64,000 nucleotides of DNA from Climacium dendroides (Eukaryota > Streptophyta > Bryopsida > Hypnales > Climaciaceae). The translations under genes were made by a program, and so were the position numbers. The DNA lies in assembly GCA_950106755.1 (NCBI GenBank), contig OX467083.1, positions 595,501-659,500 on the forward strand, read 5' to 3'. Every line of letters starts with the position of its first letter. Within the stretch, counting starts at the first letter, position 1. Positions 1 through 64,000 of the stretch are shown here, piece after piece. The notes below the pieces were generated by a model. The model saw nothing but the letters and a program-made list of their open reading frames with translations. It made no database searches and was not told where the DNA came from.

Positions 1-171
1 AAGACTAGTAAACTCAATGTGAAAATGTCTAAGTTGGTTGCGGTGGCGAATCCAGCTAACAAACAAGGTTTTCTAGATGAGGTGATTTCATGACCCACAT
101 CATAATTTGAATCCATTGATGTCATTGGGACATTGAAATGTAATAGCCTTTGCTTTTTTTTTGTTGGCCAG

Positions 172-804
172 ATTGAGAAACATTGGAGTTCCAATGAGGT
201 TCCGGAGATGACTCTAGAAAAACTCCAAATGGTGGCCACTTGCAATACCTCGGCAGATCACAAGATAAAATTTCTGAAGTGGTGGAATTCCTCTACGCCA
301 TCACGGGATTCGAGACATATTCCGCCTAGGCCGGTGTCAGAGACCTTACTCGGTCCTTTCTTGAACCGTTGTGTTTGGTATGCAGGGATAAGTGATTACC
401 TATTCATGTAATTCAAATTGAAAGCCATTACAGGTCGTACTTACTAGGATTTTGAAAAATTCAAATTACATTCACTACATATTATATGATTTCTAACATT
501 TCTTCTCCTTCCACAGATTGAAGATGCAGCCGTGCAATACTTTGAAGAAGTTGTCAAGTAGGACAACATCATCATCAATATGAAGGTTCCACTTCAGCTA
601 GAAACCTTACCGGAATACTTGGAAGGCTGGAGGAGGAAAATCTGGGATCAAGGGTTCTTGGCTCATCTTAGAGGAGCGAAGTACTTCAAAAAAAGCGACA
701 ACTTCAACACTTATGAGGGGTCCCAACAAGCAGTGAAGAGGGTCCTTTTTTGGTATGTCTTGTGGGAACCCAGAATTCGGAAACGGATCAAATAATGCAA
801 GAAA
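172..804 (+). pseudogene. 5' exons of a decayed methyltransferase-like gene
   Basis: Two exon-like stretches precede the retroelement in this gene. The first starts after an acceptor at 171 and reads IEKHWSSNEVPEMTLEKLQM, reaching about 377. The second starts after the acceptor at 516 and reads IEDAAVQYFEEVVK, then a TAG at 559-561, then stays open to about 804 apart from a TAA at 793. Both exons are rich in Trp and charged residues and look like genuine protein, but I recognise no domain. The coding sense resumes at 4706 after unit A, so I read 172-6912 as one gene with a transposon-swollen intron. The exact donors near 377 and 745-804 are uncertain because the phases do not match cleanly. 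The stops mark this copy as a pseudogene. Confidence 0.5.
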
Positions 805-1191
805 TAGGTGCGAAAAATAAAAAAAAATAAAAAAAAATAATAGTTAGAATGTGATTTTTGGACCAGATAACTTGAATTAGGAAATAAGCGTTCCGGCACC
901 ACCCGTAACCGGAACTTATCCGGATCTGGAATCCGGGCTCATCGGGAACACAGGAACCTACCGTATAGGTCCCGTAGCTACAGAAGTAGGATACCGTTGA
1001 GACAACGGACCTGTAGCCGTTGTCCTTAAGACCGTAGAGAGATAGTGTAGTACTTAAGCCGTCTTCCTAGGGTTTCCTCTTCCCTTTTCTGTTCTTTGTA
1101 TCCGAGAGTGTTTGTGTGAGTAGTTGAGAGAAAGAGTGGTGAGTTAGGGACTGAGGTAGAACTACTTTCCCTTCGTTCTCACTTAGATCTT

Positions 1192-2802
1192 ATGGCATCC
1201 GGACCAGTACGGAAGACAGCGGTATCTGCCCGGGTTATCTCTCCGGCCATTCCGGATAGCCCGGAACTACTCAAGCAGTTAGAGGAGGACTTGACTAGGT
1301 TAGGATGTGTCGGTTTACTACACCGACCGTGGAATCTCAAGAGTGAGGAGATGATTCAAGAGCTACTTCACGGTGTTCCGAATCAGTATGAGCTTACTTT
1401 GAGAGGACGACCAGTCGCGTGCACCGAGGACATCTGGGCGGATGTTTATCAGTTCCGGAAGAGTGGGAACGGTTTAGCATCGAGGACGGACCGTTTTGTA
1501 GCCGGGAAGTTCACCGGGACTACAAACCCTAAGGATGGCTTTGCTATCAACGAGTATAAGGACGAGAGACATAGGCGGATCCTAGAGTTTCTGATTCCGA
1601 TCTTATATCCGGAAAAGCCAACGCGGGTTACCATTACGGTGGCCAATACTATCTTTGGGGCTATGGAGAACCGGATAGTGCACTGGGGTAGGATCATAGC
1701 CGGGATAGTGGCTAAATTAGCGGATCACGTGACACAAGCTAAGGCGAGTCCAGTTAGCACGTATTTGTTTCATCTATACCATCAACAGGAACTTTTGAGT
1801 GCGGCGGAAATAATTCAGTATGACACTGGAAAGACGCTCTTGTCATACGGCCTTTTCGGGGAGGAAGCGGAGGATCCGGTCGAGTCTGAACCGGAGGAAC
1901 TTCCCAAGGAACGTCTGACCGACCCAAGGACCAAGAAGAGGAAGTCAACCGATCCGGGGTCGAGAATCAAGCCACCGACAATGGAGAGGGGGGAGTCCAG
2001 CAAGGGACCTGAGATGGAAACAGAATCCGCATTTTTCAATGCGGGGCTCGAGTGGATACGTGAAGCCAAGGTACTTCACGACGGATTGTCGGATTTGGTG
2101 ATAGATACCGCAGAAGTATTGAAGGTGGATCCGGATCAGATCGTGAAAGCTGTCAAGCGACTGCCCAAGCCGGAGGACCTGAAGAAGAGGGATGAGCGGA
2201 TCCAGGAATTGGAGGCGGAACGGAATCTACTCCATGCCCGGGTGAATTGGGCGGAAGGAGAAATGGTAGCTGCGAAGGAGAAAAAGAAGGAGGCTCTCGC
2301 ACTGGTCAAGAATCTAACCAGGGCAGTCAACATCAAAGCCAACATCATCACGAAAGCTGCCTTGTTTGACTCAAAGATGATATCAGAAGGCCACATTACC
2401 GGAACCAAGGTAGTTACCATCCTCGTAGACTTCACCGCGAGAATAGAGCGAGTTTTCAAGGAGATCCAGAAATTGCTGGCGGCCATCGACCCAAACCATG
2501 CGATGGATTTCTCCACCTTTCCGGAACTTCCTTTTGTCGCAGGTACCCCAGGAAAGCCAATGGCGGATCAGGCAACCTGGATGGAGGGCCTGAGGGGGAT
2601 ACTCACACCAGCCGAGCCTTCCGCCAGTAAGATACGGATGACGGAGTTGAATTTGAGGCCAGCAGCCTCGGAACCGGAACCGGAACCGGAGTCTAGCGCG
2701 AAAACGGTTCCGGTGCCATCTAAGTTCTCAACTCCGGAAGTTCCCAAGGCACAAACAATGCCAAATTTGATGACCAGATCATTCAAGGTTCCGGGACAGT
2801 AG
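1192..2802 (+). CDS. Retroelement additional ORF (unit A), 536 aa plus tail
   Basis: The start ATG at 1192 follows a leader with several short pyrimidine tracts. Residues ~20-190 form a conserved domain seen in four other copies in the window, with landmarks TNPKDGFAI, LEFLIPILYPEKPTRVT, a Trp-Gly-Arg block (HWGRIIAGI) and YLFHLYHQQ. The layout recalls the 'putative plant transposon protein' domain of the extra ORFs carried after pol by plant Tat/Ogre-type Ty3 elements; that is an analogy, not a proven match. Residues ~300-400 are charged and helical, probably coiled coil, and the tail is Pro/Glu/Ser rich with a PEPEPE run. A TAG ends the ORF at 2800-2802, but the same frame stays open to 3150 and still aligns with unit B (NPAR-x-PK near 22250). 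The original protein was therefore about 652 aa. Function unknown; nucleic-acid or capsid binding is possible. Confidence 0.65.
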   Translation: MASGPVRKTAVSARVISPAIPDSPELLKQLEEDLTRLGCVGLLHRPWNLKSEEMIQELLHGVPNQYELTLRGRPVACTEDIWADVYQFRKSGNGLASRTDRFVAGKFTGTTNPKDGFAINEYKDERHRRILEFLIPILYPEKPTRVTITVANTIFGAMENRIVHWGRIIAGIVAKLADHVTQAKASPVSTYLFHLYHQQELLSAAEIIQYDTGKTLLSYGLFGEEAEDPVESEPEELPKERLTDPRTKKRKSTDPGSRIKPPTMERGESSKGPEMETESAFFNAGLEWIREAKVLHDGLSDLVIDTAEVLKVDPDQIVKAVKRLPKPEDLKKRDERIQELEAERNLLHARVNWAEGEMVAAKEKKKEALALVKNLTRAVNIKANIITKAALFDSKMISEGHITGTKVVTILVDFTARIERVFKEIQKLLAAIDPNHAMDFSTFPELPFVAGTPGKPMADQATWMEGLRGILTPAEPSASKIRMTELNLRPAASEPEPEPESSAKTVPVPSKFSTPEVPKAQTMPNLMTRSFKVPGQ

Positions 2803-3949
2803 GTTAGGGGAGATCTCATCAACCAGATCGGTGGAATGACCAATCCGGCTCGGACTAATCCGAAAGGATTTGTGCACATGCAAGAGACCACGCCAGAAAA
2901 AGGAAGCGAACCCGCGACATTGGAGGATACAACACCAGAGAAGGAGAAGGAAGTCCAAGTTATTGAAGATTCTGACGAGGAGAGTGCCCACTCCACTTCC
3001 AGAACCGAAGACGACAGCGATCCGTCTCCAGCAACGCGCCATATCCAAACTCGGGCCACAGCAAAAACTACGCCAGCCAAGAACACGAAGGGGACGCCTA
3101 CCAGCCAAGCGGGGAGTCGTTCAAAGAAAGGACGGAAGCCAAGACATTAGGATTGGTAGTAGGAAAAGAAGTATAGGATCCGGAATGGGGTTCCGAACTT
3201 GGATCCGGTTTCCGGAATTTTAGGCGGATAGTAAGGAAATCCGGTTATCTCGGACGGCTGTTAGCAATCTGTCCGGATATCTCGGGAGATTCAGGGATTG
3301 GTGGCCTGGATTTCCGGGTTTCCTTTTCAAGCTTTTAGGAGTTGACTTTGGGGTTTTGTGTTAGTATTTTAAGGGCAGGCAAGTTAGTTGTCTGCCATTC
3401 CATTCCATCCTACTCCATTGGATTTTAGTGCTTTCACGTATGTATTACAATTTTCTTTTCTTAATCTAAGTCATCCAGGATACCTTTAGCTGCACTTTTT
3501 GCTTAGACAGGGTCTTTTTGAGCTGGGTGTATGCATGGGTGTATGATCTGGTACTGGAGAAAGAGAAGGGAGGGAGAGAAGGAATCCGGATCTTGAGCTA
3601 CGGATCGTCTGGGAGTGGAGCTAGTGAGAAGGAATGCAAAGCTGAGTAAGGGAGTGCAAGTGCAACGTGCTTTTAAACTGCCGGAACAGCAATCCGGAGT
3701 AGAGGGTAGAGGTCCGTGCGAGTCCGGAACCAGGAGGGTTCTGTGCAGAGTTAAGCAACCGCCAAAGGAAAGGATCTCCCGCTACTTCGGAAAGTCTACC
3801 AATCTCCCCCTTGGTAAATTGTCTTCTCCTTGAGATTCTATTCTTTTGGATCTATAAGTTCTAATCTGTTGTTGTAGTAAGAGAGGTGTGAAAAGTGCTC
3901 TGTGTGACTTGATTCCGGATCGGCCAATCCGGAAACTGTGAGAGAATAC

Positions 3950-4110
3950 TCCTCCCTCCTCCTATAACTGTGTTGTCTTGGGTGTGTTGTTTAGTAGATT
4001 TAGAGTACAGAGAGGATAATTGTACAAGTGGTGAGTCCCCACCCCTTTCTAGATCAAGGGCGGACCCTCTAAGGGTAAAACAGAGGCAACAAAAACCAGT
4101 GACGGAAGAG
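3950..4110 (+). other. Conserved noncoding block shared by four retroelement copies
   Basis: The segment around GTGAGTCCCCACCCCTTT and CGGACCCTCTAAGGGT, followed by GAGGCAACAAAAACC, is repeated with few changes at about 34940-35010 and, more diverged, at about 21040-21115 and 38625-38695, those three on the minus strand. It lies 200-400 bp from the element terminus each time. Such conservation outside the ORF suggests a promoter, polyadenylation or reverse-transcription signal, but the role is inferred. Confidence 0.5.
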
Positions 4111-4447
4111 AGACGGAACTCAGATCCGGGTGTATCCGGGTCCGGAACGGAATCCGAAATGTACTAAGTTTCCGGAACGAGATAGGGTAAGTGAAATAAG
4201 GGAGATTAAGTGAATAGTCACAATCCGGATACTTCTCATTCAATCGATATCTTACTAGAAGTTCCCTGAAACGATAATTCGTGTCATCTTACAACCATTT
4301 GTTGTTGTAAGGATACTTACGGCTAATAGCGCGTACGACATGTCTTCAACTAGATAAAGAAATATTCATTTCAAAGTGATAATTTCAACTAAGAGTATCC
4401 TTTAACTTGGCCTAAAACACGTAGTTGAACAACTAAACTTCTTTGAG

Positions 4448-4553
4448 GTATAGAATGGAAAAAAAAGGGGAGCTAGGCCTCTCACTACTTGTAGAACTTG
4501 CCTTGGATCCAAGGCATCCTCGAGAAGTAGTTGGTGGTCCCCCATTTCTATCC
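4448..4553. repeat. Imperfect long hairpin with perfect 16-bp palindromic core
   Basis: GCCTTGGATCCAAGGC (4500-4515) is a perfect palindrome. Sequence outward on both sides stays partly complementary: AGAATGGAAAAAAAAGGGG on the left against CCCCCATTTCT on the right, and CACTACTT against AAGTAGTT nearer the core. Total arms are about 50 bp with almost no loop. It lies in the same intron as unit A, between that unit and the next exon. It is a small foldback element or, less likely, a small-RNA precursor. Confidence 0.5.
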
Positions 4554-4705
4554 TTTGGAAGGTCTAGAACTTAATTTTCTAATCTTCTATTTTTTGAGAC
4601 ATAAGAAAACTTGCTTTCAAGCAGATGTACGCATGATTGAAATTTTTTATGGTCTAATTTGATTTTTAAAATTATTCCTTACTTTTTTTTGTTATCATGA
4701 TGCAG

Positions 4706-6912
4706 ATATTTCAAGTTTGAATTGGAAGGAAAAGGAGCCATCCAAAGGGCAGACCTTCCTCCATTCCTTCCGGTCTTTCTAGATCGCAGTTCCGCAAGTT
4801 GCATGTACACAGCAAATCAACTTAAAACATTTACCACAGCTCATCTAAGTGGCGGTGGATGGTACATTGATTGCCCAATATCGTACACGCATCCATCGGA
4901 GGTACACCTCCGAAATTCTTTGGAGGGCATTGGAGCGGTGGACATGGATGTCGATGAATTTGCAGACCTTACCGAAGATCAGAGGAGGAAGGCAATTGCA
5001 AAGAGGGACCACGTTGATAAGAAGAAAACAGTCCGTCTCCAAATTGCTTTAGATAACAAGCAAAAGAAGGAGGCAGAGCGTTTGGCAAAGCTGGAAGAAA
5101 AGGAGAAGGAGAAGCAAAAAGAGAAGGAGGAGAAAGCCAAGGCAGGGGGGAAGAAAAACGATGATGGTGATATCATTGTTCCATCATCATCAATAGCCGA
5201 TCAGAACTCGCAGTTGGTGGAGGGAAGTTAGAGTGGGATGAAGAGGAAGGCTGTGCTTGCCGAGTGGACAGAGGATATGGTGACACAAGGCACGCAGGTC
5301 GTTAGACTAGATGATGATGACGTGAAGTTGAAGGAGCTCATCTTGAACGCATCTATTATTGACATCATGGACAATTTGGAGAGTTCACCACCAAATTCTT
5401 ATATTGAGGTCATGGACTTCATTCGAAAGGTATGTGGCACCATAAAATTCAGTTTGTAACTTCAATGGATTTTCTAAATAAAAAATGGTCTCATTTTGAA
5501 CTTTCTAATAACATGAACAATTACTCCATTGTAGGCAAATGCAGGTAAACTTTGCTCACTAAACGGTAGAGTGAGCCAGGAGCCTTTGGTGGACCTTATT
5601 ATTTTTGACTGCCAAGAGAACCTACCCGTACCACTCATCTCTGAGAAGGACATTCCGTCATGGAACGCAAACCCAATGTGTGCGGGAATGCAAAATGCAT
5701 TTCACTTTGCCGAGGACAGCTTACAAGACAATGGCTGCGTTATTGTATTTCACTCGTACAACCTTCAATCACGGCGTATGTTTGTGGAATTGAAGAACGT
5801 CTTCAAGAAGTTGGTGATGAAGAAGGAGTGGTTGGCATTCAACCAATTGGACCTAGCTTCGGGTATTACATCTGGTCAGACGGTAAGTTTTTTTGAATTT
5901 ACTATGTGCATGCCAATTGTCTTGTAGGCATTCTTCTTTCTACTGAACATTCTTTCTATTTTTGCAGACTATGAAGTTTGGAGTCACCCTTTTTGTGAAG
6001 GATCTGGGTGAGAAAAGGAAATCAACCTTCACGTTTAGGCAGACTGATGCCATGACGAAGGCAAAGTGGAATCTTCAAAAGAAGGACATGGTGATCAATT
6101 ATATCACTGAGGAAACAATGTTAGTTGACAAAGAATAAAAAATGCCTTGGCGTGGGCCGCGAGAGAAAGATGCAAGGTTCCTTCAATTTTTCATCGAAGG
6201 CTGCTCGGATGAAGAAGATGTAGTTTTGGACTGCACCGCAGCTACGGGTGAGTTGTCGCTTTGAAATAGGAGCTTCAAACTGAAATGTTTATTTGTGTGT
6301 ATAATTATTGAAGTCCTAATGCCTACACGCTTATACTACAGGGGCATTCATTACTGCATGTCGTGGCACAGGGTGGCATATTGTGGCTTTGGAAGAGGAT
6401 GAGAATATCTTCAAGGGGGTTCTCTTGCCAATGAAAAAAGCCACTCCACTGCAAGGAGTGACACAAGCTCCAGCAGAAGTTTTTGCCGCTCTTGATCTAG
6501 ATGCCGTGCACGTGGAACCAATGGTGTTTACACACAACATTAGACCTAGTAAGTAAGTTTCACTCTTGAAAGACAAGTATATTTTTGTATTAAAAAAGTA
6601 TTGCATTTCATGAATCAATATGACTAACGTTGCACTGTTTGTATTTGAAGGAACGAAGGAGTGACGGACAAACATCGTATGAAGAAGATCCGAAGACTTA
6701 TTTTGAGTCCAGAGAAGTCTTACGATCTTCTAGTGTATGCCGAGAAGATGGCATCACAGTATGAACGATATGGTTGCAAAGAGCCTAAGCCTTCCAAACC
6801 CAGATACGCTGCAAACGTAGTTCATTTTCTAGACATTTCAGCTTTTGAAGGTGAAAAGACTCCAGAGTCATCCTCAAGTGAGGTTTCTATGACGAACTCC
6901 ACTACCACTTAG
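4706..6912 (+). pseudogene. Decayed N4/N6-type DNA methyltransferase-like gene, 3' exons
   Basis: Exons read 4706-5429, 5535-5882, 5968-6247, 6342-6552 and 6651-6912, with GT-AG introns and matching phases. The first exon carries a Lys/Glu-rich coiled-coil stretch. The block VDLIIFDCQENLP with the following SLQDNGCVIVF resembles motif IV and the next strand of amino-MTases, but the catalytic (D/N/S)PP(Y/F) is replaced by DCQE. The later block VVLDCTAATGAFITACRG with HIVALEED resembles the SAM-binding motif I. The IV-before-I order is that of the beta class. Stops interrupt it at 5229 (TAG) and 6136 (TAA). The changed catalytic motif suggests the protein family was already non-catalytic or strongly diverged before this copy decayed. 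N4-methylcytosine enzymes are known in bryophytes, but no orthology is claimed. The assignment is by motif pattern only. Confidence 0.55.
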
Positions 6913-7448
6913 ACTCATAAGATTGCCATATCTGATGAGTTTAACTGGACTCATTTATTTCTATGTTGATTTGGTTTTGTGTATTTCTGGCTACAAGTTG
7001 CATGCATTGTATTTATTGTTTGATTTTGAACGTACACTGGAAATGAAGGAATGAAAAATGATCTCTAATGGTAAACCATCAATAGTTGATAAAATACAGT
7101 TGGTACATCTTGGGCTCATTTAATTTCCTTTGCATTCTTAGAACACTTCATATGTGATCCTAAACAAAAGAATTTTGTTTTACGTGAAAAATGTTCTCCA
7201 CAAAATTGGTAGTGCCTCTAAGTGTCCACAAATGACCCTCAACTTATATACCCACAAATGTTTATGAAATCCACGGTCATAGAACCTTGGTTGATTCCAA
7301 GTTCACGGTCATGGGTTTGTCACACCTTTCCCCCATCAAATACAGATTTGATGATAGATTTCTTCATCGAAAATACTTCCCGCTCACAAGCTTACAAGCT
7401 CACAGACTCCTGCTCCAAGCTCGCACAATAGCAACCCTGGATTTAAAG
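6913..7448. other. Noncoding stretch with one hAT-like terminal repeat
   Basis: No protein signal is visible. Near 7365-7437 a run of GCTCACAAGCT-type words ends in GCACAATAGCAACCCTG. Read on the minus strand this is CAGGGTTGCTATTGTGC, the same terminus seen at 45341 and, more diverged, at 43801. It is probably one end of an old hAT-like element whose other end I could not find. Confidence 0.35.
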
Positions 7449-7599
7449 CACTACAAAATATGTAGACATGTTTAAGATAAAAAAAATTATAATCATTATA
7501 TATTCAAAAATTATAAATAACCCAAAAAAATAGCAATGATGATAGAGGGATTAAGAAGCAAAAAGTAGCAAAAAAGAAGAAGCAAAACTAAGTGACATT

Positions 7600-7980
7600 A
7601 TGATTGCAAAATATGACTACAAAATATGACTAGGAGGCAAGAAGAAGAAAAATCTAAGATGGAAGAAAAAACAAAAGTTAAAAAGCAAGAAGAAGCGAAA
7701 TCTAAGATGGAAGAAGTAAAACCTAAGATAGAAGAAGAAGCAAAAGTTAGGAGGCACAAAGAAGCAAAATCTAAGAAGGAAGAAGGAACAAAAGCTAAAT
7801 AGGAAGAAGAAAAACCTAAGAAGCAAGAAGAAATAAAAAGAAATAAGAAGAAGAAAAACCTAAGAAGCAATAAGAAACAAAACTTAAGAAGGAACAAAAA
7901 CAAAAAAGAAGGAACAAAAACAAAAAAGAAGGAACAAAAAAGAAAGAAGAAGGGACAAAAAGAGGAGTGACTACAAATAG
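7600..7980. repeat. Purine-rich tract with AAGAAG-type repeats
   Basis: About 380 bp of nearly pure A/G on the + strand, built from imperfect words such as AAGCAAGAAGAAG and AAATCTAAGATGGAAGAA. The pyrimidine-rich mirror at 56090-56650 in the other CACTA copy shows that it belongs to the element. It makes long low-complexity open frames that are not genes. Confidence 0.7.
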
Positions 7981-8109
7981 TGGTGACTAGGGTTTCAAAC
8001 CCCTATTTTGTGGTGGCTAAGGTTTCAAAACCCTAAATTAGTGGCAATTACAAAAAAATGACTTTCAAAAAATATGACTACAAAAAAATCCTACGTGGAA
8101 AAATATGAC

Positions 8110-10290
8110 TAGGTACTTTCTAAACATATTTGTAGTCTAGCTCTTTCACTTTTTATAGAACTTTTTCGATTTTTTATGACATTTCATACCTTATTTATAT
8201 ATATATTAGAATTTTAGTGTAAAAGTAGCTTCTAAATGCATTAAAGTGTCCAAAAAGTAAAAAGATACTTTAGTAAGTAGCTACAAACTAATAGAAAAGG
8301 GCAAAAATGCAAAAAAAAAGTTAAAGTAAAAGTTCTAGAAAGAAAAAGATAAAAAAATTAAAGAAAAAGGAGAAAGATAAGGAAAAAGACAGAGAAAAGG
8401 AAAAGACAAGGAATCTAGGGTTTCCGGAGGTGCACAGAGAAGTCACGCCGATTGCGAGCGTTACACCCGTTCTGATCACCCCCGGGAATTCACAATTAAA
8501 TTCCTTTTCTTCTCTCACTCTCGCTCTCTCTCCATACTGTTCATATTTTTCGTCTCAATAGTGCGTTACCTGTGCGTTTTCCTTGCGCGTGTAATTTTAG
8601 TACTTGCAATATATATATTAGATTTGTGTCACTGTACAATCGTGTAAAAATTTGTGTCTCAATGCTGAATCTGGTTTTGAGGTTTGAGTGTCTTCTAAAT
8701 TCGGTTTGAGAAATTTGTTTCTGGATTTGTGTTTTTTTTTCTCTTTCAAATTGGAGAAGCGGAAAGAGAGGCCGGGATCAATCGGTGCATTGGTGGATTT
8801 GTTTGGAGTTTGAAGGGACTGATTGTGAAGTTCGGATCGATTGCTTGTCCGTGTTAATTTGGTTGTGGGTGAGTTGCGGCGGTCAGATTTGGAGACGACG
8901 GCACCCCAGTAGCGATCAGAAGGATTGGTTGAGATCACGGTGAGTTGGACTTCACCGAATTGGTGTTACAAGCTAATCAAAAATTGGAGTCACAGGAGGT
9001 GATTGACGTGGTTCTGGTCGCATAACTAGGCTGTGATCGTTTGATTAGTGCTGATACTCAATTGATCCAGAATGTCAAGAAACAAAAAAATCAATTGTAA
9101 GATTCTCCATGAAATTCGTTCGATTTTGGAGCTGCAATTGAGTTAGGGATTCGGATTTACGGTGAAGACCAACAATCGATTATTGAAGCAAAATTAAAAA
9201 TTTTGGTAATCACAAGATCACCCAAGTTGAGAGAATTTGGTGAGGTTTCGGGAGAATTCGGGAGACATTGAATTCCAATTCTCATTAGTGATTGATTGAT
9301 CCAAGTAATCGGGCATTTACAGTGAAAATTTGTGAATCATGATGTTTTGACTAATTGATTGCCAAATTGATAGCGAGAGAATTTGTCGAGGCGTAGACGG
9401 ACACGGCCAAAGCAGGTTCCGACGCAACGCAGCTCGCAGACAGGCGCCTGTGGCGGATTCACCGGTCCGCCTCGACTTGCCGATACCCCCTCTCTGATTG
9501 ATAACTGGCCCGGCTTTGCCGATTGATACCCGTGAGGAAACTAGTGAGGGTATCAACCGGGTAAGAGTCTTGGAGGGTATCAATCAGGGTATTGATCGGG
9601 TACCGTGGTCTTGGGTGTTTTAACCTAATCGTTCAATTAAAACAAATTTAAAATAAGGTCCAAATTTTTCGAACGGCCCTTTGGGCCGTACCACTAGTTT
9701 GGGTAGAGATTTAAAAATAGGTTTAAGAAGCCAATTTCAAAATTGCATATGCATGTTTTAAGTGAAAATTTTACATGGACTGTAGGTAGAGCATACTAAT
9801 TGAAGTGTTCTAGCTCTATTGTCCTTGGTTGCTGCGTGTAATTGCAAATCTTTGTAAGCATATCCTAAACTTTTAAACTCTAAATCTTTTTGAAATATTA
9901 AAAAAAATGTATATTTGTACTACGTTCAAAGTACTATAGTGGGCTGTACTAAAGTCTAAGTCTTGCATTGCATCCATACATAAGTCAGTCCAACTTGACA
10001 TATTGTCCAGATATATTGTCCTGAGCCCTAGAACACTAGACAAGACAGGGACATGCATGCTGAGTCTTTTATCTTATAATGGACTGTTTCTTGGGGTATT
10101 TAGTGGGAATAAAAGTGAATTTTCATTCTATTTTCAAAACTCAAGTACATAAGTGACATTTTGAACACGCAACACTGACCTTACATAGATCATTCCCTAG
10201 CGTTCGAACTCAGTAGTATTTGGGATTGGATTCCAAAAACCTAGCTACAATATTCCCTAACCAAATTGTTTTTGGACTACCCTAAATCTT
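8110..10290. other. Insert within the CACTA copy, no gene recognised
   Basis: The stretch holds a CT-rich run (8510-8535), a T-rich tract near 8730-8745 and a GC-richer part at 9390-9600. Open frames on either strand are short and have no recognisable motif. It could be a captured host promoter or 5'UTR fragment, as CACTA elements often carry, or a second insertion. Confidence 0.3.
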
Positions 10291-10570
10291 ACTATTATGG
10301 AGATGCGATTGCAAAATATGACTAAAGAAAAAATATGACTAGAAAATATGACTGGACGTTTCCTAAATATGTTTCCAAACGTTTTCTATGAAATATTTTG
10401 GTGTTTCCAATAGTCATATACTATACGGCCATGATGTATAAGGCTAAAATATGACTCGCAGTCATATTTGTAGTTATATTTTTTTTACCTTCAAAAATAT
10501 GACTACAAGCAGTCGTCAGTCATCCTCAGTCATAATTCTATAGTCATAAAACACTGCCATTGTTGTAGTG

Positions 10571-12090
10571 TTAAGCAACTCATGGAGGAGGCTACTACTA
10601 AAGTAAACCCTTAAATATTCTCCTTTTCAATTAGTTCTCCTAATTATCAACTCTAAATTCTAGCCAAACCATATAATAGATTCAAAACATTAAGGTTAGA
10701 TTTCCATTCAAGTTTAGTTGCAAAAACTTGTAAAGTCAATCCATAGCTTTCTAAGGGTATATTAAATTTCAAAAATTCATAAAAATTGAAGGAGTTAGGC
10801 TTGGATGAAGTTTGGGAACAAAATGGATGAAGATTAGCCAAATTCATCCAATCAAGACAAAAATAAAGTAGTAAAAATCTGAAGTCCAAAAGTGAAATTA
10901 GGAGTGAATGTTAAATTAGAAAACAAGCAAGACTAGCAAATGAAAATTTTAATATATCACCTAGCAGTCAAAATTCATCCATAGATAACTTTTACTAAAA
11001 AAGCTCAAACTTGAAGTAACTTAGCAAGATAGATGGCTAAAATCAAGCTCTTTAAGAAACACATATTAGAAGTTTAAAAATAGTAACTGATTAGAAGTAG
11101 TTCTATGCCTTCATTAAAATTAAAAGATGATTGAACTAAAAAACTTTGAAGATAATCCAAGAACAAATTTAGATTTAAAACTTTGTAAAAGAATCTTAGA
11201 GAAGATCAAAAATAGATTAAACTTTTAAGAAAATATAAAAACCTAGAGGATATAGAGGGATGAAGTTTGGAATATAAAATGGATGAAACCAAATGGAGTT
11301 TGTCCGTCCAAGATCAAATTTAAAATTTTGACATTAGGTGTTAACACAAACCCTTAGCAAAAATCCCAAGTCAAGTTAAACCTAGGAGTCACTAAAAAAA
11401 GGATGGACAAAGTTTATAGTGCCCTTTCAAAGGTCGAACTTCATCTGCTCATAACTTTCTCTAAAAGTGTCCAACTTCAATGAACTTTATGTTTTTAGAA
11501 AGGACATGAGCTAATCTCTCACTTATAATAGATAAATTAGGACTATAGATTCTTGTTTTTAGAATCACCATAGCTTTGCTTGGCGTTGGAAACTAGCCAA
11601 GTTGTGTTACTTTCATCTTTGGATGGTCCTTTTGCAAGTTTAGGACATGTTAGGTAGTTGAAAAAGATTCATTCATTAGAAGGCACAATGAACAACACCT
11701 AGACACCTATTTAGCATAACATTCCACACTAACTTAAAATTTGGTTGTCTTTGTGAAATTACCAAAAATGGACAATTAAATCCCCACACACTTTCACTTT
11801 CAATGTATTGATGTGTTGTTAGTTATTATGTCACTTTACACTTTTAACTACATTAGAATAAAAAACAAGTGCAATTGGAAACCCTACTAGATTCCAATTG
11901 AGTGGCCACACATGTCTTCTACGTTATCTGAGAGAACGACCCTGTTACATCAGAAGATGTGACATACCTTGTTGATGTGATATTAAAGAGGGCCGAGTGC
12001 AACAACACCCGCACAATTGTTCGGGGTTCAGATTAGACGAGCAGCGTCAAGGGTATCAGGCATTCGCGAGGAGAACAACTACTGTACCGT
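10571..12090. other. AT-rich intergenic DNA
   Basis: Long AT-rich stretch with many stops in all frames. I see no gene, RNA gene or terminal repeat here. Confidence 0.6.
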
Positions 12091-12097
12091 TTCCGCA

Positions 12098-12380
12098 AAG
12101 GAGGGAACCCTCGACACTAAGTCCCCGGCGATTTCAAGGAAACGCCGGGCAGGCCATGCCTGCCCGCCCAAAAAAATAAAAAGAGCCCCCTGTATTGAAC
12201 CGATTTTTCAGAATTTCTGCACTCCCCGGAAGTAATTCGGGGCCTCTGATTGCAAATATGAGTTCAGAATTTCAAAAAAATAAAAAATAAAAAATTTCAG
12301 TGTTTTCTACGGGCAGGGGCAGGCAGGCGTTTTGGCAAATCTGCCGGGGACTTAGTGCCGAGGGAGGGAGACCAGAGCAA
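12098..12380. repeat. Foldback (MITE-like) element
   Basis: The left arm, CACTAAGTCCCCGGCGATTT onward (from 12115), is the imperfect reverse complement of the right arm, AAATCTGCCGGGGACTTAGT ending at about 12357. Complementarity extends outward to CCCTCGR and inward through the GCAGGC..GCCTGC block, giving arms of about 70-80 bp around a ~120 bp AT-rich centre. No target duplication could be fixed. It lies upstream of the locus 1 exons. Confidence 0.6.
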
Positions 12381-12399
12381 GCGTCGAGCAGGAATGGAC

Positions 12400-14713
12400 A
12401 TGGTGAGAGTGGTTGGGGACTCCTTGATCTCAAGCTCGCGAGCTTTTGCAGAGCAAGAGTGCTGCATGCTGCACGTATGGCTGTTGTGGTGAATTGAGGG
12501 CTCAAGGAGGGAGATTTCTCGTACTGTTGTGTTAGGATGACTGAATGTTGGAAGTAGTACTGCGATGCCCGCTTGTCCAGGATTTGTAGTGGGATTCTGA
12601 CTTGTTTCTCTGCTCGGGCAGTTGGTTTGGAGCCATTTTAATTTGAGCTCGTGGGAGTGTGTTGGAAATTGTAGGACGGAGGTGAGATGCCAGCTGGAGA
12701 AAGGTTGTATCGACCTTTCCTGCTCTTACTACAGGAGAGTAGAGTAGCGCTTGTTCCTTCGGAGCTTGTGGAGCGCGCGAGTAATTAATTTGCTGATTGA
12801 TGATATCTTGCTGCGCAATTAGTGCAGTGCAATTCAAATAGCAGGTCCTCTAATTCATCCCTGTTTTTTTTGGCTTAGGAGCAGATATGGGAGTTTCACA
12901 GAAATGAGCCGTTTCCCGAACTAGGGTTTAGGATTTTCGCTTGAGGAAATATATTCAACTTCGAATTGGGAACTCGTTGCTGTCCGTGGCAATCAGTATA
13001 TCTATAAGTTATTCAATGCTGATGACTGCGTGATTCCAGTCTTCGAACCTCGAAAGAAGCATGGGCCTGCAAGAGAAGAACACTGATTCATGTCTTTCCG
13101 GATTAGTACTTATTCCCGGCAAAGCTAGAAAGAACTGCTCAAAGTGTGTACTATAGATGTGGAGTGAGCTGCAACAGAGTTCAGTGGCAGCAGCCTGGAT
13201 TTAGGGCCGGTAAGATGTACCGAACCGATTGAGAACTCACGTTTGTGTTGCAGAGTCGAAAGCGACTTTGCTATCACCTTTGTTTGCTTCACATTTGAAC
13301 GATGTGCTGAAAATGGCCAAATCGGTGCCACATATGCTGATTCCTGTCATATTCACCCAATACGAGGTATCGTCATATGTCAGAATAGGAGTGCACGTGT
13401 GCACCATGGGGCAGGAGATTGGGCAGCGCGAACAGCAGGGAGGAAGTCAAAGTTGTGTCAGACTGGTAGGGAACGAGACAAGTCGAAATCACATTCCGGG
13501 AACTGGATTGAGCGATCTGGCTGGGTTGGGGATTGGGTTCTGACCCCTGTCGCGGTTCATGGATGTGTTATGACTAATTCTGATAGGTTTTCATGCATAT
13601 TTCTATATATGTCATTCAAACGATCTAATTTAATTAGTCTTGTCATTTATATAAGGGAAAACTGTAATTTAGTTTGAACCTAAGTTTTTGATGACCCTCT
13701 TTGAAGCGATGGTAATTTTCAATAGTCAAGTCCGTTGACTGGGGTTGTATACTAATCAATGGGTGTATGTTGGATTCTTGCCTCAGCAATTGATTGATCC
13801 CGTAGACGGAGCTGCTCCTCGTGAAGCTGCAGTGGAGGTTTGCCGTCCTTGGGCAGCTTGTCTTGCTTCATCTGGCCGCCGGAAGCGTCAGGTATGCGGT
13901 TTTGCTTGCGGACTTTATTTAATGTGTTCGGGTTTTCGGGATTGGAGGTAGTAGCAGATTTTTCGCACATGTAGTTTTCTCAATTTGATGTGTTTCTGTC
14001 CACAGGTTCAATTCTGAGGTCCATTCCGGCGTTGGTCTTTGTGATGTTCTTCTTAGTAACAGTTAGTGTGAATTGGTTTCTGTAATGCAGGCAGATAGTG
14101 ATGGGACTGCCACCTCAATTGGTGTCGTGGGATTTAGATTGTAGTCAACAATTGCAGTGCAGGAGAGAACTGAGAGGCTTTTTGTCGGTGCGTGGACTAG
14201 GTGGTGCACAGGTGAGTGAATTAAGCGGTTGGATGACTTGTGACATGGGTTGGACTACTGTGGTGGTGGTCATGCTGACAACAAATGTGTCGAAATATGA
14301 GGTCTCCTTTACATCAATGTTTGATAAAGAGGTTGTCACATTTTTCCAACCGTAATTGGGTATGAGCCTGGTTGACGGAACCCTAAACCCCGGTATTGAT
14401 GGGAAGAGTGTGCTTTGAATGGTACGAAGTTGCTTATCAACAGAGTGTTGACGTTTGTGTACCCAGGGTATCTGTGCAATCTCAGTCTTCAGGTCTCCAT
14501 GGCCTATCTACCCTTCTTTATCCCTGCCCTTGTCCTCTCACGTACGAGGCAATGGACCAATCCGGTGTTCACCATTTTCATCAGTTTGGAAGAGATCATC
14601 TTCGAATTCCAATGCTTCAGGTATGTATCATATGCCTATCGTCACAGAAAGAGTTTGCCTCTCCTGGTGAGAATGTGACTGACATGGGTAAATGCATGTT
14701 ACGGTGGATTCAG
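12400..14713 (+). other. Presumed 5' part of OSB-PPR locus 1, exons unresolved
   Basis: Several splice-like sites occur here (acceptors near 14090 and 14470, donors near 13899, 14211 and 14621). The frame that joins in phase 1 to the exon at 14714 reads IRCSPFSSVWKRSS before 14620. It has a counterpart, IRCSSSSVWRKP, ending at 51727 in locus 2, which supports a shared exon ending at 14620. Segments near 14160-14220 and 52170-52200 also align. The expected OB-fold and organelle-targeting exons should be here, but I could not identify them with confidence. Confidence 0.4.
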
Positions 14714-15234
14714 GTGAACTACAGTCGGTTGAAGAACTTTGGAAAGAGTACTTCGCGGATCCTACGCAGTGGTGGGACAACAGAGCTGACAAGGTATGAC
14801 TAGATGAAAGAAAGCGGATCCAATACTCGGCTCAACAAGTGACGGGACGTTTCTTGCTTGTGCAAGGCCATGGGCACTTGAGGGCACTTCGTAAAGCAAC
14901 AAGTATGAAATTGCGTTGTTTGCTGTCATTGAGTGGAGTGAACACTGCTCAGATCATTGCAGTGTCATCAACAAATATTCCTGGAATATTGATTGTTAGA
15001 TGCAAGATGAATATGAGACAGTTTTGTAGGTTCTGATCATGGGTTGTGGTGCCTACAGAGGAATCCTAGATCACCTGACTTTAGACATAAGGTGGCAAGG
15101 AAAGCACTTTGGATATATGGCTGGTCAACTCCACCATGGGTAAAGGCAATGCTCAACTTGACAACTGAAGGGAGAATGCAACCTCCTGTTGATTATCGCT
15201 CCAAAGATTCTCAAGACACAACAGAAGGAGACAG
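14714..15234 (+). CDS. OSB-type PDF-motif exons, locus 1
   Basis: Exons 14714-14793 (80 nt) and 15059-15234 (176 nt) are joined by a GT-AG intron. Together they read LWKEYFADPTQWWDNRADK then RNPRSPDFRHKVARKALW, followed by a Ser-Thr-Pro-Pro-Trp-Val segment. This is the PDF motif of plant organellar single-stranded DNA-binding (OSB) proteins: a WWDNR block, the PDF core and the ALW end. OSB proteins bind single-stranded DNA in mitochondria or plastids through an OB-fold and one or more PDF motifs. Only one PDF motif is seen here. The donor at 15235 and the acceptor at 15542 join this exon in frame (codon AG|G) to the PPR-DYW exon, so the product is predicted to be a fusion. The separate-gene alternative would need a stop, and the immediate TAA just past the donor could serve. 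Paralogue conservation favours splicing. Confidence 0.75.
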
Positions 15235-15542
15235 GTAACTTTAGGAATTGAGTTGGCTACCTTGTCTAGTGACTAGAGTAGGTAGAAATATGTGATTTTG
15301 GGTGAGTTTAAGGATTTTTGTGTGTGCAATATGCTCTGTTCTTCCTTTTGGTTATTGGGTGCACTTAAAGTGGAATGATTTGCAGTGAATTGCTATGTGT
15401 GTGAGAGATATTAAGAATTCAAATGGATGAATGCAAATTTGTGGATGTTGAAATATGTGAGTACTGGGCATTAGTGGTCTTGCACCCTTTCGCTGTTCTT
15501 CTTTCGAAGTGATATCTATTGAAGAATCTATTGATGAATCAG

Positions 15543-18354
15543 GCTATCTAAGGGCTACAATGGAAGAAGATGCATTGTGCCTAGTACTGCAAGAGAGTCG
15601 AGGCATATTGTACCGGGTGGTGGCGGTAGTATGTCCTTGAAAACTGCAAGAAGCACGACTGAAGCAATTGGTAATTTGAAGAATGGACTAGAACAAGGCA
15701 TGGCCATCGACTCGTTTATGTATGTTGAAGTTTTGAGACGGTGCTTGAAGGAGGAAAACCTTAATGTTAATGTCGCGAAGCAGGTTCACGATTACATCAA
15801 CCAGAGTGGAATGGAGCAAAATAGATATGTGGCAAACAACCTAGTGAGCGTGTATATCAGGTGTGAAGAATTGGAGGATGCACGTGGAGTGTTTGATAAA
15901 CTTGTGAACAAGAACGTGTTCAGTTGGAACATTATGATTGGAGGTTATGCAAAGCACAATCATGCTGACAAAGCAATGGAACTTTTCAATCAAATGTGCC
16001 AAAGCGGGGTCCAGCCAGATGCATTTACTTTCTCGAGCATCCTGAAGGCATGTGCCGATCTATCAGCTTTGCAGTGGGGCAAAGAAGTTCATGCGTATGT
16101 AAGGCATGCTGGGCTTGAATCAGATGTGCGTGTGGGCAATGCGCTTGTTCGCATGTATGCAAATTGTGGCAGTATCGATGATGCCCGAGTAGTTTTCTGG
16201 CGAATGGAGGAACACGACGTGATCTCATGGAACATAATGATCGGTGGGCTTGCACAGCATGGATTTGAGCAGGAGGCATATGAACTCCTTCTCCAAATGC
16301 AAAGAGAGGGCTGTGTACCAAACGTAACTACCTATGTGAGCATTCTGAGTCTGCGTGCATGCGCAGGGGCTTTGGAGTGGGTGAAGGAGGTTCACAGGCA
16401 TGTCCTGAAAGCGGGACTTGAGTCGGATTTGCGTGTGGGCACTGCGCTTGTCCACATGTATGGAAAGTATGGCAGTTTGGATGATGCTCGGCTAGTTTTC
16501 GACCGGATGGAGGATCGTGATGTGATCACGTGGACCGTGCTGATTGGTGGACTTGCACAACATGGATGTGGGCAAGAAGCATATGAACTGTTTATGCAAA
16601 TGCAAAGGGAAGGCTTGGAACCCGATGCATTCACGTTTGCGAGCATTCTGAATCCGTGTTCAAGCGCAGGGGCTTTGGAGTGGGTGAAGGAGGTTCACAG
16701 GCATGTCCTGAAAGCGGGACTTGAGTCGGATTTGCGTGTGGGCAGTGCGCTGGTTCACATGTATGCTAAATGCGGTAGTTTGGATGATGCGCGACTAGTT
16801 TTCGACCGGATGGAGGATCGTGATGTGATCACATGGACCGTGATGATTGGTGGACTTGCACAACATGGATGTGGGAGTGAAGCATATGAACTGTTTATGC
16901 AAATGCGAAGGGAAGGCTTGGAACCCGATGCATTCACGTTTGCGAGCATTCTGAATCCATGTTCAAGCGCAGGGGCTTTGGAGTGGGTGAAGGAGGTTCA
17001 CAGGCATATCCTCAAAGCGGGACTTGAGTCGGATTTGCGTGTGGGCAATGCGCTTGTCCACATGTATGGAAAGTGTGGCAGTTTGGATGATGCTCGGCTA
17101 GTTTTCGACCGGATGGAGGATCGTGATGTGATCACGTGGAACGTGATGATTGGTGGACTTGCCGAACACGGATGTGGGCAAGATGCATATGAACTGTTTA
17201 TGCAAATGCAAAGGGAAGGCTTGGAACCCAATGCAATCACGTTTGCGAGCATTCTGAATCCGTGTTCAAGCGCAGGGGCTTTGGAGTGGGTGAAGGAGGT
17301 TCACAGGCACGTCCTCAAAGCGGGACTTGAGTCGGATTTGCGTGTGGGCAGTGCGCTGGTTCACATGTATGCTAAATGCGGTAGTTTGGATGATGCACGA
17401 CTAGTTTTCGACAGGTTGGAGGATCGCGATTTAGTGACATGGAACGTGATGATTGGTAGACTTGCAGAGCATGGATGCGGACACGAAGCGGTGGAAGTCT
17501 TTAAAAATATGATTGCAGGCGGTGTGAAGCCCGATGAAATCTCATTCGTTGCAGTGTTGTCGGCCTGTAGTCATGCAGGCCTTGTCGATGATGGCCGGAG
17601 ACTTTTTTTGACTATGACACAAGATTATGGTATCGAACCTACTGTGGAGCTTTGTACGTGCATGGTGGATATTCTTGGGCGTGCAGGACACTTGGAGGAA
17701 GCAAAGCTCTTGATTGGCAACATGCCTGTGGAACCAGATGGAGCAACTTGGGGAGCCTTGCTTGGTGCTTGTAGAACGTATGGGAATGTGGATTTGGGCA
17801 AGCTTGCCGCTAATGAGCTTCTCAAGTTGGAACCGAAGGATGCCTCTGCATACGTGCTTTTCTCGAATATCTGTGCTGCAGCTGGCAAGTGGGAGGAGGT
17901 GGTGTGGGTGCGCACTATGATGCAGGAGAGAGGTATACGCAAGGAGCCAGGGCGTAGCTGGATTGAAGTTGATAACAAGGTCCATGACTTCGTCGTAGGG
18001 GATACTTCTCACTCAGAAGCGAAGGAGATCTATGCGGAGCTGAGGAGATTGAGCGAGACAATCAAGGCCAAAGGGTATATTCCTGATACCCGGCTAGTGT
18101 TGCGGAACATTGAGGAGGAGGAGAAAGAACTTGCTCTTTGCTCCCATAGTGAAAGGTTGGCTATTGCTTATGGACTCATGCGGATACCCCCTGGACAGCC
18201 AATTCGGGTTTTCAAGAACCTTCGAGTGTGTTCAGACTGCCATACAGCAACCAAGTTTATCTCAAAGGTGACTGAACGCGAGATTGTTGTGAGGGATGCT
18301 AATCGCTTTCACCACTTCCAAAATGGCGTGTGTTCTTGTGGTGATTATTGGTGA
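15543..18354 (+). CDS. PPR-DYW editing-factor exon, locus 1
   Basis: An uninterrupted ~937-codon exon follows the acceptor at 15542. After a short Gly-rich linker come six P-L-S triplets (101 aa each in the centre), a last L motif, E1/E2-like motifs, the PG box (KEPGRSWIE) and a full DYW domain. The DYW domain has the deaminase signature HSERLA, the CSDCH zinc site and the terminal CSCGDYW. Such proteins bind organellar transcripts through the PPR array and deaminate a specific cytidine to uridine. The key residues are all present, so it is probably active. No ATG is near the acceptor; the first internal Met lies about 30 codons in. The exon therefore most likely continues the upstream OSB exons rather than starting here. 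Its paralogue is at 47461-50872. Confidence 0.92.
16338..17470 (+). repeat. 303-bp tandem units encoding PPR triplets, locus 1
   Basis: Four units with a 303-bp period (anchor GCTTTGGAGTGGGTGAAGGA at about 16369, 16672, 16975 and 17278) are near identical in DNA. Each encodes one P-L-S triplet. The high similarity implies recent duplication or gene conversion inside the exon. Confidence 0.9.
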
Positions 18355-18357
18355 TGA

Positions 18358-20812
18358 GGTTGGCAATTCTAACCAATTGTAGCCTATGTTGTTTGGAGCT
18401 CTTCATTGGAATTTGTCATCATCTGTGAATATGTCTTGGTGTTGATCATTGATTGAAAACTATTGCATTGGTTGGAAATGACTCCAGGAACATGTTCATA
18501 GAGGTTGTTACCTCCTATATTTTCTTCACCTATTGTTTTTGGAAGAATATGAAATCAAAGGCATTAGAAGAAAAATGAGGCCACAAATGGGTTGTTTCAA
18601 TGTTGTTCCCTGTGTTGGAAACAATTTGTTCCAATCATTGGTGAAAAAATTTACTATTTAAAAAAAAACTATTATTTTTAGAAAATTAAAAATTAAAAAA
18701 ACAATTATAATATTTAGTCAGCGTGGTTGTTGACATGGTAGTATCCCTGCCATGTCAGCAGACTGCATTGCATGAGATTTTTTTGGTGGAACGAAGCTCT
18801 CAAGCTTAGGTAATAACATAACTTGTGGCTTTTTTTTGGCCTCATTTCTTTTCTAATAATTTCTTTTCTAATAGATGGCAAATTTAGCTACAAAAATGAA
18901 CCTTATTTCTTTTTGTTGGCAACACCATAATCTAAGGATTCTTTATTGAGAAGATTATTCTCATAGAAATGTCAGTTGATTGTTTTGAAGTCCTTCCTTC
19001 AAGAAGATGACCATTGTAAGCTGTTATTTTTTTCTAATAGTAAGTTTTCTTTGGTTGCTTCAACTATTGTGCTTATAATTAGGTAACTTGATTTTTGATT
19101 ATTGCTTTGGTGTCAATTTTGGAAGCTAATCCCTACAAGATTGAGAAGACATTTAACAAAAGTTGTCAAAAATTGTCATGTTTAAGTGCATTAAGAGGAA
19201 ATACATTAAAAAAAGTTTTTTTTTCTGAAATTTAATTGTACAAAAGTGTACTAGATGGCTACTATGGGAATGTGGAAAATTTTAGCCAATTTGATTATAT
19301 AGATTGCAAGGTCATAGAAGAAAAGGATTTTCTTAAACCTTGCTGGACAAGGTTAGAAATCTTTAACTTCTCATGGAGTGACATTGTTGTACTATACATA
19401 GTTTTTTTTACCATTGTCTATTATATTATGGTAGTTATATACATGCCAAATTTTAGAAATAGATGAGTTTGTTTTCACCAACTATTCAAAGTTTTCCCTT
19501 TTTGCTTAAGGAACTTTAAGAAACATAACTTTTGATTTGGGCACTTGATAAAAAAATATATATGTATTTTGACGAAGTTCATGGAAGTCCACATCTTGTT
19601 TCAAAATTTCATAGACATCTATTCTAAAATAACTTCTATGATAACCACCTAAACTTCATGTTGTCCCTTAGTTTGAGGAACAATGGACCTTGCTGAGGCT
19701 AAGTAATTCAAGTGAGATGTATATCAGTGTCACTATAAATTCAAGAATAATAAATAGTTTTGGAATGTATTTTAATTGTAATTCACAATTGTTTACATGG
19801 TATTGTTTCTTCCTCCATTTCTTGTTCTTCTATATGTTTATTGGTTTGAATGGTCTTTGTTGCCATAGATGTTCCATTTACACTTTAGTTTTGAAGGCAT
19901 TTGTTGAGTGATTCTATATGAGTTGAAGGCTTTTCAATTGTGATAAGTGATTCATTTTTAAGAATTATAATTAGTTTGCTACATCAATAATTTATCCTAT
20001 TAGTGTGTGACACTAATTTACAAATGACGCACTATTTGTAATATACTTAAATTAGTTTAGATTGAATTTTTTAGTGTGTTCTATTAATTCTCACAAAATA
20101 AAATTAGTGCTTGATAAATCTATAACCCCTACAATCTATTGTTGTTGGGGTAGTGTTTAGCAAATTTATAACCTTTAGTATTTTAGTTCTAAAAAATAAA
20201 ATTAATAAATTGGAAAATCTATAACCTATTCTATTCTTGCAAAGACACTAATATTGTACCTTTTCTAATTGGATAAATTTATATAGCTTAAACTAGAGCT
20301 AACAATACACTTGATCTTCTCAAATGACATTGTTTTTGAGGAAAAATGGGCTTCTAAATGAAGTCGCATGTATTTACAACTTTACATGTGGAACTTGTTA
20401 AATCAAATGTATACACATGGCAAATTCTTGAAATACATTGGGAATGTCCATTTACAAAATGTGTCAATAGAGACGGTTGAAATCACTGATTAATATTAAA
20501 GTTAGAATTTGCAAAGCAAGAACTATCTATAGATTCCTAAAACTTCAAATGACTAGAGTGTGTCATTAGAGAATGTGTAGGAACATTGCTTACCACTAAA
20601 GTGAGAATTTACTAGTTGACTAAGAAATAACTCTAAGTTTTTGGAAATTAAAATGATTGTATCATTGTTCGTGTAGTAAGGAATCGTTTTGCTTGGGATG
20701 TACATTGTAGGAATGATACTTGTTTCAAAATTTTCTAGTTTCAAATATCTTTATAAGGTTTCAAAATTACCTACAGATAAGTTTATCATTAGTGTCGTAC
20801 ACGTAGTGCAGG
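18358..20812. other. 3' flank of locus 1, duplicated at locus 2
   Basis: No gene is visible. Several blocks align with the reverse strand downstream of locus 2: GGTTGGCAAT..AACCAATTG after the stop; TTGCTTTGGTGT..AATTTTGGAAG near 19100 against about 46965; the CTATTAGTGTG-to-CTATAACC segment at 19998-20130 against about 46435-46580; and TATACACATGGCAAATT near 20410 against about 46145. The duplication therefore covers the 3' flank to at least 20450. Confidence 0.6.
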
Positions 20813-22111
20813 TGTAAGTATCTTTACAACGTAAAACGTGATAAGATGATACGAGTTATTGTTCCAAGGAATTCTAGTATGTTCTTTCGTACTCAGGTAT
20901 CCGGATTAATACAATTGAAGGAACTTAAACCTTGAAAACAATCCGTCATTTATTCCTCACTCACTTTCTGGATTCTAAAACTATCCGGAACACAACTTGG
21001 ATCCGGTCCAATCTAGAATTTAGATAAACCGATCCGTCTCGGTTTTCTATACCTTTGTTTTACCTTTAGAAGGTCCGTTGTTGGTCTTTAGAGGGGTAGG
21101 GACTTACCACTCATATTCCTCACTCTCTCTCTTTACTCTCCAAAAAAAACACAATAAGAACATACGTTGGTCCTAGGGGGTGACTTTTCTTACAACTTTC
21201 TAGATTGGTCTGCCAGTCACACAGGATAGCACCGGATCTCTTATTACTACAATAACAGATCTAAACACCCAAAATTTAGAAGATTTTCGGATCTTAGTTT
21301 CTAGCCTTGGTCATGTGGCTAGCAGACTTTCCAATGGATGGAAATATTCCGTTGGTGGTTGTTGATCTCTGCATAGAATCCTCCCTGGATTTCTGGACTC
21401 GCGTTCCACACTCGTCTCGGGCGACTACCAGATCACCGTTCCAACAATTTAAAGGCACCACGCACAAGTTTTCAATTACAAGTCTAAATCCCTCAACCCG
21501 TCGCCCTTTTTAGCTAGAATCCAGTTTGCTATAGATCAGATTCTGCCCTCACTTGTCCTTCCTCACACCCCAATAGTCAGATGAACAAATAGGAGAACAC
21601 CATATGAGACAATGTACTCAGGGCGAAAGCCTGATTGCTCAAATTACTTCCGGAATGCAAACACAAAGGAGTTAGCTCAGATATCAAGAGTTGGAGTAGA
21701 ACAAGCTAAGGTGGAATGCTTAGACAACAAGCTTGCCCAGCCATTTTAAAACACAAAGAAAAGAACCTAACAATCACCAGAAAAATAGGGCAATGGCCCA
21801 ACAGACCGTTCCGGATAAAGCAGAAAGCCGTTGGCCAACGGTCCCTTGAAAATTGGAATCCGGGCCCATGTATGGGAATCTATTCCGGAAAACTAATTAA
21901 TTTTCTATCTACCCTTACATGCCTTCTTGGAACTACCCACGCCTTGTGTCGAGTGTTTTTGGATGGAATACTTGGTGGGGTTTGCCATTGCTACTGCTCG
22001 GGTCTTAACTGTAGAGACAAATCGTGTAGTCTTGGCCAATCCGGATTCCTCCTCCTCTTTGTCCGTTTCTGTCTCATCACTTGCGACAATCTCCTCGGAT
22101 TCCTTGATCTC

Positions 22112-23840
22112 CTAGATCTCAACGTCGTCCTCCATAGGCGAGTACTCGGCCAAGTTCACTATTGTTTCATCCTTCTTTGGAGTCGCGCCAGCTGCTGCCT
22201 CCATCATATGCATAAAGTTTTTTGGAAACTTTCGAGCCGGATTCACTATAGCCCCCTTTTGAGTACTTAAATCAAGACAGATCGGAAGGAACGATGTCTT
22301 GAAAGTCGACATCTCCAACGGATCGAACAGCTTCGTCTTCGTCGGACTTCGGAGTTGAGGTTTTAACCGTTCTGGATGGAGTCTGGAGCTTATCTTTTGG
22401 AATAGGCGTATCAATTCTAAATGGATTCCCTAGTCGTCCCTTGTGGGGTGATGGTGAAGATGCAGGAGCATGATGAGTTGGTCCTGGTGGTGTCATGGCT
22501 GGTTCCGGAAGGCTCGAAAACATTGTAGTCGGTACTTCCAGAAATGACGATAAGTCGAGCACCTATTTGTGTTCAATGTTCTAAGATAGTGTCCGTAGCT
22601 CCCTCAGAATCGTCTCCATCCGTGCCTCAAAATCCACCAGAATCTTTAGTACCTTCGATCCGGTGAGGTGTCTATCTACGAGCAATCTATGGTTGAAGAG
22701 CTCTACCTTCAGGGTTACATCCGTCGCAAATGGAATCGTGTCCTTGAGATTCCAGACGAACCAGAGAACATCTACCTCTCGTTGTTGCGCTACATTCAAT
22801 TCCTTCTCTGTTGCAGTCAGTTGTACCTTCAGATCGTCGCGCTCCCTCTCCAGACTTTGGATGTACTTGTCCTTCTCCAACAGAACTTCCAGTCCGGGCC
22901 GCCATTTGATCTCCTCGACGATCCGTCCTGGTTCCACCCCCCTAAGTGCTTCACAAATTGCGGCAAGGGTAGTCACCATTCGATCAAATATAGTCTTGGT
23001 GATTTGCAGTCATTTGATGATCATTTCGTATAGATCCGCATCACCGAGTGATGCTGGAACTTGAATAGGCTCATCCCCTTCCACTACCGATTGCTTCCCT
23101 CATCTCTCCAGATTTGTTGACTTTCTCTTGTGCTTGGTCGGCTTCTCTCTGGCTTCCGAGACTTCCACCAGTTCTAACTATAGGTGTTCGGATTCAAACT
23201 CCTTAGTCAGCTGGTACTTCAGGATTTGGAGTTCGGTTCAATATTCTACCAATTCCGGATCTCAGTACTTCATTGAAATGGTAGAGATGATATAGATAGG
23301 GGCCAATGGGACTTGACTTACTACGGGACACAGTATCGGCTAACTTCACTACTATGGCCCCGATTACCTGTCCCCAATTAACTAGCCTATCCTCTAGGGA
23401 TCCGAAAATAATGTTGGCCACTGTGACCGTGACTCGAGTAGGCTTTTTCGGATATAGGATGGGAATCAGGAACTCTTAAATCCTCTTCTACCTTCCTTCC
23501 CTACAGTCACTAATGGCATACCCGTCTTTCGGGTTAGTAGGGTTCCGGAATTTTTTTGGGGCATACTTGCCCACTTGGAAAGTAAATCCAAATCTCGACT
23601 TGCCAAATCCGTAAACTTCCGCCCACATATCTGCAGACCAAGTTATGGGTCGCCCTCTCACCATTCTCTCATATTGATTCGGAACTCCATCAATGAGTTC
23701 CTGAATCATATAGTCATTCTTGAAACTCTAAGGTCTCTGAATAAATCCTAAGCAACCCATCCGGGTCACATCCTCATCTAGCTGTTTTCAGAACTTCAGA
23801 TCGGTTAGACTAGTTGGTATGACCATCCGTGATGATACTG
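22112..23840 (-). pseudogene. Post-pol additional ORF of element B, broken
   Basis: Fragments in order are PNQYERMVRGRPITWSADMW and TNPKDGYAISDC (about 23690-23500), ANIIFGSLEDRLVNWGQVIG and YLYHLYHFNEVL (about 23415-23250), a coiled-coil part (22979-22581) and a Pro/Ser-rich tail (22562-22112). All align with the ORF of unit A in the same order. Stops and frame changes separate them. Its place after integrase shows that this protein is not a classic gag; it is either a third ORF, as in Tat-type elements, or an ORF within the 3' LTR. Confidence 0.7.
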
Positions 23841-24364
23841 CAGGCTTCTGTACTATGGTGGCCATCTCTACCCAGGTGCAATCAGCACTAGCTTCACCTC
23901 TCACTTCTATCCAGATCTCTAACTCACCATTCTTTCATTCACTATTCATGTGTGGAAAACGTGCGTGGAAGAAAGAGGAAGAAGTTTTTGGTGGTGGATT
24001 TAAGTATCCTATGGTTCTCTAACGTTCCCCCCCAAAACGGGTCTTCAAATCGTTCCTATATCATTTCCCTAGTCTCCTTGGGTCGGAATCTAGAAATGGT
24101 AGGTCCATGAGATTCGGAATCTCTAGATTTTGTCCTTAGTTTCTGTCTAGTTCCGTTATGGTTAGTTTTCGGATTCCACTATAATTTCTTGTTTGGCACT
24201 TATTCTCTACTTTTTTCCTATTTCTAAATAAGTTTTAAAAAAAACTCAACTAAATAATTCCTCTCCTACACTTACTTCGCTCTTTCTAGATTTTGTGCAC
24301 ACCACATGACCCCTTTTTCAAATATGAGTGTCCTCGCGCACATCACATCCTTCCTCTTCTGAAT

Positions 24365-25443
24365 CTAGTTCAGGTTCATATTCTTGACCCAGGACTTGTT
24401 TACCCTTGTGTCCATCCATATGCTCTGAAAATCCTCCAATTGCAAAGATCTGTTTGGAAAGATAAACTTTATCCTATATGGTCCCATCCATCTGGTGTGT
24501 AACTTACTCGGAAAGATCCAATAGCGGCTGTCATACAACAAGACTAATCTGCCAATCTTGATTCTGTGGTCTGCCGGAAATTTTTTTGTCATGATTTGTC
24601 TTCCTCCTTGCCTGTACCTCCTTTGTCTCAGCCAAGGTCACTTTTCTTGCTTCCTCCAAGACTTTGATGGCCATGAGTCAGATTTCCAGATTAGTGTTCT
24701 GGATTGCAGTCCTCACGGTGATAACTCGATGAGTCTCCACCTCCAATTCAATTCCATGAATTGCTGCTTGTCCAAATACTAGGAAGAAAGGACTCCTTCC
24801 TGTCGTGGTCTTTTTGGAAGTGTTGTAGGCATGGACAACTGATGGAAGCTTTAAATCTTAATCCATCTTATGTTCAGAGACCATTTTGTTGAGGGAGCTT
24901 TCTATAATACCATTGGCCCGTTCTATCAATCTGTTGGCTCTCGGGTTGTAAGGTGTGGTCTTTCGGTACTTGATCAGGTACTTTGAGGTGATTTCCAAAA
25001 TGACATCGTTGAGGAAGTGCAATCCTCTATCACTTACCAACTCCAACGGATGTCCAAATTTCATCAAAATTTCCGTAAATAGGAAAGAAGCAGCCATCCA
25101 AGCGGAATTATTTCGGGTCGGACGTGTTTCAACCCATTTAGTAGCATAATCCATCACAAGGATTATATATCTTTTTCGGCCAACACTCATTGGAGTGATG
25201 GGGCCAACAAAATGGACTCCCCATTTTTCAAATGGCACCAGTGGAATAATAGGAGTAAGCGGCCAATGGTTCCGGATGGAAGGGACTCCCATCCGTTGAC
25301 ATTGATGATTGATCACAACTCCCTACGTACGTTTTTACATCATGTACCAGATATGGCCACCAGTATCCGGATGTGCAAATCCGGTTTATTGTGGTGATGG
25401 TTGCCAAGTGTCTTCCAGACGGTTTGGAATGCAAGGCCTTCAT
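24365..25443 (-). pseudogene. Integrase of element B
   Basis: Visible in order are an H2C2-type remnant (GYWWPYLVHDVKTYVGSCD), the catalytic core with FVGPITPMSVG, YIILVMDYATKWVE, LVSDRG and ANRLIERANGIIESS, and a C-terminal segment GRLVLLYDSRYW..KLHTRWMGPYRI. The second Asp (in SDRG) and the Glu (in IERANG) of the DDE triad are present. The first Asp position reads His (WGVHFVGP). Together with breaks between the segments, this makes the enzyme inactive. Family assignment to retroviral-type integrases of Ty3/gypsy elements is secure. Confidence 0.85.
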
Positions 25444-25899
25444 AACCTTTTTCCAATTTTTAGCTTTTAAGCATCACTTGAGCTGATCATCCGCCCCCAT
25501 TTTAAACAAAGTTCCTTTAATCAATGAATAAGGAGCTACCTTTTGTTGGAATACATTCTTCTCTTCCTGATTTAGTCCTTCCAGGTACTTCTAATCCATA
25601 AGGTAGGTGATAATATCTTGGTAATTTGAGTTGCCTTTTCCATTGAGGTGGAAGACCATTTCTTCTTTGTCTTCCGGAAACTCATCCGGAAACTCAGCTG
25701 AAATATCTTCCTTTGCTCTTTGTCCTTGCTACCTTGACAAGAAGTCTGCATTTGCGTTCAATTTTCCGGATTTGACTACTACCTCATAGTTGAACTCTTG
25801 CAACAATAGTACCCACCTTGCTATCCTTTCGAATAGATCCAGTTTATTAACCAAGTACTTTAAAGAATTGTGATCCATGTAAAGTACGATCCGGTATCC

Positions 25900-26948
25900 C
25901 AGAAGATAATGCTAGATCTTCTTGCAAGCATAGACTACGGCCAGAGCCTCCCTTTCCATGGTTGTATATTTTCTTTCGATAAGACTATTTGCCTACTAGA
26001 ATAATATAGCGGAAACTCCCTTTGGTCTTTGTCATGTTGCCAAAGAATGGCTCCTAGACACTATCCAGAAGCATCCAAGGTAACATGGAACTCCTTTGTC
26101 TAATCTAGAGAAGACAAAACAAGGGCTTTTACTAAAGCCATTTTCAATGCTTCAAAAGTCTTCTGTCTTTCCAGATTTCATTCAAATTCCGTATCCTTTT
26201 TTAACAATTCTGTTAACGAAGTTGCTTTCTGGGCGTATCCCTCGATGAAACGTCGATAATATCCTATGCATCCTAGGAATCCATGGATCTCTTGTACACA
26301 GGTTAGAGGGGCTAGGGCGAGCATGGCTTTTACCTTATCCATATCCACTTGTAATCCTTTCCGACTCACAATGTGTTCTAACAGAATACCGAATTCCATT
26401 CCGAAGAAACACTTTCCCGGATGTAATTTGAGGTTTGTCTCCCTACATCTTTGGAAAGTCTTTCGTAAGTACTTGAGATGGAATGACTAGGAACTGAATA
26501 CGGTGAAGTCATCGATGAATACCTATAGAAAGTGTCATAAGAAATCTTGAAAGATATCCATTATGAGCCATTGGAATGTTTCCGAAGCGTTGCATAATCC
26601 GAATGGCATCTAGGTGAATGCCTACGTCCCCCATTCCGTTGTAAAAGTAGTTTTCAACTGATCTCCCAATTGGATGAAGACTTGATTATATCTTGAAAAT
26701 CCGTCCAGAAAACTGTAATACTCATTTCCGAAAACGTGGTCTAGGATGATATCTGTAAATGGCAAAGGGAAATAATCCTTCCTGGTTGCTTCATTTAGCT
26801 TCCGGAAATCTTGACAGACTCGAATCTGTATTTTACCTTCCGGTCCTACTTTCTTCGGAACTACAACAATGGGTGAAGCCCATTCCAAATTGTGAACTGG
26901 ATAGATAAATCCGGCTTCCAATAAAGCGTCGATTTCCTCTTTTACCAT
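25900..26948 (-). pseudogene. Reverse transcriptase and RNase H of element B
   Basis: RT motifs read IDALLEAGFIYPV, SPIVVVPKK, RVCQDFRKLNEATRKDYFPL, MPFGLCNA and FIDDF (the YxDD box, with Phe-Ile). The thumb follows with GKCFFGMEFGILLEHIVS and FLGCIGYYRRFIEGYA. The RNase H start is DASG, with LGAILWQHD and PLYYSSRQ. At least eight in-frame stops interrupt it, nearly all one C-to-T change from a Gln or Arg codon. The enzyme would copy the element RNA into DNA; this copy cannot be functional. Confidence 0.85.
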
Positions 26949-27182
26949 TAGGGAATACCTTGGGTTGAGTCGGTACTGTCACTATCGGATCGAAGTGACT
27001 TCCTCCATCAAATCGATCCGATGTTCTCCTAACTCAGCTCGAATCTTGTTTAGATCTGATGGTACCTAAGCAAAGACATCCAGGTATTCTCCTAACAATT
27101 CTTGGTACTTCCTTCTTTCTGGCGGGGTCATAGAAATATCCATAAAGAAAGATTTTCTGAAAGTAATCTCCACCTTCTTGTA

Positions 27183-28025
27183 TTATGAAGGTCTCACAAT
27201 ATTCTTGATCCTCTCAAGTTCCGCTTCTTCTACCTCCTTTTGGATCTCGCTCCAACTAATCTTCGGATCTCGGTTGTTCAAGCTATTAGCCAAAAGGTGT
27301 CCTTCCATGATCTGTCGCTTGATCCAATCGAAAGAAAGTGGTACGTCTACTTCTCCCATGGATCGATCTTCTAGTGGATTAGTGGGGGTATTGACTACGG
27401 ATTCTTTCATTGCGACTTCTAGAGTAGGTTCTAGAAATTCAAAGTCTATCTCTAATAGGGATGTGAAGTAGCTCGGAATGGAATCAAAGTCTTCCGGATC
27501 AGATCAATCGGTGGTGTATCCATCTGACTCACTGGTCTCCCCTTGGTGGTCCATGTGTTTCTAAAGAATTCGGATAGATGGTTTTTCTACTACAAACTCC
27601 TTGGCTCCCCAATCCACTAGAACTCTGGCCGTATATAGCCAAGGTCTCCCTAAGAGCATAGGGAAGGGTCTTCCCTTATTTATTCGAATGACTACATAAT
27701 TCAGAAGATAGGTTTCCTTACCAATCTAGGTAGGAATTTTTGATAATCTCCCTACCGGATATACTTGGGATTGATTTGCCATTTGCAAGACTTGGTTGGT
27801 GGCTTGAAAGGAAGTGTGACTAAGATCGAATGCCGTATCTTCTAACATGACGTTGATTCCAAAACCGCCATCCCTCGGAACTCTTGGTACGATGCATCCT
27901 CCTACCTCGACTTCCAACTCGGGTGCTCCAAGGTTGTCAAAAATGAGCGTTCGGGACAAAATCATGTCCAAAAGTTGGAAGTCCGGAGTCCGCGGACACA
28001 GCATTAGAACAGGTAAAAAAGGCAA
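27183..28025 (-). pseudogene. Retropepsin and linker of element B
   Basis: The frame at 28025-27726 contains VPRDGGFGINVMLEDTAFDL and QVLQMANQSQVYPVGRLSKI, the usual aspartic-protease region of plant Ty3/gypsy polyproteins. The active-site DSG/DTG is replaced by DGG, a variant seen in such elements. The following part to 27183 is acidic linker with scattered stops. Nothing gag-like precedes it. Confidence 0.7.
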
Positions 28026-28082
28026 TCGAAAAAAGTTACCAGAAATAACTTTGATGGAGCGGATGCAATGGCAAACAGTACA

Positions 28083-28460
28083 CCGGAAATGACAGACGGG
28101 GGCTAGCGGATGCGTTGGTGGTCAAACAAATGGTAACGGCAAACGCATTGGCAAATAAGAGCATGCAGATGGGGGGGAAGCAGACGGCAGACAGCCAACA
28201 CGTTGGCGGACGAGGACAGCGGACGCACTAGCGGTTGGTGGGCCGGGGACGACAGATGTTGTGGCGGTTGGCGGGCCGGGGACGGCGGACCCACTAGCGG
28301 ACGGGGGCACGCGAATGGGGGCCAGCAAATGTATTGGCAGTTGGCGGATAGCTGACGTGCTAGCGAACGGGGGTAGTGGATGCACTCGTGGTCAGCAGGC
28401 TAGGGATGGCGGACGTTGTGGTGGACGGGAGCAATGGACGCCCGAATTAGGAACTACAAC
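28083..28460. repeat. G-rich degenerate minisatellite
   Basis: Imperfect repeats of words such as GCGGACGGGGGC, TAGCGGATGCG and GGTTGGCGGGCCGGGGACG run for about 370 bp with G on the + strand. It abuts the truncated 5' end of element B. Base composition differs sharply from the AT-rich DNA on its right. Confidence 0.7.
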
Positions 28461-28876
28461 TCACTATTAAGTGTTAACATTCTTTAGTATGTCATATAGG
28501 GCTCAATTTCTATAAACTTCTTATATTGCAATTGTCACTAAGAAGTAAAAAGATTGTAAACATCAATTAAAATCTCATAATTTTGTTCACTTCAAGAATT
28601 AGAAAAGCAAAAACAATTGTGAAGCCAAAATTTTTGCGAGAAATATATATGTGTTTTAATATTTTATGTTTCATTCAAGAAAGGGAGTTAGGGAGCGCAC
28701 AATCAATCTTTATTGAATCTTTTGTCCATTTTGCTAACAAAAACACAAAATGGTATTTGAAACATCAATAAGCAAAGTAGTACTATGATAAAAGATTCAA
28801 ATAATTGATTGCCATTACATACTCTATGTATCAAAAGTACTTAATCACATAAGCCTATCTATCTTCAATCCCTAAG
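28461..28876. other. AT-rich DNA without recognised features
   Basis: Short AT-rich stretch; no ORF, RNA gene or repeat that I can support. Confidence 0.5.
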
Positions 28877-29500
28877 GCACATAATCGCTATTCCCTCTTA
28901 CCTCGGCCCCACTACTCTCACATCTAGTTCCCCTATCGTCCCCTTCATCACTAGATGTGTCTTGCATATCGTCTGATGAAGATTGTAAAATTGTCAAATC
29001 TTTCTCTTGCCCTTGCTTGGTTGTAGAGGATTGCTTTGGTTGTGCCCTCCTCTTTTCCTTCTAACCTTGTAAGTTAGACCTTCTTTTGCCTTTTCTAGAA
29101 GCAGATCCTAATTTTGGATTCCGCTATGGAAGTGTAGGAAGGGCAGTCCTATCTAGAATTTATTTTTTGGATGGAGACAATGCAAAAGCCTCCATTTCTC
29201 TTTTTCCCAAAGCTCTAGTGGGTTCTTTGACCTTTGGTTTTAGTGGTGTGGGCCCTCCTTAGACGCATACCTTTATTGCATTACAAAACTGTGGCGAAGG
29301 GTCTAACGGTTTAGAATTGCACAATGGATGGCCACTTTTCTTAGTGAAAAAGTGAACCAATGGCTCATTGTCTCTAAAGTCATCAAGTAGTGGAAAAGGA
29401 GGAGCATTACGTACAATATGTAGTGGTACTTTGGGATCTTCTCTACATTGCTTCGTGGTCTTGCCATTGTGCATCAAAGTTCGGCTTCCGACCTCCATTA
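28877..29500 (-). pseudogene. Unidentified broken ORF with acidic C-terminus
   Basis: One minus-strand frame stays readable for about 620 bp except for four stops (near 29259, 29160, 29125 and 29060). It reads PLHIVRNAPPFPLLDDFRDN and HFFTKKSGHPLCNSKPLDPS, then a Lys/Arg-rich part and an acidic tail (SSSDDMQDTSSDEGDD). It ends at TAG near 28877. I recognise no domain. The stops (three TAA/TAG at likely Gln codons) match the decay style of the neighbouring hAT and gypsy remnants. It may be a transposon accessory protein or the end of a host gene. Confidence 0.4.
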
Positions 29501-29659
29501 AACATGGATCAAGAGTTGGGTTTTGTAAATGACTTATTCGGATTTCTTTTTGTTATTTTGAGTGTTATTTTTTTATGTGATTTTGCATGCTTTTGTTTAT
29601 TTTTTTGAGTAATGATGTTCTAAATTGGTAATTTTGAGTGTATATTAACCTATTGGAGG

Positions 29660-31370
29660 GTCAGTTTTTGAAGTTAATTTCCAAGTGGGGGGCAGTGGTG
29701 GATGCTGTTGGGAGGTGCGGTGTTTCAGTCGTAATTCAATTTCCAAGTTGGAATTGCAGGCTGGTGTATTCCAAGTAGAATGGTCTGGGTTAATTTCCAA
29801 GTTGGATTTGCCTTGTGCGTAATAGTCGTATCTAGTTTGGTTTGTGAAGTGCAGTTAGGGTTGTATATGATCCAAGTTGGTTGTGTAGGGAGAGAGTGCT
29901 AATTTGGGAGTTATGTTTTTGAGTGTGATGGGCGGTTGTTGTTTGAGGTTCCTATTTGGCAGTTCGTGAATTTTGAGGTGGTGTCCAAGTTGGTTGGGAA
30001 ACTGCCTGGCTCGGGGTTAAACTGAAGATTTCCAAATTGGAAGGCACCCAGTGTTGAGAGAGTCTGCTGCGAGTCCCAGCTGAGTTGGTGTTGTGTATTT
30101 TTGTTTGTTTGAGTGAGTCAAGCAAGTGCTTGATTTTTATATTTGCATGAATGCATGTGTGTATGGAATTTGTGTCAAGTCAAGTGTGGCTTGTGTGTTT
30201 TCCAATTGGGAAGTGTTTGTGATTATGTTTGTGTAAGTCCAAGTCGGAAGATGCAAATGAAGGCCAGTCCTGATGTTTCTCGTGGAGAGAAGAGGAAGAA
30301 GATCTAATTTGGAAATTTGCAGTGAAGCTGTGGATTTTAGGTGCTGAGAGTTAGATTTCATACCAAATTGGAAGTTGAAGAGTTCATGTAATGGTACGAG
30401 CTTGTGCAGTAGTGGTTAAGTTCAATTTGGGGAAGATGAAGTGCAATATGGGCTAGAATTTTCCAAGTAGATTTAAATTTGCTGTGAGAGTAGATTGGAG
30501 TTCTAGTCAGCATGATGAAGTAAAGTGGGAATTTTAGATTCCAAATTGGTTAAATGCCAAATGTTGAAGAAGGAAGAGTGTAGAAATTTATCGTGGAGAG
30601 AGAAGAATATCCAAGTTGGAGTGAATCTAAGAACTAATTGGATATGATATGAAAAATATGAAAATTTGTAAACGGTGATTTGTCACCAAGATGAATAAAT
30701 AAAAAGGAAATTTTCCAGCCAAATTGGTCTCTTGTGTATTATGTTCTGTTTAAGAGTGTGTTAATGTAATTCTAAGTCAGGATCTAGTTATGCATTGCTT
30801 TGATTCTCTATAGTCCGAATTGGAAGTTGGTGAATGTTTTTGACAAGATGGATGAGGTCTAATTGGGAATATTTAATCGAAATTGTTTGTATTCATAAGT
30901 ACACCAAATCGGGAAGTTTAGCATTCTGAGCGCTGTGGGAGTTTAATTCCGATTTGGTGTTGATTACTGTGAGCCGTGTCTGAATTACCCAATCGGAGAA
31001 ATTTTCCAAAGGGAATATGAGATAGTTTAGTAATTACAAAAAGGAAATCAGCATGACATGATGGAGAAGACTAAGGGCAAAAACTAAAAATTCGAAGTTA
31101 GAAGAAGGAGAGGGTAAATTCTGCAAGTGTACGAGTTATATAAAGTATAAGGAGGAGATAAAAGAATCCAAGTTGGAGATCATGGTTGTAACCAAAGCCG
31201 GAGACAAGGACCAGCTGAAGAGTGACATGTCCTAGTTGGAAAAAGACAGGAAGCTAAGCTTAGCCAAGTTGGAAGATTGTTGCTGAACCTATACCAGGCA
31301 ATTCCGATTTGGTGAAAGATGAAGGAGTCCCATTTAAAGAATAAAGATCAAGCCTAATTGGGTGATACTT
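29660..31370. repeat. Dispersed array of CCAARTTGG palindromes
   Basis: Over about 1.7 kb the palindromic word CCAA(G/A)TTGG recurs. Exact CCAAGTTGG starts at 29743, 29797, 29872, 29985, 30611, 31168 and 31264. Exact CCAAATTGG starts at 30032, 30363, 30541 and 30719. Many one-mismatch forms lie between (CCAATTGGG, CCAAATCGG, CCGATTTGG). Spacing is irregular, about 40-300 bp. It adjoins the 3' side of the hAT transposase remnant, so it may be the subterminal transposase-binding region of that element. Confidence 0.7.
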
Positions 31371-31696
31371 AACTTTGGTGGTTATAAGAGTGGAGAGTAA
31401 AAAGAATATAATAAAATAAATAAATAAAAGAATTAAACAATTAATCATGTAATAGTGAGGTAATTAAATTAATTCTGGTTGGAAATATGTCTTATTTGGG
31501 TATTTTGTTTCCCTATTAGTTGTCTTGTTGTCATTGTAGAAGTAATCCTATTAAAATTGCCTCCCTAGGAACGAACGTAACTATTAGTTGGGTAAATCCG
31601 AATAGGTTCCAATGCAATCTATAGGTTTCCTTCATTTAAGTTGGCATTTCGAATACTTGGTTCCCCACTATTCTTGCTCGCCACTACTACAATTGA

Positions 31697-34195
31697 CTAA
31701 ACGCTTGTGTTCCCTACATTTATTTGGATTTGCACCTCACCTCCTTCCTTGTCACTAGGTTTGTCTTTTTCTTCCACTTGTGCCATTGGCATAGATGGAG
31801 ATGTGGAGATTGAAAACACTTCATCCACTTCATGGTTTTCATCATTGGGAACCATTAGCCCAATGGTTTGTACCATCTCAACGACTATATCCTCCTTTTC
31901 CGGTAGAAGGTTTTCACTATTCAAGTACCTAGTTCCATCTACAAACCTAGCTATGGAAGGTATGTTGTCAACATCTACATAATCGTCTTCATCCGATTCA
32001 AGGTCAAAGATGTCTCTTTGATGGACTTCGAGATCTTCATTATTTGGATTAGGCGTATCAAATGTTTCTTCATTGAAATTGTCCACATTGTAGTTCATTG
32101 CATCTCCATCATCCCACAAGGACTCAACGTCCTCGTCTTTCAAAATAGGCCCATCCAAATCCTCAGATTTGTCATTATCATGGTCTAAAGACTCAACATT
32201 TTCATCATACCACTTCTTCTCATCTTTTCCCTTGGATGCAGCTATGACTTTGGAATTGGTGTACACATATACCAAATCAGCTGCTCTTTGTGACATCAAC
32301 TTGTTCCGAGATTTATTATGAACAAAAAAATAGCTACTCCAATTTTGTTCATATGAAGGTAAGGATATGGGTTGGGCCAAAATCTTCTTGGCAATTGGAG
32401 CAATAAATTTCCCACATGCACCTTCAAAATCCCATCATGCATGTGCCAACAATATTTATTCACTCGGATCTAACATGTTATGGAACAAAGGCTCCCTATG
32501 TCGAAAGGCCACAAATTCCTTCACAACATTCAAGTAATTCTCTTGATTGCATATTTTTGTCATGACATGTTTACATGCGTCCATTGCATCTTGATCGTCC
32601 ACTAAATCTTTATCATGAAGAAGGTAGGGGTTCAAAAGAGCTTCTGCATAATGTAGATCTGTCTCCCCTATTTTCCATCGTTGGTAAAATGACTCCTCCA
32701 ATGGGATGGCTAGATTTGGAGCCAAATGAAAGGGCGCTCTTTGTAAACCAAGAACATGTTTTTCTATATTCCTCATAATAAAGAGCACCTTGCCCATGCA
32801 TGGCGTCTTCGCATCCAAATTATGTAGACCCTACACAATTGGAGCCATCAATTGCCGAAAGTTAGTGCAACAGTTCCAAAAATGCTCATCCAATATAAAC
32901 TTTTTGACATTCCAAGACTCGTTCTTCAAGGGGCGATTCCTCGTATCTCACAGCTTTCGCATGTAGTCCACCCACTGTGGGTCCACTACAATTTATTCCA
33001 ACTCCACTTTCACTTTCAACAAACAATCTATCATGATAAAATTAGAGGCAAACCTTGTTCAAATGGGCTTCAATAAATTATACTGCGTCGGGTGCTTCCA
33101 AAATACAGCTAGAGGCATTTGTCTACCCTTGATGAAATTCACAATGGTTTGTACCTTCTTCACTACGTCTTAAATCCATACTTGCTTCCCCCAATCCTTC
33201 CGCAACAAATTCAAAGCGTGTACCATGCATCCTTGGAAAAAAATGTGGGGATATTTGTGGGATATCAAATTCCATGTTGCCAAGTTCACTAGAGCATTAT
33301 CGATAGTCACTTACACCACATTATTGGGACCCACCTGCTCTATAAATGTTTTCAACACACTAGCCGAATACTCTGCATTTTTTTCAACTCCCGAAGTATC
33401 TACCAAACCAATGAATTGCTCACCCGTCAAAGATACAAGCATGGCATTTATCAATGGACAATTCGTAACCGAACTCCATCCATCCATAGACAATGTTGCT
33501 CCAAACTTTCGAATGCTATCTTCAGTTCTTCTATGGAGTTGTGCCTCAAGGTTTTTCTTAGCTTGGTCCAGTAATTTATGTTGCAGATCAGGGTAGGATG
33601 GTGGGGCGTAAGGCCTATTAAACTCAAACGTTCTCTTCACCGCCTCTTTGAAGGTGGGATTACGGGCGGTAGCAAATGGTATATTTGTTGAATAGAAAAA
33701 ATTGGCCCAAAGTGCATTCAATTGGCATTTATTTGCTTCGTTAAAGTCATCCACTAGCCTGCTCTGTCGAGGAGGCCTACTACTAGATGCTCTTGGAGTT
33801 TCGCGGTCACCAAAATGACCAGATGCTTCTGTACTTCGATTCACTTCTAAACTAACTCCAACAAACTCCAACGGCATTGCGCACAAACCTTCTTCCATCG
33901 AAAGTGCCAAGCTCCTCCCATTGGAATCATTTCCTCCCACCCTATGCGTGTTGTTTCTGTTCACATTGTCAGGTCGTCTTGGAAACTTTCCATCGCAACA
34001 AACAAATAGAGCTTGAATTTCCGACGTCAATTTCGTACAAAAGCTAACACCTTTGTCACGAAAATTGGATCTGCCTTCATATCCTAAGTGGTTCAATATA
34101 CAGCTTGGCTTTTTCGAAAACACCAAGCTACAAGCCTTGCACTTTACCTTGCCTTCTACCGGGACACTATACCAAATACACCAATCCTTGTTCAT
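31697..34195 (-). pseudogene. Decayed hAT-superfamily transposase
   Basis: From the N-terminus on the minus strand there is a BED-like zinc finger (VKCKACSLVFSKKPSCILNHLG), then the DUF659/RNase H-like core (LSMDGWSSVTNCPLINAMLV, TIDNALVNLATWNL, QGCMVHALNLLRKDWGK). The insertion region comes next, then the C-terminal dimerisation block (NWSSYFFVHNKSRNKL, RAADLVYVYTNSKVI) and an acidic tail to 31697. This order is that of plant hAT transposases, which move DNA by cut and paste. At least six stops interrupt it between 33310 and 32820 (for example TAA near 33311 and TGA near 33055), plus breaks at 32455-32380. Terminal repeats were not found. Confidence 0.85.
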
Positions 34196-34424
34196 AGCAA
34201 CAAGGTTGGATTTTTACAATAAAAATCAAATAGACAATATAAAGATAAAAAAACCAATGTCAGAAATAGAACAAAAAGTGTATAATTGTATATACAAAGC
34301 CTTGAATATCAAGGCCCCCCCATGTTGCAACCCAAATTTTTGATTTTTTTCTCTATCATGTTTTAAAACATAGAATCCGAAAATAGTATGCCTAGATCAG
34401 TACAAGAAGAAAAAAAAAATTAAA

Positions 34425-34690
34425 AGTTAGAATGATTAGGAAAACAAGCAATCACCAACCGGAATAGAGATGGAGCGGATATTGAAATCGAATCCGGTCT
34501 AGATCCAAAGCCGGAGGAACGGATCTGGGATCTGTGCCTGGAAAAGTGGAAAAAAGTAATGATTAGGTTTTCAGAGTACAAAAAGCTTCCTTCAGGGTTT
34601 TGATCTTCCATTTGCATCTGAGAGCTCTAGCATTCCTTCACGCTCTCAACTGTTTGAGCATTCTTGTATGTGTGTATGTGTGGTACGAGT
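34425..34690 (+). mobile_element. Fragment of a D-type retroelement leader, + orientation
   Basis: The stretch from AACCGGAATAGAGATGGAGC to CACGCTCTCAACTG matches the reverse complement of 41500-41710, the leader of unit D. It includes the shared TGATTAGGTTTTCAGAGTAC-type block. It is in the opposite orientation to unit C, whose terminus begins 10 bp further on. It is the stump of an element into which unit C inserted, or a rearranged end. Confidence 0.55.
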
Positions 34691-37125
34691 AGTTAGCCAT
34701 AAGTATCCTTACAACGACAAATTATTGCAAGATGACACGAATTATTGTTTCAAGGAACTCTAGTATGGTATCGTTTAATTTAGAGATTTTTGGATTGTTA
34801 CTACTTCTTTTTAAAATCCTCAATTCACTCATACTACTTCTTCACTTCGTTCTAGAAACTTAGTATTTTCCGAATTCTGATCCAGATCCGGAACACATCC
34901 GGAACCTGGTTCCGTCTCCTTCCGTTAATGGTTTTTGTTGCCTCTGTTTTATCCTTAGAGGGTCCGTGCTTGATCTAAAAAGAGGTGGGGACTCACCACT
35001 TGTTTATCTAAACTCTCTACACTCTAAATCTAATTAACAACACACCTAGACGACATAGTTGTATTATCAGGAGGGAGAAGTATTCTTTCACAATTTTCGG
35101 ATTGGCCAATCCGGAGACAGGTCACATAAAGGAACTCTCACAACCCACTTACTACAACGACAGATCTGAACTTCTAGACTCAAGGGAGTAGAATGCCAAA
35201 AAAAGGTTGGCGTACTAATGCGGAGGTTGGTAGACCTTCCGAAATAGTAGAAGATCTTTCCTCTTGCGGTTGCTTATCTCCGCACGAAACCTCCCTGGTT
35301 TCGGATCCACAAGAATCTCTATTTCTCTATCCGGATCACCATTCCAGTGATTTAAAGGCACATAACGCTCACCCTCCTTCACCCAGATTGCATCTCCTCA
35401 CGGCTATTCCAACACCCAAAAGATCCGTCATTCAAGACCTAGATTTCTCCTCATCCGTCCCTCTCTCACTCCAATACTCAGGTACATACACAAACACATA
35501 CTAGCTAAAACTCTGTAAATAAAGTGAAGCTGGTAGTACCCTAGCAAACTTAGATTAAGAAGGAAAGTGAAATGACATACATGAAAGAGCTAGGATGGAA
35601 TGCAAGACAACTAACTTGCCTACTATCGCAATTGTCGTAGCACAGGAAAGCAAAAATCCTCTCTAAGGCTCAATATTTCTTAAAAGAGGCCTTAAAGTGA
35701 CTCGAGTATCGTTCCTACGAAGATCGAATTTCCTAGGTTCACAATTACCGGAAAATGGTAGAGTGATGGTCACGAAACACACACAAACACAAAACCCCAA
35801 GCAAAACAATAGACCGGAACTTCCACTTGGCCTCCTTGTTTCCTTGGACAAACACGACCGGATCCCTCCGGTCCAACAATTACTAATACACTTTAGACCG
35901 GATCTTCCCGATCTAACAACACTAACCGGATTGATTCCGGTCTAACACCCACTTGTTTATCACACAGACTCTCTAATTGGTTAGTTTACTACCCCACAGC
36001 TTTTACATTACCCTGTAACTCTCCCAACACTTCTATTCACATACCTTTGGTAGTTACATGTATTTACGTTTTACAAACCGTAACCGGAATCCGTGTTTCC
36101 ACAGATCTAACCTTAACCTCTAGTATTCACATCCGGTCTAGATCTCTACTCGTAACCATGTCGATTTTAACCTCTCGAAGAGGGATCCGCTAATTGGGAT
36201 TTAGGAAAGAAGCTTAACTCCTACCCTCCGATTTTAAAGTGTCAGAAGTTTCACTATGTGATCAAACTTTCAAAAATAAACTTTCAAATTCTACAAATGA
36301 GAAAATAGACCGTCCTCACAATTGGAAAGGAAACGCAGTCATGTCCAGCAGGTCACGCAAGCTGGTCTAATTCCTCCTAACCAATGCTACAACGACAGCC
36401 TACTGAGTTAGTCCTAAATCTGGTCTGAACTAGCGGGGAAGAAAGGGGAAACGAGCACTGCGGAGGCGTGCTAACCCTTACTCTTTCTGGAGAGTGGTCC
36501 TCAATCCGTACTCCCTTCCGAGTCCATTCCTAGTCCACACTAGAGATCCCTTTTGCCTCCATCCACACGCACTAATCCAATACTGGATCGGATAAACTCA
36601 GCATCCGGATACACCTTGTTTCCACTTACACTCACTTTCCAGCCTGGACTTCCAAAACACGGACAAGTGTTAAGTACACACAACTATGATTTGTTTCAAT
36701 CACGCCAAGAGCGAACTCCCAAGTACTCATGAATATAAGAAGGTAAGATAAAGATGCACACCGGGACCAAAGAAGTCCCGGATTTAAATACTAAACTATT
36801 CCCTCAAAATCTTAACCTAAAAGTAACGCTCCAGTCAATCAGAGCCAAACACGTTTCATTTCCTTACTATTTTCTAGCCCTGTTGACTTTCACTCAAACT
36901 CCCACTACTTCCGCTAAAAGTGGATCTCAGATCCTATAATTACGGACCCGGTCACTTTCCAACTGCTAGTGGCCATGTCACTCAAAAAGTAAACTACCTA
37001 ATTATGTACAACTATCCCAAAACTTCAGATTTTCACCACCCTATCCTCAAAAATTTACCCTACGTAACTTTCTAAGTTTTTAACTTCTTCACGGCCGGCT
37101 TCTTTCCGGTTCCGGTCTTTTGTCC

Positions 37126-37899
37126 CTAGCGTACCTTATCCCGAGCAGCGAGCTTCTTCTTAGATGCTGCAGCCTTCGTTGCCCGAGTCTCTGCCAGTGC
37201 TTGATCCGGGTCAGAATACGGCTCCGAGTCTCCCTCAGTACCGGATTCTTCCTCCTCGTCCTCTTCTTCTTCTTCTTCTTCCTCCTCGTCATCGTCCTCT
37301 AGAATCGTCCTCCTCTTCTTTGCTGACATAATTGGAGGCTTCTTCTGCGTGGTTGGTGTGGGCGGAACATTGGCCCTAGCACTCTGAGGAGTGGTTTCCT
37401 CAATCGTTCTACCCTTCCCGGATCCTTGCCCCTGTGATCCGGTCTTCTTTTCCTCCATTGACCAAGTTTCACTTCCCAAAGCTAAGTTGAGTAGGGTGGA
37501 AGGAAATACCTTTTGTGTCTTTGCAGGAGGAGTTGGAGAGATTGGAGAGATTGGAGATAACTCACTTAGGTCGATAAACTTGGTGCTTAGCCCTAGTTTG
37601 GATACGTTTTTCTTCTTGGACGGTTCCGGTCCAGATCTCATCTTCTCTTCAGCTGCGGCCTTCACCTCCTCCGATGTTTCCTTCGCCTTGCTTGTTGTCT
37701 CCACTTCTCCGGTCTTCTCTTCCTCAGCAGCCTCTACTGCTCGTGCTACATTGAGAGCGACGTCCGTTACTTCCCCCAGTAGGGAAGTCATTTTTCCTTT
37801 AGGCTCCGACCGAATGGAAGAGCTTGGCACATCCTCCACCTTGTCCTTTGCCTGTACTTCTTCTTTGGTGACCGGAAGGGGTGCTGGTGCGAGTTCCAA
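37126..37899 (-). CDS. C-terminal fragment of a retroelement ORF, very acidic tail
   Basis: A 257-residue open frame begins without a convincing start. It is Ala/Glu/Lys-rich with a Ser-Pro-rich middle (SELSPISPISP) and a run of ~20 Asp/Glu residues encoded by a TTC/TCC-type microsatellite near 37230-37300. It ends in a basic tail. CCGGA-rich codons and the position within block C indicate the tail of an additional-ORF protein. I see no enzymatic motif. A host gene is unlikely because the frame is flanked on both sides by element sequence. Confidence 0.4.
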   Translation of the reverse strand: MELAPAPLPVTKEEVQAKDKVEDVPSSSIRSEPKGKMTSLLGEVTDVALNVARAVEAAEEEKTGEVETTSKAKETSEEVKAAAEEKMRSGPEPSKKKNVSKLGLSTKFIDLSELSPISPISPTPPAKTQKVFPSTLLNLALGSETWSMEEKKTGSQGQGSGKGRTIEETTPQSARANVPPTPTTQKKPPIMSAKKRRTILEDDDEEEEEEEEEDEEEESGTEGDSEPYSDPDQALAETRATKAAASKKKLAARDKVR

Positions 37900-38199
37900 T
37901 TTCGTTTCCGGTCCTTGCTCCCGCTCTCTAGTATGGTCTAGAACTAGGTAGGCACCCGTTACACCCGGATTGCGTGTCTTCCGTTTCCGGTCTCCGGTCT
38001 TTTATTTTCTTCCGGTTTCTGGTTTCTAATAAAAATTATTCTAACCTACTCCTGACCTATCTATGCCGTTTCCGGACTTTCGGTGTCCGGTTTTCGGTTA
38101 CTTCTGTTAACACTATTATCTATTCTAAAGTAACCCTATTCCGGTATCCGGTTCCTAACTACTTACGGTCTACTTTTCTAACGAAAAACGAAAAAAAAT

Positions 38200-41100
38200 A
38201 GGGAGTAAAAAGCTCTATTCCCCTTATTTCCCTTCTAAATCTAAAGACTGGATTCCCGTGCTCCCACAACAGCACAGGGTAAGTGAAATTCCCTATTATA
38301 CTCACAAAAACCTCTTTAAAGCATAACAAAGTGACTCTAAAGATCGAACCCAAGAGACTCTGTGAAGTGTTTTGTGTTACTAGGTGGTTTGAGGAAAATT
38401 CTCAATTCAAATACTCTTCTTTCTCACTGTTTACCCTTTTCCCCAAATATCGGACAATTCCTTTCTATTACTATAGGCTGATCCAGTCTAGGCTAATACC
38501 TGATCCAAATTAAAATCCAGTCACACAACCAACAAGAACTCAACCGAAACTCACACTCCTGACCGGATCTTTATCACTTCATCCGAGAAACTCATTTTCC
38601 TCGTTTTCTATTCCGATTTTGTTTAACCTCTGTTGGCACTTCAAAGGGGTCTGCCACTTGTTCTCAGAGAGGTAGGCCCTCCTCTCCTTCCGATCTTTAC
38701 AGTGATGGAAGATTCACTCAGCTAATCTTTCCTCCTATTCTAACAAGATCCGGTTTGATCTTTCACAGCAAACTAGGAATAATCCCAGTCTGTAGATCAC
38801 ACAAAAATCCCCCGTACGATCCTCACCAACTACAACGACCTTATTATTTCCTTAGATCCGTGCAAAACTAAGGTGGCTACAAGTGTGTCCGCCCGTACCA
38901 GTACAATCTAGAGCTCTTCCGTTTACTTCTTCAAATGGCAAGACCTCTCAAGTGATCGGAGGCTAACCCAAACATCCCATTTGGTAGCTCTAGCATAGTT
39001 TGAGAATCCTCTCTCTTACTACCTAGCCTAGCACTCGCTATCTCACCCGGAATAATGAACTCTAAAACTACTGAGGTGTCTTGACTCACTCCTAACACTT
39101 ACAACCTGTCCACATACACATGCAATCACAAAAAGATACTAAAGGGAGAAGCTCCTCTCACAATCTGCTCATCTATACTAAATCTCTCCCTCCTTCATCC
39201 GGCCAGTCCTTGGGAAGACAAGGAAAACAATAGAAAATATAAAGGAGACAGCATATGCAAGAAAAAAAAACTCCCCGTCTCAGTCTTGAGACTCAAATTA
39301 TATATAGAATTTACAGAAAGTGTCCCCGGAAATCCAGCACTGATCTGGCCGAGATTTTTGGATCTGAACTTTTCCTATCTTTCCGAGATAAGGTCCGGTC
39401 TAACAAAATTTCCTATTTTCTAAATTCCTAACTACCTACTCATCCTACGGGGGTCCACCACTATCTGGAGTAGCTATAGGAGAGAGTTCACTCAAGTTTC
39501 TACTCTTATCCCCCCCTTCCGGAACTTGTTCCGGTTCTACAGGAGAAGTCATTCCTATCATCGCCTATAGAGCCATTGAAGTGGAAGTTCTTCCTCACTC
39601 CTTCTCCTTTGAGACTGCAGTCTCAAACTTCCCATCCAGGATTTCCACCTCATCAAACTCATCCGGGATCGAAATCCCAGATAGAGAGACCAATCCACTC
39701 TGGAACTTCCGGACGTTGTCTTCCAACCCTTTTGCGTCCTTCCGGAATTCCTTCATGGTCTTCTCTACTTCTCTAGCAAAGTCAGCTAAGATGCAAGTGA
39801 TGCGGGTACTAGAAGGTTTTTGGTCCTTGTACATTCTTTCATCAAAAAGCTTGGCCTTTTCCATCACGTCATCGGATGCCCCTACCACTGCTGTCATCCG
39901 GTCAATTGCCGCTCCAGTCTCCTCTTACAGAGTCATTGTAGCCTTCACCTGATCGCGACTAGCATCCAAGTCCTTCCGGAAGGCTTGGATCTCCCCTCAC
40001 AATCGGATCACCAACTCATCCGTCTCCCGTTGGTTGATGTTCTGCTTCAGCAACCTTTCTTCTAATTCCCAAACCTCGTTAGGATTGCTGATGTAGTTCG
40101 CCACGGCTTCCGGTAGCGCACTAGTTGGAGTACTTCCCACCAAGTCCGCCACTTCACGAAGCGTAGTGGTCTTCACCTCCCAATCTGCTCTCACTGCACT
40201 GAAAATCCGGATTAGGTCGTTGTACGGGCTCGTCAGATCCGTCAACTGAGACACTAGAGTGGGTCTCTGCTTGACCACCTCCACTGGCTCCTACTTCTTC
40301 GGAATGACCGGCTCCATTGGCTCCGGTCCTTTGTCCTTGCGAGGTACTAAAGGAAAGCCCCTTAAACTGGACGTCCGCTTGGTCCTCCTTCGGTTGAGAG
40401 GGACTTCCTCTTCTTCCTCTTCTTCTTCCTCTTCCCAAGCCCTCTTCTTAGGGTTTTCACCCTTATTTTCCGGTTCCGGGTTATCTGATTCTGTCTCGGA
40501 TTCTTCATCCGATCCACCGCACGTCCGGAGAGCCATTTGAGCTCTCCACTCCTTGTTCTCCTCTGAAGTCAGGAGACTCTGATTCTTGTACAGGTGGAAA
40601 AGGTAGGGGCATACCGGAGTAGCCCTACTCTTTCCTACATTTGAGACCAGGACATTCACCAGCGTGTGAATGTAGCCCGCCCAATCCATCCTCTTTTCCC
40701 CACTCAGGGCTCCAAAAATAGCATTCCCGATCATGGAAGTCACCCGAGTGGATTTTTTTGGATGCAAGATGGGTACTAAGAATTCGAGCTGCCGCCAGTG
40801 TCGCGCATTGACACAGTCTTCGATGGCGAATCCGTCCTTGGGGTTGGCCGCTCCCCTGAACTTCCCGCGCATGAAGTCTCCCTTCCGGCTGGCTTGCGCT
40901 ATATCGCCTTCCTCAAAGTCATAAACTCTCCTCCAAATCTCCTGCATCCACATAGGTGGAACCAGTCGAAGGGAGCTATCAAACTAGTTAAGGGCTCCTT
41001 CTATGAGCTCCCTAACTATGGCTTCACTCCGGAAGCCCTAGGGTTTTCCAAAGAAACCCGCCCATCCCATGGTGGAGAGGTCTTCCATTAACTTCGTTCT

Positions 41101-41705
41101 CTCCCGCTCGCTACTGGGCTCTAAAGGCGCCACCTTTCTCACCCTGATTTCTATCTTCTGTGCACTCGTTTGTCCCTAATTTCTACCGCGCTTTAACTGC
41201 GGCATCCGTCTCCTCTCCAAATCACTACCTCACTTCTCTCCTAGCCGCACGTCCTATTTCCTCACAACTTGCTTCCTTGGTCTCAACCGAGTTACCTCTC
41301 ATGCCAATCTTCACACAGATTCTCACAGCGCCCACTCGTCCTCAATCGGTCGCTCTCAAAAATACGCAACCAATTCCTCTCCTCACTTAGCGTAAAGAAA
41401 ACTCAATCACTCGTGTAGAAAAAAACAGATTTCCAGAAGCTTACACCTTCACAAACACCTTCACTCTAAAAAAAACTCACAACACACTCGCGCATTCTCA
41501 CAGACACAAAGCATTGAGAGCGTGGCAAGTACACGATTGCTCCCGGGTGCAAATGACTGTCCAAACCCTAAAGCAGTCTCTTTTGTACCCTGGAAACCTA
41601 ATCATTTCTTTTTTCTGATTTTTCGGGCGTAGATCCCGGATCCGTTCTTCCAATCATGGAACTAGACCAGATTCGTTTCCGATATCCGTTCCGCTCCATA
41701 TTCCG
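38200..41705 (-). mobile_element. Nested retroelement unit D
   Basis: The leader (about 41705-41100) carries the CTTTAGGGTTTGGACAG-type block also found inverted at 34430-34680. The ORF spans about 41090-39595. The 3' region contains a diverged copy of the conserved noncoding block at 38625-38695. It interrupts the ORF of unit C at about 41700. The 3' terminus could not be fixed. Confidence 0.5.
39595..41090 (-). pseudogene. Additional ORF of unit D, broken
   Basis: Segments in order are MEDLSTMGWAGFFGKP, then MWMQEIWRRVYDFEEGD, NPKDGFAIEDCVNARHWRQL, EFLVPILHPKKSTRVTSMIG, WAGYIHTLVNVLV, PYLFHLYKNQSLL, a Glu-run and basic part (about 40440-40300), and two helical segments (40284-39997 and 39897-39595). 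It aligns with the ORF of unit A along its length but is clearly a different subfamily. Stops occur at about 41044, 40987, 40291, 39997 and 39926. Confidence 0.6.
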
Positions 41706-42069
41706 GTTCGTTCAGGACTTGTCTCTTGTCCTTGCAATCACTAATAGCGAACCCGTCTTTAGGGTTTGTTGATCCTGCAAACTTTCCTACTATAAAACGA
41801 TCCGTCCTCGAGGCTAATCCGGCTCTGCTCTTCCAGGACTGGTAAACATCCGCCCAGATATCTTCCGTCCACATGACCGGCCATCCTCTCAGAGTGAGTT
41901 CATACTGATTCGGGACTCTGCAGATCAACTCTTGAATCATCCCCTCACTCTTTACACTCCATGGTCGGCGTAACAAACCAACACATCCTAAACTAGTCAG
42001 ATCCTCTTCTAACTGTTTGTACTGTTCTGTAGTTTTCGGAATGGCCGGAGAAATGATCCGGGCAAGCAC
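41690..42069 (-). pseudogene. N-terminal part of the additional ORF of unit C
   Basis: It reads RIISPAIPKTTEQYKQLEED, CVGLLRRPWSVKSEGMIQEL, PNQYELTLRGWPVMWTEDIW and STNPKDGFAISDCKDKR. This is much closer to unit A than unit D is. The frame leaves the family after DCKDKR, exactly where unit D begins. Homology starts about 14 residues in relative to unit A. Confidence 0.7.
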
Positions 42070-42420
42070 AACTAACTTCTAAATAGGTCCCGCTGTTATA
42101 AAACTTTAGCAGAAATGAGATGAGAAAAGAAAAACCTCATGCGGTCGCTATCTCACTACTCTTTTTCTCAGCTACCTACGCGGAAGACTACCGTACAGAC
42201 AAGAAAATGAAGAGGGAACCCCTGAGTAGTCCACTTAAATATTGGCTCGTCTTCCTACGGTCATCGGGATAACAACTACAGGACCATTTGAGGAGCAATA
42301 TCCTATACTCATAGCTCTGGAGGTATACGCTATAGGTACCTGAGTTTCGGTAATTTCCGGATTTCGGATCCGGATAGGATCCGATTATGGGTTTTACCGG
42401 AACATCTATTTTCTAATTTG

Positions 42421-42870
42421 GGTTTTATTAAACTAAATTCAAGTTCTAACCTAAAATTTTTTGCAATTTTCACTTCTTTCTACTTGTTTCCTTCAAATCT
42501 GGATTCGTCTCAAGTTTTCGGATTCCCACAATTACTTATCACTTTGGACCTTGCTTATGGCCTATGGCTAATTGTGAGACCTAAATTGTGGAAGGAATAC
42601 AGAATTAATTTAAATTTGGGCTAAAAAATGTCGATCATAATGAGACTAATAGAAAACTTCAATAACAATATGTAATTAGGTATGATTGTACGAGGTAAAT
42701 GATTCAAAAATTGCTTAGAGTTTTTGTGTAATCAAGTAATTTTGAGCTTCAATTTATACATTGTTTTTTGAAAAAAAAATTTCCCTTCAATGATTGTATC
42801 CATGAAAATTACATTTGAATCACAAGTATAACCTCCTGATGAGGGCCTCACGCAAATCCTGAATTAATCA
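42421..42870. other. AT-rich DNA between units, nothing recognised
   Basis: No support for a gene or repeat in this stretch. Confidence 0.5.
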
Positions 42871-42877
42871 CCACATC

Positions 42878-43374
42878 ATGGTTGTCGGATTTTGTGGACG
42901 GCATTTAATACAAGAGGATATTCTAGAACTACACACTATGGTGGTTATAGCGGAGGAGGCTCCCAATAAATATGCTAAATCTACGCTTTACACTAGTTTT
43001 AGTGGAGGTGGCTTCCAACACTATCCAAAATCCATGCACTATGGTGCTTCTAGCGGAGGAGGCTTTCAACATTATCTTGGATCCATACACTATGGTGGAT
43101 CTAGCTAAGGAAGCTCCCAATACTACCTTCCATCTACTACAGGTGTTTCATATAGGCATCTTGGAGGCTCTTATCACAACGATTCAAGTAAAAGAGGGTC
43201 TTCATACAATGCTACAATTCCTCCTCCAATTTTTAGAGGTTCTTTGTATGAAGATTATGAACAAGGATGTACACCATACAAATATAATTACACATATGGA
43301 AGAGGACCATATATCGAGACACAAAATAGACCAAGCCCTAAACCAATAGATGATAGCGATTCAAATTCTGAATA
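42878..43374 (+). pseudogene. Gly/Tyr/Ser-rich C-terminal ORF remnant
   Basis: One frame reads through 43374 with a single TAA at 43106-43108. It contains SGGGFQHYPKSMHYGAS and SGGGFQHYLGSIHYGGSS repeated with a 60-bp period. It then continues with SYRHLGGSYHND, IFRGSLYEDYEQ and YTYGRGPYIETQ, ending in an acidic DDSDSNSE. The composition is that of a flexible, low-complexity tail, as found at the end of some transposases and RNA-binding proteins. No catalytic motif and no upstream partner were found. Confidence 0.45.
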
Positions 43375-43800
43375 AAGTACAATGTACAAATGTATTACTT
43401 ATTTTACAATGTAGTTTACTGATTTCAACTTGTATAGAATGTACAATGAAGCAAGCATGGTGCAAGGATCTTAGGAAATCATAGTCTTATATTTACGAAG
43501 TTTGATATTCATATAGTATATGAAAATATGTAAGTTGATTAGTAGATATGTTATATTATAGTTATTGAATACCATCAATGTACAACCAATAGTGTTTGTT
43601 ACTTTAAATATTTCATATTTGTATTTGACCACTCTCTTCAATTTTGTCATGTAAGTGTTGATGTATAACTATGAATAGAAAGTATGTCCTTCACGTGCTT
43701 ACAAACATGGAAGTATTTCAACACCCTGAAGTCCCAAATCTAGAGTTTTGTGAAGAAATACTTGAAACTATCAATTGTATTGCATTTGCCTAGAAAATAG
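43375..43800. other. AT-rich DNA, nothing recognised
   Basis: No ORF, RNA gene or repeat that I can support. Confidence 0.5.
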
Positions 43801-45341
43801 CAGTGCTGTTTTGTGAGCATATGAACTTAAGCCTATGAGCATTGAGCAAGGATTATGTGAGCGTTGAGCTCAAACTTTGAAGAAGTAATAGAGAACTTAA
43901 TAATATTTTAAAATAGATTCTATCTAAAATTTTGGTTAAAAGTTTACTAATTTTAGTAATTTTTTAGACTTGTTACTATGGACCTATTGTCATGAACATA
44001 TTATCGTGGTTTTGTAGAATTTAGATGAAAATTATAATTTTCAATGTTGTTTAAAATATTAGAAGCATATTTATGAAAATGATGAATTCAATTGATGTAA
44101 AAGATGAATGGAGATGGAAAAAAGTTTATATAAAATATTGGTTGATAACTATCCTATAGCAATGTGGGTCCTCTTGAAGTTAATAGGAGCGTACCAATAA
44201 TTTTCTCTTCATGTATTGTTATTGAACTTATTTAGATTTTAGAAAAAAATTGTTGATGAGAATCATATTTACATCTAATGATCTTTGTCATAGTAAATTT
44301 TATTTTGGTCAATCATTGTCTTGTAGCATCATGTATCTTCTTAGGATCAATGGAAAGGTACCAACACTTCTTTCTTGATTTATAAGTTGGTAGACTTGTT
44401 TAGATTTTTTTAAAATTTGTTAATAAGAATTCATTATATGTGGAAAGAACTTAACTGCACCAAATTTCATTTTTGATGATCACTATTTTGTACTAGCGTG
44501 GGTCCGCTTGGGGCCAATAAAGGTACCTATACTTTTGTCTTCATGTGCTAAGAACCGGACTTGTTTAAATTTTGGAAGAAAATATTTGGTTGATAAAGAT
44601 TATTTTTGTAAGGAATGAACTTAGTTACACTAAATTATTGATTAATTGATCATTGTCCTCTTTGGGACCTCCTAAAGATTCAATTCTATTATTTTTTATT
44701 AGATGGTTGTTTGGTGAATTACTCCCTTCTTGTTGCTTGGGCCCTCTCGGTGCTAAGAGGAGGATTGAGCACTTACCATCTTGATGTGCTACTCATTGGA
44801 ATTTGCTAAATTTTAAAAAGAAAAAAATTGATTATTAATTAGGATTCATTTGAAATCAACTAAGGTTATTCTATTCATGTTTTTATTTTTATAATCATTT
44901 ATTTATTTTTATTGGATTCCCTTGAGGTGTGGAATTTTTTTTAATTATTGTTTTTAATTATTTTTAAAAATAATAATTTAATTCTTAAAACCCTTTTTAA
45001 AACCTTTGGAGGGGGGCTAAGGTTCCTATGAGGGGAACAAACAATAAGAGGGGAATGATTATAAAAATAAAAATCTCAATGGAACAACCTCAATTGATTT
45101 CAAATAAATCTTAATTAATAACTAATTTTTTTTCTTAAAATCTAACGAAGTCTAATAAGTAGCACATCAAGGTTGTTTAAGGGACCACGGTAATAGGTTT
45201 ATGGTGATAGGTACTAAAATTTACTAGAAATAATAAATTTTGACCAAAATTTTAAAATGAAATCTTTAAAAAATTATATACTCACAACAGGCTCACAAGC
45301 TCACAAGCTCATACTTACATGCTCACAAAATAGCAACCTTG
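43801..45341. mobile_element. Small non-autonomous hAT-like element
   Basis: The left end CAGTGCTGTTTTGTGAGCAT at 43801 and the reverse complement of the right end (CAAGGTTGCTATTTTGTGAG, ending 45341) form imperfect terminal inverted repeats followed on both sides by TGAGC-rich words. The same terminus occurs alone near 7437. No 8-bp target duplication is visible, so it is old, or the ends are off by a few bases. The interior has no ORF and is largely a degenerate ~165-bp tandem repeat. Confidence 0.45.
44000..44880. repeat. Degenerate ~165-bp tandem repeat
   Basis: Units share GTGGGTCCxCTTG, AGGTACCAA, TCTTCATGT and ACTTGTTTAGATTTT in that order. Anchors lie near 44164, 44344, 44498, 44664 and 44738. 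Units are diverged, with AT-rich spacers. Confidence 0.6.
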
Positions 45342-47460
45342 GCACCAATTGTAAGATATTTGCATTTAAGGTGAAAACAAATTCTTGAACACCTTGTCCA
45401 ACTAGATTATTCAACTTTGAATCTTGTTAACTTATTTTTTTTGTAATACATATTTTTATTTTGTTATGTTTAATGTTAAATAGTGAAGTTAAGATTGTAG
45501 GAGAATTTTTGTTTGAAAAAGAAGACTTCATTTCCACCTATTAAGAAAATATAGAGTATAAGTAGGTTCCAAATTGAAGGAATAACAAAATCATTTATAG
45601 GTTTAAGGTGAAATTGAAACACAATATTCAAAACACTAAGATTGTTATAGCAAACAAACTTCACATTGTCCAAAAATTATTTTTCCTAAACCCAAAATTT
45701 GCATTGATTCACCAATGCTATCACCAATATTTTTCTATAAATTTGGAAAGGAAAATTTCAAAATTCCTTCAAAATTTGATTACAAACAAAATATTATCAT
45801 TTTATAAAGAAAACTTATTAGACATGTGAAGAAAACTTATTACACAAAAAAAAACTCATTTTTACAAACCTAGATTTGAACTAGAGTCAATGCAATTTGA
45901 CTACTTGACACACTTCCACATTTGTAATTTTAGAAAAATTTGTATTCTAGTAACACCAAATCCAACCATTAGATAAAACAAGAACTTAATAAAGTATCTT
46001 TAAAAATTAGGATGACTTTCATCCAAACAAAAACAAGACAAAAACAAGAATTTCAATCTATTCATCATCCAAGAAGTGGACGTTGAAGCACTCTAGGATT
46101 AATGACCTCAACCTCTTCTATCCCAATTTATCTTGAAAATTTGCCATGTATACATAACTAATTCAACAATTTCCACATATGAAATTACAAATACATGTAA
46201 CTTCATTTAGAAGCCCATTTGTCCCCAATGACAATCGTTACAAAGATTCAAGTGTAATATTAGCTCTAATTTGAACACCATTGATTCATCCAATTAGGAA
46301 GTGTACAAAACTAGCATCACAATAAAGTTAGAAGAAATTATGGATTTATCCATTACTTCTATTTATTTTTTATAACTACAATACTAAAAAAATTACAAAT
46401 TTTTCAAACACTATCCAACATCTATAGATTGTAGAGAGGTTATAGATTTGCCAAGTACTAATTTTATTTTTGGGGAATTAATAGGACACACTCAATATTT
46501 CATGCCACACTAATTTGGAAAAAAATATATTACAACTAGTGCATCTTTTGTAAATTAGTATCCCACACTAATAGAAAAATCACTTTAGTAATAAGTGAGC
46601 CATACTTCCTAAACATGGATCCCCTATTACAATTGAAAAGCCTAAAACTCACACCAAATCTCTCAAACAAGTGCCTCTAAAACTAGAGTGCATGTGGAAC
46701 ACTTATGGCAACTTGTTTGAGAGATTTTTCCTTCATTTCTTACTCTTCTATGAGTTTTGGAGGCACTTGTTTGAGAGATCCAACCAAACACATAGAAGAG
46801 TAAGAAATGAAGGAAAAGACAATGCCATGTAAACTTGAAACTTTGACTATAGTAAACTTACATCCAAGATCAAAATTAATTTATTTCTCTTGAGCTCAAA
46901 GCCACACTAATATAAATCTCACTAATTATAATCACCTAACCTCAACACTGACTTCCAAAATTCACACCAAAGCAAGGACCAAAAATTGAGTTACCTATTT
47001 ATAAACACCTCAACTACAATAGCAACAAGAGTGACCTTGCTACTAAGAAAAAATAACTCCTAGCATGGCTATCTTGAACAAAGAACTTCAAAACAATCAT
47101 TTTGACACTTTTTCTAGGAATAATTTTCTCAATACATTTTGAAGTTGCCAACAAAAGGATGCATATTGCATGGATAAGGGGGTCTTAAGGCCAATTCTAA
47201 CTAAAATTTGCCATCCTTTTGATTTCAACTTCTTCACAAAAACCATTGCTAAGAAAATGCAAAGACAACCTCTACGAATACCTCCCTCGAGTCATTTCCA
47301 ACCAATGCAATTGTTTTCAATCAATAATCAACACGATAACTATATTCACAGATGATGACAAATTACAATGAAAATTTTCAAATTAAAATTGCATGCAAAA
47401 ATCATGGTCAAGAGATTAAAAAACAAGATAGCCAACAATTGGTCAAGATTGCCAACCTGG
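45342..47460. other. 3' flank of locus 2, duplicated from or to locus 1
   Basis: Mostly AT-rich noncoding DNA. Blocks near 47450, 46965, 46435-46580 and 46145 align in reverse with the 3' flank of locus 1 (18360-20450). No gene is visible. Confidence 0.6.
46657..46817. repeat. Interlocked inverted repeats
   Basis: AATCTCTCAAACAAGTGCCT (46657 onward) pairs with AGGCACTTGTTTGAGAGAT ending 46779. TTTCCTTCATTTCTTACTCT (46727 onward) pairs with AGAGTAAGAAATGAAGGAAA ending near 46816. The two inverted repeats overlap, so they can form alternative hairpins but not both fully. Confidence 0.7.
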
Positions 47461-50400
47461 TCACCAGTAATCACCACAAGAACACACGCCATCTTGGAAG
47501 TGGTGAAAGCGATTGGCATCCCTCACAACAATATCTCGTTTAGTCGCCTTTGAGATAAACTTGGTTGCTGTATGGCAATCTGAACACACTCGAAGGTTCT
47601 TGAAAACCCGAATTGGCTGTCCAGGGGGTATCCGCATGAGTCCATAAACAATAGCCAACTTCTCACTATGGGAGCAAAGAGCAAATTCTTTCTCCTCCTC
47701 CTCAATGTTCCGCAACACTAGCCGGGTATCAGGAATGTAGCCTTTGGCCTTAATTGTCTCACTCAATCTCCTCAACTCCGCATAGATCTCCTTCGCTTCT
47801 GAGTGAGAAGTATCCCCTACGACGAAGTCATGGACCTTGTTATCAACTTCAATCCAGCTACGCCCTGGCTCCTTGCGTATACCTCTCTCCTGCATCATAG
47901 TGCGCACCCACAACACCTCCTCCCACTTGCCAGCTGCAGCATAGATATTCGAGAGAAGCACGTATGCAGAAGCATCCTTCGGTTCCAACTTGAAGAGCTC
48001 ATTAGCAGCAAGTTTGCCCAACTCCACATTACCGTACGTTCTACAAGCACCAAGCAAGGCTCCCCAAGTTGCACCATTTGGTTCCATCGGCATGTTGTCA
48101 ATCAAGAGCTTTGCTTCCTCCAAGTGTCCTGCTCGCGCAAGAACATCCACCATGCAATTACAAAGCACCGCACTAGGTTCGATGCCATAATCTTGTGTCA
48201 TAGCCAAAAAATGTCTACGGCTCTCATCCACAAGGCCTGAATGACTACAAGCTGACAACACTGCAACGAATGAGATCTCATCGGGCTTCACACCGTCTGC
48301 AATCATAGTTTTAAAGACTTCTAGGGCTTCATGCCCACATCCATGCTCTGCAAGTCCACCAATCATCACGGTCCAAGTAATCACGTCCCGTTCCTCCATC
48401 TTGTCAAAAACCAGTCGCGCATCATCGATACTACCACACTTTGCATACATGTGCACCAGCGCGTTGCCAACACGCACATCTGACTCAAATCCCGCTTCAC
48501 GGGCATGGCTATGAACCTCCCTGACCCACTCCAAAGCCCCAGCGCTTGCACATGCATTCAGGATACTCGCATATGTAAAGGCGTCTGGTTTGAAGCCATC
48601 CTCTTTCATTTGGAGAAGAAGTCGATATGCTTCAGACCCACAGCCATGTTGCGCAAGTCCTCCAATCATCACGTTCCAAGTAATCACGTCCCGTTCCTCC
48701 ATCTTGTCAAAAGTCAGTCGCGCATCATCCATACTACCACACTTTGCATACATGTGCACCAGCGCGTTGCCAACACGCACATCTGACTCAAATCCCGCTT
48801 CACGGGCATGACTATGAACCTCCCTGACCCACTCCAAAGCCCCCGCGCTTGCATATTCATTCAGGATACTCATATAAGTGATAGCGTCTGGTTTGAAGCC
48901 ATCCCCTTTCATTTGGAGAAGAAGTCGATATGCTTCAGACCCACAGCCATGTTGCGCAAGTCCTCCAATCATCACGTTCCAAGTAATCACGTCCCGTTCC
49001 TCCATCTTGTCAAAAGTCAGTCGCGCATCATCCATACTACCACACTTTGCATACATGTGCACCAGCGCGTTGCCAACACGCACATCTGACTCAAATCCCG
49101 CTTCACGGGCATGACTATGAACCTCCCTGACCCACTCCAAAGCCCCCGCGCTTGCATATTCATTCAGGATACTCATATAAGTGATAGCGTCTGGTTTGAA
49201 GCCATCCCCTTTCATTTGGAGAAGAAGTCGATATGCTTCAGACCCACAGCCATGTTGTGCAAGTCCTCCAATCATCACATTCCAAGTAATCACGTCCCGT
49301 TCCTCCATCTTGTCAAAAACTAGTCGCGCATCATCCATACTACCACACTTCGCATACATGTGCACCAACGCATTGCCAACACGCACATCTGACTCAAATC
49401 CCGCTTCACGAGCATGACTATGAACCTCCCTGACCCACTCCAAAGCCCCCGCACTTGCACATGCATTCAGGATACTCATATAAGTGATAGCGTCTGGTTT
49501 GAAGCCTTCCCGTTTCATTTGGAGAAGAAGTCGATATGCTTCAGACCCACAGCCATGTTGTGCAAGTCCTCCAATCATCACATTCCAAGTAATCACGTCC
49601 CGTTCCTCCATCTTGTCAAAAGCCAGTCGGGCATCGTCCATACTACCACACTTTGCATACATGTGCACCAACGCATTGCCAACACGCACATCTGACTCAA
49701 ATCCGGCTTCACGGGCATGACTATGAACCTCCCTGACCCACTCCAAAGCCCTCGCACTTGCACATTCATTCAGGATACTCATATAAGTGATTGCGTTTGG
49801 TTTGAAGCCTTCCCGTTTCATTTGGAGAAGAAGTCGATAAGCTTCAGACCCACAGCCATGTTGCGCAAGTCCTCCAATCATCACATTCCAGGTAATGACA
49901 TTCCGTTCCTCCATCTTGTCAAAAGCCAGTCGCGCATCATCGATACTGCCACACCTCGCATACATGTGCACCAGCGCGGTGCCCACACGCACATTTGACT
50001 CAAATCCGGCTTCACGGGCATGTCTATGTACCTCCCTGACCCACTCCAAAGCCCCCGCGCTTGCACATGCATTCAGGATACTCGCATATGTAAAAGCGTC
50101 TGGTTTGAGACCTTCCCGTTTCATTTGGAGAAGAAGTCGATATGCTTCCTCACCATTACCACTGTCGGCATATGCTCCAATCATCACACTCCAGGTAACC
50201 ACATCGCGCCTCGCCAACTTATCGAAAGTGTTCCTTGCCTCCCCTATGTTCCCACACTTTGCATACATTTTAAGGAGCGAAGTCCCCACACGAATATCTG
50301 ATTCCAACCCACCCTCTCTGATATATGCATGAACTTCCTCGACCCACTTCGAGGCTGATGGGCTCGCAGAGGCTTTCAGGATGCTCAAGTAAGTAACTGC

Positions 50401-50872
50401 ATTAGGTTGCATGCCTTCCTTTCGCATGCGATGGAAAACTTCCATGGCGTCTTTCACACAACTGTGCTGAGCATAGCCTCCAATCATGACGTTCCAACTA
50501 ACAACATCCTTCTTCGCAAGTTCATCAAACACTCTGCATGCATCCTCCAGTCTCCCACATCTGATGTATCCACTCAATAAGTTGGTTGCCACATATATAT
50601 TTTGCTGCATGCCACTCTCAATGGTGCACTCATGAACCTGCTTTACTGCCGGAAGGTCTTCGTGCTTCAAGCACCGCTTCAGAATTTCAACATAGGAGTA
50701 CGAGTCTATTGCAATGCCCTGTTGTAGTCGGTTCTTCAAAAGATCAATTGCTTCACTAGCGGTCGTTGCGCTTTGCATGCGTGTACTCCCACCACTAACT
50801 TGAACTGCTTGCTTTGACGCTTTCGCACTAGCGGGCAAAGTGTTTCCCCTCCCCAAATTGCCCTTGGGTAAC
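47461..50872 (-). CDS. PPR-DYW editing-factor exon, locus 2
   Basis: A ~1137-codon open exon starts at the acceptor next to 50873. It has a short basic linker, eight P-L-S triplets, a last L motif, E1/E2-like motifs, the PG box (KEPGRSWIE) and a complete DYW domain. The DYW domain has HSEKLA, CSDCH and the CSCGDYW end. It is the paralogue of 15543-18354, almost identical over the last ~250 residues but with two more triplets. The protein is predicted to be a site-specific C-to-U RNA-editing factor in mitochondria or plastids. An ATG occurs at 50889, but it lies in the intron by comparison with locus 1, where the junction residues RL(S/P)KG are conserved. Fusion to the OSB exons upstream is therefore favoured. 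Confidence 0.92.
48480..50110 (-). repeat. 303-bp tandem units encoding PPR triplets, locus 2
   Basis: Anchors repeat every 303 bp (the CCTCCCTGACCCACTCCAAA block near 48516, 48819, 49122, 49425, 49728 and 50031). The units near 48800-49400 are nearly identical, including the same GCATATTCATTCAGG variant in two neighbours. This indicates recent unit duplication. Confidence 0.9.
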
Positions 50873-51133
50873 CTGACCCATCCATACACACTTCATAAGA
50901 AAACCCTTCATACTTTGTACTGAGAAAAATCTTGCTCCATCAATTTTAAAATACTTGGATGCATGTATGCAATCTTTATACTGCTTAAAAGCACAATACT
51001 TCACACTAAACCTAACAAAACATATTACAAATTACAAATTACATCCCCCTTCAATGTGTGAGCATCATCTGTAGCAAGTCAATTGCACCAATTTCTTGTC
51101 ACAAAGGAAGCCAACTCATGCCCATGCCAATAC

Positions 51134-51626
51134 CTATTCGGTTGTACAATCTCTAGAGAATCATTGGTATGGTAACCACCACCACAAGGTAATTTGCTTG
51201 AAGTCACCAATTTGATTGTCGCCTTCACCCATGGTGGGGTTGACCAACCATCTACCCAGAGTGCTTTCATTGTCACCTTGTGTTTAAAGTCTGGTGATTT
51301 GGGATTCATCTATACACACCAACAACCCACAATCCAATATGAAAACAATCAAGGAACACATGTCCTTGAGCATTGAAGTGATTTAATTAGCCTTCAATTC
51401 AATTCGAAACCCAATCAAAATGTAATACACTTCTTATTTACCAAAGTGCTCAGGACCTTATACAAGCAATAAATAACCTCTCAATGTCTATTCACAAATA
51501 TCTAACATCAACTAATTGGTAGCCTTAGATATACTTCTAGTGATACCTTGTAAAATCTGTTGTCCCACCACTGCCAAGGATCCGCAAAATACTCCTTCCA
51601 ATCTTGCTCAATTGTCTGTACTTCGC
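51134..51626 (-). CDS. OSB-type PDF-motif exons, locus 2
   Basis: Exons 51626-51547 (80 nt) and 51309-51134 (176 nt) read WKEYFADPWQWWDNRFYK then MNPKSPDFKHKVTMKALWVD, followed by WSTPPWVKA. They have the same lengths, phases and PDF motif as in locus 1. The intron between them is 51546-51310, and the next intron is 51133-50873. The codon AG|G rebuilds Arg at the junction to the PPR exon (..QPNR-LPKG). An upstream exon ending at 51727 joins in phase 1 (..KPDASG-EVQ). Motif retention with many silent and conservative differences from locus 1 suggests that the coding function is maintained in both copies. Confidence 0.75.
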
Positions 51627-54240
51627 CTGATTCAACTGTTAAATACTTTAGACATGTCATTCATGTTCTTTCTGAGCAACGAAAAGCACCTGCTTCTGTA
51701 CATGAGAGCGGCCACATTAAACATACCTGATGCATCGGGTTTTCTCCAAACTGATGAAGATGAACACCTAATTGATCCGCTGTTTCTTCCTCCATGGGAG
51801 GCTGAGACAAATAATAAACATGGGTGTATAAGCCTTGGAGACTTCAAGAGTGTGATCACACAGGCATCCTGGTCACACAAATCCCCGACCGACTGTCAAA
51901 AAACACATTCAATTGGTAGCAGTTTAGGCATAAGATAGTCATCAGTACTAATATTTAATGTTTAACGTTCAACCAACCAAGTTCACGTCCTTCAGTTTGG
52001 GAGAAGCGTAACACAATATTGATCAAATATAATGCTATCGAGGAACCTAAATGTATGGGAAACATAAGTTGGTAACATGACCACAGTACAATTCAGACAA
52101 GTCACAAGTCATCCAACTACTTCCGTAGAACAGGTGTATGGTCATAAGCCAACACTCACTCACCCGTGCACCAACTCCAAGCACCAAATAGCTTCTCGTT
52201 TGTTGCCTATGATGCAATAAAAGGTGCATTAATGCAGACATCTTGTGGCTTGGTGGCTACAAACTTCTAACGGATCCTCTTCAACAACAAAGTAATACCA
52301 CAGATAGAAATCTAACTTCTTAATCAGAAAAAGTATATGAATGAATCTCCTCAACCCTTCAGCCCCTTTTCAAGTGTATGTCCCTAGCCAGTTGAAAAGA
52401 GCTCCTCCTCCATATCCATGCAATGTCTGAAACCTTGAGTAAAAGTTGAGAAAGTAGCATATAAGTATCAATCTGCTCCCTTCAACTGAGTTCGTTCTCT
52501 TCTTCAAATTGCTAAACCTCCAGGCAGGAAGAGAAATTCTAGCTTGGTTCACCAACCCAACCTCAACATCAGCAACGTCCAATGAACACAACACAAGCTT
52601 TAAAACTAGACTTCAGTAGAGACACAAAGTATTATGTATGACTGGCAATATCTTCAAGTCTGTTCAATTGCTTGTCTGAGTTTATACCTCCTTCTCGGAG
52701 AAAGAATCAACTGCAGCAGCTTGACATCGACATGAACAACTTCAAGTGACTTCAGCCTCAGAAAACTTGACTGGAACGTAGACAGGGAAAGTTCAACTGT
52801 GAAAGTATCAATCTCTAAGATTCTCCATCCCTTACAAGAACCCTGCAACAGATACTGGCACTTGCACAGACACAAAATTCTGCTGAAAATTCTACTGAAA
52901 ATTGCAACTCGTGAAGAGCAAGGAATCTAAACCACAACATCTTCACATGAACAACCCCAATATCTGAGCTTCCAAAAAATTGACTTCAATCTAAACCCAA
53001 AGCATCGTGTGAGATCAACCATTTTAAATATGCTCCTCCCGTTGCAACTGCGTCTGCTCTACCCACCGAATTGCCAAGCCCTAACTATGGAGACGAAATC
53101 ACCCTAAACAGCTTCACATGAACAACGCCCGATATATGCAACAGGTTCCGTATCTAACTTCACTCTAACCCCAATCCATCATACATGAATCAACCTCTGC
53201 GAGTTCTTGGGCTACCTTTCAACTGTTTCTGCTCTCAGCTTCAAATTGATAAACCCTAACTACAGAAAGAATAGCTTCCTCAAAGAAGCTCTTAGGATCC
53301 ATAGCCAATGCAATCTTGACTTCAATCTAGACTCAAAGTATCATGTAAGAATCGCTCTCCTCGAGTTATTCAGACACCTTCCAATTCTGTCCGCGCTTCC
53401 CTCCGAATTGCTAAACCCTAATCGAGTAAACCTCCAAGCAGGAAGAGAACCCACGAGCTCCCAACATATGCAAAGGGCTTCAAAATTTAACTATGCTGCA
53501 GAGAAAGGATCATCTGCAGCAGGGAGGAATTATGCTCTGAAGTTTGGTTCACCTGGCAGTGGATACTCAACGAGCGAACAGGTAAATCTGGTGCAGCAAG
53601 AGGACATGGCGAGACACCACACGTCAGACTCACCAACCAACCCTAAGACCCTGAGACCAGTCGAGGTTGAGCAGTGCAAGTCGCACTTTGCAACGGTGTT
53701 TGATAATCTTAATTCTGATCATCTTGTTCAGAGCCTCGGGCAAGATAGCTGCTGTTGATAAAAGCAGATAGTTCGACTTTTAGAATCCAAGGATCCCTTG
53801 AGGCCTTGAGTGACACCAGAACTGGAAGTTCTAAAATCCGCGGGCTAAGCAATCCTCGCCGCCCCTCGAAATGGTGTCTGGCCGGCATCAAAACCATGGA
53901 CCCCTGTTTGACGCATCCTAATAAAGACTAAAACCCGATCACTTCAAACCCTAGATCTAAATCGAACGAGAATTCGCGACAACGAGAGATTAGGGTTTGA
54001 GCCTTCTTCCGTTTGCACCACCAGTGAGCTTGTCTGTTTTCGTCGTGGTCTCCTTATTAGTTTTCTTCGTGGTGAGAGCGGCCGTGGTCAGTTTGCTAGT
54101 TCTTCCGTCAGGATCGGAAGCCCTGCAATTCTGACGGAGGCTCTGTCCGATAGCGTTGACGCTAAGAAGCAAGTTATAATCAAGTGGATCCTGCAATTGC
54201 TAGAGTCCGTCCTGTTCTGTTGAACAAGATATACAGTGTA
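51627..54240 (-). other. Presumed 5' part of OSB-PPR locus 2, exons unresolved
   Basis: One likely exon ends at 51727 (IRCSSSSVWRKP before it), matching locus 1. Further upstream there are repeated exon-like fragments with splice-like edges, but no OB-fold could be read. The opposite strand shows open frames (53207-53758) without recognisable motifs. Confidence 0.35.
52981..53480. repeat. Degenerate ~165-bp tandem repeat upstream of locus 2
   Basis: Three units share GACTTCAATCTAAACYCAAA, then TCAACTG-like and GCTAAACCCTAA-type words, with starts near 52981, 53154 and 53315. A fourth, more diverged unit lies at about 52310-52540 with the CCTCCAGGCAGGAAGAGAAA end also seen at 53430. Confidence 0.55.
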
Positions 54241-55603
54241 AGTTACACCTCACACTGAAGTCGGTCTCTGAATTTGTTTTGGAACGCCATAAACTCTCAA
54301 TTCAAGTCGACAAGGTAACTTACAGTCTAATGAGAAGAATTACTCCTTGATCGGCACGAAGAAAACTAAACAGGCCACGAAGAAAACAGAACAATCAAAT
54401 AATACGAAATCGATCCTGGCTACTGAACGTGGTATAAAATTCATGTAAAGGTTCACAATTTTTTGCAATGGAACAGGTGGTAAATCATTCTAACTCACCC
54501 AAAAGGAGGCATTTGAGGAGCTTGACGTGCGGTGGGAGGGAAGTATCAGCGCACTACTCTCAAAACACACCTAGAGCAAACTTGTCAATCACCGCACAGA
54601 GAAAATCTTTCCCTACAAAAATACAAAGATTTGCATGTTTTGAAATTTGGTGTGATTATTAAATGTCATGTTAAGATTCATCTTTCACCCTTGATGTTCA
54701 CTTTCTAGACAATGAATAGAGGGCTTGCAGGCGTTGTTTTATCCAACTAACTTCTCATTCATCCAATTGAATCTTAAAAAGACAATCCTCTTTAATGCCC
54801 AATTTCATGAAATTCTAGTAAATGATCTTTCTATATAAAGATATAAGCAAAAATGTGCCAAACTTTGAAAAAGGATTCAAACATTAAAGAGTTAAAAAAA
54901 CAAAATGCTAAAAGATTTATTCCTACAAATTTTATTGCAATTTAAAGGGGATGAAGTTGGAATCTAATAAAAAAATTCTTACAACCCTTTACTGAATAGT
55001 GTGCAATCATTGGGCAGTGATATAAAGTTTTGTTCCCATTACAATTAAATTCCTAGTTGAATCATTAGGAGAGAGTTGGACCTTCCAAATGGCTATGAGA
55101 ATTCATACTATTTTAGTGACTACATAGTGTGCCTGTTTCAAAATAACAGTTGTCTACATAGGAATTGAGGCAAGTGGATCTCTGAGGGTGTTTATAAGGC
55201 CAAGATATTGGGTTTTTTGCTTCAATTGTAGTTCAAATGTTGTCTCTAAAGTTAAAGTCTAGTATGCATACATAAACAAGCAACTTAATTTGGATCCTGA
55301 AGCTCAATTGCTAATGGAAGGTGCAAATTGTAAGTTCAATGGACTATAAGAGTTTCAAGTTTTCACTTTTGTGTTGTAATTAAGTCAATCATGATGTCAA
55401 AATACACAATCCACACACTAGTCATCTTCATTTGAATTGATTATGTTATCTTCAGTGTTACCATCTAAATTTCTTTAGTCCTAGAACAATTTCGTCTTCC
55501 TTGACAAATATAAGCTTTGTCCTTCTAGGCTTCTACTTTCTTGATTGAAATGAAGATACATGATTGTTCTGTCCCAAGTTAGAATACAAGTTAGAATATG
55601 ATC
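54241..55603. other. Intergenic DNA, nothing recognised
   Basis: AT-rich with short frames only. No gene or RNA feature is supported. Confidence 0.5.
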
Positions 55604-55606
55604 AAA

Positions 55607-57974
55607 CACTACAACAATGGCAGTGTTTTATGACTGATGATGACTAGCGACTGCTTGCAGTCATATTCTTGAAGCCCAACACTTTGGGAAGAAATATGAC
55701 TGCAAAATATGACTATCAGTCATTTTTACACCTTGTACTTCACAAATGTATACTATACGGCCATTAGGAATACCAAAGTACTTCATAGGGAACGTAGGGA
55801 ACATGTTTGGGAACATGTTTGGGAACATTGAGTCATATTATCAATTATATTTTCATAGTAGTGAATTTTGTTTTGTTTTGGGCAATTCAAGAAAAATACG
55901 GGCAATTCTAAAAAATATATAAATAAGCCATTATTTAAAATTTTGAAATCCTAGTCACCTACTTTTTCGGATTTTGAATCCTAGTCACCACTTTTTTAGT
56001 GTTTTGAGACCCTAGCCATTATTTTTTTAGGGTTTTAGAACCCTAGCCGCCACTTTTTAGGGTTTTGAACCCCTAGCCGTCACTTCTTGTGGTTCTTCTT
56101 CCTTACCTTCTATTGTCTCTTAGCTCTCATTTGTTGTTGTTTTTTGTTGCATCTCAACTCTTATTTTTTGTTGCTTTTTACTTCATGTTTCTTGTTTCTT
56201 ATTGTTGCATCTAAATTTTATTTTATTTTTGCATTTGAACTCTTTCTTCTTTTTAGTTGTTGTTTTGTAGTTCTTGCTTCTTATTTTTTCTTGTTGCATC
56301 TACACTCTCATTTCTTGTTGTTTCTTGTTATGTCTTAGTTGGTGCTTTTTGTTTCTTCTTGTGTCTTAGTTGTTGCTTCTTATTTCCTCTTGTGTCTTAA
56401 TTGTTACTTCATGTTGTGTCTTAGTTGTTGTTTCTTGTTTTGTGTTTTTTCTTGTGTTTTAGTTGTTGTTTCTTGTTTCTTGTTATGTCTTAGTTGTTAT
56501 TTCTTATTTTTTATTGTGTCTTAATTGTTATTTCTTGTTTCTTGTTGTATCTTAGTTGTTGCTTAGTTGTTGCTTAGTTGTTGCTTCTTATTTCTTGTTG
56601 CATCTTAATTTTTACTTCTTGTTATTTCTTAATACTTATCTTTTTTTCTTGTTTCCTCCATCATCAATCTTATTCTTCTTATCCTAAACTTGAGCTACAT
56701 ATTTTGTGTTGTTATAAGCCTTTGAAGGTTGAGCTTTGTTGTTCAATCACTAAAAATTAACCTCTCATTTCTTTAGTTGTATATGCAGGCATCAAAAGTT
56801 GAAACAAAGACATTGGAGGCTACTTACAATTCAATGAAGCCATCTTCACATTATTGTAAGGATTGTAAGCCTTATTGAATTGTGTGAATGATTCATTATG
56901 ATATATATATTTTGTATTAGTGACTAATAAATGTCAATGAAGATAGTTGTATTTGTTCTTGCATTCTCCTTCTTTAATATGATTATCTCTCATACATCTC
57001 TAAAATCATATATTATGTATTCATTTTTAATTGCATGAAGCTTTTTATTCAATTGTCAAATCATCTTGATGTATGATAGTTATATATCATGTTCATTTAA
57101 AATACATTAAAAATGTTATTGTAGTTAGTAATATGACTGACGAAAGTTGTATTCTACATCATTCAAAAATATGACTCATGAGAATTATTTTTCACATTAA
57201 CAAGAATATGACTCACCGTAGTCATATTCCACATTACTGCAAAATATGATTCACCCTAATTATATTCTAGTTAACAAAAAAATATGACTCATTGTAGTCA
57301 TATTCCATATTACTACAAAATATGACTGACTGCAGTCATATTTCATATCACTGCAAAAAATAACTCACCGCAGTCATATTTCACATCATTACAAAATATG
57401 ACTTACCGTAGTCATATTTCACATCACTGCAAAATATGACTCACTGTAGTCATATTCCACATCATTGCAAAATATGACTCATCGCAGTCATATTCCATGT
57501 TACTGCAAAATATGACTAACTACAGTCATATTCCACGTCATCAAAAAATATGACTCATCACAGTCATATTTCACGTCATCAAAAAATATGACTCATCACA
57601 GTTATATTCTACGTCATCAAGAAATATGACTCATCGCAGTCATATTCCACGTCATCAAAAAATATGACTCAACACAATCGTATTCCATGTAGGATTTTTT
57701 TATTTGCCCGGGCAACCCAAGAAAAAGTCAAAATCCCCTTAGGATAGTCAAAATATACGCCTAGTTGACATACTATGGCTAAAAATGGGTATTTATACCC
57801 CTCAACTCATATGACTGCCAATATAACTGATGTCTGAAGCGACTGCTTCTAAACGACTGGAGTTAGTCATATTTCGAGTCATCTACAGTGATTTTTGCGT
57901 GAGTCATATTTTTTGATTTTATGACTCACTGCAGTCATATTTTGCAGTCATAAAACACTGCTTTTGTTGTAGTG
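55607..57974. mobile_element. Complete non-autonomous CACTA element
   Basis: It starts CACTACAACAATGGCAGTG and ends CACTGCTTTTGTTGTAGTG, the terminal inverted repeats of the CACTA (En/Spm) superfamily. It is flanked by the 3-bp target duplication AAA (55604-55606 and 57975-57977). Length is 2368 bp. The interior holds subterminal ATGACT/AGTCAT dyads, a pyrimidine-rich tract (56090-56650) and a 38-bp palindromic array. There is no transposase, so movement would need an autonomous relative. Confidence 0.9.
57130..57695. repeat. About 15 tandem 38-bp units, each a dyad
   Basis: The unit is close to AAATATGACTCATCGCAGTC then ATATTCCACGTCATCAAA. Each contains TATGACT..AGTCATA as an inverted repeat with a variable 5-7-bp centre. 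It lies within the CACTA element near its right end and is probably a transposase-binding array. Confidence 0.85.
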
Positions 57975-57977
57975 AAA

Positions 57978-58706
57978 GTTAGAATATAAGTTAGAATATA
58001 AACCTATGGGAAGAAAACTTGATAAGATTAATAAATGATAGCATTATGTAATTAGAAATTTGTAAATCTTGAAGGAAAATAATCAAGGAAACTTAGTCAT
58101 TTTATTTGACTTCAGATTAATTTAGCTAAGAAGAGTGATAAATGAATTTTTGCACTATTCAAAATCTTTAATTTGTATTATGATCATTTTGCATTGTGAT
58201 CATTTGATGTTCTAGTTTTCTTTCTAATACTTCATGTTGGAGTTGTGTATGTTCACATGAAAGGCCTTATTCATTAAAATGAGACAAGTTGCAGTCTCAT
58301 TTTAATTTTTCATACATGTAAGGTGGAAAAAGGGTTCATTAATTTGAGACTCTTCATTAAATTGAGACCTAGAAACGTCAAATATGATTTTTCTCACAAA
58401 TCAAAACTTCCAAATGTCAAAGAAGTAATCTATACATGGAGGATAGCAAAGTTTAACATGAAATTAAACATATAAATTACCAAAAATTCACCAAAAACAT
58501 TTAGAATGCAATACTTGGAGACACAATAGTAATAAATAAATTTATTATTAATAGAGATCTATTTCTCATACATAGGCACACTACCATAATAAAAGTAACC
58601 AATACATATATGAATGTAAACATCTCAAAACTTGTTAATAATTACATTGAGCGCTCTAACTGAACTACCAAAACAACATTTGACTAATATAATTATGTAC
58701 TATAAG
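57978..58706. other. Spacer with a perfect 13-bp hairpin
   Basis: No gene is visible. ATTAAAATGAGAC (58273-58285), an 8-nt loop and GTCTCATTTTAAT (58294-58306) form a perfect stem. Related words (ATTAATTTGAGAC, ATTAAATTGAGAC) follow within 65 bp. It lies on the 3' side of the DUF7869-like gene and may be a subterminal part of that element. Confidence 0.5.
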
Positions 58707-61544
58707 TCATTCTTCAACCATAGAACCATCGATATTTGCATCAGTCGTGAAGGCTGCCACTGATGCCTTGATGATTTGAATTTGCAAGCTTGGAACCGTC
58801 ACTTTTGGATTTTTAGTTCCGTCACGAAACCGTGGCTTCCAAGCTGTCATGATACAATCTGTGCTTGACCATGTTGAAGGTATAACGCTATCTTCACGCC
58901 ACACATTCCCTTGTTTGGTGTCCCAACCTTCATATGTCTCCATATTAATGTGCCGATCCGAAGTAGGCCTCCAATATTGGATTTTGATCATATGCATATG
59001 CCCTGGATCGGGGCTCGGAGCCGTAATAGCCCTAGCAAGCCAAAATGGTTTTGGATCACCATCAGCAAGACGCATTGCAACAAAAGAACCTGCGTGTGTA
59101 TCACGAGCAATACGAAACGAAGAACATGGACGATCACGCTTATGTCCAACAAAATTGGCATCCTCCGCATTTTCTTCACGCAATGTGCCATTTCTTTGCA
59201 TTTGATCTGTTTCATCATTGGCAATTCTTGAAGCTGGCCAAAATCCATCAAGTAATGCCTCCCGCACCTGAAGAGGTGCATCTAGAGCAGCTCTGATGCC
59301 TTTCCAATACTCTTCTAGTGGACCATTCTTCCGCCTGTACTCTCCATTATGATCATTGTTTGCCATTTTGTTCTAATGCCTAACATAGCCATTCAAACCT
59401 TTCATATGTCTTCAAGAGCTTTCATTGGAACTGGAGCCAAAGGTTTAGGGCTACCACTTGGTACTTTAGGAAGACCATCCTTAGTCTCTGACCACATTCT
59501 AATCCCATTGCCATGCTCTGGCAACCACTTTGGGTCAGTACACAAATTCTTATACTCCATCAAAGGCCATCCTGAAGAATCCATAAAAAACTTGAATTGT
59601 TGACTTTTTGGATGCCCCCCTAATTCATCGCCACTAGTGCCCAAATAACCCTCCACAAATTTCTTGAAATCAGGGAGCTCCTCAATGAGATGAGGAATCA
59701 CAGGGTGCGTTTCACAATCCATAAAGGAATTTATGAGCTTTGGAAGTGTTGGGTAGTCATTTGTCTTCAATCTTGAGCTCCATCGACCAAAAAGAGCATC
59801 AATGTCTTTGTGAGTGTGTCCCACAATAAGGAAGTTGATGTATACCTCACGAAAAATGCCTTTGTATACAAGCAGAGAGCAGAAAGCAAAAACGTATCGA
59901 TTCTTGTTGTTCCCTGACGCATTGTCCAATTGCAATATTAATATTGGTGGGAGAGGTTGAGTTGGAAGTGGCTGTTCTGGAGGTGGAAGGAGGGAGTCCA
60001 AGCAATTTTCTGCTCCATTTAAAAGCGCCTTTGTCAATGTGGATTGCCCCCCCTCAATAGAAATAACACCCTTGATGAATTCTTAGGCGGCCCTTCCAAA
60101 TCCCGCAACAACCTTGCAATGGATCCAATGGTATGATTCGAATCTGTTGGGAAAATGCCCACACCATAGTGTGCATATCGTACATCGCCATGACCATGAG
60201 CAATCATACTTGTAACAGCAACAGGCATTTTCATGAAGGATTCCGTCGATTTGTTCTTGTGAGAAAAGTGTGGAGAAGCCGTTTTTTAGTGATCCATTTT
60301 ATCATGAATGATGCACAACATTTTGTCCGGGCATCTCACGGAAAATTCCCGATTTCCATAGTAGTACTCTCTATGAGCCCTCTGACCTGCAACATGGGTA
60401 TTCAAAATGTTGGTATACTTATCAAACGACTCTGATTTCCAACAAGCACTCCTCAATTGCTTATACTCATCGCACAAGCTACACCTAGCAAAACTATCCC
60501 CACGAGCCTTGGCAGCAAATTCAGGGAAATTCTGACGATGAATGTTGCTCAAGCCATTGGAAGAAATCGGCTGCAAATTGAACTCTGCATTGGACTCATT
60601 GATTTTAGGTAATTGGTCACTCCAACGAAAAGTGGAGGGTAGAACCATCGCTGCAACTTTCTCTCCAGACTCTATTGTCCTTGTTTTGTGTGGCATTCGA
60701 TCGGCATTAGACTCAATAAGAGTTCGAAGCGTGGCAGTAGCTTGAAGAGTATGAATGCGGGGTTTTTTGGATCCCACATTTCCATGCACTTGAGCTTGCT
60801 TCCCAATTCTAGCCTTCTCTTTGTACCTATAGAACGTAGCTCTTGCAATCCCATGAATGATCCACCACGCAGTGGGGCACACTTCTCTGCCTTTCAAGGT
60901 AATCCACTCTTTGCTACCATTGTCTTTATGGATTTGCCTGTGCACCTCCAAAAGTGTCTTGCTACGCGCCTTGAAGTCCTCACCCGAATATAGTTCAATC
61001 CTTATCGCTTGGATACTGTGGACACTGATGTGATCGATTCCATAGAGAGGAAAAGTTCTTTCTTGGGAGGAATCTGAGGATCAATCCTTTCACGAGTTGT
61101 TTCATACGATCGAACCCCCTTACGAATTCTTCTGCTTGAGGGGTTCATGGCTGCGTTATATACATGGGTCTGGTCATGGTCATATAAGCTAACATTGTCA
61201 TCTAAAAAATCTCTCTTGATGTCCCAAAAACGAAGCGACCAAACATTCCCAGATGAGAAGAGTTTCTCGTTCAGAGACTCAACAATTTGAATGGCAACCC
61301 GGTCATCGCCGAGAGGCTTTCCATCCTGGTCAATGATTAACTCTGGGTCAACGTTTTGGCAAACCCCCCTTGCAAGGTCCACCCCATCTTCGTTTCGAAG
61401 AGTGACGAACCGTGAGACCCATTTTGCACGAGGAATTCCTTCGCACACCTGAACATCATGTGGAAATGGAGGAACTGGATTTGCAAACTCATCAAACCCA
61501 TGGAAATCCATTCTGCAAGCACGAAGATCACTCCTTAGATTCAT
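58707..61544 (-). pseudogene. DUF7869-like transposon gene, decayed
   Basis: From the N-terminus there is an unknown part (61544-61002), then LKGREVCPTAWWIIHGIARA, KKPRIHTLQA and NADRMPHKT. Next come a Cys-containing segment (ARCSLCDEYKQLRSACW), CPDKMLCIIHDKMDH, the core LQLDNASGNNKNRYVF with NFLIVGHTHKDIDALFGRW, and a C-terminal part (58707-59366) with SFVAMRLADGDPKPFWLARA. The QLDN..NKNR and GHTHxDID blocks are those of the protein family annotated as DUF7869, widespread in bryophyte, algal and animal repeats and thought to be transposon-derived. The acidic residues could be an RNase H-fold triad, which is inference. Breaks: a TAA at about 60284, frame changes near 61010 and 60080, and stops near 59390, where a short intron is also possible. 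Confidence 0.65.
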
Positions 61545-61766
61545 TGTTGAGTCAAAGATAAAGATATTCTACTACAGCAACTTATAGTATACTAGAAACT
61601 AAACATACTCTATATTTACCAATAGCATCAAGTGTCCATAATTTCCTACAAATACAACATTGTTGAATCGATGATACAATGATTTGTGCTATGATTCAGT
61701 CATTCATCTTCATCTAAGTAAGTACTTTTCAATGCAAAGTTGCAAATACTGTTTTTATAGTTGACA

Positions 61767-62690
61767 TTATCATTGGTTCGACGATATTCACAGGTCAAAA
61801 ACTCAGAGTTATCAACGACCCAACGATAAGTACCCTCAATGAAACTCGTTTCATGATTTGTTGGATGTGATGAAGAAATAATTCAACCCGATGCACATTC
61901 TCCTTTGAAATCAGAAGAAATTGAAGTAGCTACACATTTGTTGAGAATGCTAATTGCAAAAATTCAAAAATTCAACTACGTTATCATCGACTCGACGATA
62001 ATCAGAAGTCAAGTAACTCAGAGTTATCGTTGACTCAATGATAACCACCCTCAATGAAACTTTTTTCTTGATTCGTTGGATGTGACAAAGAAATAATTCA
62101 AGCCAATGTAAATTCTTCTTTGCAATCATAAGAAATTGAGGTAGCTACACATTTGCTGAGAATGCTAATTGCAAATATTCGACTACGGTTTATTGACTTG
62201 ACGATATCTGGAGGTCAAAGAACTCAGAGTTATCGTTGACTCAACGATATGTACCAACAAGGAAACTCCTTTCATGATTCGTTGGATGTGACGAAGAAAT
62301 AATTCAAGCCAATGTACATTCTCCTTTGAGATCATAAGAAATTAAAGTAGCTACACATTTGCTAAGAACGTCGATTGCAAAAATTCGACTACTTTATCAT
62401 CGACTCGACGATAATCAAAAGCCAAAGAACTTAGAGTTATCGTTGACTCAACGATAACTACCCTCAATGAAATTCCTTTCATGATTCGTTGGATGTGAAG
62501 AAAAAATAATTCAACCTGATGCACATTCTCCTTTGAAATCAGAAGAAATTGAAGTAGCTACACATTTGCTAGGAATGCCGATTGAAAAAATTTGACTACG
62601 TTATCATCGACTCGACGATAACCAAAAGTCAAAGAGGTCATTGTTATCGTCGACTCAACGATAAGTACCCTCAATGACAGTTTTGAGGTA
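61767..62690. repeat. Five ~207-bp tandem repeats with paired palindromes
   Basis: Units start at 61767, 61981, 62189, 62394 and 62601 (the last incomplete). Each has two near-palindromes about 45 bp apart: TTATCATCGACTCGACGATA and TTATCGTTGACTCAACGATA, centred on GACTC. The array lies directly upstream of the DUF7869-like gene, in the position expected for subterminal transposase-binding repeats. Confidence 0.85.
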
Positions 62691-63252
62691 ATGGAATTAT
62701 CCATGAAATGCTCCGAAATTCACGCCGCAAAAAATGGGCATTGCAAACAACGTTGTGTTACAACTCTCTTCACTAAAAGTACGAGTAACCAATTTCCTAT
62801 AGTCTCCAGGCTTACTCGAGAAAAATAACATCTTCATACATTGAGATGTCACAAACATGGACCTTCAATAACTAGCACCACGTACTTCTTGACATCAATA
62901 TGTGCAAAACAAACTCACTAGCAAATGAGGTCAATGGCAACTAATTTAAATACAAATGTACACCTTCTTTCTAAGAACTCACAAACAAGAAGAAAAATCA
63001 TTGCAGACCTGAACTTGTCAATGTGCTATGCGGATACACTTGAAGCGCAAGAGAATAGCAACAACAAAAGAGTCACCTCAGCGTGTTTGTGGAGGAAGGC
63101 AAGTTCTGTCAAGTGAACATGCACGTGGCAGGATATGGGCAAAAAGTTGGAAAAAGCGGGAACATTTTAGCGGGCAATTCCAAATTTCAAATTTCCTGCA
63201 AACTCCTTGATTCTTGGGTGTTCAGTCATTTGCTTGAAGGCTCTTTTGCCAG
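62691..63252. other. Noncoding DNA, nothing recognised
   Basis: No gene or structured repeat is supported here. Confidence 0.5.
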
Positions 63253-63525
63253 CTTTCTACAAGAAAGATGTGCCTCGACCAATGCATTTTCCAAAAGAAA
63301 CTTGTCCATACACATAATTGTCTGCTATAGTTCCGGTAGGTTGACTTCTGGGGTCCTGTGCCCATCGATTGCTTAGTATTTTTTGCTATCTTTCTACAAG
63401 AAAGATGTGGCTCCACCAATGCATTTTCCAAAAAAAGCTTGTCCCTACACAGAATTCTTTGCTATAGTTCCACTAGGTTGACTTCTCGGGTCGTGTGCCC
63501 ATCGATTGCTCTGTATTTTTAGGCC
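63253..63525. repeat. Two tandem 137-bp units
   Basis: Copies start CTTTCTACAAGAAAGATGTG at 63253 and 63390 and share CCAATGCATTTTCCAAAA, TTGTCCxTACACA, GCTATAGTTCC and TGTGCCCATCGATTGCT. The start is itself a short palindrome, CTTTCTACAAGAAAG. No coding signal was found. Confidence 0.8.
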
Positions 63526-63684
63526 TTTTTTGTTGGCTTATTTTCTGTCAAGTCCATTTTGGGGTTCTAGGATTCAGGGTTTTGAGGCTATGAATTTTTA
63601 GAGGGTTTAGGGTTTAGGGTATGACAAATGGGTTTTCAATATTTTGAAGGTTTTAGGGTTCAAGGGGTATGCTTCTATCATTTC

Positions 63685-63995
63685 TTCATGCAAATATAGG
63701 AGAATGTCGCAATGATGATAAAAAATGGAGAGACTCTTTTATTTCTTCATGTAGGTTTGGTGGAATAATGTAGCAATGAAGAAAAAAAAATAGTATTGTT
63801 GAATTTATTTGCTATTTATACATGCACGTTTGGTGTAATACTTGAAATGCACGTTTGTCAATTATTCTCCCATTTTTTCATGCAAGGGTGGTGGAATAAC
63901 AAAGCAATGAGAAACAAAGAGGAAATATTGTTGCTCAATTTATTTGCCATTTATTCACATATGTGTGGTGGAATACTTGAGGAATGGAAAAAGAT
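63685..63995. repeat. Degenerate ~65-75-bp repeats to the window edge
   Basis: TTCATGCA..GGTGGAATA..AGCAATGA-type words recur near 63685, 63748, 63825, 63878 and 63955, alternating with TTATTTGCxATTTATxCA. The array probably continues beyond the window. Confidence 0.5.
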
Positions 63996-64000
63996 GGGGA

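Follow-up and report, generated by a model that had tools for sequence, protein, structure and literature searches.

Two moss genes that very probably join an OSB-type PDF motif to a PPR-DYW editing-factor architecture

OSB proteins possess an SSB/OB domain followed by the PDF motif, a stretch of approximately 50 residues. Passages of a review on mitochondrial DNA replication state that the PDF of AtOSB1 is sufficient on its own for ssDNA binding and that AtOSB2 is a tetramer (PMC6963530). In a second review, the passage on these proteins reports that the favored ligand of OSB1 and OSB2 is ssDNA rather than dsDNA or RNA (PMC4166229).

The Physcomitrium PPR-DYW editing factors, such as PpPPR_56, PpPPR_77, and PpPPR_78, are composed of a PLS array, E motifs, and a DYW deaminase. 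Moss PPR56 is described as active in RNA editing in E. coli, and its table entry shows no added domain (PMC9459714). The same table covers 107 Physcomitrium PPR proteins and lists RRM, LAGLIDADG, SMR, NYN, CBS, and SAP as added domains; judged by this table only, there is no OSB/PDF-type domain, and none of the ten DYW members has an addition. RRM-PPR4, listed there for PpPPR_3 and PpPPR_76, resembles the genes described here in combining its PPR array with a further nucleic-acid-binding module. It differs from them in its RRM module, in belonging to the P-type class, and in its function, which is rps12 trans-splicing. OSB-based DNA maintenance and PPR-DYW RNA editing are usually treated apart, and the two would be joined in one protein by the genes reported below.

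The window is a 64,000-nucleotide stretch of the moss Climacium dendroides (contig OX467083.1, positions 595,501 to 659,500). An earlier note on it had described a PDF motif spliced in frame onto a PPR-DYW exon. Its exon coordinates and splice sites were recovered exactly (14714-14793, 15059-15234, donor at 15235, acceptor ending at 15542), as was the in-frame AG/G junction (slashes mark exon boundaries). Our model of this gene, gene A, has five exons of 111, 154, 80, 176, and 2812 bases at 14101-18354 on the plus strand:

14101..14211, plus strand: exon 1 (model), start ATG and N-terminal presequence; donor GCACAG/gtgagt
14467..14620, plus strand: exon 2 (model), remaining Ser/Arg-rich presequence, length 154; acccag/GGTATC to CTTCAG/gtatgt
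14714..14793, plus strand: exon 3, first half of the PDF (14728-14793); attcag/GTGAAC to GACAAG/gtatga
15059..15234, plus strand: exon 4, second half of the PDF (15059-15145), then a variable linker; ctacag/AGGAAT to AGACAG/gtaact
15235..15542, plus strand: intron 4, stops in all three frames; AG/G junction, in frame
15543..18354, plus strand: exon 5, linker, PLS-type PPR array, E (17779-17967), E+, DYW deaminase (18073-18351), and stop

The first two exons were added here, and the gene probably starts further upstream than the PDF exons because the product of the added exons aligns with the Ceratodon protein P0004; the start MGLPPQLVSWDLD can be aligned to MELPSRFVWWDLN of that protein. Residues 1-89 contain 9 K+R, 3 D+E, and 17 S+T. 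Exons 14714-14793 and 15059-15234 encode the peptide VEELWKEYFADPTQWWDNRADK continued by RNPRSPDFRHKVARKALWIYGWSTPPWVK. At the last intron, the acceptor aatcag/GCTATC leads into exon 5 at 15543, and the joined frame is open up to the TGA ending at 18354. The earlier note had found no nearby ATG in the PPR exon, which was inexact, as an in-frame ATG is located at 15631, upstream of the first PPR.

Exon 5 was described as a complete PPR-DYW exon, and Pfam agrees. It matches PPR_2 (6.9e-104), E_motif (PF20431, 5.9e-19), Eplus (PF20430, 1.9e-5, with 24.7 bits just above the cut-off of 24), and DYW_deaminase (PF14432, 4e-43), the last along its full length (profile 1-93 of 93) with the C-terminus CGDYW. 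The DYW domain contains HSE, CSDC, and CSC motifs, which we take to have a functional role.

The window holds a second gene of this design, gene B, which is an inverted paralogue on the minus strand at 52241-47461. Its exons are 78, 142, 80, 176, and 3412 bases long:

52164..52241, minus strand: exon 1 (model), start ATG and presequence; alignable to Ceratodon P0002
51727..51868, minus strand: exon 2 (model), presequence; acceptor 51868 preferred to 51892
51547..51626, minus strand: exon 3, first half of the PDF (51612-51547)
51134..51309, minus strand: exon 4, second half of the PDF (51309-51223), then linker
47461..50872, minus strand: exon 5, PPR array, E, E+, and DYW, assigned by alignment to gene A

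The acceptor gaccag/GATGCC of exon 2 gives GAR/DACVI where Ceratodon P0002 has GAQDACVI, and this match makes 51868 the most likely start of the exon. With this acceptor the model is open and encodes 1295 aa. Residues 1-74 contain 9 K+R, 2 D+E, and 14 S+T. The proteins of both genes are probably targeted to an organelle. An in-frame ATG at 50778 precedes the first PPR. The five exons, their phases, the AG/G junction, and the donor and acceptor of the last intron are common to both genes. Moreover, the PDF is interrupted at the identical codon boundary, with exons 3 and 4 being 80 and 176 bases in both.

Membership of the PDF was decided by an OSB-only HMM built from 121 PDF motifs, which came from 35 proteins that bear the name OSB in their source records. 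The motifs were excised using a mixed seed profile that included window motifs, and the final profile contains OSB motifs only. The scan covered 2044 six-frame stop-to-stop ORFs of the window of at least 20 residues. Four matched at E<=1, namely the two halves in each gene: 14692-14796 (E 1.3e-7) and 15017-15235 (E 2.8e-8) on the plus strand in gene A, and 51660-51511 (E 5.7e-5) and 51309-51082 (E 2.3e-9) on the minus strand in gene B. The motif is thus OSB-type in both of the exons that the earlier note had named. A chance PDF-like sequence was rejected, since just these four expected ORFs among the 2044 match. For the joined models the domain E-values are 4.6e-15 in gene A and 3.3e-13 in gene B (Z = 100000), and the closest named-OSB motif is 62% identical to the PDF of gene A and 58% identical to that of gene B. 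Matches to an earlier mixed-seed HMM are partly circular, because its seed included window and homologue motifs. Pfam scans of the PDF region gave nothing above cut-off, the sole line being GCR1_C (E 0.13), and NCBIfam scans gave nothing further on the PDF. The lack of a Pfam model above cut-off may be the reason that database entries of this kind are labelled hypothetical or simply PPR proteins.

OSB proteins carry an SSB/OB domain before the PDF. Pfam gave no match of any kind at E<=0.01 in the N-termini of gene A (225 aa) and gene B (210 aa), and hence no such domain. The same scan found PF00436 in the OSB-type proteins P0123 and P0155, which served as positive controls. Six plus-strand ORFs at 13168-15235, in and upstream of the first exons of gene A, had no match either; the upstream DNA covered was that of gene A. 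An OB-fold OSB gene running into a PPR gene was rejected for gene A, as PF00436 is absent from the scanned ORFs. The proteins are not called OSB because the OB domain was looked for and not found. The window genes are PDF-PPR fusions rather than whole-OSB-PPR fusions, and by sequence comparison it is the PDF motif alone that they have in common with OSB. Their PDF also lies N-terminal to PPRs, unlike that of OSB proteins.

Relatives in other plants bear on whether this layout is one protein. With region 60-260 of gene B as query, 35 proteins were found. Among them are the moss proteins that the earlier note had proposed searching for, with both PDF and DYW: Ceratodon purpureus P0002 (75% identical, with 97% of the region covered) and P0004 (51% identical, with 100% covered), both deposited as single proteins with PDF, PPR, and DYW. 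The Ceratodon genes are M758_8G001900 and M758_12G068300. The query also matched 29 entries of the clubmoss Diphasiastrum complanatum and one protein of the fern Adiantum. A liverwort protein, P0025, keeps just the 3' half of the PDF. P0006 (ENA) is a relative deposited without the PDF and starts after the PDF region, and Kingdonia P0003 has many PDFs without a PPR match. A second search used a chimeric PDF query, for which the best 120 of 605 matches are listed, so that species counts are lower bounds. In total, 53 of 154 retrieved proteins bear PPRs; 31 of these have one full PDF (>=45 aa), 17 have two, 3 have three, and 2 have none. The full PDF is thus present in 51 of 53, and since the queries contained a PDF, these counts demonstrate existence, not frequency. 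By name, 48 of the 53 are from Diphasiastrum, P0028 and P0030 having an identical locus tag. Two or three consecutive PDFs occur in 19 of the 48 Diphasiastrum entries, excluding P0005, in which the two PDFs are far apart. A DYW match was found in only 26 of the 53, so the PDF can evidently occur apart from the deaminase. No row named Physcomitrium was present among the 35 proteins and the best 120 of 605 matches listed, in which some rows are nameless. A search with the fern PDF as query matched that PDF itself only, among 3 candidates. This distribution suggests that the PDF-PPR layout is an old protein design, present in mosses, a clubmoss, and a fern.

The in-frame layout described by the earlier note is real and not unique to its locus, with gene B and relatives elsewhere having the same layout. 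A local annotation or assembly accident was rejected, as the design recurs in the paralogue and in proteins of Ceratodon, Diphasiastrum, and Adiantum. It could be argued that each locus makes two transcripts, with a short PDF gene ending after 15234 and a PPR-DYW gene that begins at ATG 15631 or from an intronic promoter. The in-frame ATGs at 15631 and 50778 and the deposition of P0006 without a PDF are in line with this. The donor, the acceptor, and the phase are kept in both window genes, however, database entries from Ceratodon, Diphasiastrum, and Adiantum show the fusion, and a short PPR form would be without a presequence; we regard two transcripts as very improbable. Identity between the introns of genes A and B is 62, 63, 64, and 51% for introns 1-4, with shuffled controls at 44, 42, 45, and 47%. 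Because the fourth intron is barely above its shuffled control, it supports neither one fused gene nor two transcripts. The paralogue with identical phases, the protein models of Ceratodon, clubmoss, and fern, and the constraint on the PDF argue with high confidence for PDF and PPR-E-E+-DYW in one protein, as had been proposed.

Between genes A and B, the N-terminal part is 49% identical and the DYW domain 95% identical. The C-terminal part seems to have been homogenised through gene conversion, and divergence there is therefore unsuitable for dating the gene pair. The dN/dS values were computed with the earlier start of gene B exon 2, 51892. The PDF has a dN/dS of 0.24 (bootstrap 95% CI 0.08-0.73), versus 0.60 for the rest of the N-terminal part (permutation p 0.04). 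Taken separately, the flanking parts have values of 0.61 (CI 0.36-1.06) and 0.58 (CI 0.31-1.08), and the confidence intervals of PDF and flanks overlap. The PPR tract is at 0.21 (0.16-0.27), and the 29 codons of linker directly after the PDF are without constraint at 1.07. With the overlap of the intervals kept in mind, this is the pattern expected of a functional module attached by a loose tether. In an alignment of 30 moss, clubmoss, liverwort, and fern sequences, the PDF residues W-F-P-QWWDNR-K-PDFKHK-LWVDG-P-WV are at least 90% conserved. Both this conservation and the lower dN/dS of the PDF compared to its flanks (0.24 vs 0.60) speak against the PDF exons being a decaying leftover, a passenger without function. 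Such decay would fit the half motif of liverwort P0025 and the unconstrained linker adjoining the PDF, and we consider it highly unlikely.

The fold of the PDF was modeled with AlphaFold on Ceratodon P0002 as a stand-in for the window proteins, using the 30-row alignment (mean pLDDT 75.5, pTM 0.48). The model has a PDF island in the order helix-strand-strand-helix (H-E-E-H), with its elements at 108-167 and block means of pLDDT of 71-83 over 111-160. Confidence is below 50 at 1-105 and 165-219, and the latter segment is followed by the PPR solenoid and then the DYW domain. In the model of the OSB protein P0123, both PDFs are likewise H-E-E-H and lie downstream of an SSB-type domain, so the predicted order is shared between OSB proteins and the PPR-linked motif. 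Among the best 50 Foldseek rows, the P0002 model matched mostly PPR and other helical-repeat structures and the OSB model matched SSB structures; neither set identified the PDF fold. Searching solved structures for the PDF of gene B yielded no match. The best structural match of P0002 was 9kfx, a synthetic PPR-DYW protein (E 7.1e-43), and 5orq, a designed cPPR bound to ssDNA, also matched (E 4.3e-14). Both are artificial, unlike P0002, and, judging from their names, presumably lack a PDF.

The loop between LW and PxW was compared between PPR-linked motifs and the others. It is six residues long in 69 of 76 PPR-linked PDFs, including those of the window genes, and the remaining 7 of 76 are outside the pattern. 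In 379 PDFs without PPR it is four residues in 208, five in 63, six in 27, and seven in 1, with no fit in 80. Motifs without PPR thus seldom have six residues (27 of 379). This form is present in some OSB-type proteins, for example Cryptomeria P0123 and P0155, and the fused PDF may descend from such a type. A FastTree analysis included 166 motifs after redundancy cuts, 37 of the 76 PPR-linked ones and 129 of 353 from proteins without PPR. All 37 PPR-linked motifs and one no-PPR motif (P0074) form a clade with local support of 0.56; clade support is 0.39 with two no-PPR motifs and 0.87 with three. This weakly supported tree is compatible with a single origin of PPR-linked PDFs.

The PPR arrays of both genes are in PLS order, with fixed 35-35-31 slices keeping register until the last motifs. 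Read with the PPR code, the two arrays have different predicted targets. As they read different codes, they probably have different editing sites, and C-to-U editing of an organellar site is the most likely predicted activity of each product. In PPR-RNA structures, the N-terminal side of the array faces the 5' end of the RNA. We propose that each gene encodes one nuclear-made protein, probably organelle-targeted, composed of a presequence, one OSB-type PDF, a flexible linker, a PLS-type PPR array, E/E+, and a DYW cytidine deaminase. The PPR array would select an organellar RNA, and the DYW domain would deaminate a cytidine in it (C-to-U). From the N-terminal side, the PDF would clamp a single-stranded stretch of nucleic acid. 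This would most likely be RNA immediately 5' of the bases covered by the PPRs, and the clamp could raise affinity or prevent folding of the target site. The sequences themselves show the architecture, its conservation across relatives, and constraint on the PDF. As a whole, fused organelle editing factors with an RNA-clamping PDF are the best explanation we can offer, held tentatively, and the clamp role itself has somewhat less than an even chance of being right. Since PPR56 edits without an added domain, the PDF would be dispensable for editing as such.

The preference of OSB1 and OSB2 for ssDNA speaks for DNA, not RNA, as the ligand. The fused PDF could then bind organellar ssDNA and so anchor the protein at nucleoids or transcription bubbles, where RNA would be edited while being made. 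The preference for ssDNA over dsDNA and RNA (in the passage of PMC4166229) and the sufficiency of the OSB1 PDF (in that of PMC6963530) favor this tether, as do the match of the moss PDF to the OSB profile and predicted secondary-structure order and the presence of the PDF in PPR proteins without a DYW match. The loop points the other way. It is six residues in 69 of 76 PPR-linked PDFs versus four or five in 271 of 379 others, and ligand preference may differ as a result. We regard an ssDNA tether as rather unlikely. A broader reading is that PDF-PPR proteins are an early land-plant class of organelle factors with two ligands, ssDNA for their one to three PDFs and RNA for their PPRs, and that they couple editing to the DNA template. 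The class would have expanded in clubmosses and would have been lost, or been overlooked, in standard model plants. We think this reading doubtful. The PDF of the fused protein might otherwise be a protein-protein or dimerisation module without a role in nucleic-acid binding, to which the tetrameric AtOSB2 (PMC6963530) and the conserved Trp residues of the motif would be suited. The passages of both reviews attribute ssDNA binding to the PDF itself (PMC6963530, PMC4166229), and a role of this kind appears improbable.

The earlier note knew of no described OSB-PPR fusion. Searches of open-licence papers agree with this, as they found no description of a PDF-PPR or OSB-PPR fusion, nor any paper with OSB and DYW or with PDF domain and pentatricopeptide. 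As a refinement of the note, just the PDF is common to these proteins and OSB, no OB domain having been found in the regions scanned. In the pentatricopeptide passages of the mitochondrial DNA replication review, the subject is mitochondrial RNA polymerases, not OSB (PMC6963530). Among PPR editing factors, the PDF-PPR layout would be a new combination of domains, and its members apparently form an undescribed subfamily. With such genes one can ask directly whether an editing factor touches organellar DNA, and the PDF offers a natural add-on module for PPR tools. As a minor observation, the in-frame ATG at 15631, or at 50778 in gene B, would permit a PPR protein without the PDF.

The modelled fusion gene (gene A, PDF-PPR-E-E+-DYW) and its inverted paralogue (gene B) have diverged unevenly along their length. 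Synonymous divergence between them is ~0.86 in the PPR tract but drops to 0.20 and 0.12 across the segments encoding E and DYW, and the similarity extends another ~200 bases past the stop codon. The low-divergence segment lies at

17488-18559, plus strand, gene A
48327-47218, minus strand, gene B

The DYW deaminase domains of A and B are 95% identical, versus 73-76% to Ceratodon purpureus, and the N-termini are only 49% identical to one another, versus 74% between gene B and the Ceratodon homologue P0002. The 3' drop in synonymous divergence, the similarity beyond the stop and the disparity between DYW and N-terminal identity together suggest gene conversion between the inverted copies, which would have homogenised the deaminase and not the PPR code.

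Within the PPR arrays of both genes, several PLS triplets, the repeating units, are almost identical tandem copies, as found by array slicing, and the A-B comparison gives offset matches in this region:

16324-17430, plus strand, tandem PLS triplets, gene A
49899-48385, minus strand, tandem PLS triplets, gene B

Of the 15 P and S motifs decoded in gene B, nine in a row are predicted to read U under the PPR code. These near-identical copies and the run of U-reading motifs point to a recent repeat expansion.

Between and beside the two genes are mobile-element-like ORFs, identified by domain matches among 10 scanned ORFs; a fourth match, Glypican, scored under its family cut-off.

24861-25322, minus strand, rve integrase (PF00665)
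33314-34213, minus strand, DUF659
59405-60082, minus strand, DUF7869

Two further cases are among the 35 proteins retrieved with residues 60-260 of gene B. Of the PDF motif, P0025, a PPR-DYW protein of the liverwort Calypogeia fissa, has just the 3' half (KPLWVDGWSTPPWV, residues 62-89), at the position expected for it, and this is either a decayed motif or a gene-model error. P0003 of Kingdonia uniflora, in which the domain scan of fetched proteins found no PPR match, contains more than 10 matches to the PDF motif.
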